A DNA stretch of 64,000 nt from Luteibacter aegosomatissinici (lineage in GTDB: Bacteria > Pseudomonadota > Gammaproteobacteria > Xanthomonadales > Rhodanobacteraceae). The position numbers were made by a program, and so were the translations under genes. The notes under the pieces are model-generated. The model was not told the DNA's origin. It worked only from the letters and a program-made list of their open reading frames with translations, and ran no database searches. Of the stretch, positions 1 through 64,000 are shown piece after piece; positions within the stretch are counted from its first letter, which is position 1; every line of letters begins with the position of its first letter. Location: contig NZ_CP095742.1 in NCBI RefSeq assembly GCF_023078495.1, positions 4,302,501 to 4,366,500 on the forward strand, in the 5' to 3' direction.

Positions 1-1281
1 ACCACGAACCACGACCTCTTCGCCCGCGCCCGCCAGCTGATGCCCGGCGGCGTGAATTCACCCGTGCGCGCCTTCAAATCGGTGGGCGGCGAGCCGTTCT
101 TTACCGCGCGTGCCGATGGCCCGTACCTGTGGGACGTGGAAGGCAAGCGCTATATCGATTACGTGGGCTCGTGGGGCCCCATGATCGTGGGCCATAACCA
201 CCCGGCCGTGCGCGAGGCGGTGGTGAAGGCCGCCCAGGATGGCCTGAGCTTCGGCACGCCCTCCCCCGCCGAAGTCACCATGGCCGAGACCATCGTGAAG
301 CTGATTCCTTCGGTGGATATGGTGCGCATGGTGAACTCGGGCACCGAGGCCACCATGTCGGCGATCCGCCTGGCGCGTGGCGCCACCGGCCGCAACAAGA
401 TCGTGAAGTTCGAAGGCTGCTACCACGGCCATGGCGACAGCTTCCTGGTGAAGGCGGGATCGGGCGCGCTGACGTTTGGCGTACCAACCTCGCCGGGCGT
501 GCCGAAGGCAGCGGCCGATCTGACGCTTACGCTTCCGTATAACGACATCGAGGCGGCGAAAGCGCTGTTCGCCGAACACGGCGCGGATATCGCCGGCCTC
601 ATCATCGAGCCGGTCGCCGGCAACATGAACTGCATTCCGCCGAAGGATGGCTACCTGCAGGCGCTGCGCGAGCTGTGCACGCAAAGCGGTGCGCTGTTGA
701 TCTTCGACGAAGTGATGACCGGTTTCCGCGTCGCCCTGGGCGGCGCGCAGGCGCATTACGCCATCAAGCCGGACCTCACCTGCTTCGGCAAGGTGATCGG
801 CGGTGGCATGCCGGTGGGCGCGTACGGCGGTCGCCGCGACCTGATGGAACAGGTGGCCCCGGCGGGCCCGGTGTACCAGGCCGGCACGTTGTCCGGTAAC
901 CCGGTGGCGATGGCGGCGGGCCTGGCCATGCTCGAGCTGATCCAGGCGCCCGGTTTCTACGACGACCTGGCGAAGCGCACGGCGAAACTTGCCGACGGGA
1001 TCGCGGCTGCGGCGACGAAGCACGGTATTCCCTTCAGCGTGAACTACGTCGGCGCCATGTTCGGCCTGTTTTTCACCGATGCGAAGGTGGAGAGCTACGC
1101 GCAGGCGACTGCTGCGGATGTGGCGGCGTTCAACCGCTTCTTCCACGGCATGCTGGAGCGCGGCGTCTACCTCGCGCCGTCGGCGTTCGAAGCCGGCTTC
1201 GTGTCGAGCGCGCATACCGATGCGATCATTGACGAGACCATCGCGATCGCGGACGACGTGCTCGCCAGCCTGAAGGCATAA
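1..1281 (+). CDS. hemL: Glutamate-1-semialdehyde 2,1-aminomutase (5' end cut by window)
   Basis: PLP enzyme that converts glutamate-1-semialdehyde to 5-aminolevulinate, the committed C5 precursor of tetrapyrroles, in the cytosol. The frame is open from base 1 and reads [20 protein letters not shown]. Aligned from memory with E. coli HemL, only the initiator Met appears to be missing. The PLP lysine is Lys264 of the visible protein, in [13 protein letters not shown], matching Lys265 of E. coli. The NSGTEA and FDEVMTGFR motifs of class III aminotransferases are present. The gene ends before a hairpin terminator and faces argD. An internal ATG at 40 exists but would remove conserved N-terminal residues. 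Confidence 0.97.
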
Positions 1282-1298
1282 CGCAGACGTGTAAGGAA

Positions 1299-1329
1299 AA
1301 AAAACGCCCGGCAGTGCCGGGCGTTTTCT
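1299..1329. terminator. Bidirectional rho-independent terminator between hemL and argD
   Basis: An inverted repeat, AACGCCCGGCA (1303-1313) and TGCCGGGCGTT (1315-1325), is flanked by an A-run on the left and a T-rich run on the right. It can therefore end transcripts from both strands. It lies between the convergent hemL stop (1281) and the argD stop (1330). Confidence 0.85.
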
Positions 1330-2580
1330 TTAGGCCACCTTGGCCTCGCGGCTGGCGAACTCCGCCAGTGTCGCGTGCAGGCGTTCGAGGCCCGCGGCGG
1401 TTTCTTCATCGGTGATGTTGAGCGGCGGCACGATGCGCAGCACATCGGGGCCGGCCTGCAGGATGAGCAGGCCGTGCGCGGCGGCGATATCGAGCACTTC
1501 GCCGGCGCGCCCCTTGAAGGCATCGGAGAGCACTGCGCCGATCATGAGCCCGCGGCCACGGATTTCCGAGAACAGGTGGAACTCGTGGTTGAGCTTGTCG
1601 AGACCCTTGCGGATATCGTTCGCCTGGCGTTCCACGTTGAGCAGCACCGCGGGTGAGGCGATCTTCTTCAACGCAACGCGCGCGACCGCGGCCGCCATCG
1701 GGTTGCCGCCAAACGTCGTGCCGTGCGCGCCGAACTGCATCACCTCCGATACCTTCGGGCCGGCCAGCATCGCGCCGATCGGGAAGCCCGCACCCAGTGC
1801 CTTCGCCAGGGTGACGATATCCGGCGTGACATGGTCGTGCGTGTGCGCGAACAGCGTGCCGGTGCGGCCCATGCCGCACTGGATTTCATCCAGCACCATG
1901 AGCGCGTTGTGGGCATCGCACAGCTCGCGGATCTTCTTCAGGAAGCCCGGTGCCGCGGGCGTGACACCGCCCTCGCCCTGCACGGGTTCGACCATCACTG
2001 CGGCAACGCCACCCTTGGCGAAGGCTTCTTCCAGCGCGGCTTCATCGTTGAACGCCACGTAGCGGAAGCCACCCGGCAGCGGCTCGTAGCCTTCCTGGTA
2101 CTTGGGCTGCGCGGTGGCGGTGACCGAGGCGAGCGTGCGGCCGTGGAACGAGCCGAGGAAAGTGATGATGACGCGGTCTTCCGGCGCGCGGCCCTGGCCG
2201 GCGGCCCACTTGCGCACGAGCTTGATCGCGGCTTCGTTGGCCTCGGTACCGGAGTTGCACAGGAACACGCGATCGGCGAACGGTGCGTGCTCGATGAGTT
2301 CTTCGGCCAGGCGCAGCGGCGGCTCGGTCCAGAACACGTTGCTGGCGTGCCACAGCTTGTGGGCTTGCGAGACGAGCGCCTCGACCAGCTCGGGCTCCTG
2401 GTGGCCCAGGGCATTCACGGCAATACCGGCGCCAAAATCGAGATAGTCGCGACCTTCCGTATCCCACACGCGCGCGCCCTTGCCGTGGTCAAGGATGACA
2501 TCACGGGGGCGGTACACGGACAGCCAATAGCGCTTGCCCAGGCCGATGAGATCGGAGGGTTCGACAGGATGCGACGACAT
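1330..2580 (-). CDS. argD: Acetylornithine/succinyldiaminopimelate-type aminotransferase
   Basis: 416-residue class III PLP aminotransferase of the ArgD/AstC group. It interconverts N-acetylornithine and N-acetylglutamate semialdehyde in arginine metabolism, and may also act on succinylated substrates. Visible motifs are NSGTEANEAAIK, SFHGRT, EPVQGEGGV, DEIQCGMGRTG and the PLP lysine in LAKALGAGFPIG. The start MSSHPVEPSD at 2580 fits family length; the open frame upstream lacks family similarity. A sigma70-like promoter lies at 2706-2734, giving a leader of about 120 nt. Biosynthetic ArgD versus catabolic AstC cannot be settled from the sequence, since no other arginine gene is in the window. 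Confidence 0.9.
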   Translation of the reverse strand: MSSHPVEPSDLIGLGKRYWLSVYRPRDVILDHGKGARVWDTEGRDYLDFGAGIAVNALGHQEPELVEALVSQAHKLWHASNVFWTEPPLRLAEELIEHAPFADRVFLCNSGTEANEAAIKLVRKWAAGQGRAPEDRVIITFLGSFHGRTLASVTATAQPKYQEGYEPLPGGFRYVAFNDEAALEEAFAKGGVAAVMVEPVQGEGGVTPAAPGFLKKIRELCDAHNALMVLDEIQCGMGRTGTLFAHTHDHVTPDIVTLAKALGAGFPIGAMLAGPKVSEVMQFGAHGTTFGGNPMAAAVARVALKKIASPAVLLNVERQANDIRKGLDKLNHEFHLFSEIRGRGLMIGAVLSDAFKGRAGEVLDIAAAHGLLILQAGPDVLRIVPPLNITDEETAAGLERLHATLAEFASREAKVA

Positions 2581-2705
2581 GGAAACGACTCCCGGGCCCG
2601 GCCGCAGCGCCTGGCCCCAAACAGGAACGGATGGAATCGCACGGTACGTTCTGCGGTCCGACATCGATCCGATGCCCGCGCGGCATGGTGCGTCGCGGGA
2701 TCCCC

Positions 2706-2734
2706 ATCGTATAAGGCGCGGGCTCCGCGGACAA
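2706..2734 (-). promoter_or_regulatory. Putative sigma70 promoter of argD
   Basis: On the minus strand TTGTCC (2729-2734) is followed after 17 bp by TACGAT (2706-2711), an acceptable -35/-10 pair. Its -35 overlaps the left dyad of the element at 2732-2766, so a protein bound there could affect argD transcription. Confidence 0.5.
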
Positions 2735-2766
2735 CGGCTGTTCCGTTGCTGTAACGGCCTGTTACA
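2732..2766. promoter_or_regulatory. Tandem dyads, candidate upstream activating sequence of a sigma54 activator
   Basis: Two perfect inverted repeats of identical architecture lie side by side. They are CAACGG-N5-CCGTTG (2732-2748) and TGTAAC-N5-GTTACA (2750-2766), with centres 18 bp apart. They are about 100-135 bp upstream of the predicted start of the sigma54 transcript, the usual position of enhancer sites for Fis-type sigma54 activators. A further outer pair, GCTGTA (2748) and TACAGC (2773), extends the symmetry. Which protein binds is inferred; the activator gene at 2984-4321 is the obvious candidate. Confidence 0.55.
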
Positions 2767-2841
2767 CAACGCTACAGCCGATGAACGGCCCGGAAATGCC
2801 GGTCGGGTAGAAATTCCTTGCGAATCAAGGCCACGCCCGGG

Positions 2842-2857
2842 TGGCATGCGGCTTGCT
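2842..2857 (+). promoter_or_regulatory. Sigma54 (RpoN) promoter
   Basis: TGGCATGCGGCTTGCT fits the consensus TGGCAY-R-N4-TTGCW, with the invariant GG at 2843-2844 and GC at 2855-2856 in correct spacing. The predicted transcription start is about 2868. No protein-coding frame follows. A strong terminator ends at 2971. Confidence 0.72.
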
Positions 2858-2867
2858 CGCCTTCAGG

Positions 2868-2971
2868 GGAGGCCCCTGGCGGCCCACGCGGTTCGCTCGA
2901 CCGACGACCCTGCCAAGCCGGACGAGAGAACGGGAACTCCCGGTCCCCCAGAGGGCCGGGAGTTTTCTTTT
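2868..2971 (+). ncRNA. Putative sigma54-dependent small RNA, about 104 nt
   Basis: The segment lies between a consensus sigma54 promoter (2842-2857) and an intrinsic terminator with a T-rich tail (2963-2971), and is preceded by enhancer-like dyads (2732-2766). It contains no ATG-started frame with a ribosome binding site, so it is most simply a non-coding RNA. The 5' end can fold as GGGGAGGCCCC, and the 3' hairpin is GC-rich. The gene is convergent with the sigma54 activator, ending 12 bases before that gene's stop codon. The arrangement recalls the Vibrio LuxO/Qrr and Pseudomonas CbrB/CrcZ pairs, in which a sigma54 activator drives an sRNA. Transcription and targets are unknown. Confidence 0.55.
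2935..2971 (+). terminator. Rho-independent terminator of the putative small RNA
   Basis: AACTCCCGG (2935-2943) pairs with CCGGGAGTT (2956-2964); inner bases CCC/GGG can extend the stem. TTTTCTTTT follows on the plus strand. The minus-strand side lacks a T-run, so it is oriented for plus-strand transcription and not for the activator gene. Confidence 0.8.
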
Positions 2972-2983
2972 CCAGAGGTGCGG

Positions 2984-4321
2984 CTAGCGCAACTGATCGA
3001 GGGCCAGCTGGTGCTTCTTGCAGAGGCGGTACACCGTGACGCGCGACACCCGCAGCCGGCGGGCGCATTCGCTGATATTGAACGCGCTGGCCCGCAGGCA
3101 ATCGACGATGGCCTCGCGCTCGGCCGAGGTGCGCGCGCTGCCCAGGCTGTCGCGATCGATGCCGGGCAGGTCGGCGTTGAGTTCAAGGTCATCCGGGGTG
3201 ATCAGGGCATCGTCGGCGATCACGGCCGCGCGCTGCACCCGGTTCATCAGCTCGCGCACGTTGCCGGGCCACGAGAAGGCGTTCATGGCCTTGCGCGCCG
3301 CCGTGCTGAACGCCCGCGCACGGGTGCCATAGCTTTCGCGGAAGGCATCCAGGAAGTATTGGGCCAGCAGCTCGATGTCGCCGTTCCGTTCGCGCAGCGG
3401 CGGCATGCGCAGGCGCAGGACGTTGAGCCGGTAGAACAGGTCCTCGCGGAACCGCCCCTGGGCCACCGCCTTTTCCAGGTCGACGTGGGTGGCGGCGAGC
3501 ACGCGCACGTTCACCTTGATGGACTGGCAGCTGCCGATCCGCTCGATGGTGCCTTCCTGCAGCACGCGCAGCAGGTTGGTCTGGGCATCCAGCGGCAGGT
3601 CGCCGATTTCATCCAGGAACACCGTGCCGCCATCGGCGGATTCGAAATGGCCGATGCGCCGCGCCGTGGCCCCGGTGAAGGAACCGCGCTCGTGGCCGAA
3701 CAATTCGGACTGGACGAGGTTGGCCGGGAGCGCGCCACAGTTGATGGCGGCGAAGGGCTTGTCGCGGCGCGCGGAGAGCTGGTGCAGGGCCCGGGCGGCC
3801 ATTTCCTTTCCCGTGCCGGTTTCGCCGGTGATCAGCAGCGGCAGCTCGACGGGCGCGAACTTCCGAATATTCTGAGAAAGCGCCCGGATCGCCGGACTCG
3901 TGCCAGTCATCACGCTGGGCTGGTCATCGTCCAGCACCGGGATGCCATCGGCGGGCACCCGCTGGAGTGCCTGGCGAAGTGCCTGCAACGACGAGGCGCC
4001 ATCGATGAGTTCGAAGGCCTGGGGCAGCACATGCTGGATGGAAGGATCGTTCGCGGGCGTGCGGTGGCCGGTGAGGCCGATCCACGCCAGGCCCGGGTGG
4101 TTGTCGCGCAGCTCCTGGAGTACCCGCACGGCTGCCTGCGCGCTCGCGCGCAGATCCACCACGGCGATGGCCGTGTCCCCACATTCGGGCAAGGCGCTAT
4201 CCAGCCGGGCCGGATCGGCCACCAGCGTTCGCCAGCCAGCCCGAATCAGCCCGAAATGCTCTTCAACGCTCGGCCTTCCAACCCAGACGACGCAACGTCC
4301 CGTCGATTCCCCGCGTGACAT
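2984..4321 (-). CDS. Sigma54-dependent activator (AAA+ / Fis-type), pseudo-receiver N-terminus
   Basis: 445-residue enhancer-binding protein that would hydrolyse ATP to open sigma54 promoters. Residues 1-125 resemble a degenerate receiver (VVDLR at 55-59), possibly of the VpsR type. The AAA+ domain runs about 135-365, with Walker A GETGTGKE (166-173), sigma54 loop GSFTGA (213-218; usually GAFTGA) and Walker B FLDEIGD (235-241). A Fis-type helix-turn-helix follows at 415-436 (NISECARRLRVSRVTVYRL). The start at 4321 gives family length. The upstream 214 bases hold its promoter region but no clear motif. Its 3' end faces the putative sigma54-driven RNA, and autologous control of that RNA is inferred. 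Confidence 0.92.
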   Translation of the reverse strand: MSRGESTGRCVVWVGRPSVEEHFGLIRAGWRTLVADPARLDSALPECGDTAIAVVDLRASAQAAVRVLQELRDNHPGLAWIGLTGHRTPANDPSIQHVLPQAFELIDGASSLQALRQALQRVPADGIPVLDDDQPSVMTGTSPAIRALSQNIRKFAPVELPLLITGETGTGKEMAARALHQLSARRDKPFAAINCGALPANLVQSELFGHERGSFTGATARRIGHFESADGGTVFLDEIGDLPLDAQTNLLRVLQEGTIERIGSCQSIKVNVRVLAATHVDLEKAVAQGRFREDLFYRLNVLRLRMPPLRERNGDIELLAQYFLDAFRESYGTRARAFSTAARKAMNAFSWPGNVRELMNRVQRAAVIADDALITPDDLELNADLPGIDRDSLGSARTSAEREAIVDCLRASAFNISECARRLRVSRVTVYRLCKKHQLALDQLR

Positions 4322-4535
4322 GCCTGCTCCTCAAACCGTTCAGTGGCCTGCGCCGGCTGTAGCGGGTTCACCCTTGGACCCGCCGCCGGCACCCCCTGCA
4401 GGCCGGCAAGCCCCACACCACCCCGTGTCATGTCGTGCCACAGGGCGACGAAGTGACGTTACCCCGGCATGCAAAAACCGGCCATACACCAAACGGGCTA
4501 GCTCACACAGCGGTTCGGATGGCGTTTTGCGCTTG

Positions 4536-5351
4536 CTAGAGAAACAAGTCCGGTAGTAGAGGCTGGCCCGGCGTGACGGCGTAGTGATCGAAGTTCGTCA
4601 CACCTTCTTCACGCAAAACGGCTTCGTCGATCGCGAAGTGGCCGGTGTAGGACCGGGCGGGGCGGGTCAGGATCGCGTGCGCGGCATCGGCCACGATCTC
4701 GGGGGTTCGGCAGTTCTCGGGCTTGACCCCATCGATCATGCCGATCGCGGCGGTGGCGATCACCGTTTTCGGCCACAACGCATTCACCGCGATACCCATC
4801 GGGGCGAACTCGGGCGCCATGCCGAGCACGCACTGGCTCATGCCGAACTTGGCGATGGTGTACGCCACGTGCGGTGCATACCAATGCGGATCGATGCTGA
4901 GCGGCGGCGAGAGCATGAGCACGTGCGGGTTCGCCGCTTCCTTCAGGAAGGGCAGGCAGGCCTGCGTCACCAGGAACGTGCCGCGCGTGTTCACCTGGTG
5001 CATCAGGTCGAACCGCTTCATCGGTGTGTTCTCGGTACCCGCGAGCCAGATCGCGCTGGCGTTGTTCACCACGATATCGATACCGCCGAACCGTTCGGCG
5101 GCGGTCGCCACCGCCATGCGCACTTCATCTTCCTCGCGGATATCGACCTTGAGGGCGAGCGCCTGGCCACCCGCGGCTTCGATCTCCGCGGCGGCCGTGT
5201 GGATCGTGCCGGGCAGTTTCGGATTGGGCACGCCGCTCTTCGCGGCGATCACGACGTTGGCGCCATCGCGCGCCGCGCGCAGGCCGATGGCGAGACCGAT
5301 GCCGCGGGAGGCACCGGTGATGAACAGGGTCTTCCCGGCGAGCGATGTCAT
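4536..5351 (-). CDS. SDR-family NAD(P)-dependent oxidoreductase (HSDL2-like)
   Basis: 271-residue short-chain dehydrogenase. The nucleotide-binding TGASRGIG is at residues 13-20, NNAS follows, and the active-site tyrosine and lysine lie in AYTIAK. It resembles the SDR part of hydroxysteroid dehydrogenase-like protein 2 without the sterol-carrier domain. The substrate is unknown. It starts 10 bases after the stop of the LonB-like gene, so it is the last gene of an adk-mpl-LonB-SDR run. Confidence 0.88.
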   Translation of the reverse strand: MTSLAGKTLFITGASRGIGLAIGLRAARDGANVVIAAKSGVPNPKLPGTIHTAAAEIEAAGGQALALKVDIREEDEVRMAVATAAERFGGIDIVVNNASAIWLAGTENTPMKRFDLMHQVNTRGTFLVTQACLPFLKEAANPHVLMLSPPLSIDPHWYAPHVAYTIAKFGMSQCVLGMAPEFAPMGIAVNALWPKTVIATAAIGMIDGVKPENCRTPEIVADAAHAILTRPARSYTGHFAIDEAVLREEGVTNFDHYAVTPGQPLLPDLFL

Positions 5352-5361
5352 GGGGCGTTAC

Positions 5362-5967
5362 TCAGGCGCGCTGGAAGCGCGGGAGGATGTCACGCAATTC
5401 GGCGAGGCGCTGGAGCGGATCATCCAGCTCGAGCATGTGCTGGCATTCGTTGGGATCGAGCGGTAGCAGTTCGCACAGGCGGAAGCCGACCCAGCTCGCA
5501 TCGTTGTCCGCGCGGCCGGCGATGTCCTGTTTCCACGGCGGCCCCATCTGCTCGGCCAACCGCTCGAGGATGGTGGTGAGCAAGCCGAATTCCGGCGGCA
5601 CAGGCATCTTCGCTTCCGGGTCCCACGGTGCGATGTCGCCGCGCACCTGGCCATCGGAGCGTACGCGCGTGCGGGTCACCCGAAAGCGCTGGCCACCTTC
5701 GGCCACGATGCCGAGCAAGCCATCATCACGCGTGTGGAAATCGGTGATGGTCGCGAGCGTGCCGACCGCGGCGGGGATCGCCGGCTGGCCGGCTTCTCGG
5801 CCTTCCAGGATGAGACACACACCGAAGCCCCTGCCCGTGCGCGCGCACTCGCGAACCAGATCGATGTAACGCGGTTCGAAGATGCGCAGCTGGAGATGAC
5901 CGCCCGGGAACAGGACGTTCGACAAGGGGAACAGCGGAAGGTCGAGCGTGGGCAAGGTCGCGGCCAT
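5362..5967 (-). CDS. LON peptidase substrate-binding domain protein
   Basis: 201-residue protein consisting almost entirely of the N-terminal substrate-binding domain of Lon (LPLFPLSNVLFPGGHLQLRI, then FEPRY). It has no AAA+ or protease domain. Such stand-alone proteins are widespread and their role is not established. The start at 5967 (MAATLPTLDLP) was chosen because homology begins there and because it leaves a 10-base gap to the mpl stop, typical of an operon. Confidence 0.9.
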   Translation of the reverse strand: MAATLPTLDLPLFPLSNVLFPGGHLQLRIFEPRYIDLVRECARTGRGFGVCLILEGREAGQPAIPAAVGTLATITDFHTRDDGLLGIVAEGGQRFRVTRTRVRSDGQVRGDIAPWDPEAKMPVPPEFGLLTTILERLAEQMGPPWKQDIAGRADNDASWVGFRLCELLPLDPNECQHMLELDDPLQRLAELRDILPRFQRA

Positions 5968-5977
5968 GCCCACCAGT

Positions 5978-7336
5978 CTAACCTGCGCGCAGTGCGTCGA
6001 AGAAGCGCCGGGGCGCCCCTTCGAAACCGCCGTTGGACATGAAGATGACCTGGTCGCCCTCACGTGCCTGGGTGGCGAGGCTGGCCACCAGCGCGTCGAC
6101 AGTGGGGACGGTCGTGCCGCGCCCATCCAGTGCACCGGTCACCTTCGCCGCATCCCATGCCAGCTCCGGGCGGTGCAGGAACACCACGCCATCGGCATCG
6201 GCCAGCGACGGGGCCAGCGCGTCGGCATGCGCACCGAGGCGCATGCTGTTCGAACGCGGTTCGAGCGCGACCAGGATGCGCGCCTTGCCCACCTTCGCGC
6301 GCAAGCCCGCCAGCGTGGTGGCTATGGCGGTGGGGTGATGCGCAAAGTCGTCGTAAACCGTAACGCCGCGTGCCTCGCCGATCACTTCCATGCGGCGGCG
6401 GGCGCTGGCGAAGCTTTCAAACGCGGGAAGCAACGCCACCGGATCCGCACCGGCCGCCGTCGCCGCAGCGAGGGCGGCCAGCGCGTTCATGACATTGTGC
6501 CGGCCGAGCGAGCCCCAGCGGATCTCGCCGAGGGCCACACCCTGGCGGCTCACGCGGAAGTGCGAGCCATCGGCGGCGATGAGTTCGGCGCGCCAGTCAC
6601 CCGCATCGATACCGAACGTTTCCACCGGCGTCCACGCGCCCATGGCCAGTACTTCGGCGAGGTACGGATCCTCGGCATTGACGATGAGCCGGCCATGACC
6701 GGGCACCGTGCGCACGAGGTGGTGGAACTGGCGCTGGATGGCGGCCACGTCGGGGAAGATATCCGCGTGGTCGTATTCCAGATTGTTGAGGATGGCGATG
6801 TGCGGACGGTAGTGGACGAACTTGGAGCGCTTGTCGAAGAACGCCGAGTCGTATTCGTCGGCCTCGATGACAAAGGGCTTGCCGCCACCGCGACGCGCCG
6901 AGACATCAAAGTTGCCGGGTACGCCGCCAATCAGGAAGCCCGGATCCATGCCTGCCTGTTCGAGCAGGTGCGCGAGCAGGCTGGTGGTGGTGGTCTTGCC
7001 GTGCGTCCCGGCCACGGCCAGGACCTGGCGGCCGCCGAGCAGGGTTTCACCCAGCCACTGCGGGCCGGAGATGTAGCGCATGCCCTCGTTGAGCATGTAC
7101 TCCACTGCCGGGTTGCCCCGGGTCATGGCGTTGCCGACCACGACCAGGTCAGGCGCCGGCTGCAGGTGTTCGGCGGTGTAGCCCTGCATGAGGCTGATAC
7201 CCAGCGCTTCGAGCTGGGTGCTCATGGGCGGGTACACGTTGGCATCGGAGCCTTCGACCGTGAGGCCCAGCTCGCGGCCGAGCGCAGCGACGCCACCCAT
7301 GAAGGTGCCGGCAATACCGAGGATATGGACGCGCAT
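5978..7336 (-). CDS. mpl: UDP-N-acetylmuramate:L-alanyl-gamma-D-glutamyl-meso-diaminopimelate ligase
   Basis: 452-residue Mur-ligase family enzyme that attaches recycled murein tripeptide to UDP-MurNAc in the cytosol. The N-terminal GIAGTFMGG is the Rossmann-like UDP site. The ATP loop is GTHGKTTTTS (near residue 110), followed by the central LNNLEYDHADIF motif and the C-terminal YDDFAHHPTAI, all typical of Mpl rather than MurC. It lies downstream of adk on the same strand. Confidence 0.95.
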   Translation of the reverse strand: MRVHILGIAGTFMGGVAALGRELGLTVEGSDANVYPPMSTQLEALGISLMQGYTAEHLQPAPDLVVVGNAMTRGNPAVEYMLNEGMRYISGPQWLGETLLGGRQVLAVAGTHGKTTTTSLLAHLLEQAGMDPGFLIGGVPGNFDVSARRGGGKPFVIEADEYDSAFFDKRSKFVHYRPHIAILNNLEYDHADIFPDVAAIQRQFHHLVRTVPGHGRLIVNAEDPYLAEVLAMGAWTPVETFGIDAGDWRAELIAADGSHFRVSRQGVALGEIRWGSLGRHNVMNALAALAAATAAGADPVALLPAFESFASARRRMEVIGEARGVTVYDDFAHHPTAIATTLAGLRAKVGKARILVALEPRSNSMRLGAHADALAPSLADADGVVFLHRPELAWDAAKVTGALDGRGTTVPTVDALVASLATQAREGDQVIFMSNGGFEGAPRRFFDALRAG

Positions 7337-7384
7337 CGTTTAAAAGCCTCGCGGCCGGCGCACGCGGCGCCGGCCCGGGTTGGA

Positions 7385-7966
7385 TCAGGCGCTGGCGGCG
7401 CTGGCTTCGGTCAGGGCGGCCTTGATGCGCGCCGTGACCTCATCGAGTTCGCCGACGCCGTCGACGATCTTGAGCTTGCCGCGCTTGGCGTAGAAATCGG
7501 CGACCGGGGCGGTCTGGTCGGCGTAGATGTTGAGGCGGCGCGTGACCGTGGCCGGCTCGTCATCGGGGCGGTGTTCCGCCTTGAAGCGCACCTCGCAACG
7601 GCCGACGATGGCCTCGAACGGCACATCGAGCTTGATCACCACATCGAGCGGCTGGCCGATCTTGGCCAGGACGCCATCCAGCGCATCGGCCTGGGCCAGG
7701 TTGCGCGGGTAGCCATCCAGGATGAAGCCCGGCTTGGCGTCGGGTTCGGCGAGACGGTGCTCGATGATGCCCAGCATGATGTCATCCGGCAGCAGCTGGC
7801 CGGCATCCATCAGGGACTTGGCCTTCTTGCCGAGTTCGGTTTCCGCCTTGATCTCGGCACGGAGCAGATCGCCCGTGGAGATGTGCGGGATGCCGAAATC
7901 CTGCTTGAGGCGGGCGGCCTGGGTGCCCTTGCCCGAACCGGGGGCGCCGAAAAGCACGAATCGCAT
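7385..7966 (-). CDS. adk: Adenylate kinase
   Basis: 193-residue AMP/ATP phosphotransferase, 2 ADP to ATP + AMP. The P-loop GAPGSGKGTQ is at residues 8-17, followed by the NMP-binding segment STGDLLR, the DGYPRN motif and a short lid, as in the short, zinc-free type. GGAG lies just before the ATG on the minus strand. It is the first gene of the adk-mpl-LonB-SDR run and divergent from pfp; the 202-base gap between them must hold both promoters. Confidence 0.96.
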   Translation of the reverse strand: MRFVLFGAPGSGKGTQAARLKQDFGIPHISTGDLLRAEIKAETELGKKAKSLMDAGQLLPDDIMLGIIEHRLAEPDAKPGFILDGYPRNLAQADALDGVLAKIGQPLDVVIKLDVPFEAIVGRCEVRFKAEHRPDDEPATVTRRLNIYADQTAPVADFYAKRGKLKIVDGVGELDEVTARIKAALTEASAASA

Positions 7967-8168
7967 TGATGCTCCAATTTACCGGGCTGGCAGGGCTAAC
8001 CCCACCGCCGGGCACAATAAAATGGGTCCCAAGGTAACGGCAGGGGCGCCACCCCGTCAAACGGCTGCCACATGGCCGTGGCAGTGCGTCGCAGGGGCCG
8101 CCTTCAAGCCACGGCCACGCCACTCGGGTTAACCTCAGGCCCTCGACCGCACCAGAAGGAACCGCAGC

Positions 8169-9437
8169 ATGGCCGCCGGTAAGCTCCTCTACGCCCAGTC
8201 GGGCGGTGTCTCCGCCGTCATCAACGCCACCGCCGCCGGGGTCATCGAGACCGCCCGCGACAAGGGCATACCGGTCTACGCGGCCCGCAACGGCATTCTT
8301 GGCGCCCTGCGCGAGGAACTGATCGATACCACCAAGGAAGCCAAGGCCAACATCGCCGGCCTGAAGCACACCCCCGGCGGCGCCTTCGGTTCGTGCCGCT
8401 ACAAGCTCAAGTCCCTGGAGGAGAACCGCGCCGAGTACGAGCGGCTGATCCAGGTGTTCAAGGCCCACGACATCCGCACGTTCCTCTACAACGGCGGCAA
8501 CGATTCGGCCGACACGGCCAACAAGGTCTCGAAGATCGGCCAGGCGCTGGGCTACGAGGTGAACTGCATCGGCGTGCCCAAGACGATCGATAACGACCTG
8601 GTCGTGACCGATAACTGCCCGGGCTTCGGCTCGGTGGCCAAGTACACGGCCATCGCCGTGCGCGAGGCCAGCCTGGATGTGGCCTCCATGATGGATACCT
8701 CCACCAAGGTGTTCATCATTGAAGTAATGGGCCGGCACGCAGGCTGGATCGCCGCGGCGGCCGGCCTGGCAGGCAACAAGGCCGGCGATCCGCCGCACAT
8801 CATCCTGTTCCCCGAAAACGTGTTCGACCCGGCCGCGTTCCTCGCCAGGGTGCAGGCCACGGTCGAAAAGGTGGGCTACTGCACGGTGGTGGTTTCCGAG
8901 GGTGTGAAGGGTTCCGACGGCAAGTTCCTGGCCGAGTCGGCTGAGACCGGCGCGCGCGATGCCTTTGGTCATGCCCAGTTGGGCGGCGCCGCGCCGGTGC
9001 TCGCCGCGCTGGTGAAGGAAAAGCTCGGCTACAAGTACCACTGGGCCCTGCCCGATTACCTGCAGCGCTCCGCGCGGCATATCGCGGCGAAGGTGGATGT
9101 GGAGCAGGCCTATGCGGTGGGCAAGAAGGCCGTGGAATACGCGGCCGATGGGCTCAACGCGGTGATGCCGGTGATCGTGCGCACCTCGGAAGAACCCTAT
9201 AAGTGGAAGATCGAGGCCGCGCCGCTGGACAAGATCGCCAACCAGGAAAAGAAGATGCCGAAGAACTTCATCTCCAAGGATGGGTTCGGCATCACCGCCG
9301 CGGCGCGGCGTTACCTGGCGCCGCTGATCCTGGGCGAAGCCCCGCCGCCGTACGGCGAGGATGGCCTGCCGCTGTACGTGACGCTGAAGAACACCGCCGT
9401 GCCGAAGAAGCTGAAGAAGTTCGTGCCAGCGAAGTAA
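8169..9437 (+). CDS. pfp: Pyrophosphate-dependent 6-phosphofructokinase
   Basis: 422-residue PfkA-family enzyme that phosphorylates fructose 6-phosphate reversibly with PPi. The PPi signature is clear: Asp112 in GGNDS replaces the ATP-associated glycine, and the lysine of PKTIDND is present. MGRHAGW follows. The first Asp of the usual GGDD motif is Asn111 here. The ribosome binding site AAGGA precedes the ATG. The gene ends 6 bases before a REP element shared with the convergent udgX gene. hppA and ppa, which also use PPi, lie downstream. Confidence 0.93.
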   Translation: MAAGKLLYAQSGGVSAVINATAAGVIETARDKGIPVYAARNGILGALREELIDTTKEAKANIAGLKHTPGGAFGSCRYKLKSLEENRAEYERLIQVFKAHDIRTFLYNGGNDSADTANKVSKIGQALGYEVNCIGVPKTIDNDLVVTDNCPGFGSVAKYTAIAVREASLDVASMMDTSTKVFIIEVMGRHAGWIAAAAGLAGNKAGDPPHIILFPENVFDPAAFLARVQATVEKVGYCTVVVSEGVKGSDGKFLAESAETGARDAFGHAQLGGAAPVLAALVKEKLGYKYHWALPDYLQRSARHIAAKVDVEQAYAVGKKAVEYAADGLNAVMPVIVRTSEEPYKWKIEAAPLDKIANQEKKMPKNFISKDGFGITAAARRYLAPLILGEAPPPYGEDGLPLYVTLKNTAVPKKLKKFVPAK

Positions 9438-9443
9438 CCCCGC

Positions 9444-9538
9444 GTAGGAGCCCACCCTGTGGGCGACATCTTTCGCGATGACGCCACAGGGCCTGTTGCT
9501 CTTTCGCGAACAGCGTCGCCCACAGGGTGGGCTCCTAC
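9444..9538. repeat. REP-type long palindrome, copy 1
   Basis: 95-bp imperfect palindrome whose two ends are GTAGGAGCCCACCCTGTGGG and its reverse complement, with a variable centre containing TTTCGCGA. It lies between convergent pfp and udgX and could fold in either transcript. Its right end contains the TAG stop of udgX (9535-9537). Confidence 0.9.
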
Positions 9539-10944
9539 ACGAGCACGTCCTGCATGAGGGACAGGTCGCTTACGAACGCTGCGTACGCGGCTTCGCGTTC
9601 GGCCTCGCCTGGCAGGCGCAGCAGGTACGACGGATGCACCGTGGCCATGGCGCGGCGGCCATCCGGCAGGTCGAACCACTGCCCGCGCTGCTCCATCAGC
9701 CGGAACGACGCGCCAAATACCGCCTGCGCCGCCATGGCGCCGAGGCACACCAGTGCCGCAGGCTGGATCCGGTCGATCTCGGCCGCCAGCCACGGCCGGC
9801 AGGCCGCCTGTTCTTCCGCATTCGCGCGCTTGTGCAGGCGCCGCTTACCGCGTGGCTCGAACTTGAAATGCTTGACGGTGTTGGTGACATACAGCGCATT
9901 ACGCGCGATGCCCGCCCCCGCCAGCGCCGTGTCGAACAGCTTGCCCGCGGGCCCGACGAAGGGTTTGCCGGCCAGGTCTTCCTGGTCGCCAGGCTGCTCA
10001 CCGATCACCACGATGCGCGCATCGTCCGGGCCTTCGCCGAAGACGGTTTGCGTGGCCGGCTTCCACAAGTCGCACGCGCGGCACTCCCTTGCCTGCTGAC
10101 GCAACGCGGATAAGCTGCCCTCAGGCAAATCCATCCCGGCCTTCTGCCACGCCGCGAACTTCTTCTTCGGTACCGTCGCGTCGCGTGCCACCATCGCCTG
10201 CATCCGCGGCAGGGCATCGCGCACCAGCTCGGGAATCAGCGAGGCTTCCGGCAGGTTCTTCCAGTACTTCACCGGCATCTCGCGCTTCATCGCATCGACC
10301 TTGAGCCGGGCCGGGTTGAAGATGCTGCTGTAGTACGTGCGCCACAGGTCTTCCAGCGTATCGCCCGAGGGTGCATCGGCGCGGCTGGCCCCCGTGCCGA
10401 AGGTGAGTTGTTCGCCATCCCAGTGCGCCGTGCGCGCGGGCGTCAGCAACGACCAGCGCATACCAGTGAAGCGGCGGACGAAGAAAGGCGCGACGCGAGT
10501 GACGATATCGTGGCCGGGTTCGAACCACGCGACGTACACCGTGCCGTCGTCCACGGCCACCTCGCGAAAACGAACAAAGGCCTTCATCTTGTGCATGTCG
10601 CGGTTCACCTGCTTCACGCAGGTATGCGCCCAGGCGACGTCATCGTCCGTGGCGATGGCGAGCAAACCCTTCTCGCCATGGGTCAGGCGCCACAGCATCC
10701 GGTACAGCACGGCGTGGCGCCGTGGATCCGAGTGCGCCAGCACGGTATTCGCCAGGTTGAGGAAATCGCGGGGCACGGCGGGCGCGGCGCCGTTGCGTGG
10801 CGGCGGTATGTCGTCGTCACCACCGAACAGGCCTCCGCCGCCCCAGTCGACGTTATCAGGCGAGATTCCTGCGAGAAGCAGCGCACGGGCCTTGCCGCGC
10901 CACTCTCCAAGATCGGAAGGATCGTCCAGCGAAACGCGCAGCAT
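9535..10944 (-). CDS. UdgX-type uracil-DNA glycosylase fused to a DUF4130 (TIGR03915) domain
   Basis: 469-residue two-domain protein. Residues about 55-250 match the DUF4130 DNA-metabolism domain; residues about 275-465 are a family-4-like uracil-DNA glycosylase. GEQPGDQED (315-323), the inserted KRRLHK (367-372) and HPS (437-439) are UdgX hallmarks. In mycobacterial UdgX the equivalent His forms a covalent bond with the abasic site; here it is His371. Cys288, 291, 382 and 400 are plausible iron-sulfur ligands. The start overlaps the upstream radical-SAM stop (TGATG), so the two are co-translated. The stop codon lies inside REP copy 1. Confidence 0.93.
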   Translation of the reverse strand: MLRVSLDDPSDLGEWRGKARALLLAGISPDNVDWGGGGLFGGDDDIPPPRNGAAPAVPRDFLNLANTVLAHSDPRRHAVLYRMLWRLTHGEKGLLAIATDDDVAWAHTCVKQVNRDMHKMKAFVRFREVAVDDGTVYVAWFEPGHDIVTRVAPFFVRRFTGMRWSLLTPARTAHWDGEQLTFGTGASRADAPSGDTLEDLWRTYYSSIFNPARLKVDAMKREMPVKYWKNLPEASLIPELVRDALPRMQAMVARDATVPKKKFAAWQKAGMDLPEGSLSALRQQARECRACDLWKPATQTVFGEGPDDARIVVIGEQPGDQEDLAGKPFVGPAGKLFDTALAGAGIARNALYVTNTVKHFKFEPRGKRRLHKRANAEEQAACRPWLAAEIDRIQPAALVCLGAMAAQAVFGASFRLMEQRGQWFDLPDGRRAMATVHPSYLLRLPGEAEREAAYAAFVSDLSLMQDVLV

Positions 10945-12164
10945 CAGCCGAACAGATCGGGCTGCGTGGGCGTGGGCTCGCGCAGGTCGCGGTGGAGCGC
11001 AAGGCTTTCGCGATCACCGCGTGGGCGGTGGTCCACTGTTTCCACGAAAGGCGCCACCTTCTTCACAGGGACCCGCAGGCGGATGAGGTCGTCATAGCGG
11101 ATGCGGCGGTGCCCGCGCATGGCGATCATCTTGTCCACGGTTTTCACGCCCAGGCCCGGCACACGCAGGAGCATGTCGCGCGAGGCTTTGTTGACGTCCA
11201 CCGGGAACTGCTCGCGATGGCGTAGTGCCCAGGCCAGCTTCGGGTCGACATCGAGCGAGAGCATGCCATCGTCGCCCGGCGGCGCGATTTCATCCGCGCC
11301 AAAGCCGTAGAAGCGCATCAGCCAGTCGGCCTGATAGAGGCGATGCTCGCGTACCAACGGCGGCGGCTTCAACGGCAGGATCTTCGAGGCGTCGGGAATC
11401 GGGCTGAAAGCGGAGTAGTAAACGCGGCGCAGGCGGTAGTTGGTATAGAGGTTGGTGCTGGCGGTGAGCACATCGCGATCGCTCGCCGCATCGGCGCCGA
11501 CGATCATCTGCGTGCTTTGGCCCGCTGGCGCGAAGCGTGGCGCCTTCTTCTCCGCCTTCGCCTCGTCGATCGACAGCCGCAGCCGGCCCATCGCGCTGCG
11601 GATATCGCCCAGGTGCTTCTCCGGCGCCAGCGATTTCAATCCACCCTCGGTCGGCATCTCGACGTTGATGCTGAGGCGATCGGCCCAGCGCCCGGCCGCA
11701 TCGATCAACTCCGGCGACGCGTCGGGAATCGTCTTCAGGTGGATATAGCCGCCGAACTTGTGATCGACGCGCAATGAACGCGCCACGCGCACCAGCTGTT
11801 CCATGGTGTAGTCGGGCGACTGGATGATCCCCGAGGACAGGAACAGGCCTTCGATGTAGTTGCGCCGGTAGAACTCCAGGGTGAGGTTCACCACTTCCTC
11901 GGCGGTGAACCGCGCGCGCGGCACGTTGCTGCTGCGCCGGTTCACGCAGTACGCGCAGTCATACACGCAGAAGTTCGTCAGCAGGATCTTCAGCAGCGAA
12001 ATGCAGCGCCCGTCCGGCGCGTAGGCATGGCAGATACCCATGCCCTCGGTGGACCCGATGCCGCCGCTGGCGAGTGAGTTGCGGCCCTTCCCGCCACTCG
12101 ACGAGCACGAGGCATCGTACTTGGCGGCATCGGCGAGGATGGCGAGTTTTTCTTGCAGTTTCAT
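10944..12164 (-). CDS. Putative DNA modification/repair radical SAM protein (TIGR03916 type)
   Basis: 406-residue radical SAM protein. The cluster motif CxxxCxxC is Cys66, Cys70, Cys73 (NFCVYDCAYC). A helix-hairpin-helix-like segment LRVPGLGVKTVDKM near residue 345 suggests DNA binding. This family is named for its linkage with the UDG/DUF4130 protein, and exactly that pair is seen here with overlapping genes. The reaction is not known to me; a repair or base-modification role is inferred from context. The start at 12164 is followed upstream by a GC-type REP element and the divergent codA-like gene. Confidence 0.9.
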   Translation of the reverse strand: MKLQEKLAILADAAKYDASCSSSGGKGRNSLASGGIGSTEGMGICHAYAPDGRCISLLKILLTNFCVYDCAYCVNRRSSNVPRARFTAEEVVNLTLEFYRRNYIEGLFLSSGIIQSPDYTMEQLVRVARSLRVDHKFGGYIHLKTIPDASPELIDAAGRWADRLSINVEMPTEGGLKSLAPEKHLGDIRSAMGRLRLSIDEAKAEKKAPRFAPAGQSTQMIVGADAASDRDVLTASTNLYTNYRLRRVYYSAFSPIPDASKILPLKPPPLVREHRLYQADWLMRFYGFGADEIAPPGDDGMLSLDVDPKLAWALRHREQFPVDVNKASRDMLLRVPGLGVKTVDKMIAMRGHRRIRYDDLIRLRVPVKKVAPFVETVDHRPRGDRESLALHRDLREPTPTQPDLFG

Positions 12165-12212
12165 GGGTACGGCTATGGTGCCAAGTTCACCGCGCCGCCG
12201 CGTGAAGGGCCT

Positions 12213-12279
12213 GTAGGAGCGCGCTCGCGCGCGATAGGTGCTTGCGACGACCCCACATCGCGCGCAAGCGCGCTCCTAC
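12213..12279. repeat. REP-like palindrome, GC-rich type
   Basis: 67-bp inverted repeat with ends GTAGGAGCGCGCTCGCGCGC and ATCGCGCGCAAGCGCGCTCC, sharing GTAGGAG/CTCCTAC with the longer REP family but with a GCGCGC core. It sits between divergent rSAM and codA-like genes. Confidence 0.85.
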
Positions 12280-12327
12280 AGTGGGCTGCCGGTATCATGA
12301 GAGATCGATACCCCAGAGCCGACGCCC

Positions 12328-13614
12328 ATGGACCTCATCATTCGCCACGCCACCCTGCCTGATGGACGCAGGGACATCGATATCGGCATCAAGGACGGGC
12401 GCTTCGCGGCGATCCAGCCAGCGCTCCCAGCGAAAGGCGTGGAAGAAATCGATGCGCAGGGCCGTCTGGTCGCGCCGCCCTTCGTCGATGCGCATTTCCA
12501 TATGGATGCCACGCTGTCGCTGGGCCTGCCGCGGCTCAACGCCTCGGGCACGTTGCTCGAAGGCATTGCGTTGTGGGGCGAGCTGAAGCCTGACCTGACG
12601 ATCGATGCGCTGGTGAAGCGCGCGCTCGCCTATTGCGACATGGCGGTGGCGCAGGGCCTGCTTGCGATCCGCAGCCATGTCGATATCTGCGATGACCGCC
12701 TGCTCGCCACGGAGGCCCTGCTCGAGGTGAAGCGCAAGGTCGCTCCCTACCTGCACTTGGAACTCGTGGCGTTCCCGCAGGATGGCCTGCTGCGCTCGAA
12801 GACGGCGAAAGCCAACCTGGTGCGGGCGCTGGACATGGGCGTGGACGTGGTCGGCGGCATCCCCCATTTCGAGCGGACCATGGCCGACGGTGCGGAGTCG
12901 ATCCGCTGGCTGTGCGAACTGGCGGCCGAGCGCGGCCTGCGCGTGGATATGCACTGCGACGAATCCGATGACCCGTGGTCGCGGCATATCGAGACGCTGG
13001 CGGCAGAAACGGTACGCACGGGCCTGCAGGATCGCGTCACCGGCTCCCACCTCACGTCCATGCATTCCATGGACAACTACTACGTCTCCAAGCTGTTGCC
13101 GCTGATTGCGGAAGCCGGCGTGCACGCGATCGCCAACCCGCTGATCAACATCACCCTGCAGGGCCGCCACGATACGTACCCGAAGCGCCGCGGCATGACC
13201 CGCGTGCCCGAGTTGCTGGCCGCCGGGGTGAACGTCGCCTTCGGCCACGATTGCGTGATGGACCCGTGGTACGGCATGGGCTCGGGCGACATGCTGGAGG
13301 TGGCGCACATGGGCCTGCACGTGGCGCAGATGACCTCGACCTCGGGCGTGGCCCATTGCTTCGACGCGGTCACGGCCAATGCTGCGCGGGTGCTCGGCCT
13401 GGAGGGCTACGGGATCGCACCAGGCAACCGTGCCGACTGCGTGCTGCTGCAGGCGGGCGATACCTACGAGGCCATCCGGCTGAAGGCCAACCGCCTGCTG
13501 GTGGTTCGCGGCGGCAAAATCCTCGCCCGCTCACCTGAACGACGCACCGAGCTGTTCCTTCCGGAAAGCCCGTCAAATCTGACACTTGAGTTCCGCCCAG
13601 GCTCGATTTACTGA
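12328..13614 (+). CDS. codA: Cytosine deaminase-like amidohydrolase
   Basis: 428-residue amidohydrolase closely resembling E. coli CodA along its length: metal ligands in DAHFHMD, substrate Gln in VAFPQDG, HCDESDD, SHLTSMHS, and GHDCVMDPWYGMG. Expected reaction: cytosine to uracil plus ammonia. The metal Asp is kept as Asp308, but the next residue, Asp314 in E. coli CodA and important for specificity, is Cys309. The true substrate may therefore differ (a modified cytosine or related base). No codB permease is adjacent. Confidence 0.85.
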   Translation: MDLIIRHATLPDGRRDIDIGIKDGRFAAIQPALPAKGVEEIDAQGRLVAPPFVDAHFHMDATLSLGLPRLNASGTLLEGIALWGELKPDLTIDALVKRALAYCDMAVAQGLLAIRSHVDICDDRLLATEALLEVKRKVAPYLHLELVAFPQDGLLRSKTAKANLVRALDMGVDVVGGIPHFERTMADGAESIRWLCELAAERGLRVDMHCDESDDPWSRHIETLAAETVRTGLQDRVTGSHLTSMHSMDNYYVSKLLPLIAEAGVHAIANPLINITLQGRHDTYPKRRGMTRVPELLAAGVNVAFGHDCVMDPWYGMGSGDMLEVAHMGLHVAQMTSTSGVAHCFDAVTANAARVLGLEGYGIAPGNRADCVLLQAGDTYEAIRLKANRLLVVRGGKILARSPERRTELFLPESPSNLTLEFRPGSIY

Positions 13615-13751
13615 ACGCGCGGGTTCAATAGCTGTCGCGTTACTTAATGCTTTCGCGGATCTTTCAAAAGCACGCTCTTCCGTTCAGGTTTCCATTCCTA
13701 GGATGCGAATCGTCGGTCCCCTTCCTGCGGATCGTCACTGAGAGAGCCGTG

Positions 13752-14198
13752 ATGAAAATGATGCTGCGCACCGCCCTCGCCGCCCTGGCGCTTGCTGCTA
13801 CCACGGCAGCGGCCGCCGCTCCGGCCCCGGACCACGATCACGACCGCCACGGGCATGACGACCGCCGCGGCCACGACGATCGCGGCCGTGGTGACTGGCA
13901 CCACGACAACGGCTGGCACGGCCACCGCCCGCCCCCGCCGCCGCCGCGTTACTACGGCCACGGCTACTACCACGGCGGTCCTGGCTACTATCACCGCCCG
14001 CCGCCGCCCCCGCCGCCGCGCTATTACGGCCACTGGGAGCGCGGCCACCGCTACTACGGCCGCAACGTAGTCGTGTACGACTACGGCAGCTACCGCCTGC
14101 GCCCGCCGCCGCGTGGCTACCACTGGGTCCGTGAGAACAACGATTTCCTGCTGGTCGCGGTCGCGACCGGCATCATCCTCGACATCGCCACCCGCTAA
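13752..14198 (+). CDS. RcnB-family periplasmic protein, His/Pro-rich (first of tandem pair)
   Basis: 148 residues: a signal peptide (about 1-24, ending ...AAAAAPA), a His/Asp/Arg-rich stretch (DHDHDRHGHDD), two polyproline-tyrosine tracts, then a C-terminal RcnB domain (PPPRGYHWVRENNDFLLVAV, then TGIILDIA). RcnB proteins are linked to nickel/cobalt homeostasis in E. coli; the His-rich part suggests metal binding, by inference. Start 13752 was chosen because the signal peptide begins there; an in-frame ATG at 13647 would bury it. It is followed after 15 bases by a paralogue. Confidence 0.85.
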   Translation: MKMMLRTALAALALAATTAAAAAPAPDHDHDRHGHDDRRGHDDRGRGDWHHDNGWHGHRPPPPPPRYYGHGYYHGGPGYYHRPPPPPPPRYYGHWERGHRYYGRNVVVYDYGSYRLRPPPRGYHWVRENNDFLLVAVATGIILDIATR

Positions 14199-14213
14199 GC
14201 CGGAGACATACGT

Positions 14214-14594
14214 ATGAAGATGCTGGGCAAACTCGCTTTCTGTTTCGTCGCCGCCGGCGCGATCGCCCCCGCCTTCGCCTGGGATCCGCCGCCCCCGCCG
14301 CACCGTGATGACCGCGACCACCACGATGATCGTGACCACCATGACGACCACGGCCGTGACTGGCACGACGACCGCGGCGACCACCGCGGCCCGCCGCCGC
14401 GCGTCGTGCACCACGACTGGCAGCGCGGGCACCGCTACGACGGCCGCGTCGTGGTAGTGGACGACTGGCGCACCCGCCGCCTGCGCGAGCCGCCGCGTGG
14501 CTACCACTGGGTGCGCGATGACGACGATGGCCAGTTCCTGCTAGTGGCCGTCGCCACGGGCATCATCACGGACATCGTGCTGCAGAACCACTAA
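14214..14594 (+). CDS. RcnB-family periplasmic protein (second of tandem pair)
   Basis: 126 residues with a signal peptide (MKMLGKLAFCFVAAGAIAPA, then FAW), a linker of HDD repeats, and the same C-terminal RcnB motif (PPRGYHWVRDDDDGQFLLVA, then TGIITDI). It is clearly a duplicate of the preceding gene but lacks the polyproline-tyrosine tracts. The short gap implies co-transcription. Metal binding or envelope stress function is inferred only. Confidence 0.85.
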   Translation: MKMLGKLAFCFVAAGAIAPAFAWDPPPPPHRDDRDHHDDRDHHDDHGRDWHDDRGDHRGPPPRVVHHDWQRGHRYDGRVVVVDDWRTRRLREPPRGYHWVRDDDDGQFLLVAVATGIITDIVLQNH

Positions 14595-14641
14595 GCACGG
14601 CAGCACGTAAGCGCCCCACCCTCACGTAAACGCCCCACCAT

Positions 14642-14738
14642 GTAGGAGCCCACCTTGTGGGCGACAGCTTTTCGCGGGACCGCCGCACGACCTGTGGCCC
14701 TGTTACGAAAAGATGTCGCCCACAGGGTGGGCTCCTAC
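14642..14738. repeat. REP-type long palindrome, copy 2
   Basis: 97-bp element with GTAGGAGCCCAC at the left and its complement ending CTCCTAC at the right, lying between the RcnB pair and hppA on the same strand. The remaining intergenic bases 14739-14850 should contain the hppA promoter; GGGGAGGC precedes the hppA ATG. Confidence 0.9.
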
Positions 14739-14850
14739 CGTTTCAGGCGTGGGCGCTCGCCCTACCGCAGCGCACAACACGTTTCCGCGCCTCCCCTGCC
14801 TATACTCGGGGCGAGCCCTGCAAGGGCTCCCACAATTCGGGGAGGCTTCG

Positions 14851-16899
14851 ATGCTGCAACAGTACGGTTTATGGATCGCGCTGGGATGTGCGGTCGTGGC
14901 GATTCTGTACGGCGCGTTTTCGGTCAGTTGGGTCCTGGCACGCTCGCCGGGCAATGAACGAATGCAGGAAATTGCTGCCGCCATCCAGGAAGGCGCGCGT
15001 GCCTATCTCAACCGCCAGTACGCCACCATCGGCGTTGTCGGCATCGTCCTTTTCCTCATTATCGGCATAAGCCTCGATTGGGGTACCGCCATTGGCTTCG
15101 CGCTGGGGGCGCTCCTCTCGGGAGCCACGGGCTACATCGGCATGAACGTGTCGGTTCGTGCCAACGTTCGTACCGCAGAGGCCGCCCGGAGCGGCCTTTC
15201 TTCTGCCCTGGCGGTCGCTTTCCGCGGCGGCGCGGTCACCGGCATGCTGGTGGTCGGCCTGGGCCTGCTGGGCGTCGCCGGCTACTACGGCGTGCTGCTG
15301 CACATGGGCTACGAGCGCACCCACGCACTGCATGCGCTGGTGGGCTTCGCCTTCGGTTCGTCGCTGATCTCGATCTTCGCGCGCCTTGGTGGCGGCATCT
15401 TCACCAAGGGTGCCGATGTAGGCGCCGACCTGGTGGGCAAGGTGGAAGCCGGCATCCCCGAGGATGACCCGCGCAACCCGGCGGTGATCGCCGATAACGT
15501 GGGCGACAACGTGGGCGATTGCGCCGGCATGGCCGCCGACCTGTTCGAAACCTATGCCGTGACCTTGATCGCGACGATGCTACTGGGCGGCGTGATGGCG
15601 ACCGAGGTGGGTCCTTCCGGCGTGCTCTACCCGCTGGTGCTGGGCGGCGCATCCATCGTGGCCTCGGTGGTCGGCACGTTCTTCGTGAAGACCCGCGGCG
15701 GCAAGATCATGAACGCGCTGTACGCTGGCGTGTTTGTCTCCGCCCTGCTGGCTGCGATCGCCTTCTGGCCCATCACGCAATCGCTGATGGCGGATTCGGC
15801 CTTCGGCGCCAACCGCCTGTTCGGTTGTGCCGTGATCGGCCTGGTGCTGACCGGCGCCATGGTGGTGATTACCGAGTACTACACCGCCACCGAATACCGG
15901 CCGGTAAGGCATGTGGCGCAATCATCGACCACCGGCCACGCGACCAACATCATCGCCGGCCTCGGTGTGTCGATGAAATCGACAGCACTGCCCGTGCTGG
16001 CGGTGTGCGCGGCGATCTGGGGTGCGTTCTCGCTGGCCGGGCTTTACGGCATCGCCATCGCCGCCACGGCCATGCTCAGCATGACCGGCATGGTGGTGGC
16101 GCTGGATGCCTACGGCCCGATCACGGATAACGCCGGCGGCATCGCCGAGATGGCCGAACTGCCCGCCGACGTGCGCGGCGTCACCGATCCACTGGATGCC
16201 GTGGGCAACACCACCAAGGCCGTGACCAAGGGTTACGCCATCGGTTCGGCGGGCCTCGCTGCCCTGGTGCTGTTCGCCGACTACACCCACAACCTCAACC
16301 TGCACTTCGGCGGCGCGGATGTCCGCTTCGACCTTTCCAACCACTACGTGATCATCGGCCTGCTGATCGGCGGCCTGATCCCCTACCTGTTCGGTGCCAT
16401 GGCCATGGAAGCCGTCGGCCGGGCGGCGGGGGCGGTCGTGGAAGAGGTGCGCCGGCAGTTCCGCGAAATCGCCGGGATCATGGAAGGCAAGACGAAGCCG
16501 GATTACTCGCGCGCCGTGGATATGCTCACCCGCTCGGCGATCCGCGAAATGCTGGTGCCGTCGCTGCTGCCGGTACTGGTGCCGGTGGTGGTGATCTTCG
16601 GCTTCAAGTGGCTGGGCGGTCCCGAAGCGGGCGCGCAGGCCCTGGGCGGCGTGCTGATCGGCACCATCGTCACCGGCCTGTTCGTGGCCATCTCGATGAC
16701 GACCGGCGGCGGTGCCTGGGATAACGCCAAGAAGTACATCGAGGACGGCAACTTCGGCGGCAAGGGCTCCGATGCGCACAAGGCCGCCGTCACCGGCGAT
16801 ACCGTCGGCGACCCCTACAAGGACACCGCCGGCCCCGCCGTGAATCCGCTGATCAAGATCATCAACATCGTGGCGCTACTGCTCATCCCCCTTCTGTAG
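14851..16899 (+). CDS. hppA: K+-insensitive proton-pumping membrane pyrophosphatase
   Basis: 682-residue polytopic inner-membrane protein that couples PPi hydrolysis to proton export. The catalytic cluster [11 protein letters not shown] and the [19 protein letters not shown] motif are intact. The segment [10 protein letters not shown] has Lys where K+-dependent enzymes have Ala, so it should be the K+-independent type. Start 14851 ([12 protein letters not shown]) begins the first membrane helix and follows a GGAGG; the open frame upstream is REP sequence. The stop TAG (16897-16899) is the second to fourth base of a REP element. Confidence 0.95.
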
Positions 16900-16990
16900 G
16901 AGCCCACCCTGTGGGCGACAGCTCGCGCGAAGAAGCACAGGCCCTGTGGCCGGGTCGCGAAAAGATGTCGCTCACAAGGTGAGCTCCTAC
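16896..16990. repeat. REP-type long palindrome, copy 3
   Basis: 95-bp element beginning with GTAGGAGCCCACCCTGTGGG and ending with an imperfect complement (GCTCACAAGGTGAGCTCCTAC region). Its first bases provide the stop codon of hppA. Confidence 0.9.
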
Positions 16991-17085
16991 CGGACACGGC
17001 TGGGGATAGGTAAAAGGTCATGGGACGGCGGGCATCCCCGCTGGGGTAAGGTCCTCGGGTGATTTTTCGCCCAAGGACCACCCCC

Positions 17086-19212
17086 ATGCACCGACGCTGG
17101 ATTGCGCTGGCCATCGCCCTTACCTTGAGTGGCATGACCCAGGCACACGAACCGAACAAGACCCCCGCCGCCCCGGCCACCCAGGCCACTGGCGATGACG
17201 AAAACCTCTGGCTTGACGACATCGACGGCGCGAAGCCGCTCGCATGGGTGAAGGACGAGAACGCGAAGACGGTGGCGAAGTACGCCGATTCGCAGGAGTT
17301 CAAGACCCTCGACGCGCGCATCCTCGAGATGCTCGATTCCGATGCCAGGATCCCGATGGTCAACAAGATCGGCGATCACTTCTACAACCTGTGGCGCGAC
17401 AAGCAGCACCCCAAGGGCATCTGGCGGCGCACGACCCTGGCCGAGTACCGCAAGGAAAACCCGGCATGGGAAACGGTGATCGACGTGGATGCGCTCTCGG
17501 CCGCCGAAAAGGAAAACTGGGTATGGCATGGCGTGCAGTGCCTGAAGCCGGATGATCGTCTCTGCCTCGTCTCGCTCTCGCGCGGCGGCGCCGATGCCGA
17601 TGTGATTCGTGAGTACGACCTCTCCACCAAGAGCTTCGTGAAGGATGGCTTCAGCCTGCCCGAGGCCAAGAGCCAGGTGTCGTGGATCGACAAGGACCAC
17701 CTGTTCGTCGCCACCGATTTTGGCGCCGGCTCCATGACCGATTCGAGCTACCCGCGCATCGTGAAGGAGTGGAAGCGCGGTACGCCGCTGTCGTCCGCGA
17801 CCACGGTGTACGAGGGCAAGAAGACCGACATGTCGATCTCGGCCTACCGCGACCTCACGCCGGGCTTCGAGCGTGAATTCGTGATGCGCGCGCTGGAGTT
17901 CTACAGCAGCGAGACGTTCGTGCGCGGCACCGATGGCAAGCTCACCAAGATCGATGTGCCCAACGACGCGGAAACCGACGTCGAACGTGAGTGGCTGCTG
18001 ATCGAGCCGCGCACCGACTGGAAGGTGGGCGGCAAGACCTACCCCTCCGGCTCGCTGCTGGCCACGAAGTTCGACGACTACATGGCAGGCAAGCGCGATA
18101 TCACCGTGCTGTTCACCCCGGACGAGCACAGCTCGCTGGCCAGCCACTCGTGGACGAAGAACCACCTCATCCTGAACCTCATGCGCGATGTGGTCAGCGA
18201 GATCCAGGTGCTGACCCCGGCCGCCAACGGTCCGTGGAAGAGCGAATCGCTTGGCGGCGCCCCGGCACTGAGCACCATGGCCGCCACTGGCATCGATGCC
18301 GATGAAGGCGATGATTACTTCCTGACCGTGTCCGGTTTCATCCAGCCCACCACGCTGTACTACGGCGTGCTCGGCAAGGGCGACCGCGAGGCGCTGAAGC
18401 ACACCCCGGCGTTCTTCGATGCCTCGAAGTTCACCGTGAGCCAGCACTTCGCCACCTCGAAGGACGGCACCAAGGTGCCCTACTTCGAGATCGCGCCGAA
18501 GACCATGAAGGCCGACGGCACCAACCCGACCCTGGTGTACGGCTACGGCGGTTTCGAAATTTCGCTGCAGCCGGCCTACTTGGCGGGCCCCGGTCGTTCA
18601 TGGCTGGAGAAGGGTGGCGTGTATGTCATTGCCAACATCCGTGGTGGCGGTGAGTACGGCCCGCGCTGGCACCAGGCGGCACTGAAGGCCAACCGCCCGC
18701 GCGCCTACGAGGATTTCGCGGCGGTGTCGCAGGACCTGATCGACCGCAAGATCACCACCCCGAAGCACATGGGCATGATGGGTGGCAGCAACGGCGGCCT
18801 GCTGGCCGGCAACATGCTGACCCAGTACCCGCAGCTTTACGGAGCAGTGGTAAGCCAGGTGGCCCTGCTGGACATGAAGCGTTACCCGCACATGTCGGCC
18901 GGCGCCTCGTGGATGGCCGAGTACGGCGACCCGGACAAGCCGGAGGAATGGAAGTACATCCAGACCTTCTCGCCGTACCACAACCTGCACAAGGGCACCC
19001 ACTACCCGGCCGTGCTGTTCACCACCTCCACCCGCGATGACCGCGTGGGCCCGGTGCACGCCCGCAAGATGGCCGCCCGCATGCAGGCCATGGGCTTCGA
19101 TGCCAGCTTCTACGAGAACATCGAGGGCGGCCACGGCGCCGCGGCGGACAACAAGCAGGCCGCCTTCATGAGCGCCCTGGCCTACACGTACCTCTGGGAT
19201 CACCTGAAATAG
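17086..19212 (+). CDS. Exported prolyl oligopeptidase (S9A family)
   Basis: 708-residue serine peptidase with an N-terminal signal peptide (MHRRWIALAIALTLSGMTQA), so it acts in the periplasm or outside. It should cut short peptides after proline. An N-terminal beta-propeller is followed by the C-terminal hydrolase with nucleophile in MGGSNGGLLAG, acid in TRDDRVGPVHA and histidine in EGGHGAA. Start 17086 follows AAGGAC and opens a good signal peptide; an in-frame start at 17059 is less likely. REP elements flank the gene on both sides. Confidence 0.93.
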   Translation: MHRRWIALAIALTLSGMTQAHEPNKTPAAPATQATGDDENLWLDDIDGAKPLAWVKDENAKTVAKYADSQEFKTLDARILEMLDSDARIPMVNKIGDHFYNLWRDKQHPKGIWRRTTLAEYRKENPAWETVIDVDALSAAEKENWVWHGVQCLKPDDRLCLVSLSRGGADADVIREYDLSTKSFVKDGFSLPEAKSQVSWIDKDHLFVATDFGAGSMTDSSYPRIVKEWKRGTPLSSATTVYEGKKTDMSISAYRDLTPGFEREFVMRALEFYSSETFVRGTDGKLTKIDVPNDAETDVEREWLLIEPRTDWKVGGKTYPSGSLLATKFDDYMAGKRDITVLFTPDEHSSLASHSWTKNHLILNLMRDVVSEIQVLTPAANGPWKSESLGGAPALSTMAATGIDADEGDDYFLTVSGFIQPTTLYYGVLGKGDREALKHTPAFFDASKFTVSQHFATSKDGTKVPYFEIAPKTMKADGTNPTLVYGYGGFEISLQPAYLAGPGRSWLEKGGVYVIANIRGGGEYGPRWHQAALKANRPRAYEDFAAVSQDLIDRKITTPKHMGMMGGSNGGLLAGNMLTQYPQLYGAVVSQVALLDMKRYPHMSAGASWMAEYGDPDKPEEWKYIQTFSPYHNLHKGTHYPAVLFTTSTRDDRVGPVHARKMAARMQAMGFDASFYENIEGGHGAAADNKQAAFMSALAYTYLWDHLK

Positions 19213-19244
19213 GGCTCACCCGGCCCATCGGGCCCGGCCGCCCC

Positions 19245-19341
19245 GTAGGAGCCCACCCTGTGGGCGACAGCTTTTACGCGATACCGCCGCAGGCCCTGCG
19301 GCGCAACCGCGAACGGCGTCGCCCACAGGGTGGGCTCCTAC
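19245..19341. repeat. REP-type long palindrome, copy 4
   Basis: 97-bp palindrome, ends GTAGGAGCCCACCCTGTGGG and complement, centre with TTTTACGCGA. It lies between the prolyl oligopeptidase and ppa, same strand, 33 bases after the stop. Confidence 0.9.
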
Positions 19342-19441
19342 CGGGGGCCTGAATGGCCGCCGGTGCCGCCTGCGCCCCTACCCCCGCGTTCTTGTATCCT
19401 ATTGGGCTGCTTCACTATCCCAACTGCATCAAGGAACGCCC

Positions 19442-19975
19442 ATGGGCCTGCACCTCGTCCCCGCCGGCAAGAATGTGCCGGACGAAATCAACGTCATCAT
19501 CGAAATCCCCAAGGACGCCGAGCCGGTCAAGTACGAAGTGGACAAGGACAGCGGCGCGATCTTCGTCGACCGCATCCTCTCCACCCCGATGCGCTACCCG
19601 TGCAACTACGGCTACGTGCCGGGCACCCTGGGTGGCGACGGCGATCCGCTCGACGCCCTGGTCATCCTGCCCCTGTCGCTCGTGCCGGGCTCGGTCATCC
19701 GCTGCTACCCGGTCGGCATGCTGAAGATGTCCGACGAGGCCGGCGCCGATGAGAAGCTGGTCGTGGTCCCGGTCGAGAAGGTGTTCGCCGGCTACGCCCA
19801 CATCCGCGATATCAAGCAGGTCTCCGGCCATTGGCTGGAGCGCATCGGCCACTTCTTCGAGCACTACAAGGACCTGGAGAAGGGTAAGTGGGTGAAGGTG
19901 GAAGGCTGGGTTGGCGCCACCGAGGCCAAGGCCGAGATCAACGCCGGCATCGAGCGCTACAAGGCTTCCAAGTAA
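19442..19975 (+). CDS. ppa: Soluble inorganic pyrophosphatase (family I)
   Basis: 177-residue cytosolic enzyme that hydrolyses PPi to phosphate, driving biosynthesis. The family I metal site is visible in GDGDPLDALV; the substrate segment KYEVDKDSGAIFVDR precedes it. Length matches hexameric bacterial enzymes. Its presence beside a PPi-saving proton pump and a PPi-using phosphofructokinase means PPi has three competing fates in this cell. It is followed by a REP element and then a strong terminator. Confidence 0.97.
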   Translation: MGLHLVPAGKNVPDEINVIIEIPKDAEPVKYEVDKDSGAIFVDRILSTPMRYPCNYGYVPGTLGGDGDPLDALVILPLSLVPGSVIRCYPVGMLKMSDEAGADEKLVVVPVEKVFAGYAHIRDIKQVSGHWLERIGHFFEHYKDLEKGKWVKVEGWVGATEAKAEINAGIERYKASK

Positions 19976-19993
19976 GCAACACCCCGCAACACG

Positions 19994-20087
19994 GTAGGAG
20001 CCCACCCTGTGGGCGACATCTTTCGCGGCGTCGCGGCAGGCCCTGTGGCTCTTCGCGACCAGCGTCGCCCACAGGGTGGGCTCCTAC
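19994..20087. repeat. REP-type long palindrome, copy 5
   Basis: 94-bp palindrome of the GTAGGAGCCCAC family between ppa and its terminator. It would be transcribed as the ppa 3' untranslated region. Confidence 0.9.
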
Positions 20088-20096
20088 AGAACGCCG

Positions 20097-20126
20097 AAGG
20101 CCCGCTGTTCGCAGCGGGCCTTTTGT
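20097..20126 (+). terminator. Rho-independent terminator after ppa
   Basis: Perfect 11-bp stem AAGGCCCGCTG / CAGCGGGCCTT with a TTCG tetraloop followed by TTGTTT. It ends ppa transcription, one base before the convergent DUF2333 stop codon. Confidence 0.92.
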
Positions 20127-20127
20127 T

Positions 20128-21150
20128 TCAGCCGCGGCCGAGCAGGCCGCGCAGGTCGATGATGGCCGCGTTGGCGCGCGAGATGTAATTCGCCATCACC
20201 AACGAGTGATTGGCGAAGAAGCCAAACGGTGAACCATTGAGCACCACCGGGCTGCCCAGCGATTTCTGCGATTCTTCCAGCTCGCGAATCACCTGCTGCA
20301 GGCTCGCATCCGCGTTCTTGCTACGCAGGATGGGCGCGAAATCGTGGCGGATCGCCTTCAGCTGCTCAAGCAGCGTCCAGGTGTAGCCGCGTGCTTCGTA
20401 GAAGTTATCGTCGATCTTGTTCCACGGTGTCTTGACGTACACCGCCTTCGCCGGCCCTGCGTTCGCGGCCACATCAGCGTTGGGCGCCGCGTCGACCTTC
20501 AATTGGCCCACGCTCGCCGACAGCCGCTGCGACAGCGAACCCAGCCGCGCCGACACCGTCTGCAGGTAATCGGCGAGGTTATCGGCACGCGCATAGAAGT
20601 GCGCGTTGCCATCTTCCGCATCGCTCAGCCGGCCCAGGTAATCGCCCAGGTCATCGACGGCCTTGCCGTACTGCGACTCCGAACTGGGGAACAGCCAGCG
20701 ATCGTTCGGGCTGTTAAGCAGCGGATCGGCCTCACCCAGTGCCTTGTCCTCGGTGGACTGCGTCTGCGAACGGCTGAAATCGTTGCGCAAGGCACGAGCC
20801 AGGTCGCGCGATGCCGTGAGCGAGCCAAATTCCCAGTTGGGAATGTTGTCCATGAAGGCGCCCGGCGGGAACTTGTCATTACTCAGGTAGCCACCACGCT
20901 TGTCCATCAGCGTATCCACGGAACGGATCAGCGTGTAAGTGGTGACCGCGCCGGTACTCATGGGCCGGCCGATCTCCTTCATGTGGGCGGTGGTGACCTG
21001 CACCGGATCGAATTGCGCCGGCTCCTTGTCCCACCACCACATGAAGAACAGGACGAGCAGCACCAGCACCGCGAGAGGCACGGCGATAAGCAGACTGAGC
21101 GGGCGGCGCCTGCGGCGGGGTGCAGGCGAGGGGGCGGCGGTCGCGTTCAT
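20128..21150 (-). CDS. DUF2333 family membrane-anchored protein
   Basis: 340 residues. A basic, proline-rich N-terminus (PAPRRRRRP) precedes one membrane helix (about 18-40, LSLLIAVPLAVLVLLVLFFM), and the rest is a soluble, probably periplasmic, helical domain (DNIPNWEFGSL; KTPWNKIDDNFYEARGYTW). This matches DUF2333 proteins of gammaproteobacteria, whose function is unknown. It is separated by 44 bases from the ferritin-like gene upstream on the same strand. Confidence 0.85.
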   Translation of the reverse strand: MNATAAPSPAPRRRRRPLSLLIAVPLAVLVLLVLFFMWWWDKEPAQFDPVQVTTAHMKEIGRPMSTGAVTTYTLIRSVDTLMDKRGGYLSNDKFPPGAFMDNIPNWEFGSLTASRDLARALRNDFSRSQTQSTEDKALGEADPLLNSPNDRWLFPSSESQYGKAVDDLGDYLGRLSDAEDGNAHFYARADNLADYLQTVSARLGSLSQRLSASVGQLKVDAAPNADVAANAGPAKAVYVKTPWNKIDDNFYEARGYTWTLLEQLKAIRHDFAPILRSKNADASLQQVIRELEESQKSLGSPVVLNGSPFGFFANHSLVMANYISRANAAIIDLRGLLGRG

Positions 21151-21194
21151 GCTGATCCTTCTCCGGTGCGAGCGATGCCCCCAAGCTTACCTAA

Positions 21195-21767
21195 TCAGTG
21201 CTTCGAGGGTTTCGCCGGCTCACCTTTCTTGCCCAGGTTCTCCAGCAAGGTGGCCATGTCCTCGGCGTGTTCCTCTTCCTGCGCCAGGATGTCCTCCATG
21301 ATCCGACGGGTGGTCGGATCGTCATCGCCGATGTAGCTCACGATCTCACGGTAGCTATCGATCGCAATGCGCTCGGCGACCAGGTCTTCCTTGATCATGT
21401 CGACCAGGTCCACGCCTTCCACGTAATCGGCGTGGCTACGCGAAAGCAGGCCTTCCGGGTTGAAATTGGGCGTCCCGTCGAGCTGGGTAATGCGCTCGGC
21501 GATACGGTCCGCGTGCTCCTGTTCCTGCGTGGCATGTTCCAGGAATTCCGACTTCACGCTTTGCGAATGGATGCCCGGTGCCATGTAGTAGTGATACTTG
21601 TAGCGAAGCACGCAGACGATTTCGGTGGCGAGCGCTTCGTTGAGCAGTTTGATCACCGTTTCGCGATCCGCGCGGTACCCCGCCGTCACGGCGCCGTTAT
21701 CGATGTGCTGGCGGGCACGCTTACGGATGTTCTCAATATCGCTCACAAAGGGTTTTGCGCTGGGCAT
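21195..21767 (-). CDS. Ferritin-like (bacterioferritin-type) diiron protein
   Basis: 190-residue four-helix protein with the ligand pattern of ferritin-like domains: Glu in ALATEIVCVLRY, E..H in ATQEQEHADRI, Glu in LVAERIAIDSY, and E..H in ILAQEEEHAED. This suggests oxidation or storage of iron in the cytosol, or a stress role as in Dps-like proteins. Start 21767 (MPSAKPFVSDI) has GGAG upstream; the longer frame adds a low-complexity stretch. Its final residues are Lys/Pro-rich. It lies downstream of thiC, with an 83-base gap. Confidence 0.85.
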   Translation of the reverse strand: MPSAKPFVSDIENIRKRARQHIDNGAVTAGYRADRETVIKLLNEALATEIVCVLRYKYHYYMAPGIHSQSVKSEFLEHATQEQEHADRIAERITQLDGTPNFNPEGLLSRSHADYVEGVDLVDMIKEDLVAERIAIDSYREIVSYIGDDDPTTRRIMEDILAQEEEHAEDMATLLENLGKKGEPAKPSKH

Positions 21768-21850
21768 TGCCTGTGCTCCGTTCAAAGGGAGTTGGGTAGG
21801 GGCCTGACGGTAGGGCGGGTGCCGAAAAGATGGGGTGAAGGGCGCCGGCA

Positions 21851-23857
<2,007 letters not shown>

Positions 23858-23895
23858 GGGCCGATTCAAGCACGAAGCGGGGAGGAACGCGAGGC

Positions 23896-24552
23896 TTAGC
23901 CGCGCGGCGCGTACGCGCGCATGAACATCTCGACCGCGGCGAGGGCGTTGTTCTTCACCTCTTCGGCGAACTGAACGGCGCAATCCTCGCAACCAAACAG
24001 GCGGCGGATGAGCAGATCGCCCTTGAGCAGGGCCAGGAACTGGGTGGTGGCGCGGCTGACGTCCGGGATCTCGAGCTGGCCGCGCTCGGCGGCGTCGCCC
24101 AGCAGGCGGCTCATCAGCTTGTGCATGCGCACCGGGCCCTCTTCCCACACCAGGCGGCCAAAGCGGGGGTTACCGCCCGACTGGCAGTCGGAAAGGATGG
24201 CGCGGAACGTACCCACGGATTCCGTGTTGGTTTCCATGGCCGCGTGGCGGCTGGCGATGTTGGTAAGCGTGGCGCGGATATCGGCGCCGGCGCTGAAATC
24301 GAACAGGTCATCGGGCAGGCGTTCCTGCACGTGGGCGCGGATGACCTCACGGAAGAGGTTGTCCTTGTCGCCGAAATGGCTGTACACGGTGAGCTTGGAC
24401 ACACCGGCCGAAGCCGCGACGGCATCCATGCTGGTACCGGCGAAACCGCCCTGGGTGAAGAGCGCCTTGGCGGCATCGAGGATGGCCGCGCGCTTCTCCA
24501 TGTCTTTCGGACGCCCCGGGCCCTGGGTCTTCATTTTCGGGCTGGCGTTCAT
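23896..24552 (-). CDS. TetR-family transcriptional regulator
   Basis: 218 residues. The N-terminal TetR helix-turn-helix spans about 20-65 (ILDAAKALFTQGGFAGTSMD; GVSKLTVYSHFGDKD), followed by a helical ligand-binding domain of the type found with efflux-related regulators. It is divergent from pcm-tolC. A palindrome next to its own -10 box (24572-24591) suggests autorepression and possibly control of tolC. The thiC riboswitch begins 38 bases downstream of its stop. Met7 is an alternative start. Confidence 0.9.
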   Translation of the reverse strand: MNASPKMKTQGPGRPKDMEKRAAILDAAKALFTQGGFAGTSMDAVAASAGVSKLTVYSHFGDKDNLFREVIRAHVQERLPDDLFDFSAGADIRATLTNIASRHAAMETNTESVGTFRAILSDCQSGGNPRFGRLVWEEGPVRMHKLMSRLLGDAAERGQLEIPDVSRATTQFLALLKGDLLIRRLFGCEDCAVQFAEEVKNNALAAVEMFMRAYAPRG

Positions 24553-24571
24553 GGCTGCACCTTCACAAACA

Positions 24572-24591
24572 AAAGTTATGACTTTATTATA
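24572..24591 (-). promoter_or_regulatory. tetR -10 box adjoining a candidate operator
   Basis: On the minus strand TATAAT (24586-24591) is directly followed by AAAGTCATAACTTT (24572-24585), an inverted repeat AAAGT-N4-ACTTT lying over the likely start site. Placement suits autorepression by the TetR protein. The -35 is weak (CTGGAA after 17 bp). Confidence 0.5.
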
Positions 24592-24914
24592 CGCAGCGGT
24601 TCAGTTATTTCCAGCATGGCGCGCATATTTTTGTCGCGACAGCAACCGGGAACAGGAGCGGAACCGCCGTCCTACCTTAGAATGATGTGGGGCCGCCCGC
24701 CCGCGGTCTCCATGGCTACCCGGCCCCACCCCTACCTGCCATTCAGCCGGCATGGGGGGCAGCCAGGGGGGTGACTTCCGTCAGCCCCGTGCGGTGACTT
24801 CCGGCACTTCGCCAGGAAGCACCGGGACCGCAGCCTTTGCACATCAGGAAAAGCGGCGTGTAACCCGTTATCCTTCCGAATCTTTTTTCAGCTTTTCGTA
24901 CGGGATTGAACACC
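24592..24914. other. Divergent tetR / pcm-tolC intergenic region
   Basis: About 320 bases without a gene. It contains a perfect 9-bp inverted repeat, GTGGGGCCG (24687-24695) and CGGCCCCAC (24721-24729), that could form a hairpin in a pcm leader transcript, and a -10-like TAGAAT at 24678-24683 without a good -35. No start with a ribosome binding site is seen apart from that of pcm. Confidence 0.5.
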
Positions 24915-25574
24915 ATGGCGATGAATTTCGAGCAGGCCCGCCAGAACATGGTCGAGAACCAGGTCCGCCCCTGGGAAGTGCTGGAGTACTCGGTACTCGA
25001 CACCCTGAAGGCGATCCGCCGCGAGGATTTCGTGGCCTCGGCCCATCGCAACGTGGCGTTTGCCGACCTGAACCTGCCCCTGGGGCACGACGAGGTCATG
25101 ATGAAGCCGGTCATCGAGGGCCGTGTCCTCCAGGCCGTGGCCCTGAACAAGACCGACGAGGTCCTGGAAATCGGCACGGGCTCGGGCTACCTCACGGCCT
25201 GCCTGGCCAACCTGGCCGGCAAGGTCCACAGCATCGACATGCACGCCGACTTCGTCGACGCTGCCCGCCAGCGCCTTGCGGCCGCCGGCGTGGCGAATGC
25301 GACCCTCGAGGTGGCCGAGGCCGTCAACGGTTACACGCCGGCCGGCGTTTTCGACGTCGTCGTGGTCACCGGCGCGGTGCACGCGGTTCCCGAAAAATTC
25401 GTACGCTGGCTGAAGCCGGGCGGCCGCATGTTCGTGGTCCGCGGTGATTCGCCGGCCCAGACAGCGGTGCTGCTCACCCACGAGGGCGAGGGCCGGTACC
25501 GTGAGGAATCGTTGTTCGAAACGGACCTTCCCTACCTGGCGCATGCCGCGCCGGTGAAGCGCTTCGTGCTCTGA
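24915..25574 (+). CDS. pcm: Protein-L-isoaspartate O-methyltransferase family protein
   Basis: 219-residue SAM-dependent methyltransferase. VLEIGTGSGYLTACLA is the SAM-binding motif I; N-terminal MVENQVRP and C-terminal GGRMFVVRG fit the PCMT family. Expected role is repair of isoaspartyl damage in proteins. The usual PCMT motif around residue 60 is not obvious, so some sequence-based caution is needed. The ATG at 24915 is preferred over the upstream TTG. tolC starts 38 bases after the stop; pcm-tolC linkage is common in Xanthomonadales and pseudomonads, from memory. Confidence 0.87.
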   Translation: MAMNFEQARQNMVENQVRPWEVLEYSVLDTLKAIRREDFVASAHRNVAFADLNLPLGHDEVMMKPVIEGRVLQAVALNKTDEVLEIGTGSGYLTACLANLAGKVHSIDMHADFVDAARQRLAAAGVANATLEVAEAVNGYTPAGVFDVVVVTGAVHAVPEKFVRWLKPGGRMFVVRGDSPAQTAVLLTHEGEGRYREESLFETDLPYLAHAAPVKRFVL

Positions 25575-25612
25575 CCTTTACAAGATCCCCCCATCACCCA
25601 CGAGGCGAACCC

Positions 25613-26989
25613 ATGCGCTTGAAGCTCCTTACCGTTGCGCTGGCCCTGGCAGCGGCACCCTTCGCGAGCCATGCCGAAGACCTGCTTGATGCTTACCGCC
25701 AGGCCCGGGCGAACGACCCGGTGCTGTCGCAGGCCGATTCCACCCGCCTCGCAACCGGTGAGGGCGTGACCCAGGCCCGTGCGCTGCTGCTGCCCCAGGT
25801 CAGCGCGCAGCTCAGCCTCAACCAGAGCGACCCGAACGGCCCCACCCGCGAGCCGATCTACGGCGCCGACAACCGCACGATCGTCGGCTACTCGGGCGAT
25901 ATCGGCCACACCCGTACGCGTGATGTTGGCGCCACGGTGAGCCAGAGCGTGGTCGATTTCAGCAAGTACGCCGACCTGAAGGCGGCCCGCTCCTCGGCGG
26001 ATTCGCAGAACGCCACGTACGATGCCGCGCTGCAGGCACTGTCGACCCGCGTGGCCACCGCGTATTTCCAGGTGCTAACCAACGATGACGCGCTGACCTT
26101 CCAGAAGGCCAACGAGCAGGCCCTGGCGCGCCAGCTTGAACAGGCGCAGCAGCGTTTCGACGTGGGCCTGTCGGCCATCACGGACGTGCAGGATGCCAAG
26201 GCCCAGCACGATACCGCCGTGGCCCAGGTGATCACCGCGGAGAACACCCTGGCGGATTCGCGCGAGGCGCTCACCCAGATCACGGGCCAGCCGGCCGACA
26301 ACCTGAAGAAGCTGCGCGAGCAGCTGCCGATGGATCCGCCGAGCCCGAACGATGCACAGGCCTGGGTGGCCGAAGCGGTCAAGACCAGCCCGACGATCAT
26401 CGCGGCGCAGTACAACGTCGATTCCGCTGAGCACAGCATTTCGTCGGCACGCGCCGGCCACTTGCCGACGATCGATGCCACGCTCGGTTACAGCAAGAGC
26501 ACGGCGTGGAACCAGAACGCCGGTGCCGCGTCGTCGGCAGGCACCACGAGCGCGAACGGCCGCGGTGCTACGTCGGTCGGCCTCACGCTGAACGTGCCGA
26601 TCTTCTCGGGCGGTGCGACCCAGTCGCGCGTTCGCCAGTCGATCTACCAGCGCGATGCGGCGCAGGATTCGCTGGAATCCGCCCGCCGCCAGGTGGTGCG
26701 CGATACGCTGAACTACTACCGCTCGGTCGTGGCCGGTATCAGCAAGGTCGAGGCGACGAAGGCCGCCGTGGAATCGGCCGAAAGCGCACGTGATGCGACG
26801 CAGGCAGGCTTCGAAGTGGGTACGCGTACGATCGTGGACGTGCTGATCGCGCAGCAGAACCTTACCTCGGCGCTGAGCGATTACTCGCAGGCCCGCCACC
26901 AGTTCGTGCTCGACAAGCTGCTGCTGAAGCAGACGGCCGGCACGGTGGACGTGAAGGACCTGGAAGCGGTCAACTCCCTGCTCCAGTAA
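25613..26989 (+). CDS. tolC: TolC-family outer-membrane efflux channel
   Basis: 458 residues with a signal peptide (MRLKLLTVALALAAAPFASH, then A). Two repeated OEP domains follow (DLLDAYRQARANDPVLSQAD at the start; GFEVGTRTIVDVLIAQQNL near the end), the hallmark of TolC. It forms a trimeric outer-membrane and periplasmic channel for type I secretion and RND/ABC efflux. No inner-membrane partner is adjacent, so it is probably a shared housekeeping channel. It is followed by an intrinsic terminator. Confidence 0.95.
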   Translation: MRLKLLTVALALAAAPFASHAEDLLDAYRQARANDPVLSQADSTRLATGEGVTQARALLLPQVSAQLSLNQSDPNGPTREPIYGADNRTIVGYSGDIGHTRTRDVGATVSQSVVDFSKYADLKAARSSADSQNATYDAALQALSTRVATAYFQVLTNDDALTFQKANEQALARQLEQAQQRFDVGLSAITDVQDAKAQHDTAVAQVITAENTLADSREALTQITGQPADNLKKLREQLPMDPPSPNDAQAWVAEAVKTSPTIIAAQYNVDSAEHSISSARAGHLPTIDATLGYSKSTAWNQNAGAASSAGTTSANGRGATSVGLTLNVPIFSGGATQSRVRQSIYQRDAAQDSLESARRQVVRDTLNYYRSVVAGISKVEATKAAVESAESARDATQAGFEVGTRTIVDVLIAQQNLTSALSDYSQARHQFVLDKLLLKQTAGTVDVKDLEAVNSLLQ

Positions 26990-27014
26990 GCTCCGTAACG
27001 GTTGGAAACAAAAG

Positions 27015-27043
27015 AAAGGCCGCGGGCAATCGCGGCCTTTTTT
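27015..27043 (+). terminator. Rho-independent terminator after tolC
   Basis: Ten-bp stem AAAGGCCGCG / CGCGGCCTTT with loop GGCAAT followed by TTT. It ends the pcm-tolC transcript. Confidence 0.92.
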
Positions 27044-27212
27044 ATGCGCGCTCGACAAGGCCGCTCTTCCGGTGCGGGCGCGAACGAAACCCTGAGTCAT
27101 CCCGTCACGTTTCCTGACACGCCGCCAAGGCATTCCCCTACATAGGGTCACGTCCAACCCGATGCATTCTGTGCCAGCCCATTGAAGGGCGCTTATTGAA
27201 AGGGAAAACAGC

Positions 27213-27779
27213 ATGAACGCCATTCGCACTACGCTCGCGCTAGCAGCGATCGCAAGCGCCACCACGGCGCACGCCGTGCCCAGGAACACGTATGGCCCGG
27301 CTGAAGAGGTTATCGGCGTCCGCTACCACGTCGTCGGCTTCGACAAGGGCTTCAAGCATGACGCCGCTCGCGCCCAGGCTTTCAAAAAGGCCATGGACGA
27401 ATGCCACAGCCGCGAGGGCTATATGACCGACTTCCAGGCCGGCGCCACGCAGACGGTCATCACCATCCAGAATGGGGTCGCGGAACCCGCCTACGCCACG
27501 TGCCGCACCAACATCGTGGAGCCCAAGCGGGAGGGCGTCTTCCTCGCGGTTATTCCGGAGGCCAGGGTGGACTTTGCAGGCGGTATCCGCATCACCGCTA
27601 CGGGTGCGCTGAGCCAGGCGTATTACGCGGTGATCAACAAGGCACCGCAGGTGTGTCAGGCAGGCGGCGAACAGGTCAAGCACGTGGGGATTGGCTTCGA
27701 ACGCGCCGAAAACCAGCCGCCGGGCACCATGGTGGCAACGGCCGACGTCACCTGCTCGCCAGCCGTACGGCGCCAGTGA
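27213..27779 (+). CDS. Secreted hypothetical protein with internally repeated Cys pattern
   Basis: 188 residues, signal peptide MNAIRTTLALAAIASATTAH then AVP, so it is exported. I do not recognise a family. Two halves look alike: A..KAMDEC...EGY...AYATC and INKAPQVCQAGGEQV...ATADVTC, each with two cysteines that could form a disulfide. The second pattern also appears in the small protein encoded 40 bases downstream. The upstream 26990-27212 holds the tolC terminator and this gene's promoter region. A function cannot be inferred. Confidence 0.75.
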   Translation: MNAIRTTLALAAIASATTAHAVPRNTYGPAEEVIGVRYHVVGFDKGFKHDAARAQAFKKAMDECHSREGYMTDFQAGATQTVITIQNGVAEPAYATCRTNIVEPKREGVFLAVIPEARVDFAGGIRITATGALSQAYYAVINKAPQVCQAGGEQVKHVGIGFERAENQPPGTMVATADVTCSPAVRRQ

Positions 27780-27819
27780 TCTACGCTGTACGACGCACTC
27801 TCACCAAGGAAGGAAGCGC

Positions 27820-28116
27820 ATGAAGATCATCACCACACTGGCCATCCTCGCCACCCTGGGCTCGGTTGACGCCGCATCGGCGTCGCGCGCTTCGCTAGCG
27901 CCACTGTCATCCCCGATCCAGCGCGAAGGCGTCGAACTTCTTCGCGGCGGCCTTACCGGGCGCGACCTTGCCCACATGCAGCGCACGCTCAACGACGCCA
28001 TGACCGCCGACTGTGAATCCACCGGTGGCCGCGTGCTCGGTTTTGCCACGCACTCGACGCGGCGCAGCGACGGTGAGTTCGAGGTCAATGCCGAGCTTAC
28101 CTGCGGCACAACCTGA
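27820..28116 (+). CDS. Small secreted hypothetical protein, related to upstream neighbour
   Basis: 98 residues with a signal peptide (MKIITTLAILATLGSVDAAS). The mature part ends LNDAMTADCESTGGRVLGFA ... VNAELTC, the same two-cysteine pattern as the C-terminal half of the preceding protein. The ATG at 27820 follows AAGGAAG, a good ribosome binding site, which decides against the longer frame from 27691. It is likely co-transcribed with its neighbour and convergent with waaA. Confidence 0.75.
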   Translation: MKIITTLAILATLGSVDAASASRASLAPLSSPIQREGVELLRGGLTGRDLAHMQRTLNDAMTADCESTGGRVLGFATHSTRRSDGEFEVNAELTCGTT

Positions 28117-28142
28117 CCAGACTGGGGCATCACCCTGGCCGA

Positions 28143-29414
28143 TCACTCCTGAAGCAGGCGATCCACCAGCTTCATGACCTTGCCAACGGAGCCACGCTCG
28201 CTATCGAACACATGGCGGGCGTGGCTTCCCATCGCCTCACGGCGTTCCTTGTCGCGGAGCAGCGACAGCACCTGCTCACCCAGCTCATCGCCGTCCTTTA
28301 CGCGCTCACCACCACCTTCATCGAGCAGGGCCTGGGTGATTTCTTCGAAGTTGTACGTGTACGGTCCCACCAGCACCGGCTTGGATAGCGCGGCCGGCTC
28401 GAGCACGTTGTGGCCGCCGATGGACACCAGGCTGCCGCCCACAAATGCGACATCCGACGCTGCGAAGAAGCGCAGCAGTTCGCCCATGGAATCGATGACG
28501 AAGCACTGCGTCGCCTGGCCGGGCACCTTGTCCGCGCTGCGCGTCGCCACGTTGAAGCCCAGGCTGCGCACCGAGGCCTCGACGGCCTTGAAGCGCTCCG
28601 GGTGGCGCGGCGCGATCAACAGCAGGGCATCGGGCAAGCGGCGCATGACCTCGGTGTGTGCCTCGAAGACGCACATCTCCTCGCCCTCGTGCGTGCTGGC
28701 GGCGATCCAGACCGGCCGACCGGCACCCCACGCTTCGCGCATGGCATGGCCAGCCTCCAGCGCAGCACTGGGTACCGGCATGTCGAATTTGAGGTTGCCG
28801 CAGACGGTGAGCTGGCTGGGCTCGGCGCCGAGCAGGCGGTAGCGGGCCGCATCGGTACGTGATTGGGCAGCAATGTGGCTGACGCAACGCAACGCACGGC
28901 GAACCAGCGAGCTCATGCGTGCGTAGCCGCGGAGTGATCGCTCCGAAAGGCGGGCGTTGGCGATGAGCAACGGGATACCGTGGCGGCGGCAGGCGAAGTA
29001 AAGGTTCGGCCAGATCTCGGTTTCGACGATGACGGCCAGGCGCGGGCGCGTATTGCGCAGGAACCGTTTCACGGCGAACGGCAGGTCGTACGGCAGGTAC
29101 ACGCTGTGCACCGAGTTGCCAAACAGCTGGCGGACGCGCTCCGAGCCCGTGGGGGTCACCGTGGTCACCAGCATGGGCGCGTGCGGGTAGGCCTCCATCA
29201 GTGCCTTCACCAGTGGCTCGGCCGCGTTCACCTCGCCCACGGACACGGCATGCACCCACAGGCAGCCCGTCATCCGGGGGGCCTTGAAGCTGCCGAAACG
29301 CTCGCGCCAGCGCACGTGGTAATCGCCGTAGCGCATGCCGCGCGCCATCAGGCGAACCATCACCAGCGGCGTGAACAGGTACATGGCCAGGTTGTAGATC
29401 AGGCGCAGGAGCAC
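28143..29414 (-). CDS. waaA: 3-deoxy-D-manno-octulosonic acid (Kdo) transferase
   Basis: 423-residue GT30 enzyme that adds Kdo to lipid IVA at the inner-membrane cytoplasmic face. An N-terminal membrane-associated segment (RLIYNLAMYLFTPLVMVRLM) is followed by WVHAVSVGEV (catalytic Glu region), ETEIWPNL, CGNLKFD, ASTHEGEE and GGHNVLEPA motifs. The start is GTG at 29414; only 65 bases separate it from the likely start of the divergent lpxL gene. Mono- or bifunctionality cannot be told from sequence. Confidence 0.95.
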   Translation of the reverse strand: MLLRLIYNLAMYLFTPLVMVRLMARGMRYGDYHVRWRERFGSFKAPRMTGCLWVHAVSVGEVNAAEPLVKALMEAYPHAPMLVTTVTPTGSERVRQLFGNSVHSVYLPYDLPFAVKRFLRNTRPRLAVIVETEIWPNLYFACRRHGIPLLIANARLSERSLRGYARMSSLVRRALRCVSHIAAQSRTDAARYRLLGAEPSQLTVCGNLKFDMPVPSAALEAGHAMREAWGAGRPVWIAASTHEGEEMCVFEAHTEVMRRLPDALLLIAPRHPERFKAVEASVRSLGFNVATRSADKVPGQATQCFVIDSMGELLRFFAASDVAFVGGSLVSIGGHNVLEPAALSKPVLVGPYTYNFEEITQALLDEGGGERVKDGDELGEQVLSLLRDKERREAMGSHARHVFDSERGSVGKVMKLVDRLLQE

Positions 29415-29479
29415 ACTATCCCCGGGATGGGCGGTTGGCCCGGCAGTATAGCCGCCCCGGTCCGCTACAATGCCCGGCC

Positions 29480-30406
29480 ATGCCAGGTATGCCCCGCCCC
29501 ACCCTGACCCGCTCGATGCTCGCGCCCCGAAACTGGCCGGCGTGGCTTGGCGTGGGTGTCATCTGGCTCATCGCGCACCTGCCGTTCCGCTGGCTCATGG
29601 GCCTGGGCCGCCTGGCCGGCCGGCTGGCCCTGCACCTGAACAAGGAGCGCCGGCGCATCGCGGCCACCAATATCGCCCTGTGCTTTCCGGAGCTATCGGC
29701 CGATGAGCAGAAGGCGCTGGTCCGCGCCAACCTTTGCGATGTCGGCATGATGCTGGCCGAGTTCGCCCTGGGCTGGATGGGCTCGGACAGGGCGATCGCC
29801 CGCGTGCCGGTCACGATCGATGGGCTGGAACACCTGGAAGCCGCCCGTGCCGAAGGCCGTGGCGTGTTGCTGGTGGGCGGCCACTTCTCGCACCTGGAGC
29901 TTTGTGCGCGGCTGGTGTCGCAGCGCATCCGCATCGCCGGCATGTACCGGCGCATGGATTCGGATGTGTTCGAGTTCGCCGTGCTGCGCTCGCGCCTGCA
30001 CTACGCCGCGGCCATGTTCGAGAAGGATGATATCCGCGGCACGGTGAAGTACCTGAAGGCCGGTGGCACGCTGTGGTACGCCCCCGACCAGGACATGCGC
30101 AGCAAGGACAACGTGTTCGCGCCGTTCTTTGGGGTAAGGGCCGCGACGATCACCGCGACGCACCACCTTGCGCGGCTGTCCAACGCGGTCGTCATTCCGT
30201 TTTACCACCGCCGCCTTCCGGATGATTCGGGTTATGCGATGCGGCTTGGCGCGCCGATGACTGATTTTCCGTCGAAGGATGCTGCGCTCGATACGGAACG
30301 GGTGAACGCGCAGATCGAGCAGATGGTGCGCGAAGCGCCGGAGCAGTACCTGTGGGTACATAAGCGCTTCAAGACGCGCCCGCCAGGTGAGCCGAAGATC
30401 TACTGA
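29480..30406 (+). CDS. lpxL: Lipid A biosynthesis acyltransferase (LpxL/HtrB family)
   Basis: Transfers a secondary acyl chain to Kdo-lipid IVA at the inner membrane. A membrane anchor (LGVGVIWLIAHLPFRWLMGL) precedes the catalytic HX4E motif in GGHFSHLEL, and PDQD follows. Length is about 308 residues from ATG 29480; ATG 29489 or 29516 are alternatives because no ribosome binding site decides. A TACAAT at 29465-29470 could be a -10 box giving an almost leaderless mRNA. Divergent from waaA, which acts in the same pathway. Confidence 0.9.
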   Translation: MPGMPRPTLTRSMLAPRNWPAWLGVGVIWLIAHLPFRWLMGLGRLAGRLALHLNKERRRIAATNIALCFPELSADEQKALVRANLCDVGMMLAEFALGWMGSDRAIARVPVTIDGLEHLEAARAEGRGVLLVGGHFSHLELCARLVSQRIRIAGMYRRMDSDVFEFAVLRSRLHYAAAMFEKDDIRGTVKYLKAGGTLWYAPDQDMRSKDNVFAPFFGVRAATITATHHLARLSNAVVIPFYHRRLPDDSGYAMRLGAPMTDFPSKDAALDTERVNAQIEQMVREAPEQYLWVHKRFKTRPPGEPKIY

Positions 30407-30534
30407 GCTTTCGCCGGGCTTTCCCGAAACTTTCTACGCGGCAACGGCTGCTAAATCGTTCGTTCTCACGAAAGTCAGGCGAAAATTTCACGGCGTAGAA
30501 CGTCCGTCGATATCCATCGAGACGGACCTTTCCC

Positions 30535-31449
30535 ATGCCATCGCTCTTTCGCTTCGCTCGATCGCTGCACGGCCGCGCCGGCTGGCACAGCACGCCTTCG
30601 CACGCACTGGGCGCCGTGCTGACTTACTGCGGCCGTTCGCTCAAGCGCTGGCGCAAGCACGACGCGTGGCTCGCCTTCCTGGAGTCGCCTGCCATGGCGG
30701 GCATCACGGAAATCGACAAGGTATTGCTGGAGCGTTACCAGCACCGGTACATCAGCAAGGCGTGGAGCGCCGAGCAACGCCTGCAGGCCGTGCGCGACCA
30801 CTACGAGTTCGCGCTTGCACGCTTTCCGCGCGAGCTCTTCCACATGCTGTACCGCGAACGCCAGGTGCTGGCGGGCAAGCTCACGCTGCGCGATGGCGGC
30901 AAGCTTTCCTTGCTGCTCAAGGCCCCCATCCGCCGTGGTCGCGAAGGCGAGCTCAGCCTGTCGCTCACCGACGAGGAAGGGCTGCAGATTTCCTACGTGC
31001 AGTTTTCCATCATCAACGGTGGCCGAACCATCGTCATCGGCTGCCTGCAGGGTGCGGCGAACGATGCCGGGCGCGAAGCCGTGCGTGACCTGACCAAACA
31101 ATGCCACGGCCTGCGCCCGAAGAACCTGCTGCTGTCGATGGTCCGTTCGCTCGCCGATGCCTTTGGCATCGATGAAGTACTCGGCGTGGGTAACGACCGG
31201 CACGTGTTCGCCGGCATCGCGAACAAGGTGAAAGCCGATTACGACGGGTTCTGGCTGGAAGCGGGTGGCGAGCTCGGCGACGCCGGCTTCTACCGGGTGC
31301 CGCCGCGTGAACCGTTGCGCCTTGAATCGGAGATCGAGAGCAAGCGGCGCAGCGAATTCCGCCGCCGCGAGGCGCTGCGCCACGAGGCGTGCGAACTAAT
31401 CCTGGAGCCGTTCGGGTTCCACCGGCCCGCCCTTGCCGCGGCGGCGTGA
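30535..31449 (+). CDS. VirK/YbjX (DUF535) family protein
   Basis: 304 residues matching DUF535: ...YEFALARFPRELFHML near residue 100, YVQFSIINGG in the middle and GNDRHVF toward the C-terminus. Family members in enteric bacteria are linked to antimicrobial peptide resistance and envelope virulence traits, with no known activity. It lies in an LPS gene region, which agrees with an envelope role. The last 54 bases overlap the 3' end of the convergent GT2 gene. Confidence 0.85.
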   Translation: MPSLFRFARSLHGRAGWHSTPSHALGAVLTYCGRSLKRWRKHDAWLAFLESPAMAGITEIDKVLLERYQHRYISKAWSAEQRLQAVRDHYEFALARFPRELFHMLYRERQVLAGKLTLRDGGKLSLLLKAPIRRGREGELSLSLTDEEGLQISYVQFSIINGGRTIVIGCLQGAANDAGREAVRDLTKQCHGLRPKNLLLSMVRSLADAFGIDEVLGVGNDRHVFAGIANKVKADYDGFWLEAGGELGDAGFYRVPPREPLRLESEIESKRRSEFRRREALRHEACELILEPFGFHRPALAAAA

Positions 31450-32190
31450 AACCCGGCGCTCGTACAGCTTGGCGTACTTCAGGAACGCATAGAACGCGTG
31501 GACCCGGGCGGCGATAAACCCCGCCCACCCGCCACGCCAGTGACCACGAAGGAAGTAGTAACGGGCAAAGGCGATGGTGGGATAGGCCACCATGCGCAAG
31601 CGCAGTGCGCGCGGTTCGCGCGTATGCCGGTCGGCCACCTGCAGCGAGGAATAGCGGTTGGCCTTGTCGACACGACCGGCGATATCACGCTCGCCATGGT
31701 GGTCGATGATCACGTCCAGGCGGGCCACCGGCCCATCCACCTCGACGCTTTCGTGCACTTCGTGGCCACTCATGCGCGCGTGTTCACGATCGAACAGCCG
31801 CACGTAATGATTTAATCGCGCGCGGCCGGGTTGCCAGCGCCAGAACACCCACTCGCGACGGAGCAATTCGAAACCGGCCACGGCGGGTGCCGCGAGCGCG
31901 GTGCGGATGCGTTGCGCGGCATCCGCCGGCAGGGTCTCGTCCGAATCCAGCAGTAGCACCCAACGGTGCAGCGCCAGCTGGATGGCGGCCTGCTTCTGTG
32001 CGCTGTATCCCGCGAAGGCCTGCACATACACGCGCGCACGAGCGCGCTCCGCGATCTCGCGCGTGCTATCCGCCGACCCGGAATCCAGCACCACGATGTC
32101 ATCGGCGAAAGCGACCGACGCCAGGCACGCACCGATGGTGTCGGCGTTGTTGAAGGTGGTGATGACGACGGAAAGCCGCTCACCCACCAT
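31396..32190 (-). CDS. Family 2 glycosyltransferase (WaaE/KdtX-like)
   Basis: 264-residue GT-A enzyme. SVVITTFNNADTI at the N-terminus, DIVVLDSGSADST and the DSDE metal-binding site (near 95) are diagnostic. It resembles the glucosyltransferases that modify the LPS inner core, but its acceptor is unknown. Start 32190 (MVGERLSVV) overlaps the waaL stop by 11 bases, so the genes are translationally linked. The C-terminus overlaps the convergent DUF535 gene. Confidence 0.87.
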   Translation of the reverse strand: MVGERLSVVITTFNNADTIGACLASVAFADDIVVLDSGSADSTREIAERARARVYVQAFAGYSAQKQAAIQLALHRWVLLLDSDETLPADAAQRIRTALAAPAVAGFELLRREWVFWRWQPGRARLNHYVRLFDREHARMSGHEVHESVEVDGPVARLDVIIDHHGERDIAGRVDKANRYSSLQVADRHTREPRALRLRMVAYPTIAFARYYFLRGHWRGGWAGFIAARVHAFYAFLKYAKLYERRVSRRRGKGGPVEPERLQD

Positions 32191-33460
32191 GCGTCTGTCC
32201 CGCATCCGGCAGGTCGGCATACAGGGCGGCGCACCACACGGCGAGGAGCCAGGCGGCCAGCAAACCCCACCATGCCGAGTAGTACGCCATATGGGTATTG
32301 AGCGGGAACAGGATGGAGAACAACGCGACCGCAGGTGGGAACGCACGCATGCGCGCGTCGGCATCCGCGCGCCACCACGCGCGCAGCGCGAGCCCCGCCG
32401 CGGCAAGCCACGCCAAAAGGCCCAGCGTGCCTGTTTCCGTGGCGACTTCGAGCACTACCTGGTGCGCGTGGCAGGCGCCTTCGCCATCGCCACATTTCTC
32501 GATGGTGAGGAAATGATCGCCGGGCGCGGCGTACGCCGGGTAGGCCACGCGGAAGCCGCGCACGCCCACGCCGTTCACGGGGTGGGCCGCGTAAAGGCGA
32601 AGCGAGGTTCGCCAGATATCCAGACGGCCGGTAAGGGCCGTATCCAGGCCCTGGCGGGTACCGCTGAGGGCGGGCAGCGTGTGGGCGATGCGCTCACGGA
32701 AGCGCGGCGATACCTGCCACGCGAGCAGCCCTGCGACGACCAGCACCAGCGCAGCTGCCCCGCACGCAAGGGCAAAGCGCTTGATGCTGCCAGCCTCGCG
32801 CCACAGGAACGCCAGGCCGACCAGGCCATAGCAAAGCCAGGAAGCGCGCGAACCGGAAAGCAGTACCGGGCCGAGCGTGACGAGGTACGCACCTACCAAC
32901 GCCCACCGGCCCCAACGCTCCCGCGCCGCCCACAGCAAGAACGGCGCGCACGCGGCCAGGGCCGGCCCCAGTTTCAGGTTGTCACTGCCAAAAATGCCGG
33001 AGAGCCGCTCCGCATTCGAGTGCCCGGCCAGGCCGACGCCGGTCAGGGCCTGCACCCAGGCATCGAGCACCCATATCGCGACGACCACGGCCGTGGCCAT
33101 GTACAGCGCACGCACTTTCGCGGGCCGGCGCATGGCGAAGCAGGTGTACACCCCGAGCGGAGCGAAACGCAGTATCCCGGCAACCGTGCCCCAGCTTTTA
33201 CCCGGCGCCACGGCATCGATGGCCGAAACCAGCGCAGCGCCCGCGTAGGCCGCGAACAACCACAGGAACAGCTTCGCACCGGGGTGGTGGCGGATCGCCG
33301 CCGGTTCACGCACCAGCAGCAGGACCGCGCCTACCAGCGAGAGGAACACGCCTAGCTCGGCACTACGCCCGAAAGGCAGCAGCGCGGGCACGAGCCAGAT
33401 GGGGAGGAGCGGCGAACGCCAGCCGGCGCCCAGCGCCGCCTTGAAACCCGTGCCGCTCAC
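32180..33460 (-). CDS. waaL: O-antigen ligase-family membrane protein
   Basis: 426 residues with about 10-12 hydrophobic helices and the Wzy_C signature in the long loop: SGSRASW, then LTGRLDIWRTSL and AHPVNGVGVRGF and GACHAHQVVLEV. It would join O-polysaccharide to lipid A-core in the periplasm, or act as a related polymerase. It overlaps the GT4 stop (ATGA) upstream and the GT2 start downstream, giving a tight three-gene operon. Confidence 0.85.
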   Translation of the reverse strand: MSGTGFKAALGAGWRSPLLPIWLVPALLPFGRSAELGVFLSLVGAVLLLVREPAAIRHHPGAKLFLWLFAAYAGAALVSAIDAVAPGKSWGTVAGILRFAPLGVYTCFAMRRPAKVRALYMATAVVVAIWVLDAWVQALTGVGLAGHSNAERLSGIFGSDNLKLGPALAACAPFLLWAARERWGRWALVGAYLVTLGPVLLSGSRASWLCYGLVGLAFLWREAGSIKRFALACGAAALVLVVAGLLAWQVSPRFRERIAHTLPALSGTRQGLDTALTGRLDIWRTSLRLYAAHPVNGVGVRGFRVAYPAYAAPGDHFLTIEKCGDGEGACHAHQVVLEVATETGTLGLLAWLAAAGLALRAWWRADADARMRAFPPAVALFSILFPLNTHMAYYSAWWGLLAAWLLAVWCAALYADLPDAGQTHGG

Positions 33461-34596
33461 GCGGTCGGCACGCCTTCCACCACATCGGCGTACAGCGCCA
33501 GGGTGGCGGATTGCATATCCACCAGCCGGTAGCTACGCGGTGGCGGGATGGGCGGGGCGAAGCGCAGCAGCTCGGCGGCACGCTCCACCAGCCGTTCGCG
33601 ATCGTTCAACGGCACGCGGCCCGCCGGGTACAGCTCCGACAGCAGCTCGCCGACGCCGCCATGGGCGTAACCGAGCACCGGGCGGCACATCGCAAGGGCT
33701 TCCACGACCGTGCGTCCGAACGATTCCGGCCGCTGGGACAGCTGCAGTACCAGGTTCGAGATGGCATACACGTCACGGATATCGGAACGCGGCGGCGAGA
33801 TCACCACCTTGGATGCCAGGCCGCGCTCCTTGATCAGCGCGCGCAACTCGGCCACATACGCCTCGCGGCCCGGCTCGTCGGCACCCATGAGCAACAGCCG
33901 CGCATCGATCGCCCGGCTTTGCAGATCGGCGATGAGCTCGATGGCATCCGCGTGGCCCTTCAGGCGAGTACCGCGGCCGGGCAGCGTGAGCAGCGGCGCG
34001 CCCTCGAGCTGCGGGAACTCCTCGAAGAAGGCGCGCTGCCAGGCATCGTCCGGCCGGTACCCGTACGGAAAGGCCTCGGTATCGATGCCGCGCGGCACCA
34101 CGGCGATACGGGCGCTGGAAATGTCTTCAGGGTAGTGCCGCAGCACGTAGTCGCGCAGGGTCTGCGAGACGACGATGACCCGCTCACCACGCAGCAGGAT
34201 GCTGCTGTAGTGCCCCGGGCTGTTGAGGCCGTGCACGGTGGTGACGAAATGCGGGCGGGGTTTCACCCGGCGCATGGCCCACCAGCCTACCCAGGCAGGC
34301 AGCCGCGAACGCGCATGGACGATATCCGGCTTGAGCTCGCGCAGGATGCGGCGCAGCTTGCCGACCGTGAACAGGGTGCGCAGCGATTTATGGCCGATCG
34401 GCAGTGTGACGTGCTGGCTGCCTTCGGCTTCGAGTTGCTCGACCAGGCGGCCGCCTGCGGAGACCACGATGGAGCGGTGCCCGGCCTCGACCAGCGCCCT
34501 GGCAATTTCCAGGGTCGAGCGCTCGGCACCGCCCGAATGCAGGGCGGGTACGAGTTGTACAACGGTCATCGTCCGGGCTGGGAAGACGGTGGCCAT
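33457..34596 (-). CDS. Family 4 glycosyltransferase
   Basis: 379-residue GT-B enzyme. N-terminal QLVPALHSGGAERSTLEIAR is typical of GT4 sugar transferases. The C-terminal donor site shows RGTRLKGH, LQLSQRPESFGRTVVEALAM and AHGGVGEL. Probably adds a sugar to the LPS core or O-chain; donor and acceptor are unknown. Met10 (34569) is an equally good start because neither has a clear ribosome binding site. First gene of the GT4-waaL-GT2 operon. Confidence 0.88.
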   Translation of the reverse strand: MATVFPARTMTVVQLVPALHSGGAERSTLEIARALVEAGHRSIVVSAGGRLVEQLEAEGSQHVTLPIGHKSLRTLFTVGKLRRILRELKPDIVHARSRLPAWVGWWAMRRVKPRPHFVTTVHGLNSPGHYSSILLRGERVIVVSQTLRDYVLRHYPEDISSARIAVVPRGIDTEAFPYGYRPDDAWQRAFFEEFPQLEGAPLLTLPGRGTRLKGHADAIELIADLQSRAIDARLLLMGADEPGREAYVAELRALIKERGLASKVVISPPRSDIRDVYAISNLVLQLSQRPESFGRTVVEALAMCRPVLGYAHGGVGELLSELYPAGRVPLNDRERLVERAAELLRFAPPIPPPRSYRLVDMQSATLALYADVVEGVPTA

Positions 34597-34656
34597 GGCG
34601 CGGTCCGGTGGTGATGGGGTGGCGGGCGATGCGTTCAGCGAGCCCGCCCGGGCCGG

Positions 34657-34863
34657 TCAGTCTTTCAGTACGTAAGTAGCGCCGCAATACGAGCACTTGG
34701 AGGTGCCGCCCTCGTCTTCGATGGGCAGGTACACCTTGGGGTGCGAATTCCACAGGTACATGCCCGGCATGGGGCACGACAGCGGAAGGTCGGCGTGGGT
34801 CACTTCGTAACGGTTTTCGGCGTTCGCCGGGATGAGCGGCGCGGCCGCGGGATTGGTGCGCAT
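34657..34863 (-). CDS. Zinc-finger domain (zf-CHCC, NDUFS6-like) small protein
   Basis: 68 residues. The zf-CHCC pattern is seen as C30 in LPLSCPMPG, H41 in NSHPKVYLPI, and C57xxC60 in SKCSYCGATYVLKD. Relatives of mitochondrial complex I subunit NDUFS6 occur widely as small proteobacterial proteins beside LPS or branched-chain aminotransferase genes; their role is unclear. It lies 60 bases upstream of the GT4 gene on the same strand and may belong to that operon. Confidence 0.88.
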   Translation of the reverse strand: MRTNPAAAPLIPANAENRYEVTHADLPLSCPMPGMYLWNSHPKVYLPIEDEGGTSKCSYCGATYVLKD

Positions 34864-34942
34864 GGGTAAAACTCCGGGCGATACGTTGGAACCGGGGATG
34901 GGGGGATGGTAGCAGGAACGCCTTGGGGGGCGTGAAATGACG

Positions 34943-34970
34943 AAAAAAAAGGGCCCGCGTGTGCGGGCCC
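34943..34970 (-). terminator. Rho-independent terminator of the yceI transcript
   Basis: GGGCCCGCGTGTGCGGGCCC (34951-34970) forms a strong hairpin, preceded by eight A on the plus strand, which read as a T-run on the minus strand. It lies 27 bases after the YceI stop. Confidence 0.9.
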
Positions 34971-34997
34971 TTGCTGGGCATCCCGTGACGGCGTGCC

Positions 34998-35582
34998 TTA
35001 TTTGGCCGAGGCGTCGTGGGCTTCGGTGGTGATGCGGATCTTGATCTCGTCCGAAACGTTCGGCACGTACGCGCCCACGCCGAAATCCGAGCGCTTGATC
35101 GTGGCGGTGGCATCGAAGCCGATGGCCTGCACCTTCATCATCGGGTTCGGGCCGACCTTGTTCAGGGTGACATCGAGGGTGACCGGCTTGGTCACGCCGT
35201 GCACGGTCAGGTCACCGGTGACCTTCAGCTTGCCCTTGCCCGCGGCGGCGACCTTGGTGCTCTTGAAGGTCACGGTCGGGTACTTGGCGGCATCCAGGAA
35301 ATCGGCCGACTTCAGGTGCTCATCGAGCTTCGGCACGAAGGTATCCAGGCCGGCGAGCGGCAGGGTGGCTTCGACCGTGGCCTTGGTCGGGGCCGCTTCG
35401 TCGTACACCAGGGTGCCATCGACCTGGCCCAGGTTGGCGCTCGGGTTCGAGAAGCCGAAGTGGTTCCAGCTGAACAGGACCATGGTGTGGCCCGGGTCGA
35501 GCTTGTAGGTGACCGGGGCGGCGGTAGCGGTGCCGGCGGCGGCGAGCAGGCCCGCGAGGGCGAGGTAACGGAGAGCGCGCAT
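34998..35582 (-). CDS. yceI: YceI-family periplasmic lipocalin-like protein
   Basis: 194 residues: signal peptide (MRALRYLALAGLLAAAGTAT, then AA) then a YceI beta-barrel (YKLDPGHTMVLFSWNHFGFS; LTVHGVTKPVTLDVTLNKVG; FDATATIKRSDFGVGAYV). Family members bind isoprenoid lipids in the periplasm. Start 35582 opens the signal peptide. It lies 74 bases downstream of the nitroreductase gene and ends in a strong terminator. Confidence 0.93.
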   Translation of the reverse strand: MRALRYLALAGLLAAAGTATAAPVTYKLDPGHTMVLFSWNHFGFSNPSANLGQVDGTLVYDEAAPTKATVEATLPLAGLDTFVPKLDEHLKSADFLDAAKYPTVTFKSTKVAAAGKGKLKVTGDLTVHGVTKPVTLDVTLNKVGPNPMMKVQAIGFDATATIKRSDFGVGAYVPNVSDEIKIRITTEAHDASAK

Positions 35583-35656
35583 GGGTGAAAGCTCCTGCAG
35601 TGGGTTGGGGTACTGCCAGTGGACAGCGGGACCGGGGGTCACCGCGGGAAAAGGGG

Positions 35657-36250
35657 TCAGAGGACCTGGGCCACTTCGTCGAAATCGAAGCGCGGCAGGC
35701 GGCCGAACAGGTTCTTGTTGGGATCGCCGTAGCCGATGTTCACCAGGAAGTTCGACTTCACCTGGGTGCCCGGGAAGAACTCGGCATCGAGGCCGGCCTG
35801 GTCGTAACCGGACATGGGGCCGCAATCGAGGCCGAGCGAACGCGCCGCCATGATCAGGTAGCCGCCCTGCAACGTGCTGTTACGGAACGCGGTGGCTTCC
35901 ACCAGCGCTTCGTTGCCGACGAACCAGCTGCGCGCATCGGCGTGCGGGAACAGCTTCGGCAGGTGGTCGTAGAAAGCGAAGTCGGTGGCGATGATGGCGG
36001 TGACCGGTGCGGCCATCGTCTTCTCCGCATTGTTCTCGGAAAGGAACGGCTTGAGGCGTGCCTTGGCATCCTGCGACTTGATGAAGACCAGGCGCACCGG
36101 CGAGGAGTTCGCCGAGGTGGGACCCATCTTCACCAGATCGTAGAGCTCCTTGAGCTGCTGATCGGTAACTTCCTTGTCCTGCCACGCGTTGAAGGTGCGG
36201 GCGGAGCGGAAGAGCTGGTCAAGCGCGGCATCGTTCAGCGGAGAACTCAT
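35657..36250 (-). CDS. Nitroreductase family protein (RutE-like malonic semialdehyde reductase)
   Basis: 197-residue FMN-dependent oxidoreductase. [14 protein letters not shown] at the N-terminus, [19 protein letters not shown] in the FMN site and the C-terminal NIGYGDP match the RutE/YdfG-type reductase group, which detoxifies 3-oxopropanoate in pyrimidine breakdown. No other rut genes are here, so the substrate is open. AAGGAA precedes the ATG at 36250. It diverges from the ELM1 gene, sharing a 136-base promoter region. Confidence 0.87.
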
Positions 36251-36386
36251 GGGATTCCTTGTACAGTGAACAGGCGCCGGTCGTGCCGGCATTCCAACAG
36301 TGTAAGCGGGTCTGGCCATGGCGTGGACCGGTGCCGCAGGAACGAACTGTGTCGAAATCGACAACAATCCAACGTGAGGGATCGGC

Positions 36387-37364
36387 ATGAGTGCCCATCC
36401 CCTGGCCCCGGGTTCATGCTGGGTCATCACCGATGGTGCGGCCGGCAACCGCCGCCAGGCGTTGGCGCTGGCCGAAGCGCTCACCCCGTCCATCCGTGAG
36501 TGCGTGGTCGACCTGCGTGCGCCGTGGTCGTGGTTCGCGCCGCGGCTGCTGCCGGGGGGCCACATGGCGCTCTCCAGTAATGGCGATAGCCTGCGCGCCC
36601 CCTGGCCTACCCTGGTGATCGGCTGCGGCCGCTCGGCGGCGTGGGCGACGCGGCAGGTACGCCGCTGGTCCGATGGCCGCGCGCTGGCGGTACAGATACT
36701 GGACCCGCGCCTGGATCCCGGGCACTGGGACCTGGTGGTCGCGCCGAAGCATGACCAACTGCATGGCGATAACGTGCTCACGCCGCTCGGCTCGCTGAAC
36801 CCGGTGGATGATGCGTGGCTTGCGGATGCGCGCGACGCTTTTCCCGGCTTTGCCGATGTGCCCGGCCCGCGCCTGGGTGTATTGCTCGGTGGCGCGCGCC
36901 ACGGCGCGCCCGTGGATGTCGCCGCCATGGCGGCCCTGCTGGAAGCGGTGAAGCAGCGCCACGCGCGCGAAGGCGGTTCGGTGATGGTGGTGGCCTCGCG
37001 GCGCACCCCGTCCTCGATCCTGCCCATGGTGCGGGCTGCGTTCCACGATGTGCCGGGCTTCATCTGGGCACCCGGCGATGACGATCCGAACCCCTACCCC
37101 GGGGTCCTCGCGTGGGCCGATCGGCTGGTGGTCACCCCCGACTCGGTGAACATGCTTTCCGAAGCCTGCGCCACGGGGCGCCCCGTGCACACGCTGGTGG
37201 CAGGATCGTTACCGGCCAAACTGGAACGCTTCCACGCCGAGCTCCGCGCCACCCGCCGGCTGCACGATATCGAAGCCAGTACCCCGCCCGTGCAACCCGT
37301 GCTGCGCGAAACCGCGTGGGTCGCCGCCCAGGTCCGCCAGCACCTGGGCCTGCCCGAGTCGTGA
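36387..37364 (+). CDS. ELM1/GtrOC1-family protein (mitochondrial fission ELM1-like)
   Basis: 325 residues of the ELM1 family, which has a glycosyltransferase GT-B-like fold. [20 protein letters not shown] at the N-terminus, [32 protein letters not shown] and the C-terminal [11 protein letters not shown] with PVHTL are typical. The activity in bacteria is not known; a sugar transfer role in the envelope is an inference. The gene is convergent with recG, with a 26-base gap and no evident terminator. Confidence 0.85.
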
Positions 37365-37390
37365 GCCGCGTCGAACGTGTCGGCCAGTGA

Positions 37391-39508
37391 TCAGGCGTCG
37401 ACGTAACGGGCGGCGTCGCCTACCCAACGGGCGATCAGCCGCTCGCAGCGCGCCGGATGGTCGCGCATCATCGCTTCCGCGACGCGTTGCACATCGGGCA
37501 TGAGGTGCGCATCGCGTGCCAGGTCAGCGATGCGGAATTGCAGCTGCCCGGTCTGGCGGGTACCGAGCACCTCGCCGGGGCCGCGCAACTCAAGGTCCTT
37601 CTCTGCGATGCGGAAACCATCGTTGGTTTCGCGCATCACCTGCAGGCGCTCCTTCGCCAGGCGCGACAGGGGCGTCTGGTAAAGCAGCACGCAACTCGAG
37701 GCGATGGAGCCACGGCCCACGCGGCCGCGCAGCTGGTGCAGCTGGGCCAGGCCAAGGCGCTCGCTGTTTTCGATAATCATGAGGCTCGCGTTGGGCACAT
37801 CCACGCCCACTTCGATCACCGTGGTGGCGACCAGCACGGCGATCTCGCCCCGCTTGAACGCATCCATCACGGCCTGCTTTTCCTTCGGCTTCATGCGGCC
37901 GTGGATCAGGCCGATGTTGAGGTCCGGCAACCCTGCCACGAGCTCGGCATGCGCGACCTCGGCGGCCTGCGCATTCATCTGCTCGTTCTCTTCGATCAGC
38001 GTGCACACCCAGTACACCTGGCGGCCTTCCATGCACGCGCCATGGATGCGTTCCATGATGTCGTAGCGCCGCTCATTGGAAAGCGCCACGGTCTGTACGG
38101 GTGTGCGTCCCGGCGGGAGCTCGTCGATTGATGACACATCGAGATCGGCGTACGCGCTCATCGCGAGCGTGCGGGGAATCGGCGTCGCAGTCAGTACCAG
38201 TTGGTGGGGAATGAGCTCGCCACTGGCGCCCTTGTCGCGCAGCGCCAGGCGCTGGTGCACACCGAAGCGGTGCTGCTCGTCGACAATGACCAGGCCGAGC
38301 TTCTGGAATACCACGCCCTCCTGCATGAGCGCGTGCGTACCGACAACAACATGCGCGGTCCCTTCGGCCGCGTGGGCCAGCGCGCTCTTGCGCGCCTTGC
38401 CCTGCACCTTGCCCGCCAGCCATTCCACATGCAGGCCCAGCGGTTCGAGCCAGGTACGGAAGTTGCGCAGATGCTGTTCGGCGAGCAGTTCCGTAGGCGC
38501 CACCAGCGCGACCTGGTAACCGGCCTCGACGGCGGCCAGCGCGGCGAGTGCCGCGACGACGGTCTTGCCGCTGCCGACATCGCCCTGCACGAGTCGAAGC
38601 ATGGGGTGGGCTCGGGTGAGGTCCCGCCCCACTTCGCCCGCGACACGCGCCTGCGCCCTGGTCAGTGCGAACGGCAGTGACGACAGCAGTCGCTCACGCA
38701 TCACACCGGCACTTTTAAGCGCAGGCGCCTTGCGCTTCTTCACCGCCGCGCGCATGCGCCGCAGGGTGAGGTGCTGGGTCAGCAGTTCTTCGAAGGCGAG
38801 TCGCTTCTGCGCGGGATGCCCGCCCTCCCCCAACTGCCGGAGGTCGACATCCGGAGGCGGCCGGTGCACGTAGATCAGTGCATCCCGCAATGAGGTAAGG
38901 CCGAGCGGCCGGCCCACCTCTTCGGGAATGAGTTCGAGCCGGTCATCGCCAGGCAGGTGGTGCAGCGCCTTGGCGATGACGCTGGCGAGGCGGCGCGGAC
39001 CGAGGCCCTCGGTGGTCGGGTAGACCGGCGTCAGCCGCTCATCCACCAACACCGCTTCATCGCTTTCGATGCGCTGGTACTGCGGGTGCACCATCTCCAG
39101 GCCTTGCGGGCCCTGGCGTACCTCACCGAAGCAGAGCAGGCGCGTGCCTTTCTGCAACTGATCCATCTGCGCTTTGCGGAAGTGGAAGAAGCGCAGTAAC
39201 AGCGCGCGGCCGGAGTCATCGCTGATGATGACCTTCAGCTGCATGCGCCCGCGAAAGCTGCGTTCGATGAAATCCACGCTGCCTTCGACCTGCACGTGCA
39301 TGCCCGGGCGCAGGTCGCCGATGGGCACGATCGTGGTGCGGTCTTCGTAGCGCAGCGGCAGGTGGAACCACAGGTCCTGCACTTCGCGCAGGCCCAGGCG
39401 GCCGAGGGTTTCCGCCAGCGCAGGGCCAACGCCGCCGAGCGTCGTCAGCGGCGCGCGGCCCGGGTCCGCCGGCGGTGCGGCGGGTGACGGGCTGGCGGTT
39501 CGGCCCAC
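37391..39508 (-). CDS. recG: ATP-dependent DNA helicase RecG
   Basis: 705-residue replication-fork reversal and Holliday-junction helicase. An N-terminal wedge/OB domain is followed by helicase motifs GDVGSGKT (Walker A), DEQHRFG (Walker B), TATPIPRT and the C-terminal GRVGRG. I chose the GTG at 39508, 19 bases after the ridA stop, because homology begins just after it; an ATG at 39568 inside ridA would add 20 residues of unlike composition. Neither has a strong ribosome binding site. Last gene of rpoZ-spoT-ridA-recG. Confidence 0.94.
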   Translation of the reverse strand: MGRTASPSPAAPPADPGRAPLTTLGGVGPALAETLGRLGLREVQDLWFHLPLRYEDRTTIVPIGDLRPGMHVQVEGSVDFIERSFRGRMQLKVIISDDSGRALLLRFFHFRKAQMDQLQKGTRLLCFGEVRQGPQGLEMVHPQYQRIESDEAVLVDERLTPVYPTTEGLGPRRLASVIAKALHHLPGDDRLELIPEEVGRPLGLTSLRDALIYVHRPPPDVDLRQLGEGGHPAQKRLAFEELLTQHLTLRRMRAAVKKRKAPALKSAGVMRERLLSSLPFALTRAQARVAGEVGRDLTRAHPMLRLVQGDVGSGKTVVAALAALAAVEAGYQVALVAPTELLAEQHLRNFRTWLEPLGLHVEWLAGKVQGKARKSALAHAAEGTAHVVVGTHALMQEGVVFQKLGLVIVDEQHRFGVHQRLALRDKGASGELIPHQLVLTATPIPRTLAMSAYADLDVSSIDELPPGRTPVQTVALSNERRYDIMERIHGACMEGRQVYWVCTLIEENEQMNAQAAEVAHAELVAGLPDLNIGLIHGRMKPKEKQAVMDAFKRGEIAVLVATTVIEVGVDVPNASLMIIENSERLGLAQLHQLRGRVGRGSIASSCVLLYQTPLSRLAKERLQVMRETNDGFRIAEKDLELRGPGEVLGTRQTGQLQFRIADLARDAHLMPDVQRVAEAMMRDHPARCERLIARWVGDAARYVDA

Positions 39509-39527
39509 GGGAATGGCAGTGATCCGG

Positions 39528-39911
39528 TTACGGCAGGACGAGGATCGCGTCCACTTCGACGTGGGCACCCTTCGGCAGGCCCGAGACTTCGATGGTGGAG
39601 CGCGCCGGGTACGGCTGCTGGAAGTATTCGGCCATCACGGCATTCACCGCGGCGAAGTTGCCCAGGTCGGTGACGTAGATACCGACGCGCACGATGTCGG
39701 CGAGCTTGCCACCGGCGGCTTCGGCCACGGCGACGAGGTTGTCGAACACACGGCGGGTCTGCGCGGTGATGTCGCCTTCCACGAGGTTGCCGGTGGCCGG
39801 ATCGAGCGGAATCTGGCCCGAGAAATACACGGTGTTGCCCGCGCGCACGGCCTGCGAATACGGGCCAATGGCGGCCGGAGCCTTGTCGGTGGCGATGATG
39901 GTGCGGGACAT
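39528..39911 (-). CDS. ridA: RidA-family reactive enamine/imine deaminase
   Basis: 127-residue YjgF/RidA protein that hydrolyses 2-aminoacrylate-type intermediates in the cytosol. [20 protein letters not shown], the [11 protein letters not shown] segment and [20 protein letters not shown] (containing the substrate Arg) are diagnostic. It lies between spoT and recG on the same strand; a REP element separates it from spoT. Confidence 0.95.
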
Positions 39912-39964
39912 GGGGGATCCTCGTGGCGGTAGACGCAGATAGTAACCGCCCGGAACGCCCTGTT

Positions 39965-40058
39965 GTAGGAGCCCGCCCTGTGGGCGACGCTGTTCGCGAT
40001 GGAGCCAGGGGCCCGATGCGACATCGCGAAAGATGTCGCCCACAGGGTGGGCTCCTAC
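39965..40058. repeat. REP-type long palindrome, copy 6 (between spoT and ridA)
   Basis: 94-bp element starting GTAGGAGCCCGCCCTGTGGG, one base different from the common left end, located inside a co-directional gene run 15 bases after the spoT stop. It may give mRNA processing or partial attenuation between spoT and ridA. Confidence 0.9.
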
Positions 40059-40073
40059 GGGCGGGGCATCGCC

Positions 40074-42254
40074 CTAGAGGGGGTGGCGGTATACGCCGCT
40101 GACGACACCGGTGCGGCGCACGCGGCGCATCACGTCGGCCAGGTGCTTGCGGCCCTTGACCTCGATCGCGAACAACAGCGTCGCTGCCGTGCTGTCGCGC
40201 TCGATGTATTCGACGTTCTCGATATTCGAACCGGCATCGGCGATGGCCGCCGCGACAGTGGCGAGCACGCCCGGGCGGTTGAGGACTTCGATACGCAACT
40301 CGGCACGGTAATCGCCGGTGACGTCGCGGTCCCACTCGATCGCCACGATGCGCTCGGGCGTCTTGCGGAACTCGGCCACGTTCGGGCATTCCACGCGGTG
40401 CACGACAATGCCCTTGCCCGAAGACAGGAAGCCGATGATCTCGTCGCCCGGCAACGGGTGGCAGCAATTGCCGAAGCTCAGCACGCCGCGCTCCGCGCCG
40501 CTGATGCGGATCTTCTCCACCGCATGCTCGGTGGGTACCTGCGGGTGCGAATCGCGCGGGCCCATCACGTTGATGAGCTGGCCGGCCACCTGGTCGGCGA
40601 AGCGGTTACCCAGCGCGATCTCGGAAAGCAGTTCTTCCAGGCGCTTGAACTTGGCCTCTTCCAGGAAACGATCGAGCACGGCCGGCGGAATGGCATCGAG
40701 GCTCAGGCCACGCGCATCGAGCGCGCGATCGAGCATGCGGTGGCCGAAATCGACCGCATCCTCGTGCTGCAGGTGCTTGAGGTACTGGCGGATGGCGGTA
40801 CGCGCCTTGCCCGTCACCACGGCTTCGAGCCACGCCGGGTTCGGCACGGCCGACGGCGCGGTAATGATCTCGACGACCTGGCCGGAGATGAGGCGGGTGC
40901 GCAGCGGCACGAGCTTTTTGTCGACGCGCGCGGCCACGGCGTGGTCGCCCACGTCGGTATGCACGGCGTAGGCGAAATCGAGCGCGGTGGCATTACGCGG
41001 CAGCGAGAAAATATCGCCGCGCGGGGTGAACAGGTACACCTCGTCCGGGAACAGGTCGATCTTGACGTTTTCCAGGAACTCGGCAGCCGATGGCGTATTG
41101 GCCTGGCTATCGGCCAATGCCGAGAGCCACTCGCGTGCGCGCAGCTGCGCGCTGTTCGCCGGGCCCGAATCGGTCTTGTACGCCCAATGAGCCGCCACGC
41201 CACGCTCCGCCACCGATTCCATTTCCGAGGTACGGATCTGGATTTCGATGGGCGCGCCAAACGGCCCGAGCAGCACGGTGTGCAGCGACTGGTAGCCATT
41301 GCCCTTGGGAATGGCGATGAAATCCTTGAAACGGCCATCCACCGGCTTGTACAGGCCGTGCACGGCGCCCAGCGCCATGTAGCAATGCATGGCCGAATCG
41401 GTGACGACGCGGAAGCCGTACACATCCATGAGCTGCGCGAACGATTTGTGCTCGTTGCGCATCTTCGAATAGATGCTCCAGGGGCTCTTGATGCGGCTGA
41501 CCGCGCGGCCAGGGATCTTGTCGGCCGCAAGGCGGCCTTCCAGCGCCATCTCGATCTTCGCCATGGCCTCGCGGCGGTTACCCAGCGCGGCACGGATGCG
41601 CTCGCCGATGATGCGGTGGCGATCAGGGTACAAGGCCTTGAAGCCCAGGTCCTGCAGCTCGGCCTTGAACTTGTTCATGCCCAGGCGCTGCGCGATCGGT
41701 GCGTAGATCTCCAGCGTTTCACGCGCGATGCGGCGGCGGGACGAGGCGTCCTTCGCGCCCAGCGTGCGCATGTTGTGCAGGCGATCGGAAAGCTTGATGA
41801 GGATGACGCGCAGGTCGCGCGCCATGGCCAGCAGCATCTTGCGGAAGCTTTCGGCATCGGCTTCGGCGCGGCTGGAGAAACGCATCTTGTCCAGCTTGGT
41901 GACGCCATCGACCAGCTCGGCCACGGTCTCGCCGAAGGCACCAGCCAGTTCCTCGCGGCTGAGCTGCGTGTCCTCGAGCGTGTCGTGCAGGATGGCGGCG
42001 ATGATCGTTTCGGCATCCAGGCCGAGCTCCGCCAGCACCTGCGCTACCGCGACCGGGTGCGTGATGTACGGCTCACCCGATTTGCGGGTTTGCCCATCGT
42101 GCGCGAGCGCCCCCACCAGGAAGGCGCGGCGGATGCGCATGACCTGCTCCTTGGGCAGGTACGCGCCCACGCGCTCTTCCAGCGCCTGCACATAGGCGGG
42201 CACCGGGGTGTCGTCGGAGACGTCGGTCAGCTTTTTGGCGGGGATGACTTCCAT
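40074..42254 (-). CDS. spoT: Bifunctional (p)ppGpp synthase/hydrolase
   Basis: 726-residue Rel/Spo protein governing the stringent response. The hydrolase HD domain is intact (about 40-145: THPVAVA, ILHDTLEDT, LSDRLHNMRT). The synthase domain follows (RIKSPWSIYSKM; DVYGFRVV), then TGS (DEVYLFTPRGDIFSLP), and an ACT domain at the end (LRIEVLNRPGVLATVAAAI). An intact HD domain supports SpoT rather than RelA. It is 119 bases downstream of rpoZ. Confidence 0.96.
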   Translation of the reverse strand: MEVIPAKKLTDVSDDTPVPAYVQALEERVGAYLPKEQVMRIRRAFLVGALAHDGQTRKSGEPYITHPVAVAQVLAELGLDAETIIAAILHDTLEDTQLSREELAGAFGETVAELVDGVTKLDKMRFSSRAEADAESFRKMLLAMARDLRVILIKLSDRLHNMRTLGAKDASSRRRIARETLEIYAPIAQRLGMNKFKAELQDLGFKALYPDRHRIIGERIRAALGNRREAMAKIEMALEGRLAADKIPGRAVSRIKSPWSIYSKMRNEHKSFAQLMDVYGFRVVTDSAMHCYMALGAVHGLYKPVDGRFKDFIAIPKGNGYQSLHTVLLGPFGAPIEIQIRTSEMESVAERGVAAHWAYKTDSGPANSAQLRAREWLSALADSQANTPSAAEFLENVKIDLFPDEVYLFTPRGDIFSLPRNATALDFAYAVHTDVGDHAVAARVDKKLVPLRTRLISGQVVEIITAPSAVPNPAWLEAVVTGKARTAIRQYLKHLQHEDAVDFGHRMLDRALDARGLSLDAIPPAVLDRFLEEAKFKRLEELLSEIALGNRFADQVAGQLINVMGPRDSHPQVPTEHAVEKIRISGAERGVLSFGNCCHPLPGDEIIGFLSSGKGIVVHRVECPNVAEFRKTPERIVAIEWDRDVTGDYRAELRIEVLNRPGVLATVAAAIADAGSNIENVEYIERDSTAATLLFAIEVKGRKHLADVMRRVRRTGVVSGVYRHPL

Positions 42255-42373
42255 GGGGATGCCTGGCGCCTGGGTTCAGGCAGCACAGCCTCCCGCGCGC
42301 GGCCTGACGGGCCGCGCTTCAACAACGTGCGCAGTGAATGGATGAACGCAGGGTCGACAGGGACCCGACGTCA

Positions 42374-42664
42374 TCAGTCATCTCCGCCCTTCGAGAGGTC
42401 GTCGTCCACTTCCGTGGCGGCCCACTCGAGGGCTTCACGCTCGGCGCGCTCGCGGGCGGCCTTGTCGATCTCGTCGATCATCTGCTCATTGACGCGGCGA
42501 TCGGCGATCTCGCGCAGGGCGAGCACGGTCGGCTTGTCGTTGTTCGGATCGAGCGTGGGCTCGGCGCCCTTGGAGAGCTGGCGAGCGCGCTTGGTCGCCA
42601 TGAGCACGAGCTCAAAGCGGTTGTCGACTACCTCGAGGCAGTCTTCGACGGTAATACGGGCCAT
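42374..42664 (-). CDS. rpoZ: RNA polymerase omega subunit
   Basis: 96 residues. [20 protein letters not shown] and the [11 protein letters not shown] helix are the omega core; a long acidic C-terminus ([12 protein letters not shown]) follows. Omega helps assemble RNA polymerase and forms part of a ppGpp site, which fits its place before spoT. AAGGA precedes the ATG. In many proteobacteria gmk lies directly upstream; here gmk is about 5.8 kb away, beyond the mla genes. Confidence 0.96.
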
Positions 42665-42841
42665 TTCAAATCCTTGACAACAAAGACACTTATGACCGTG
42701 CAGTTTAGCGGCCCAGCCGGTTGGCTGTCCATCCGGGTGGGGGGTATCATGCCGGGTTCTGGCCAGGAAGGACGGGCGTTAGTGCAAATAATAAAACCAA
42801 GCGGTACACTAAAGTATCGCCCCACCCCCAGAGTCACCCCG

Positions 42842-43672
42842 ATGGACCCCAAGATCAACCTAAAGCGTCTGGCCCGCCAAGCCTTTGGCCTGGTCGCCCT
42901 GGCGCTCCTGGCGGCCTGCCATGTGGCGCCGCCGCGTACCGACGACCCGAATGAACAGATGAACCGCAAGGTTTATGCGTTCAACGACAAGCTCGACAAG
43001 GCGATCATCCGCCCGGTCGCGGTGGGCTACCGTAATGTCACCACCCCGGGCGTCCGCACGGCGGTGAGCGATTTCTATACGAATATCCGCCTGCCGATCA
43101 CGATTGGTAACCAGCTGCTCCAGGGCCGTCCGGGCCAGGCGGCGGTGACCACGGGTCGCTTCATCGTCAACCTCGGCATTGGCTTCCTGGGCTTCAAGGA
43201 CCCGGCCAGCATGCTGGGCATGCCGCTGTATGACAGCGACTTCGGCGTGACCCTGGCCCGTTGGGGCGTGCCGGAGGGCGAGTACCTGGTCCTGCCGTTC
43301 GTCGGCCCGACCACGGTGCGCGATGTCTGGAAGCTGCCGGTGGATAGCTATTTCTTCGATCCGCTGAGCTACCTGTCGCGTAACCACGACTTCCACCACG
43401 GCGAGTATTACGTGCCGTCGGTGTTGTACCTGGTGACGTTGCGTGCCCGCGCGATCGATGCGGAGAGCTTCCTGGCCTCGGCGTATGACCCGTATGTGTT
43501 CATGCGCGATGCGTACCGCCAGCAGCGCCTGTACCAGATCTACGACGGCAACCCGCCGGAGGATGTGATCGAGAAGATGCAGGGCGTGGGCGATAACAAG
43601 GATTTCGACCCGGATGAACTGCTCAAGGAGCAGCATTCGTGGGAGAAGCAGAACGGGCAGAACCCGGACTGA
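42842..43672 (+). CDS. mlaA: MlaA (VacJ) outer-membrane lipoprotein of the Mla lipid transport system
   Basis: 276 residues with a lipoprotein signal: lipobox LLAAC with Cys at about residue 26. The body matches MlaA (NEQMNRKVYAFNDKLDKAII; LPITIGNQLLQG; DFGVTLARWGVPEGEYLVLP). MlaA extracts misplaced phospholipid from the outer leaflet of the outer membrane and passes it to MlaC. The C-terminal tail is acidic and Gln/Asn rich. It is encoded on the opposite strand to mlaFEDCB, about 1.3 kb away across a repeat island. Start 42842 opens the lipoprotein signal. Confidence 0.94.
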   Translation: MDPKINLKRLARQAFGLVALALLAACHVAPPRTDDPNEQMNRKVYAFNDKLDKAIIRPVAVGYRNVTTPGVRTAVSDFYTNIRLPITIGNQLLQGRPGQAAVTTGRFIVNLGIGFLGFKDPASMLGMPLYDSDFGVTLARWGVPEGEYLVLPFVGPTTVRDVWKLPVDSYFFDPLSYLSRNHDFHHGEYYVPSVLYLVTLRARAIDAESFLASAYDPYVFMRDAYRQQRLYQIYDGNPPEDVIEKMQGVGDNKDFDPDELLKEQHSWEKQNGQNPD

Positions 43673-43681
43673 TTGACGAAG

Positions 43682-43706
43682 AAGCCGCCTACGGGCGGCT
43701 TTTTTG
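43682..43706 (+). terminator. Rho-independent terminator after mlaA
   Basis: Stem AAGCCGCC / GGCGGCTT with loop TACG, followed by TTTTT, 9 bases after the mlaA stop. Confidence 0.92.
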
Positions 43707-43707
43707 T

Positions 43708-43948
43708 GGCTCGCCTTTGGCTTCGCGCTAGTGCATCGGTTCATTCGCTAGCGCGAATGCATGTAACTAGCGGCTTGCGCCGCCTATTGCTTGTGGGCTT
43801 GAGGCGAAGAGCCGTCGGTGCCCACCCTCGCTGCTCAGACAGGTCCTCCGCGTTCGTACCGGAGTGCGCCTCCGGCGCAAATGTATCTATTTGGCCTACG
43901 GCCGCTCTCTTGTGCGGAACTCGCCTCGAGGGTGGGCACCGACGGCTC
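43708..43948. repeat. Left arm of a long imperfect inverted repeat (repeat island)
   Basis: The first part (43708-43808; GGCTCGCC..., TTCATTCGCTAGCGCGAATG) and an inner palindromic element (43809-43948) recur in inverted orientation at 44567-44852. The inner element has 22-bp inverted ends starting GAGCCGTCGGTGCCCACCCT and ending in its complement. It contains no plausible gene. Apart from this arm, the REP copy at 44004 and the terminator, nothing is seen in 43673-44193. Confidence 0.8.
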
Positions 43949-44003
43949 TCTTCACCCATGAGGTGGTGTGCGTGCGAGCTCGCCGCTGGTGCGCCATGCC
44001 GTT

Positions 44004-44098
44004 GTAGGAGCCCACCCTGTGGGCGACGCCGTTCGCGACAAAGCCACAGGGCCTGCTACGTCGTCGCGAAAGATGTCGCCCACAGGGTGGGCTCCTAC
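44004..44098. repeat. REP-type long palindrome, copy 7
   Basis: 95-bp element of the GTAGGAGCCCACCCTGTGGG family in the middle of the repeat island, between the two inverted arms and just downstream of the small ORF at 44194-44325. Confidence 0.9.
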
Positions 44099-44193
44099 AA
44101 GGCTATATCGCGATTTGATAAATGGATGGACCAGGCTCGTGTGGGAGCCTGCTTGCACGCGATCAGCCGACGCGGCGATGACGCCGCAACCCA

Positions 44194-44325
44194 TCAACGC
44201 GCGACGGCCACCACGTTCGCCGGCAGCTGCGACGGGCTGGCCGTGACAAACGAACCCATCGCCAACACGCAGGTCAGCACGGCAGCAACGAAGAAGGACT
44301 TGAGCAGGAAGGTTTCAGCTTTCAT
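44194..44325 (-). CDS. Putative small membrane or secreted peptide, 43 aa
   Basis: Short frame beginning MKAETFLLKSFFVAAVLTCV, with one hydrophobic segment after two lysines, like a signal peptide or single membrane helix, then a short polar tail (ASPSQLPANVVAVAR). GGAG lies 7 bases before the ATG, which supports translation; the longer frame from 44415 has no such site. It sits alone between the arms of the inverted repeat. I recognise no family. It may be a real small protein of the island or a chance frame. Confidence 0.4.
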   Translation of the reverse strand: MKAETFLLKSFFVAAVLTCVLAMGSFVTASPSQLPANVVAVAR

Positions 44326-44566
44326 GGCGATGCTCCGTGAGGTGGGACAAGTGGGGCCAGGCCCCGTTGCCCAAGACGTTGCATCCGCCGTGCCAACCCC
44401 ACCAACGGCCCGCAAACGGCGCCACGACGCCGTTTGCGCCTAACCACGCCGCATGACGACCACTGTCCGCGGACGAAGCAGCTGTCCGCCCATACATGTC
44501 CGAACGCACCAATCGACCCGCAGACAACGCACCGGCTCTCCCACCACCCAACCTCATGGGTCAAAA

Positions 44567-44852
44567 GAGCCGTCGGTGCCCACCCTCGAGGCGAGTTCCG
44601 CACAAGAGAGCGGCCGTAGGCCAGCCTTCCATAGGGCTGGCCCATGGCTCGCTAACGGGGCGGCGGTTGTAGGAGCGCACCTTGTGCGCGAATCAAAGGC
44701 ACGGCGGCGCAGCCGCAACATCCGACGCGAGGGTGGGCACCGACGGCTCTCGGCCTCAAGCCCACAAGAGCGAGGCGGCGGATGCCGCTGGTTACATGCA
44801 TTCGCGCTAGCGAATGAACCGATTCACTAGCGCGAGGCCGAAGGCGAGCCTG
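44567..44852. repeat. Right arm of the long imperfect inverted repeat
   Basis: Inverted counterpart of 43708-43948. It has the same GAGCCGTCGGTGCCC ends (44567 and ending 44749), the GTTCCGCACAAGAGAGCGGC interior, then GTTACATGCATTCGCGCTAG and neighbouring bases in reverse order to the left arm. A half REP (GTAGGAGCGCACCTTGTGCG, 44669-44688) is embedded. No gene is seen in 44326-44933 apart from this repeat and the terminator at its end. Confidence 0.8.
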
Positions 44853-44865
44853 TTGTTGAGGCACA

Positions 44866-44895
44866 AACAAAAAGCCCGGCATATCGCCGGGCTTT
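44866..44895 (-). terminator. Rho-independent terminator of the gmk-mlaFEDCB transcript
   Basis: AAAGCCCGGC (44871-44880) and GCCGGGCTTT (44886-44895) with loop ATATC; the A-rich left flank gives the T-run on the minus strand. It lies about 40 bases after the mlaB stop. Confidence 0.88.
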
Positions 44896-44933
44896 CGTCA
44901 GCGGGGATCGCGCGCTAGCGCGCTCCTGCAGGC

Positions 44934-45230
44934 TTAGAGGAAGGCGGTGACGCCGGAGACGCGGGCCAGGGCTTCCAGGCCCGTGGGGGCGTTGGCCACC
45001 TTCATGGCCGTGCCGTTCTGGCGCGCATGTGCCAGCAGCGCCAGCACCGTTGCCAGCCCTGCGCTATCCGCCTGAGTCACGCCGGAAAGATCCAGCGTGC
45101 CCGGCTTGCCGCGGCCAAGGGCTTCGCGGCCCGCCTCGAGCGCCGACGCCGCCGTCGCGAACGTCAGCGCGCCGGAGACCTTCAAGGTCCCCGGCGCCTC
45201 GGCCAACTGGTACGTGGCCGGCTGGATCAC
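44934..45230 (-). CDS. mlaB: MlaB, STAS-domain component of the Mla ABC transporter
   Basis: 98-residue STAS protein (GTLKVSGALTFATAASALEA; TLDLSGVTQADSAGLATVLA, the conserved Asp-Ser of STAS domains). In the Mla system this cytoplasmic subunit binds MlaF and is needed for complex activity. Its start overlaps the mlaC stop (ATGA). Last gene of the operon. Confidence 0.92.
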   Translation of the reverse strand: MIQPATYQLAEAPGTLKVSGALTFATAASALEAGREALGRGKPGTLDLSGVTQADSAGLATVLALLAHARQNGTAMKVANAPTGLEALARVSGVTAFL

Positions 45231-45916
45231 TTGCCTGCGCCAGCCTTGCCGCCTGCCGTGTCCTGCTTCATCTCATCGATAGCCGCCGAACCCTTCGACT
45301 CCAGGTCAGCCGTGAGCTTGTCCAGGCCTTCCTTCTTGATCTCGGCATCCACCTGGTTGCGGTAGTTCGTGATGTACGAGATACCCTCGATGATCACGTC
45401 GTACGCCTTCCAGTCGCCGCTGGCGCTCTGGCGGAACGCGTAATCCACCGACACCGACTTGCCATCATCGAGCATGACCTGGGTACGCACGATGGTGCGC
45501 TTCTTGTTCAGATCGCCCGAGAACGGCAGCACCTTCACGCGGCCACGGGTGTAGTTGAGCAGGCCCTCGGCATAGCGATGCGTGATCGAGTTGTAGAACG
45601 CCTTGGCAAAGCGCTCGCGCTGCTGCGGGCTCGCCTTGACCGCGTTCTGGCCGAGCACCAGGATCGACGCGTAATCGATATCGAAGTGCGGCAGGAACGT
45701 GTCGTCGATAACGGCGATCAGCTTTTCCTTGTCGTTCTTCAGTTCCGCCTGGTGGCCTTCGATGGCCTTGGCCAGGTCATCGGAAATCTGCTGGACAACC
45801 TGCTGGGGCGCCTGGCCCTGGGTGGCCGCGGCGGGCGCGGCATCCTGCGCGAACACGGGGGCAGCGGCGACCGTGCCAACGGCAAGGGCAATAGCGAGGG
45901 AAAGCTGACGCAACAT
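45227..45916 (-). CDS. mlaC: MlaC, periplasmic phospholipid shuttle
   Basis: 229 residues with a signal peptide (MLRQLSLAIALAVGTVAAAP, then VFA) followed by an MlaC/Ttg2D fold (VVQQISDDLAKAIEGHQ; FLPHFDIDYASILVLGQNAV; YAEGLLNYTRGRVKVLPF). It carries lipids between MlaA and the MlaFEDB complex. The C-terminus is Lys/Ala/Gly rich. 23 bases downstream of mlaD. Confidence 0.94.
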   Translation of the reverse strand: MLRQLSLAIALAVGTVAAAPVFAQDAAPAAATQGQAPQQVVQQISDDLAKAIEGHQAELKNDKEKLIAVIDDTFLPHFDIDYASILVLGQNAVKASPQQRERFAKAFYNSITHRYAEGLLNYTRGRVKVLPFSGDLNKKRTIVRTQVMLDDGKSVSVDYAFRQSASGDWKAYDVIIEGISYITNYRNQVDAEIKKEGLDKLTADLESKGSAAIDEMKQDTAGGKAGAGK

Positions 45917-45939
45917 GCGATGTCTCCTGGGTTCCGGCC

Positions 45940-46815
45940 TTACTTCTTGCCGGAGGTATCGGGTTGGGTGCCGCCCTGGGCGCCACCGGATTTGTTGTCG
46001 CTCGGCGAGCCGTTCACGAGGAACTTGCCGATCAGGTCTTCCAGCTGAAGCGCCGACTGCGTCAGCACGAGCTGATCGCCATCGGCCAGGAACGACGGGG
46101 AGCCGCCGGGCTGGATCGCAACATACTGGCTACCGATCAAACCGCTTGTGAACACTGCCGCGGCCGAGTCATCTGGTATCTGGGAGTAGCGCTTGTCGAT
46201 CGCAAGGGTCACCGTGGCCTCGACGGCACCCGGTTTCACCACCACCGATTCGACGCTGCCGATGGGCACGCCGGCCATTTTCACCGCGGCGCCGGGCTGC
46301 AGGCCGCCGATGTTGGTGAAATCACCCGTGACATGGAAGGTTCCACCCAGGCGATCCGGGGCGCTGCCGCCGCCGAAGAACTTGCCGAGCATCTCTTCCA
46401 GCTGCTGGGCCGGACGGGTCAGGCCGATCTCGCCGCCTTCCTTCACCGGGGTCTTCGACTGGCCGAACTGGATGCCTACGTACTGGTCGCCCAGCAGGCC
46501 GCTGGTGTAGATCGTGGCCACGGAATCGCTCGGGATATCCTTGTGGCCATCATCGATGGCCAGGGTTACCTTCGCCTCTTCCTTGCCCGGCACCAGGTCG
46601 ATGGCCTGGACCGAGCCGACGCGGACACCGGCGACTTTCACCGGCGCGCGCACCTTCAGCTGGCCGACGTTGGCGAAGTGGGTTTCCACCTTGTAGGTGG
46701 AGCCACCGCCCTGGTTGGCGACGGAGGTGGTCTGGGTGGCGAGGTACGCCAGCGCGGCGAAGCCAAGCACGATGAACAGGCCGGTGCCGACGGCATAGGA
46801 ACGTCTCTGGGTCAC
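45940..46815 (-). CDS. mlaD: MlaD with two tandem MCE domains
   Basis: 291 residues. An N-terminal membrane helix (about 8-28) is followed by two MCE domains: residues about 40-118 (YKVETHFANVGQLKVRAPVK) and 159-236 (FHVTGDFTNIGGLQPGAAVK). Each is followed by a similar helix, LTRPAQQLEEMLGKFF (132-147) and LTQSALQLEDLIGKFL (251-266), so the repeat unit is about 120 residues. E. coli MlaD (183 aa) has a single MCE domain and forms a hexameric ring; here two stacked rings could form. The tail is Gly/Ser/Lys rich and disordered. Function: substrate-binding periplasmic part of the lipid transporter. Confidence 0.93.
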   Translation of the reverse strand: MTQRRSYAVGTGLFIVLGFAALAYLATQTTSVANQGGGSTYKVETHFANVGQLKVRAPVKVAGVRVGSVQAIDLVPGKEEAKVTLAIDDGHKDIPSDSVATIYTSGLLGDQYVGIQFGQSKTPVKEGGEIGLTRPAQQLEEMLGKFFGGGSAPDRLGGTFHVTGDFTNIGGLQPGAAVKMAGVPIGSVESVVVKPGAVEATVTLAIDKRYSQIPDDSAAAVFTSGLIGSQYVAIQPGGSPSFLADGDQLVLTQSALQLEDLIGKFLVNGSPSDNKSGGAQGGTQPDTSGKK

Positions 46816-46873
46816 GGCACGATCCTCGAATGGGGTACGGAAAGAATGATGTTCATGGCGGGCCTCCGTGCCT

Positions 46874-47641
46874 TCAGATCAGGAACGAGGTAAGGACGAA
46901 ATCCAGCGCCAGGATGGCAATGGACGAGGCGACCACCGTGCGCGTGGTGGCGTACGCGACGCCTTCGCTGGTGGGCGGAGTGGTATAGCCCTGGAACACC
47001 GCGATCAGCGAGACCACGATGCCGAAGGCGATGGACTTGAGCAGCACGCCATCGATGATGTCCTTGTGGACATCCACCGCGGCGGTCATGTTGGACCAGA
47101 AGGTGCCGTTATCGATGCCGAGCCAGGTCACGCCGACCAGGTGGCCGCCGAACACGCCCATGGCGCAGAACACGATACCGAGCAGCGGCAGTGCGATGAC
47201 GCCGGCGAGGAAGCGCGGGGCCACCACGTAGGCGATCGGATCGACCGCCATCATTTCCATCGCATCGAGCTGGTCGGTGGCGCGCATGAGGCCGATCTCG
47301 GCGGTGACCGAGGTGCCGGCGCGGCCGGCGAACAGCAGCGCGGTGACGACCGGGCCGAGCTCGCGATAGATGGCGATGGCCACGACGGTGCCGGTGGCCG
47401 AGGTGCCGCCGAAGATCGACAGCACGTCGTACAGCTGCAGGCCGAGCACCATGCCGACGAACAGGCCGCAGGTCATGACGATGGTGAGGCTCATGGCGCC
47501 GACAAACCAGATCTGCCGGACGGTTTCCCGGCCATGCTTCAGGCTGCGTGGAATGGAGGCGAGGATCGTGAGCAGGAACAGCCCGCACGCACCGATCTGC
47601 GCCAGGCTGCGCATCACGACATTGTCATCCCTGGTGGTCAT
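46874..47641 (-). CDS. mlaE: MlaE, permease of the Mla lipid ABC transporter
   Basis: 255-residue MlaE/YrbE permease with about five hydrophobic helices (GACGLFLLTILASI; MSLTIVMTCGLFVGMVLGLQ; IALPLLGIVFCAMGVFGGHL) and the conserved ELGPVVTALLFAGRAGTSVT loop. Start 47641 overlaps the mlaF stop by 4 bases. It forms the membrane channel through which lipids pass between MlaD and the bilayer. Confidence 0.95.
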   Translation of the reverse strand: MTTRDDNVVMRSLAQIGACGLFLLTILASIPRSLKHGRETVRQIWFVGAMSLTIVMTCGLFVGMVLGLQLYDVLSIFGGTSATGTVVAIAIYRELGPVVTALLFAGRAGTSVTAEIGLMRATDQLDAMEMMAVDPIAYVVAPRFLAGVIALPLLGIVFCAMGVFGGHLVGVTWLGIDNGTFWSNMTAAVDVHKDIIDGVLLKSIAFGIVVSLIAVFQGYTTPPTSEGVAYATTRTVVASSIAILALDFVLTSFLI

Positions 47642-48450
47642 GCCTTGTCTCCGGGAAAGCCGAGCGCCGTGGCGTAATCGCCGGCCGGGTACTGGAACGG
47701 GACCGGGCCATCGGCCTTGCCACCGAAGAACTGCGCCGTCCACGGCGAGCCATCGTTGACCAGCGTATCGGGGGCGCCCTGCGCCACGATCTTGCCGTTG
47801 GCGATAAGGAACACGTGATCGGCCACTTTCTGCACCGCGGCCAGTTCGTGCGCCACGAGGATGCTGGTGATGCCCAGCGTTTCGTTGAGCGTACGGATAA
47901 GCAGCAGCACCTGGTTCAGCGCAATGGGATCGAGGCCGACGAAGGGTTCGTCGTACAGGATGAGCGCGGGGTCGAACACGATGGCGCGCGCGAGGGCGAC
48001 ACGGCGCGCCATGCCGCCGGAAAGCTCCGTGGGCATGAGCCGCGCGGCCCCGCGCAGGCCCACGGCCTGCAGCTTGTTCAGAACGATGTTGCGGATGAGC
48101 TCTTCAGGCAGTTTCGTGTGCTGGCGCAGCGGGAACGCCACGTTCTCGAACACATCGAAATCAGTGAGCAGCGCGGAATTCTGGAACAGGTAGCCAATGC
48201 GCTCGCGCAGTTCGAAGAGCTTTTCGCGCGAGAGCGTAGGCACGTTCTCGCCATTCACCTCGACCGTGCCGGCATCGCCGCGCATCTGTCCGGTGATGTG
48301 CTTGAGCAACGTGGTTTTGCCGGTACCGCTGGGACCCATGATGGCCGTGACCTTGCCGCGCGGGATATCCAGATCCATCGCGTCGAAGATCGTCTTGCCA
48401 TTGAGCACCGTGGTCAGGCCGCGTACGCGGACGATGGCGTCGTCGGTCAT
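47638..48450 (-). CDS. mlaF: MlaF, ATPase of the Mla lipid ABC transporter
   Basis: 270 residues with Walker A GPSGTGKTT, Q-loop in LFQNSALLTDF, signature LSGGMARRVALARA, Walker B ALILYDEPFVGLD and the H-loop VAHEL. It powers the MlaFEDB complex on the cytoplasmic side. The ATG lies within the gmk stop (ATGA), so translation is coupled to guanylate kinase. Confidence 0.96.
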   Translation of the reverse strand: MTDDAIVRVRGLTTVLNGKTIFDAMDLDIPRGKVTAIMGPSGTGKTTLLKHITGQMRGDAGTVEVNGENVPTLSREKLFELRERIGYLFQNSALLTDFDVFENVAFPLRQHTKLPEELIRNIVLNKLQAVGLRGAARLMPTELSGGMARRVALARAIVFDPALILYDEPFVGLDPIALNQVLLLIRTLNETLGITSILVAHELAAVQKVADHVFLIANGKIVAQGAPDTLVNDGSPWTAQFFGGKADGPVPFQYPAGDYATALGFPGDKA

Positions 48451-49064
48451 GGGGCGAGCAGTTCCTCGATCAGTGCTTCGTGGCGTTTGGCCGCCCACGC
48501 CGAGCGCAGGCGCACGGCACGCACGATCGCCTGCAGGTCCGCGAGGGCATCTTCAAAGCGATCGTTCACGATGATGTAGTCGAACTCGTGCGCATGGGCG
48601 ATTTCTTCGCGGGAGTTGAACAGACGGCGCTCGATGACATCGGGCGCATCGGATCCTCGACCGCGCAGGCGGCGCTCAAGTTCCACGCGCGACGGCGGCA
48701 GGATGAACACGCTGACGCAATCGGCCTTGCCCTTGCGCACCTGGCGGGCACCCTGCCAGTCGATCTCCAGCAGGACATCGACGCCCGAGCTGAGCTTTTC
48801 CGCAACCACCGTACGCGAGGTGCCGTAGAGGTTGCCGTGGACCTCGGCGTGCTCCAGGAAGATGCCATCCGCGATCTCGCGCTCGAAATCGGGCCGTTCC
48901 ACGAAGAAGTAGTGGCGGCCGTACTGTTCGCCCACGCGCGGCGGGCGCGTGGTGTGCGAGATGGACAAGGAGATCTGCGGTTCGCGCTCGAGCAGCGCAT
49001 TGACCAGCGTGGACTTGCCGGCACCCGAGGGCGCGGCCACCACGAACAGGGTGCCGTCACTCAT
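48447..49064 (-). CDS. gmk: Guanylate kinase
   Basis: 205 residues. P-loop APSGAGKST, TTRPPRVGEQYGRHYFF (GMP site) and DWQGARQVRKG are typical. Makes GDP from GMP and ATP. It heads the same operon as mlaFEDCB through a 4-base overlap, an uncommon partner; gmk usually precedes rpoZ. A -10-like TACAAT (49117-49122) lies 52 bases upstream without a clear -35. Confidence 0.95.
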   Translation of the reverse strand: MSDGTLFVVAAPSGAGKSTLVNALLEREPQISLSISHTTRPPRVGEQYGRHYFFVERPDFEREIADGIFLEHAEVHGNLYGTSRTVVAEKLSSGVDVLLEIDWQGARQVRKGKADCVSVFILPPSRVELERRLRGRGSDAPDVIERRLFNSREEIAHAHEFDYIIVNDRFEDALADLQAIVRAVRLRSAWAAKRHEALIEELLAP

Positions 49065-49171
49065 CCGCGGGGATCTCGTTGGGGGGTCATGGCTTTCTCC
49101 CGGAACGCAAAGCGGGATTGTAGCCGGAATCGTGGCCGTACCGCCTTTCGCCGGGGTTCCGCCCCTTGTGG

Positions 49172-49972
49172 CTAGCCGCTGTGGTAGCTCGCGAACATGG
49201 CGGCCCACACCAGCATGAGGAACAGGACCATGAGGCCCGCCCATACGCCAAATACCACCCAGAAGATGGCTTTTTGCGCTGGCGGCGTGCTCTGGCCGGT
49301 GCGGCGCCACCGTGCGACCCAGGTCATCTGGGCCTGCAGGTAGTAGTGGGTGAAGAAGAACAGCGTGACCCCGCCAATCTCGGGCACCAGGCCGTAAGCC
49401 GGCAGCTTCTCCCGCATGGAACGGGCCATGGAGAACATGGCGATATACCGGCACACCACCATGGCGAGGCCGAAAAGGAAGAAAAAGCCGAAGTACGCCA
49501 TGACACCGGCGATGGCCCCCAGATCCGGGCGCGTGGCGGTATACGACTGGTTGAGCACCACGCCGAGCATGACGATCCAGGTCAGCGGCAACAGGCAGAC
49601 CGAGATCACCAGCCACATCGTGGCCCGGCTCGACGGATCGATCTTCTTCACCCAGGACGCCTGGACAAACTGCCAGACGATACCCATCAGGCCGCCAGCG
49701 AGCAGATCGACCACGAAGATGATGGCCCAGTGCAGATCGGGCGGTGCCGGCACTTCACCATGCAGCACGGGCGCGGTGGCACCCATCGCCGGCGGAGGTA
49801 CCGGGATGCCGAGCAGTTCGTGGAGCGGCCGCCATTCGGCCATGCCTTCGCGCCAGGCAAGCGAATGGGCCGATACCTTGCCCTCGTTCACCCACGCCCG
49901 CAGCGTGACCTCATCGTACGGGCCAAAGCGCTGGCCATCACGGCCGATCCAGATGTTCCGTTCGTCCGCCAT
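49172..49972 (-). CDS. GYF_2 (DUF4339) domain membrane protein
   Basis: 266 residues. The N-terminal GYF_2 domain (1-55: IWIGRDGQRFGPYDEVTLRA; EGMAEWRPLHELLG) is followed by a proline-rich linker and about four or five membrane helices (HWAIIFVVDLLAGGLMGIVW; FGFFFLFGLAMVVCRYIAMF). It closely resembles the first two-thirds of the protein at 57919-59013 but lacks the pilin-like tail. Function unknown; GYF_2 modules may bind proline-rich peptides. Independent transcription is likely, with 107 bases separating it from gmk. Confidence 0.85.
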   Translation of the reverse strand: MADERNIWIGRDGQRFGPYDEVTLRAWVNEGKVSAHSLAWREGMAEWRPLHELLGIPVPPPAMGATAPVLHGEVPAPPDLHWAIIFVVDLLAGGLMGIVWQFVQASWVKKIDPSSRATMWLVISVCLLPLTWIVMLGVVLNQSYTATRPDLGAIAGVMAYFGFFFLFGLAMVVCRYIAMFSMARSMREKLPAYGLVPEIGGVTLFFFTHYYLQAQMTWVARWRRTGQSTPPAQKAIFWVVFGVWAGLMVLFLMLVWAAMFASYHSG

Positions 49973-50032
49973 GCCCCTCGTTCCTTGCCCCGTGTGTTGT
50001 TGGGTGAGTATGCCCGTGCCACCCCGCGCTGG

Positions 50033-50962
50033 TCACGCCGCGGCCTGGCGTTCCTTGTCGTTGGCGTACCGCGCCGGCGAGATGCCGACAACACGCTTGA
50101 AGGCGTGACTGAAAGCACTTTCGGAGCCATAGCCGAGGTTACGCGCGAGCGTCGCGACGGGCACGGATCCACGGTGCAGTGCCTGGCAGGCTAGCCGCAT
50201 GCGCCATTCGGTGACATAGGTGAGCGGTGCGGTACCGGATACCTTGCGGAAATGCGTGGCGAACACGGTACGCGACATCGCTGCGAGCCGGGCCATCTCG
50301 TCGAGGCGCCAGTCGCGCCCCGGCTCGGCGTGTATCCGGCGCAACACGGGAGCGAGGCGGGCATCGGCAACAGCGCGCAACCACCCCGGCGGCAGAACAT
50401 CGCCCGAAGCCATCTGCGCGCGCAGGATCTGCACGAACAGCAGGTGCGCGAGCTGGGTCTGGGCAAGGCCTGCGCCGGGCAGGTCATCGCGGCTCTCCCG
50501 CACCATGCGGTCAATCAGCCAACGCATGGTCTCGGCCTCCGGTGCGCCCGCACCGATGTGCAGCCACGCCGGAAGCGCGGCCGTGAGCATGGGTTCATAC
50601 GCAGGATGCACGCGTACATGGCCACCGATCTGCAGGGTATCGGTGCCGTCGTTGATCGCCACGAGACGATCCGGCCCACGCCATTCGAAGTCCTGGGCGT
50701 CACGCGCGGGAAGGTCGGCATCGCTGGCCAGGACGAAGCCACGCGGGGCAGCCAGCAGCACGACATCGCCTTCGGCGAGGCGGATGTCACGGGGCTCGCC
50801 GTCGATCCGCAGCACGCAATGACCGCGTGCCACGGCGAAGAACTTCAGCTTGTCGGGCGGCGGGAAGCGGACGGCCCAGTCCCCGCCGGCCGTAAAGCCA
50901 CCGGACATGACGGATTCGATCTCGGCCAGGCGGAGAATGGAGGTAATGGGGTCATCGCTCAT
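50033..50962 (-). CDS. AraC-family transcriptional regulator with cupin N-terminus
   Basis: 309 residues. The N-terminal half is an AraC-type cupin sensor (FPPPDKLKFFAVARGHCVLR); the C-terminal double helix-turn-helix spans about 205-305 (LDEMARLAAMSRTVFATHFR; VATLARNLGYGSESAFSHAF, KRVVGISPARYA). It is divergent from the SDR gene and probably controls it. Start at 50962 was chosen because the protein domain begins just after; codons at 50980 and 51001 are alternatives. Confidence 0.9.
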   Translation of the reverse strand: MSDDPITSILRLAEIESVMSGGFTAGGDWAVRFPPPDKLKFFAVARGHCVLRIDGEPRDIRLAEGDVVLLAAPRGFVLASDADLPARDAQDFEWRGPDRLVAINDGTDTLQIGGHVRVHPAYEPMLTAALPAWLHIGAGAPEAETMRWLIDRMVRESRDDLPGAGLAQTQLAHLLFVQILRAQMASGDVLPPGWLRAVADARLAPVLRRIHAEPGRDWRLDEMARLAAMSRTVFATHFRKVSGTAPLTYVTEWRMRLACQALHRGSVPVATLARNLGYGSESAFSHAFKRVVGISPARYANDKERQAAA

Positions 50963-50974
50963 GCCCGTACGATG

Positions 50975-50989
50975 GCGCATGCATTGCGC
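50975..50989. promoter_or_regulatory. Candidate operator in the AraC/SDR divergent region
   Basis: Perfect dyad GCGCA-TGCAT-TGCGC centred between the AraC start (50962) and the SDR gene (51057). Such symmetric sites are more typical of dimeric repressors than AraC proteins, so the binding protein is uncertain. Confidence 0.3.
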
Positions 50990-51056
50990 ACTTTCAAGCA
51001 TTCATCGTCCGCCCCTATGCCCTTACCTTGGTGAAGTACCCACCAAGGAGCCACCC

Positions 51057-52037
51057 ATGCAGTCCCCCATCCCCTCTGGATTCGGTGCGGCCACCACGGC
51101 TGCTGAAGTCATCGCCGGCCTCGACCTGACCGGCAAGAACGCCATCGTGACCGGCGGTTATGCCGGTCTCGGCCTTGAAACCGCCCGCACCCTGCGTAAC
51201 GCCGGCGCGCGGGTGATCGTCCCCGCCCGCGACATGGCGAAGGCGCGCAAAGCCCTCGACGGCGAGGCCGGCATCGAGGTGCTGCCGATGGACTTGGCCG
51301 ACCCGGCCTCGATCGATGCGTTTGCGAACGAGGTCCTCGCACGCGGCGAGCCGCTGCACCTGCTTATCAACAACGCCGGTGTCATGGCCTGCCCGCTTGA
51401 GCGCGATGCACGCGGTTATGAGCGCCAGTTCGCCACCAACCACCTGGGCCATTACCAGCTCACCGTGCGCTTGTGGCCTGCGCTTCGCCGCGCCGACGGC
51501 GCCCGCGTGATCTCCGTCTCGTCGCGCGGCCATCGCTATTCACCCGTGGTGTTCGACGATCCGCACTTCGAACACCGCGCGTACGATCCGTGGCTGAGCT
51601 ACGGCCAGTCGAAGACCGCGAATATTCTCTTCGCGATCGGTGTGGATAAGCGCGGCAAGGCGAACGGCATTCGCTCGTTCTCACTGCACCCCGGTGCCAT
51701 CGTGACCGACCTCGCCCGTTACATGAGCGTGGATGACCTGCGCAAGTTTGGCGCTGTGGATGAGGAAGGCAAGCCGGTCGTCGATCTGAACGCCGGCATG
51801 AAGAGCATGCCTCAAGGCGCGGCGACGAGCGTGTGGGCGGCGACCAGCCCGATGCTCGATGGCAAGGGCGGCGAATACCTCGAAGATTGCAACATCGCAC
51901 CGATGCTCGACGATGCGACGGTCGAAGCGGCCGACCTGCGCAACCTGCACGGCGTGCGGCCCTACGCCATCGATCCCGATGCCGCCGATGCGCTGTGGGA
52001 ACTGAGCGAACAGCAGACCGGCGCCCGCATCAGTTGA
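51057..52037 (+). CDS. SDR-family oxidoreductase (retinol dehydrogenase-like)
   Basis: 326-residue short-chain dehydrogenase. The TGGYAGLGLETAR cofactor loop, NNAGVMACP, VSSRGHR (active-site Ser) and YGQSKTANILFA (Tyr and Lys) are present. This pattern is like WW-domain oxidoreductase/retinol dehydrogenase-type SDRs, usually NADP-linked; the substrate is unknown. AAGGAG precedes ATG 51057 by 6 bases. Its divergent AraC neighbour is the probable regulator. A short REP palindrome lies 11 bases after the stop. Confidence 0.88.
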   Translation: MQSPIPSGFGAATTAAEVIAGLDLTGKNAIVTGGYAGLGLETARTLRNAGARVIVPARDMAKARKALDGEAGIEVLPMDLADPASIDAFANEVLARGEPLHLLINNAGVMACPLERDARGYERQFATNHLGHYQLTVRLWPALRRADGARVISVSSRGHRYSPVVFDDPHFEHRAYDPWLSYGQSKTANILFAIGVDKRGKANGIRSFSLHPGAIVTDLARYMSVDDLRKFGAVDEEGKPVVDLNAGMKSMPQGAATSVWAATSPMLDGKGGEYLEDCNIAPMLDDATVEAADLRNLHGVRPYAIDPDAADALWELSEQQTGARIS

Positions 52038-52048
52038 CAATGGCCCGT

Positions 52049-52091
52049 GTAGGGCGCGCTTGCGCGCGATCGCGCGCAAGCGCGCTCCTAC
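52049..52091. repeat. REP-like palindrome, compact GC-rich type
   Basis: 43-bp nearly perfect palindrome GTAGGGCGCGCTTGCGCGCG... ending GCGCTCCTAC, with centre CGATCG. Same family as the element at 12213-12279 but with the two halves directly joined. Located between the convergent SDR and amidohydrolase genes. Confidence 0.85.
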
Positions 52092-52148
52092 AGGGAGGCC
52101 GCGTGCACGCGTCCGGTGGCCGACACCAGGGATCGTTGCGACGGGCGT

Positions 52149-53447
52149 TTACGGCTTTTTGTAAATCGCCCCACCCTTCATCACGAACGGCACATTCGAC
52201 AAGACCGAGATGTCCTTCGTCGGATCACCTGGTACGGCGATGATGTCCGCATCGAGGCCGGCTTTTAGCTGGCCGATATGGTCCTGCTGGCGGAGCACCT
52301 TCGCGTCGACGGCGGTGGCCGCCAGCAAGGCTTTGGCGGGGGTTATTCCGTCGCGCACCATCCACTCCAGTTCCTTGTAGTTGGTGCCGTGGGTGAACAC
52401 GCCTACGTCACTGCCTGCGCCGATGGTCACGCCGGCGTCCAAGGCACGCTTGAACGCCTGTGCCGAGGTCTGCATCGCTTCGGTCGGCGGCGCACCCGGC
52501 TTCCAGCCACCAAAGTATTCGGCGTAGGCGGCGCTGGCTTCCAGCGTGGGCATGTAGGCCACGTTGTGCTTCTTCATCAATGCGAACACTTCCGGCGTGC
52601 CGTCGTACCCGTGTTCGATCGTATCCACACCGGCCATGACCGAACGGCGCATGCCCTCGGCCGTGCTGGAGTGCACCGCGACCGGCAGGTTGAGCGAATG
52701 CGCGACTTCCACTGCGGCATTCAGTTCCTCCTGCGTCAACGTGGGCGAGGAACCCTTCGCCTTGCCGCAGTGGTAATCGGCGTAAAGCTTGATCCAGTCC
52801 GCGCCATGCGCCGCCTGGTCACGCACGGCATCGACCATCTGGGCCACGCCGCTCACCGGGATGGCTCCCTGCGGAAGGTCCATGTCTTCCCGGAAGCCGA
52901 GCGGGCCCGGACCGTAGCAGTGCGCGGCCACGGTGGCGCGAGTGGCGACGAACAGATGCGGCCCGGGAATGAGCCCCTTGTCGATGGCGCGCTGGACGTC
53001 CACATCGGCATAGCCGGCACCTTCGGTGCCGAGATCACGCAGGGCGGTGTATCCCGCCATCAAGGTGTCGCGCGCGTGCTTCACGGCCTCCACCGTGCGG
53101 AACGCAAGCGTTTCCTTCAGCACCTGATCGTTCCACAGCGTCTCGTTGTAGGGGTGCAGGAAGATGTGCGAATGCGCGTCGATCAGGCCGGGCAGCAAGG
53201 TCATCCCTGGGAACGACAGGGTTTCGGTGCCGGCAGGCACGGCGACCTGGCCTTCCGGTCCTACTCCGGCGATCTTGTCACCTTGCACGAGCACCACCCA
53301 GCCGGTGTGCGCCTGCTCATCGCGTGCATCAAACACGCGATCGGCTTTCAGGAGCACGGGATGGCCCGAAGGCTTCGGCAGGTCGTCCGCGTGTGTGGCG
53401 AACGCGAGGCCCAGGCCCGCGGCCAGGGCAATCAGCTTGCGAGTCAT
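52149..53447 (-). CDS. Exported amidohydrolase (imidazolonepropionase/prolidase-like)
   Basis: 432 residues with a signal peptide ([20 protein letters not shown]). The metal site is visible: DAHSH, the Lys in [21 protein letters not shown] and GAGSDVG (Asp). It belongs to the amidohydrolase group that includes exported Xaa-Pro and acyl-amino-acid hydrolases; substrate not determined. The start overlaps the acylase stop (ATGA), so it is translated with it; both proteins are exported. Confidence 0.88.
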
Positions 53448-55633
53448 GGCGTGGGCTCCTTGTCACCCGGGTTGTACTGCCGTTCGATATGGCCCTGGAG
53501 ATCCTCCGGCCAGAAGTACACCTTGCGCAGGTTGCCCGTGGTGTAGCGTTCGGCTTCGTCGTTGAAGTGCTTTGAATCCGGATGACCGCTTTCGCCACCC
53601 GCGGTAATAGCCCTCGCACTGACCCGCGGCCCGAACTCGACGACGGCAACGAAGCTGTTACCGCTCGTGCCGTAGTAACGCTTCGTACCCGGCCAGCGGT
53701 GCGCACCGAACGAGGCCAGCGAGCCCCAGCGCGAGGAGGTGAACGGCACCGGGATGCTGGGCTTCGCATCATCGAAGACCTGCGCAATCGCATCGTCGTT
53801 ACGCTGGTAGCGATTCACCTCGCCCCAGGGCACGCCCCAACTACCGAAGTCTTTCTCCAGGCGATCCACGGCGTCAGCGAGCGCCTGGAGACGCGCTTGC
53901 GGCCCGGCCTTCTCCGCCATCACGTCGTAGATGGTCAGGCCCTCCTGGGTGTCCTCCTTGCTCACCTTGTCCCACAGGATATCGCCCCAGAACACGGCGA
54001 GCGTGGTTGGCATGGAGGCAATACCCCAGCGGTAATCCCACGCGCGCAGCAGGCCCACCGGGCCACGCAGCTTCGCCTTCAACGCGTCATTGGCCGGCAG
54101 GGCGTCGTAATCCCTGATCAGCACGGGAAGCTGCCGCTCGAACGCCGGCAGGTACGAGTCGAACGCGGCGGTGAGGAGCGAAGCCTGGGTGACATCGTGC
54201 TGCCCGGTAAGGACGCGCGTGGCGTGGATTCCCCTCGGATTCTCCCCGACCGAATCCATGTACTTCGGGAAGTCCGCCTGCTTCGGGCTATCGGGGCCCG
54301 CCGCGGAATACGGCCAGTCGTTGGTATTGAAGATCCAGCCGGTGTTCGGGTTGAACAGCCTCGGAGCCTCGTCCAAAGGCAATAATCCCTGCCAGTCGGT
54401 AGCGGGGTCGCTGCCATCCACGGGCTTCGTGTAGTCGAAACGATCGTCACGCCTGGGAATGAATTGCGGATGCAGGTAGGCGATGTTGCCCTTGTCGTCC
54501 GCATAGATCGTGTTATTCGACGAGTTCGCCTTGAGCTCGGCCACCTTCATGTACGCGGCGTAGTCATTGGCCTTTGTACGCAGCCAGCTCTGTTGAAGGG
54601 CCTCAAGTGGCTTGTTCATCAGCGCGAAGGCGATCCACTTGCCGCCCTGCGCACGCACGATGGGGCCGTGATGCGTGGCGTAGGTCGTAAAGTGGCGATC
54701 GCCCTGCCCCTTCACGCGAACGACGATGTCACGCGTGACCACCGGCCTCAACTCCTTGCCGTAGCGGTAGAAGCGTTTGCCACCCTGCTCCACGGTCGTT
54801 TCGGCGAATTCATCCACGACATCGATACCCGACGAAGTGTGCATCCAGCCGATGTGCTGGTTGAAGCCCTGGTAGATGAAGAACTGGCCCCAGGTCACCG
54901 CACCGTACGCATCCAGGCCTTGGTCGCTCGACATCTGCAGCTCGGAGCGGAAGAAGAACGACGTGTGCGGGTTGATCAATAGCAGGGCGTGGCCATTGGC
55001 CGTGAGCTTGGGTGCGATGGCGATACCGTTGGAACCGGTCGGCTCCCACCAACTGCCCGGCGGGGTGAACTGCACCAGCGCGCCCACCGGGTCCTTGCCG
55101 TAGAACGCCTGCAAGTCCGATGTCTTTACACGCTCGATATCGCCACCGATGCTGCCTTCCGAGAAGCTCAGCGCCATCCACGGCTCGAAGTGGGTGATGA
55201 CGCGCGGATGGGTATCCGGATGCGTAGCGAGGTAATAGTTCAGGCCATCGGCCCAGCTATCCATCAGCGCCTTCAGCCACGATGGGCTGCGGCCGTATAG
55301 GGCTTTGAGCTGGGTGTCGTCAATGAAAAGCTTCTGCCGCAGATCCTTCCACAGTGCCGATTCGCCTTCGGCTTCCGATAGCCTGCCCAACGACACCAGG
55401 TAATTGGTCTCCACCCGGTTGAAGTCATCTTCGGCCTGCGCGTATGCCATGCCGAACACGGCATCCGCATCGGTCTTGCCGTGGATGTGGGCGATGCCCC
55501 AGTCATCGCGGGTGATGGTGGTGGCTGCGGCTTCTCGCTGGTAGCGAGTGCTTTCGGCATCAGCGGCGTGCGCGCCACCCGCCATGAGCGATAGGGCGAG
55601 CAGCGCGAGCGCGTTGCGGTTCAAGACAGGCAT
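53444..55633 (-). CDS. Exported penicillin-acylase-family N-terminal nucleophile hydrolase
   Basis: 729 residues: signal peptide ([20 protein letters not shown], then AHA), an alpha chain, and the autoprocessing site ahead of the nucleophile Ser201 in [28 protein letters not shown] and [12 protein letters not shown] follow in the beta chain. Family members cleave beta-lactam side chains, acyl-homoserine lactones or cyclic lipopeptides; which of these applies is not visible. No quorum-sensing gene is adjacent. It overlaps the downstream amidohydrolase and is preceded by a LysR gene on the same strand. Confidence 0.9.
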
Positions 55634-55686
55634 CGTTGGTAACCCCTGACGGATCGTCGATGCTAGCTTGCCCGGGCGCTTTTGCG

Positions 55687-56589
55687 TCAAGTGTCCGAAG
55701 GCAGGCGTTTCCTCAATCGCGGTGCCGCGAAGTCGAGGAACGCGCGCAGTTTCAACGGTAGCGGCGCCTGCCCTTTGTGCACCAGGTGGATCGGCAGCGG
55801 CGCCGTTTCGTAAGCCCGCAGCACGACGCGGAGCCGGCCTTCGGAAAGAGCCGATGCCACCTGGTACGAGAGCACGCGAATCAACCCCACGCCCAGCACG
55901 GCGGCATCGATCGCAGCTTCCGCCGTATTGACGCCAAGACGTGACGGCACAGGAACCACCAGTTCGGCTTTACCCGTCCCGAATACCCATGCGCGCTTCG
56001 ACTCCAGCACTTCAAAGCTCACGCACTCGTGGGCCGCCAGCTCGGCAGGCGACGCAGGCGTGCCGTGCGCCTCCAGGTAGGCCGGACTACCACATACCAC
56101 GCGACGCACCGTCCCCACCCCCGTCGCCATGAAGCTGCTATCGGGCAAATCGCCAATGCGGATGGCCGCGTCCACGGGCTCTTCCATCAGGTGGACGACC
56201 CGATCGGTGAGCACCAGGTTCACCCCGATCTCCGGGTACTGGGCCAGGAACTCGGCAACCACGGGCACCACATGCAGGCGGCCGAACACGACGGGCGCCG
56301 TGACCGTGAGTTCGCCGCGTGGCTGCACATATTCGCCCATCGCCGCCCGCTCGGCCTCGCCCACCTCCTCCAGGATCTTCCGGCAGGCAGCCACATAGGA
56401 CGCGCCGGCCTCGGTCAGGGAGAGCTGGCGGGTGGTGCGATGAAGCAGCCGGGTATGCAGGTGGGTTTCGAGGGCGCCGATCTTCCGGCTGACGGTCGCC
56501 AGGGGCAGGCCGAGCTGCCGTGCCGCCGCCGAAAGGCTGCCAGCATCGACAACGGCGACAAGGATGGCCATGGATTCAAGCTGGTTCAT
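55687..56589 (-). CDS. LysR-family transcriptional regulator
   Basis: 300 residues. The N-terminal winged helix-turn-helix is at about 1-60 (AILVAVVDAGSLSAAARQLG; ATVSRKIGALETHLHTRLLH), followed by a periplasmic-binding-fold effector domain. It closely resembles the DHCR/YafC-type LysR group. Divergent from the MFS gene, with a dyad in the 102-base gap; it probably controls that transporter. The acylase gene begins 53 bases after its stop. Confidence 0.93.
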   Translation of the reverse strand: MNQLESMAILVAVVDAGSLSAAARQLGLPLATVSRKIGALETHLHTRLLHRTTRQLSLTEAGASYVAACRKILEEVGEAERAAMGEYVQPRGELTVTAPVVFGRLHVVPVVAEFLAQYPEIGVNLVLTDRVVHLMEEPVDAAIRIGDLPDSSFMATGVGTVRRVVCGSPAYLEAHGTPASPAELAAHECVSFEVLESKRAWVFGTGKAELVVPVPSRLGVNTAEAAIDAAVLGVGLIRVLSYQVASALSEGRLRVVLRAYETAPLPIHLVHKGQAPLPLKLRAFLDFAAPRLRKRLPSDT

Positions 56590-56604
56590 GGCAGCCTATC
56601 AATT

Positions 56605-56625
56605 ATTGGAAGGATGATTCCCAAT
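56605..56625. promoter_or_regulatory. Candidate LysR binding site
   Basis: Inverted repeat ATTGG-N11-CCAAT in the divergent LysR/MFS region, close to the LysR start. Arm and spacer size fit a LysR dyad; the binding is inferred. Confidence 0.4.
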
Positions 56626-56691
56626 CCTGCCAGATTATCTTATCCAGCGCCCGTACCTATCTTTTGCGGCATCTCTTACCAGGAGCGTGCC

Positions 56692-57909
56692 GTGAGCGGC
56701 CCATCCCCAGTCGTAACAACTCCGGCCCCGGCGACGATCGCGTCGCGCGGGAAGATCTTCATGATGGCGGTGATCGCCGGGGCGGTCATCACCAACCTTT
56801 ACTGCGTGCAGCCGATCCTGCCGCTGATCGCCACGGGCTTCCATGCCAGCCTGACCGCGGTGGACCTGGTGGCCGGCGCGGCGTTGCTGGGCTTCTCCAC
56901 GGGCCTGGCGCTACTGCTCCCGCTGGGTGACCGGTTTGACCGGCGCAAGCTGGTGCTCGCCCAGATCGTGATCGCCTTCCTGCTCGATCTTGTCGCCCTG
57001 TTTGTGCCGGATATCTGGGCACTGGCGGCGGTGTCGTTCGGTATCGGCATGGTCAGCTGCGTGCCGCAGCAACTGGTGCCGTTCGCCGGCGCCATGTCCC
57101 TGCCTGCCGAGCGCGGCCGCAACGTCGGCACCGTGGTCAGCGGCATCATGGTCGGCATTCTCGTGGGCCGGACTATTGCCGGTGCCGTGGGCCAGGCCTA
57201 CGGCTGGCGCGCGGTGTATGGCGTCGAAGCAGCGCTGATGATTCCTTCGGGTATCGTCGCACTGTCGATGCTGCCCAAGGGCGTGCCTTCGACGAACCTC
57301 AGCTACGGTCGGCTGCTCGCATCGCTCTGGCCGCTGATGCGCGATAACCGCCCTATCCGCGAATCCATGATCGTGCAGGCGCTGCTGTGGGCCTGTTTCA
57401 ATGCCTTCTGGGTGAACCTGGCGGCGCTGCTCGCGAATGGCCCGTGGCACCTGGGCAGTGCGTGGGCCGGTGGCTTCGGGATCATCGGCGCCGCGGGAGC
57501 ATTTGCTGCATCGCTTGGTGGCCGTGCCTCCGATCGCAGGGGTACGCGGTACGTGGTGGGCGCGAGCATCGGCATCGTCACGCTGGCCTACCTGCTGCTC
57601 GCAGGTGCCAATAGCTCGCTCACCCTGCTGGTCATCGGCGTGATCGTGCTCGATATCGGCGTGCAGGCCGGGCTGGTGTCCAACCAGACGCGCGCCTTCG
57701 CCGTGGACCCGAAAGCGCAGGGCCGTATCAACAGCCTGTACATGACCGCGACTTTCCTTGGCGGTGCGCTGGGTACCGTGGTCAGTGGCTGGTTGATGAA
57801 CCGCTTCGGCTGGAATGGCGTGGTCGTACTAGGCCTGGTTCTTGGCATGGTTGCCGCCGCGTTCCATCGACGTGGAACGAACACGCAGGCGCAGCGAACG
57901 CCCGCGTGA
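56692..57909 (+). CDS. Major facilitator superfamily transporter (drug/sugar efflux type)
   Basis: 405 residues with about 12 predicted helices. The loop 2-3 motif is GDRFDRRKL and its second-half counterpart GGRASDRRGTR. The segment NLYCVQPILPLIATGF at helix 1 is typical of the YnfM-like/arabinose-efflux group. The GTG at 56692 is preferred: AGGAG lies 6 bases upstream. Substrate unknown; regulation by the divergent LysR protein is likely. It converges with the GYF-pilin gene, only 9 bases apart. Confidence 0.88.
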   Translation: MSGPSPVVTTPAPATIASRGKIFMMAVIAGAVITNLYCVQPILPLIATGFHASLTAVDLVAGAALLGFSTGLALLLPLGDRFDRRKLVLAQIVIAFLLDLVALFVPDIWALAAVSFGIGMVSCVPQQLVPFAGAMSLPAERGRNVGTVVSGIMVGILVGRTIAGAVGQAYGWRAVYGVEAALMIPSGIVALSMLPKGVPSTNLSYGRLLASLWPLMRDNRPIRESMIVQALLWACFNAFWVNLAALLANGPWHLGSAWAGGFGIIGAAGAFAASLGGRASDRRGTRYVVGASIGIVTLAYLLLAGANSSLTLLVIGVIVLDIGVQAGLVSNQTRAFAVDPKAQGRINSLYMTATFLGGALGTVVSGWLMNRFGWNGVVVLGLVLGMVAAAFHRRGTNTQAQRTPA

Positions 57910-57918
57910 TCGTTCAAA

Positions 57919-59013
57919 TCACCGGCAAGTCTGCGGCAGGTACTGGACGCTGATGCTGTTAGCCACGCAGTTGAAGCGCACCTCGCCCTGGGCCACCACC
58001 GGGGTGAGCACCAGCGAGCCGCTGGCGATTTGCCGGTGCGCAACCCCACCCAAGGCGATGGTGATGCGCCCGTCATCGATCGTGACGCCGGAGACGTAGC
58101 GACCCTGCAGCGAAGCAGCCTCACTGATGCCGGCCTGGGTGTTGTCGTGTGGCATCTGGCCGTGGCTGTTGTAGTAGTTCAATACCGCGGTCCTGGCAGG
58201 TTCGGCGACAGCAACGGCCTGCGCCACCTCGGTACGGATGATGTAGTTCTGGTAAGCCGGGATGGCGATGGCCGCAAGGATGGATACCAACGGCAGGATC
58301 ATCACGCACCAGACCGCTGCCTTCGGCGGCCCGGGTTCCGTCTGGCCGGTTTCCTTCCACCGTGCCAGCCAGGTCATGATGCCTTGCAGGTAGTACATGC
58401 TGAGGAAGAACAGCGTAATACCGCCGATATGCAGAGCGAGCCCGCGTTTGGCCGCATCACGCTTGATCGAATCGGCCATCGCGAAGATACCGACGTAGAT
58501 CACGATGATCGCGCCGAACATGATCAGCACACCGGCCAGGGTGGCAGCCGGGGTCTTCTGGGTGGTGAGCGAGAACCCCACGACGTAGCTCACCAGCGCC
58601 AGGATGAAAAGGACGAGCGCCTTGCTTCGCTTGTCGATCTTGCCGACCCAACTGGCCTGCACGAACATCCAGATCCAGCCGAAGATCCCGCCTGTCACCA
58701 TCGTCAGCAGCAGCACCACGAACCAGTGCAGTGATGGCGGTGTCTGGAACGTGGCACGTGGGTCGGGGGCAAAGCCGCCATCCTCGCGTGCGCTGAAGCC
58801 TCGCGGGGCCCAGCCTGCGGAAGGCGGCGGTATCGGCGGCGGTACCTCCATGCCAGGCAGCAGGGTTGCCAGGGGCACCCACTCGGCCATGCCGGTACGC
58901 CAGGCCAGCACGTCGGGCTCGACTTTGCCCTCCTTGACCCACCCGCGCAGCACGGCTTCCTCGTACGGGCCGTACTTCTGCCCGCCCCGGCCAATCCAGA
59001 TCTTGTCGTCCAC
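57919..59013 (-). CDS. GYF_2 membrane protein fused to a type IV pilin-like C-terminal domain
   Basis: 364 residues. GYF_2 domain at 1-54 (IWIGRGGQKYGPYEEAVLRG), a proline-rich linker, then four membrane helices (about 97-116, 132-148, 162-177, 197-214). From about 238 it reads PLVSILAAIAIPAYQNYIIR, the hydrophobic helix of a type IV pilin, followed by AVLNYYNSHGQMP and a C-terminal pair of cysteines (349 and 363) like the pilin D-loop. There is no prepilin peptidase site (no G-FTLIE) because the helix continues the membrane domain. The GTG start at 59013 aligns with the paralogue at 49972. I know of no function. Confidence 0.82.
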   Translation of the reverse strand: MDDKIWIGRGGQKYGPYEEAVLRGWVKEGKVEPDVLAWRTGMAEWVPLATLLPGMEVPPPIPPPSAGWAPRGFSAREDGGFAPDPRATFQTPPSLHWFVVLLLTMVTGGIFGWIWMFVQASWVGKIDKRSKALVLFILALVSYVVGFSLTTQKTPAATLAGVLIMFGAIIVIYVGIFAMADSIKRDAAKRGLALHIGGITLFFLSMYYLQGIMTWLARWKETGQTEPGPPKAAVWCVMILPLVSILAAIAIPAYQNYIIRTEVAQAVAVAEPARTAVLNYYNSHGQMPHDNTQAGISEAASLQGRYVSGVTIDDGRITIALGGVAHRQIASGSLVLTPVVAQGEVRFNCVANSISVQYLPQTCR

Positions 59014-59181
59014 GTTTTCCCCCTGCGCGGCTCCCTTGCCGCGAGTGGGTACTTTCCGGCGGCTGGACCGGCGCGTCAATGCGCGCACCGAATTTCTACG
59101 GAGCGCCGGTCGGCGGTACTACGGACGCGAGACGCGTGAGGGCGGGCCACATTGCCTGCCTGCCCCCCGGAGAACACCACC

Positions 59182-61515
59182 ATGGCCAGTAAGACCGCCG
59201 CCGCGCCTGCCGCCTCCGCCGCCACGCCAGATATCCTTCCCCGGCCGGATTTCCACTTCCCCGGCGAAGTGGGCCGAACCTACCTGGAATCGGACCCCGC
59301 CCAGTTCCCTAAACCGGTCGCGGCACCGGCAGGGGCCCCGAATATCCTGCTCATCCTTCTCGACGATGCCGGGTTCGGCCAATTCAGCACGTTCGGCGGT
59401 GCGGTGCCCTCGCCCACCATGGACCGGCTGGCGAAGGAGGGGCTGCGCTTCAACCGGTTCCACACGACCGCCCTGTGCAGCCCGACGCGCGCAGCGCTGA
59501 TCACCGGCCGCAACCATCATTCCGCCGCGTTTGCCGGCATCACCGAGCTGGCCACCGGATACGACGGCTACACGTGCATCCTTCCGCGCAGCTGCGGAAC
59601 AGTCGGCGAGGTGCTGCGCCAGAACGGTTACATGACCGCGTGGATCGGCAAGAACCACAACACGCCCACGTGGGAAACCAGCGCCGCCGGCCCATTCGAT
59701 CGCTGGGCCAACGGCCTGGGCTTCGATTACTTCTACGGGTTCAACGGTGGCGACATGAACCACTGGAACCCCATCTTGTACCAGAACCGCGACCTGGTCC
59801 CGGCATCGACCGATCCTGACTACCACCTCACGACCGACCTGGCGGACAAGGCGATCGCCTGGGTGCGCCAGGCCAAGAGCATCGCACCCGACCAGCCCTA
59901 CTTCCTGTACGTGGCGACCGGCGCGACACATGCGCCACACCACACGCCCAAAGAGTGGATCGACAAGTTCAAGGGGCAGTTCGACGGCGGATGGGATGCG
60001 TATCGTGAAAAGACCCTGGAACGGCAGAAGAAGCTCGGCGTGGTGCCTGCTGACACGAAGCTCACCACACGCTCGAAAGGCCTGCCCGCGTGGGATTCAC
60101 TCAATGCGGACCAGAAGCGGCTGTATGCCCGCATGATGGAAGTGTTCGCCGGGTACGGCGCCCACTGCGATGCAGAGATGGGCCGCGTGGTCGACGCCTG
60201 CAAGGCACTCCCCGACGCGGAGAACACGATCATCATCTACATCGCCGGCGATAACGGCTCGAGCGCGGAAGGCGGCATCGAAGGCTCACTCTGCGAAAAC
60301 ATGTTCTTCAACGGCTTCCCCGAGAAATGGGAAGACAACATCAAGGCCATCGATGAGCTGGGCGGACCGCGCCACTTCAATCACTTCCCGTCGGCGTGGG
60401 CGCACGCCATGAACACGCCGTTCCAGTGGACCAAGCAGGTGGCCAGCCACTTCGGTGGTACGCGCAACCCGATGATCATTTCGTGGCCGGCAAAGATCGG
60501 TGAGAAGGGCGCGTTGCGCAGCCAGTTCCTGCACACGATCGATATCGTGCCGACCATTTATGAGCTGTGCGGCATCACGGCACCCCGCGTGCTCAACGGT
60601 ATTGCGCAGAAGCCGATTGAAGGCAGGAGCTTTGCCAGCGCGCTACACGACGGCAAGGCACCCGCGCCGCGCAGTACGCAGTACTTCGAACTGGGCTGCA
60701 ACCGCGGGCTATACCACGATGGCTGGATGGCCTCGGCACCGTCCTTCGTCCCATGGGACCCTAACCGCGGCGAATGGGATCCTGACAAGGCCGTGTGGGA
60801 GCTCTACCACATCGACGAGGACTTCTCGCAAGCCAACGATCTTGCCGCAACGTATCCCGAGAAGCTGCGGCAACTGGAGGACATGTGGTGGGTGGAAGCG
60901 GCGAAATACAGCGTACTGCCGCTCGACTGGCGCGCGACGATCCGCATGAACGCCGAACTGATGGGCCGCCCCAGCCTGACCGGCCACCGGACGGAGATGA
61001 CCTACTACCCGGGCACCATCGGCGTGCCTGATGCGGCCTCGCCGCGCATGTGCAACCGCTCGTGGACCATCACCGCCGATATCGAGGTACCGGCGAAGGA
61101 TGCCAACGGCATGATCGTGACCCACGGTGGGCTGGAGGGTGGTTACGGGCTGTACCTGCGCGATGGCAAGCTGACGTTCGTCTACAACTTCCTCAGCATC
61201 GATCGCACCACGATCGCTGGCGACACCACGCTACCGGCTGGCCCGACCACCGTATCCGTGGAGTTCAGGTACGACGGCGGCGGCATGGGCAAGGGCGGCG
61301 AGTTCACCCTGAAGGCGGGTGGCAAGACCCTGGCCACCCGCCGTATCGAGCGCTCCATCCCTATCCAGTTTTCGCTCGGCGAAGGCCTCGACATCGGCAT
61401 GGACGTGGGTTCAGCAGTGGACTTCACGTACGAGCTGCCCTTCGCGTTCACCGGGAAGATTCACAAGGTGACGATCAACCTGGGCAAGCTGGATATTGGC
61501 AAGGCACCTGCGTAG
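59182..61515 (+). CDS. Arylsulfatase (type I sulfatase)
   Basis: 777 residues. The formylglycine signature CSPTR begins the catalytic site (TALCSPTRAALITGRNHHSA); LDDAGFGQ (metal ligands), TGATHAPHHTP and GDNGSSAEGG complete it. A C-terminal beta-sandwich domain follows from about 600 (ITADIEVPAKD; GGYGLYLRDGK). It removes sulfate from organic esters. The N-terminus is Ala/Pro-rich and lacks a clear signal peptide, so it may be cytoplasmic. The Cys requires a formylglycine-generating enzyme, not found in the window. Start 59182 follows GGAGAA. Confidence 0.92.
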   Translation: MASKTAAAPAASAATPDILPRPDFHFPGEVGRTYLESDPAQFPKPVAAPAGAPNILLILLDDAGFGQFSTFGGAVPSPTMDRLAKEGLRFNRFHTTALCSPTRAALITGRNHHSAAFAGITELATGYDGYTCILPRSCGTVGEVLRQNGYMTAWIGKNHNTPTWETSAAGPFDRWANGLGFDYFYGFNGGDMNHWNPILYQNRDLVPASTDPDYHLTTDLADKAIAWVRQAKSIAPDQPYFLYVATGATHAPHHTPKEWIDKFKGQFDGGWDAYREKTLERQKKLGVVPADTKLTTRSKGLPAWDSLNADQKRLYARMMEVFAGYGAHCDAEMGRVVDACKALPDAENTIIIYIAGDNGSSAEGGIEGSLCENMFFNGFPEKWEDNIKAIDELGGPRHFNHFPSAWAHAMNTPFQWTKQVASHFGGTRNPMIISWPAKIGEKGALRSQFLHTIDIVPTIYELCGITAPRVLNGIAQKPIEGRSFASALHDGKAPAPRSTQYFELGCNRGLYHDGWMASAPSFVPWDPNRGEWDPDKAVWELYHIDEDFSQANDLAATYPEKLRQLEDMWWVEAAKYSVLPLDWRATIRMNAELMGRPSLTGHRTEMTYYPGTIGVPDAASPRMCNRSWTITADIEVPAKDANGMIVTHGGLEGGYGLYLRDGKLTFVYNFLSIDRTTIAGDTTLPAGPTTVSVEFRYDGGGMGKGGEFTLKAGGKTLATRRIERSIPIQFSLGEGLDIGMDVGSAVDFTYELPFAFTGKIHKVTINLGKLDIGKAPA

Positions 61516-61550
61516 CTCTGGCGTGCAGGCCGCCTCGTGGATCGGACGGC

Positions 61551-62576
61551 CTAACGCAATGACGGCGACGGATCGGCTGGTGCCGATCCGGTCTCCGGGT
61601 TGTACGCAGGGTTCGCGCTATCCGTGGGACCGGGCACATGGGGTGTGCGTGGCAATGCACTTTCGCGCCATGCCCTGTAGACAAGATCGCGCAGCATGGT
61701 CGCGCCGGCCGCGGTGCGCTGGTAGATGAGTGCACGCGCCTCGGTGTCCTTCGGATCCGTCCAGGCGCCCCGCTTGTCCAGCTGATACACCTTCTCGACG
61801 CTGTCACCGGATTTCGACAGGTAAGCCAGCACCGCATCGAACACATCGCCATCGAGCGGATTGACCGCGGGCACCCGTCGGAGCAGGTCTTGGTCAGTCA
61901 GGTTGATCGCGTCGACAAAGCCACTCTCCATGCGGCTGTGGATCTTCGGATCCCTCGTGTAGTCCTTCGGATCGGGGCCTTGCCAGCCATTGTGGTGGAT
62001 CGTGACATGGAGGGGCTGGGCGCCATCGCCTACGTAGTGACCCATCCATGCTACGTACATGGCACAAGCCGTTTCGATATGCGCCGTATCCTCGCCATGG
62101 GTCTGGCGCTCGCGATACGAACGGAAGCCGGTCACCAGGTGGCCGTAGACTTCCACGAGCGCATACGGCAGCGTGCCGGTCCAGCGCACGTTGGTCCGTA
62201 CCGCCTCAGGCGAATGCGCCGCCGCCAGACGCTGCTGTTCCTTTTCGAGCGCCAGGATGAACTCGAACCGCGAGCGCGGGATCGGCTTCAGAAAGGCAAA
62301 CTGTTCCTGGAACCAGCCATGGTTCGGGTCCTCCTCCATTTTCGAGAACGGCGTCGCATCGTCGCGCCAGTCGTCGGGCAGCGTGGCCGAATCCTCGATC
62401 AGGCCAATGTAGTTACGCAGGAATACCGGGCCATCGGCGGGCAGGCTCTCTACCGCCGTGCGGTCGATGACGGCGTGGCCGCGATGGCCCCAGCCAAGAG
62501 CGGGGCCTGCTGCCAGGGTGATAGCCATGGCAATCGCGGCGGCAAGGCCACGGGCACGGCGGGGTGAGAGATTCAT
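61551..62576 (-). CDS. Exported S1/P1-type zinc nuclease
   Basis: 341 residues with a signal peptide ending ...AAGPALG; the mature protein begins WGHRGHAVID, whose N-terminal Trp is a zinc ligand in S1/P1 nucleases and phospholipase C relatives. WMGHYVGDGAQPLHVTIHHN supplies further ligands. The C-terminal tail is Pro/Ser rich. Likely degrades single-stranded nucleic acid or 3' phosphoesters outside the cytosol. It begins 15 bases after the stop of the TonB receptor gene, suggesting co-transcription. Confidence 0.9.
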   Translation of the reverse strand: MNLSPRRARGLAAAIAMAITLAAGPALGWGHRGHAVIDRTAVESLPADGPVFLRNYIGLIEDSATLPDDWRDDATPFSKMEEDPNHGWFQEQFAFLKPIPRSRFEFILALEKEQQRLAAAHSPEAVRTNVRWTGTLPYALVEVYGHLVTGFRSYRERQTHGEDTAHIETACAMYVAWMGHYVGDGAQPLHVTIHHNGWQGPDPKDYTRDPKIHSRMESGFVDAINLTDQDLLRRVPAVNPLDGDVFDAVLAYLSKSGDSVEKVYQLDKRGAWTDPKDTEARALIYQRTAAGATMLRDLVYRAWRESALPRTPHVPGPTDSANPAYNPETGSAPADPSPSLR

Positions 62577-62591
62577 CGGCAGCCCTGTCGG

Positions 62592-64000
62592 TTAGAGGTC
62601 GTACTTCACATGGAGGTAGTACGTGCGCCCATAGTTGTTGAGGTTACGCATGTACTGGTAATGATCGCCTACGGTTTCGTACTGATCCTTGCCGAACAGG
62701 TTGGCCACGCTGAGCGAGGCCGACCAGTGGTCGTCGAAGGTGGTGTCCCACGAGGCGTCGGTAACGTAGCGCTGGCGGAAGCCGCGATCCTGCCATGGAT
62801 TCGCGCCGATGGTGATGAGGTAGCGGTCGGTGAAGTTCTCGGTGACGGTCAGGCGGCTACGCAGCGCAGGCACCTGCCAGGTCACACCCAGGTTCGCGAT
62901 ATTTCGCGGCTGGTTCAGAAGCTGGTACAGGGTCCGCGTGCCATTGGCGCTGGTGTAGTTCATCCGGCCATCCATGTGCGTGGCGTTGAACAGCACGTCG
63001 AATTTCTGGCTCGCGAACGCCATGTCGCGGCTCACCAGGGAGAACTCCACGCCCTGGACCTGCGAGGTATCGACATTCTCCGGCGTCACGATCGTGACCA
63101 GCCGGCCAAACGCATCGGTCGATTCCTCACTGACGCTGACGATATCGGACTGGATCTTCTTCTTGAACCAGGCCAGCGATGCGTAGGCCTTGCCATCGTT
63201 GAAGTAATGTTCGATCGAGGCGTCCATATTGAAGGACTTCTCGGGCTTCAACCCGGGGTTACCCCGGGAGATGGTGCACTCGGCATCGTCACCGCAGGTT
63301 TCCACTTCGGCCTGGGCGATGTTGGAGGGCACGGGACGGCCAATGGTGCGGCTTAGACTGACACGCACGTTCGTGTCGTCGGTCACGTGGGTCGTGACGT
63401 TCAACGAGGGCAGCGGGTAGTGGTAGCTGCCATCGTTCTTCGTCTTGCCCGATACCACTCCGTTGCTGATCGTGGGCGTATCCGCGACATACGTGGTGTC
63501 GTCGTAGCGCACACCCAGCACGGCTTCCACCACCGGCGTGGCGTAGTGCAGCGACAGGTAGGCGTCCTTCACCTTCTCGGTGTAGCCAAAGTCGGAAGCC
63601 TGGCTGTTGTAGAGCGACGAGGCCTGGTTCACGCCCAGGGTGGACCAGCCGCCGTTGGCCAGGAAGGCCGGCAGGTCGAAGAACGGCAGCGAGTACATTG
63701 CCTTGGGGTAGTTCCAGCCGGGGTTGTACAGGCCACCGGCCAGCGTGCTACCCGTCGCATAGATCTGCTGGGTGTAGTCGGTGGCCACGTTCATCCGCTT
63801 GTACTCCGCGCCCGCGGCAAGCCCGAAGCCCTGGGCGTCGGCGCCGATGTTCTTTCCAAAATCCAGGCGAACGTCGCCAAGGCCCGCGGTGCCTTCGGTT
63901 TGCTGCTGATTGGCACTGCTCACCTTGTAGAGGGAGTTCGTGATGATCGAAGGATCGGCCAGCGAGGTCATGTTGAAGATCTCGCCCTTGCTGTCCGAGC
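62592..64000 (-). CDS. TonB-dependent receptor, C-terminal part (5' end cut by window)
   Basis: 469 visible residues of the outer-membrane beta-barrel; the frame stays open to base 64000 (SDSKGEIFNMTSLAD upstream of the first visible Met). Typical features are YLSLHYATPVVEAVLGVRYD, LPSLNVTTHVTDDTNVRVSL, RTIGRPVPSN, NPGLKPEKSFNMDASIEHYF and the terminal LHVKYDL. The plug and TonB box are outside the window, so the ligand is unknown. The pairing with the exported S1/P1-type nuclease suggests uptake of nucleotide or phosphate-containing material, by inference. Confidence 0.92.
   Translation of the reverse strand, partial: SDSKGEIFNMTSLADPSIITNSLYKVSSANQQQTEGTAGLGDVRLDFGKNIGADAQGFGLAAGAEYKRMNVATDYTQQIYATGSTLAGGLYNPGWNYPKAMYSLPFFDLPAFLANGGWSTLGVNQASSLYNSQASDFGYTEKVKDAYLSLHYATPVVEAVLGVRYDDTTYVADTPTISNGVVSGKTKNDGSYHYPLPSLNVTTHVTDDTNVRVSLSRTIGRPVPSNIAQAEVETCGDDAECTISRGNPGLKPEKSFNMDASIEHYFNDGKAYASLAWFKKKIQSDIVSVSEESTDAFGRLVTIVTPENVDTSQVQGVEFSLVSRDMAFASQKFDVLFNATHMDGRMNYTSANGTRTLYQLLNQPRNIANLGVTWQVPALRSRLTVTENFTDRYLITIGANPWQDRGFRQRYVTDASWDTTFDDHWSASLSVANLFGKDQYETVGDHYQYMRNLNNYGRTYYLHVKYDL

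Follow-up and report, generated by a model that had tools for sequence, protein, structure and literature searches.

Organisation of the locus

The locus lies within the 64-kb stretch of DNA that was analysed (hereafter the window). It is bounded on one side by an aminotransferase gene, which we take to be argD-like, and on the other by the gene of a sigma54 activator. From left to right, it contains the following features:

1330-2580, minus strand: argD-like aminotransferase gene at the other end of the locus from the activator, used as a synteny marker
2739-2776, plus strand: upstream activator site, made of the palindrome TGTAACGGCCTGTTACA (2750-2766) and the outer half-sites TGTTCCG (2739-2745) and CGCTACA (2770-2776)
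2812-2829, plus strand: conserved box around AATTCCTTGCGAATCAA, between the activator site and the promoter (80% mean pairwise identity in 21 Luteibacter loci)
2842-2857, plus strand: sigma54 promoter TGGCATGCGGCTTGCT, with the -24 GG at 2843-2844 and the -12 GC at 2855-2856 (TGGCAYN5TTGC in 22 of 22 Luteibacter loci)
2868-2971, plus strand: predicted small RNA of about 104 nt with three stem-loops (fold, alignment and covariance model R2)
2891-2931, plus strand: SL2, a stem with covarying pairs and the conserved loop ACGACCCUGCCAAGC at 2904-2918 (fold and alignment)
2908-2916, plus strand: predicted seed CCCUGCCAA, which matches by complementarity two sites of fap2 (a second fap-like operon, located elsewhere in the genome), one in its 5'UTR and one at the fapF2 start
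2932-2971, plus strand: SL3, intrinsic terminator hairpin and U-tract (fold and alignment)
2984-4321, minus strand: sigma54 activator gene (bEBP, 445 aa), convergent to the predicted RNA; its product combines a VpsR-like N-terminal domain (weak match), an AAA+ domain with a GSFTGA loop and a Fis-type HTH

The initial annotation had proposed a consensus sigma54 promoter at this place; the site is near-consensus, and both its GG and its GC were found in the letters of the window. The bare sigma54 motif is within chance, with one match in 64 kb and at least one match in 26 of 100 shuffled sequences. The palindrome of the activator site is beyond chance (one match against 0.03 expected; present in 3 of 100 shuffles). 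Two dyads had been described 100-135 bp upstream of the predicted start; a palindromic site does exist there, but it is better read as a single palindrome with outer half-sites, and its distance to the predicted start is 92-129 nt. The position of the box around AATTCCTTGCGAATCAA would presumably suit an IHF-type site.

With 2868 as its predicted start, the RNA adopts a three-hairpin fold of SL1, SL2 and the SL3 terminator. The strong terminator that had been annotated as ending at 2971 was recovered in this fold as a hairpin (2932-2967) followed by the U-tract; the hairpin is not in the list produced by a simple terminator scan of the window. The 104-nt RNA folds modestly better than its shuffles (z -1.8, 13 of 200 shuffles being as good), and the RNAs of two Luteibacter relatives gave z values of -3.6 and -4.0. 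As had been noted, no reading frame separates promoter and terminator: a conserved closed frame is absent from the 22 Luteibacter transcripts, 18 of which contain no closed frame at all, the longest having 24 codons. The arrangement expected of an sRNA gene, namely a -24/-12 promoter, a terminator of its own and no coding sequence, was found here.

An Rfam search of the window left the sRNA element unmatched, and the permissive search of positions 2600-3100 returned one chance-level fungal match and nothing else. When the loci of nine relatives were searched, rRNA and tRNA were the sole matches. The only element of the window matched at threshold is a TPP riboswitch located far off (23763-23861, minus strand). 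Within its own genome, the RNA has no second strong copy, the next best covariance matches reaching 25 bits (its own reverse strand) and 24 bits (elsewhere).

The convergent Fis-type activator gene was confirmed at the coordinates listed above. The VpsR-type N-terminal domain of its product matches below Pfam's cut-off; the sequence of residues 25-380 matches the VpsR structure, the domain-level Pfam match being weak. All 21 Luteibacter copies checked have an intact GSFTGA or GAFTGA loop, and an activator match at E <= 1e-105 occurs in 122 of 233 Rhodanobacteraceae genomes. In three genomes (G017 and G016, loci L018 and L019, together with G032), the activator seems to be devoid of its N-terminal sensory domain: the open frames are 322-343 aa long and match only from residue 135-140 on. 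These shorter activators might be constitutive.

Conservation of the promoter and RNA in Luteibacter

The conserved block was located across the genus by DNA search, aligned and then searched with covariance model R2. One strong match (77-117 bits) was obtained in 22 of 23 Luteibacter genomes, in each case beside the activator, weaker matches in these genomes scoring 35 bits or less. The exception is G004, which has no RNA match, no activator match at E <= 1e-105 and no fapF2 match in the homolog search of the 23 genomes. The initial annotation had suggested that promoter and terminator be compared beside the same activator in related genomes, and both are indeed kept in 22 of the 22 Luteibacter genomes that carry it. 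Outside the genus, 45 further loci keep promoter and RNA although the operon described below is gone; against this, both promoter and RNA are missing from 13 of 107 activator-bearing loci. Because TGGCAYN5TTGC and the RNA recur at the same place in all 22 activator-bearing Luteibacter genomes, the sRNA locus is beyond chance.

Conservation is concentrated in the predicted functional elements. Over 21 of the 22 Luteibacter loci, the promoter has a mean pairwise identity of 88%, the terminator 87%, SL2 84% and the activator site 65%. The surroundings reach 39% (distal spacer), 53% (stretch between activator site and promoter), 51% (initiation region) and 44% (behind the terminator). In the alignment of the 22 RNAs, 94.3% of cells pair and six pairs are changed on both sides. 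The covariation score exceeds that of all 500 shuffles, such shuffles keeping relatedness in; further pair types, used as a second covariation measure, did no better than shuffles (257 of 500).

The palindrome TGTANC-N4-7-GNTACA, with at most one mismatch, precedes 17 of the 22 Luteibacter sRNA promoters (shuffled mean, 0.1), and 13 of these 17 place it 91-92 nt before the promoter. Over 23 genomes, a pattern restricted to the 5-base spacing (hence not covering the 6-base spacing of fap2) has its exact matches, among those listed, mainly at the sRNA locus, and the one-mismatch matches listed are not commoner than those of the reversed control in most genomes.

Relationship to fap operons

Elsewhere in the Rhodanobacteraceae, a complete fapABCDEF operon for functional amyloid fibres (Fap) can occupy the interval from argD to the activator, with the same sigma54 promoter at its argD end and the same activator in convergent orientation. 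These full operons contain, between fapC and fapD, a related element of three hairpins ending in a terminator. The identity of the genes was examined at locus L158, which shares identical fap proteins with L041 (Dyella silvatica): the best NCBIfam models of the successive genes are FapA, B, C, D, E and F in this order, all of them below the curated cut-offs, the FapF product matches the solved FapF structure (PDB 5o65) at 4e-80 and the third gene product matches the solved FapC (9nqd) at 1e-12. Many other genomes have lost the fap genes or carry them in broken form, yet retain the promoter and hairpin element. No fapD, fapE or fapF match was found between argD and the activator in the 22 Luteibacter loci.

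The activator found in these loci has a probable counterpart among described proteins. According to the accessible text of PMC9207406, the fap promoter of Pseudomonas fluorescens PF07 lies ahead of fapA and is RpoN-dependent (5' RACE), and brfA, a 1326-bp frame in reverse orientation just downstream of fapF, encodes a Fis-type RpoN-dependent activator required for fap transcription; the accessible part of PMC13101488 describes BrfA as sensing c-di-GMP. The full Rhodanobacteraceae loci share this arrangement of promoter, operon and convergent activator, the bEBP gene being found just downstream of fapF. Since the same activator sits convergent to a full fap operon in relatives, it is probably BrfA-like; this assignment is made by position, domain make-up and length. 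It is possibly c-di-GMP-responsive as well. The Luteibacter locus differs from that of PF07 in having no fap genes, a small RNA being its only predicted product, and the portions of PMC9207406 and PMC13101488 at hand mention no sRNA. Given the conserved palindrome and the convergence of the activator with a fap operon carrying the same promoter in relatives, the analysis supports the reading that 2868-2971 encodes a sigma54-dependent small RNA under control of the neighbouring activator.

The distribution of these states was examined on an argD tree. Of 123 activator matches, 119 loci were considered (G071, G155, G157 and one of the two G062 copies were not included), and the tree took the 107 with an argD match of sufficient length, leaving out 12. 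Patterns decided the state of each locus. For five loci, the presence of the RNA was entered manually: L012 and L019, from the alignment, and L158, L179 and L215, for which the fap genes determine the state. Two extracted stretches, L198 (wrong side of G179) and L199 (arbitrary stretch of G004), have no activator end. The tree comprises 27 loci with a full operon, 67 (Luteibacter included) with promoter and RNA only, and 13 with neither. With the patterns used, none of the 80 operon-less loci has a promoter lacking its RNA or an RNA lacking its promoter, and the 13 promoter-less loci gave no R2 match and nothing above 14.3 bits with model R1. Operon presence requires 16 changes on the tree; at least eight of these changes are forced by starred branches, so that loss (or regain) of the fap operon happened repeatedly.

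Covariance model R1 was trained on other genera alone, using 44 of 68 extracted elements. In each of the 22 Luteibacter loci, it recovers the element in the correct position and orientation with modest scores of 19-40 bits, other matches in the same loci, mostly on the reverse strand, scoring 12-26 bits. At E <= 1e-8, R1 matches once per genome in 52 of the 398 genomes of the order, all of them Rhodanobacteraceae, the Luteibacter copies scoring below that line. The Luteibacter RNA and the fapC-fapD element resemble each other in position, in their three-hairpin make-up and by covariance model. They differ in that the latter lies inside the fap transcript whereas the former directly follows the promoter, and in their loops. 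Considering position, make-up and scores together, descent of the Luteibacter RNA from the fapC-fapD hairpin-terminator is probable. A hairpin of -17.8 kcal/mol or lower was also present upstream of fapD in 9 of 10 fap loci sampled from the class (simple, uncontrolled fold scan), so that the ancestral element, perhaps an attenuator, may be more widespread among Fap systems.

Some loci of other genera depart from this scheme. In L145-L151 (genus g13), about 200 additional nt separate the promoter from the hairpin-terminator, and GCCAGCTGCGA and its near-complement recur there; the RNA of this genus may be longer and carry an extra long-range stem. L152, L155 (G032) and L156, which have promoter and RNA without operon, show a small reading frame between the two, perhaps a stub of fapA.

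A second fap-like operon

A distant FapF homolog (FapF2, 25-30% identical) is encoded elsewhere in 22 of 23 Luteibacter genomes, the exception being again G004. The operon to which it belongs, fap2, consists in order of (i) a gene, g1, whose product is rich in Gly, Ser and Asn and looks secreted, (ii) a small gene, g2, (iii) a gene for a FapD-like C39 peptidase, (iv) a gene in the position of fapE and (v) fapF2. The first two genes and the gene in fapE position match no family; we infer that the first encodes a fibre protein.

A sigma54-type promoter, GGCAYGN4TTGC, lies 92-114 nt upstream of the first fap2 start codon in 22 of 22 Luteibacter genomes; in the genome of the window (G000) it reads AGGCA, where the strict pattern requires TGGCA. 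The palindrome (at most one mismatch) occurs 91-94 nt upstream of this promoter in 18 of the 22 genomes. It is less regular in other genera, where it was found at 12 of 45 promoters with RNA only, 14 of 30 full-operon promoters and 4 of 15 fap2 promoters. In the family, fapF2 is present in 94 of 233 genomes, 91 of which also have the activator, relatedness inflating any test on this table. Taken together, these sequence features indicate that, in Luteibacter, both fap2 and the sRNA are probably under this activator. Since some genomes have the activator and fap2 but lack the RNA, fap2 does not depend on the RNA. In one genome (G023, contig C22), fapF2 lies directly beside the activator, at the place where other genomes carry the fapF of the first system.

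Complementarity between the SL2 loop and fap2

The SL2 loop can form at least eight contiguous Watson-Crick pairs with the fap2 5'UTR of its own genome in 20 of 22 Luteibacter genomes, which, these genomes being related, represent far fewer than 20 independent events. The motif GGCAGG is present in the 5'UTR of all 22, 13-16 nt into the stretch taken as transcribed. With dinucleotide-shuffled UTRs, the mean was 0.4 genomes with at least eight pairs and the maximum three; when the loop columns were permuted alike in all genomes, none of 2000 permutations reached 20, the largest value being 16. G016 has CCCCUGCC in place of ACCCUGCC in its loop and GGCAGGGG in its 5'UTR; eight pairs are kept, which possibly reflects a single compensated change.

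A second site lies at the start of fapF2, where loop complementarity of at least eight bases occurs in 18 of 22 genomes, four falling short of it; 3 of 2000 permutations reach this value, for a gene first noticed through a pattern search that preceded the complementarity test. This site is probably within codons 4-7 and not at the ribosome site. With the same threshold, none of the 22 genomes showed complementarity at the starts of g1, g2, fapD2, fapE2 or argD, and one did at the activator start; for protein matches with a late beginning, the start window was extrapolated.

Modelling of the UTR places most of the 5'UTR site in paired regions (mean unpaired probability, 0.30). The idea that loop binding there opens the ribosome site was rejected, modelled access being 0.36 with and without blocking.

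In other genera, the RNAs carry C-rich loops (CCCCUG) and fap2 loci carry a CAGGGG box, for example 29-35 nt before the first fap2 gene in L336-L354 (138 nt in three genomes). Pairing between the two was considered and discarded. Most of the fap2 loci inspected have the box, whether or not the RNA is present; among 12 fap2 genomes in which the activator occurs and the RNA is absent, it is found in 11 (not in G176), close to the first gene in eight (G186, G199, G227, G122, G123, G025, G124 and G206) and further upstream, behind a promoter, in three (G220, G223 and G233). Since the box is kept without the RNA, it provides no evidence of pairing in other genera.

Proposed circuit and alternative explanations

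We propose the following circuit. The convergent BrfA-type activator, possibly responding to c-di-GMP, would switch on the sigma54-dependent RNA 2868-2971, whose gene would have arisen when a fap operon lost its genes and kept its promoter and its fapC-fapD hairpin-terminator. The same activator would drive fap2 elsewhere in the chromosome, and the SL2 loop would pair through CCCUGCCAA at two places on the fap2 mRNA, its 5' end and the first codons of fapF2. Such pairing would tune the output of fibre protein and outer-membrane pore under inducing conditions, in the manner of a feed-forward loop. The RNA would then exert in trans a control that the fapC-fapD element may formerly have exerted in cis, setting the ratio of fibre to export pore. 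At the fapF2 site, repression is the likelier sign of the effect; at the 5' end of the mRNA, pairing could protect or destabilise the transcript. Considering the evidence as a whole, we lean towards the model in which an activator-driven sRNA derived from a lost fap operon pairs by its SL2 loop with an mRNA under the same activator.

The alternative that survives best, which we regard as unlikely without being negligible, keeps the sigma54/BrfA-driven sRNA, gives it other mRNAs as main targets and makes the fap2 match coincidental. Conservation of RNA and promoter would be expected under it too, and potential seed sites near start codons are many: TGGCAGGG-N2-16-ATG has 51 matches in the genome of the window (reversed pattern, 15). 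In addition, sX13 of Xanthomonas, also an RNA with C-rich loops, affects many genes, as described in the accessible text of PMC3771888. Against coincidence stand the two conserved sites on one mRNA, each rarely or never equalled by permuted loops, the complementarity of six other starts in none or one of the 22 genomes, the like palindromes at the sRNA and fap2 promoters, and the fact that fap2, activator and RNA are all unmatched in G004.

It is improbable that the transcript does not act in trans at all, being instead antisense to the 3' end of the convergent activator gene or sharing a terminator with it. The U-tract does end 12 bp before the activator stop codon and the hairpin is near-symmetrical, but the strong U-tract is on the plus strand, the distance to the stop codon varies (by about 90 bp in L006), and promoter, palindrome and SL2, for which an activator terminator has no need, are conserved as well. 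Slightly less probable still is that promoter and terminator are functionless leftovers of a fap operon, as the fapD or fapF remnants beside promoter and RNA in L037, L165, L171 and L175 and the loss of both elements in 13 of 107 loci could suggest, given that all 22 activator-bearing Luteibacter genomes keep them while the surroundings drifted to 39-53% identity, that stem pairs covary and that, among the 80 operon-less loci, every one of the 67 with a promoter keeps the RNA.

Comparison with known systems

The control of an sRNA sigma54 promoter by a sigma54 activator is known from LuxO/Qrr in Vibrio and CbrB/CrcZ in Pseudomonas. The likeness drawn to these pairs in the initial annotation holds as one of arrangement only: the Luteibacter RNA has no Rfam match, another origin and, as predicted target, a fap-like operon with the same activator site. 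The sX13 RNA, in the accessible text of PMC3771888, has three stem-loops and requires its C-rich loops for repressing mRNAs with G-rich motifs near their starts. The Luteibacter RNA likewise has three stem-loops, with a loop whose sequence is complementary to the fap2 sites; the loops of sX13 are CCCC or CCCCC, compared with CCCUGCCAA here, and sigma54 control is not mentioned in that portion of the paper. Among the papers listed, mostly open-access, on fap regulation, on fap with sRNA, on sigma54 with sRNA in the order and on BrfA, none deals with an sRNA of this locus or with sRNA control of Fap. The arrangement of a sigma54 sRNA with its own activator is already known; its probable descent from a fap operon, together with its predicted target, makes the present case new.

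Significance

Births of sRNAs are rarely caught with their intermediates. Here, one family includes loci with the complete operon, with remnants of its genes, with the RNA on its own and with nothing left of either, the activator being kept. We suggest, as a tentative reading to which we give a little less than an even chance, that the operon died and that its promoter and internal hairpin-terminator lived on repeatedly as an sRNA gene in this family, that the Luteibacter loop acquired a match to fap2 under the same, possibly c-di-GMP-responsive, activator, and that control of the fibre/pore ratio in cis thereby became a feed-forward loop in trans. If true, activation of fap2 would always bring its own modulator, and a Fap-type system would be under post-transcriptional control. 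One small circuit of a soil bacterium would then connect an sRNA with a fap-like operon and a BrfA-type activator.
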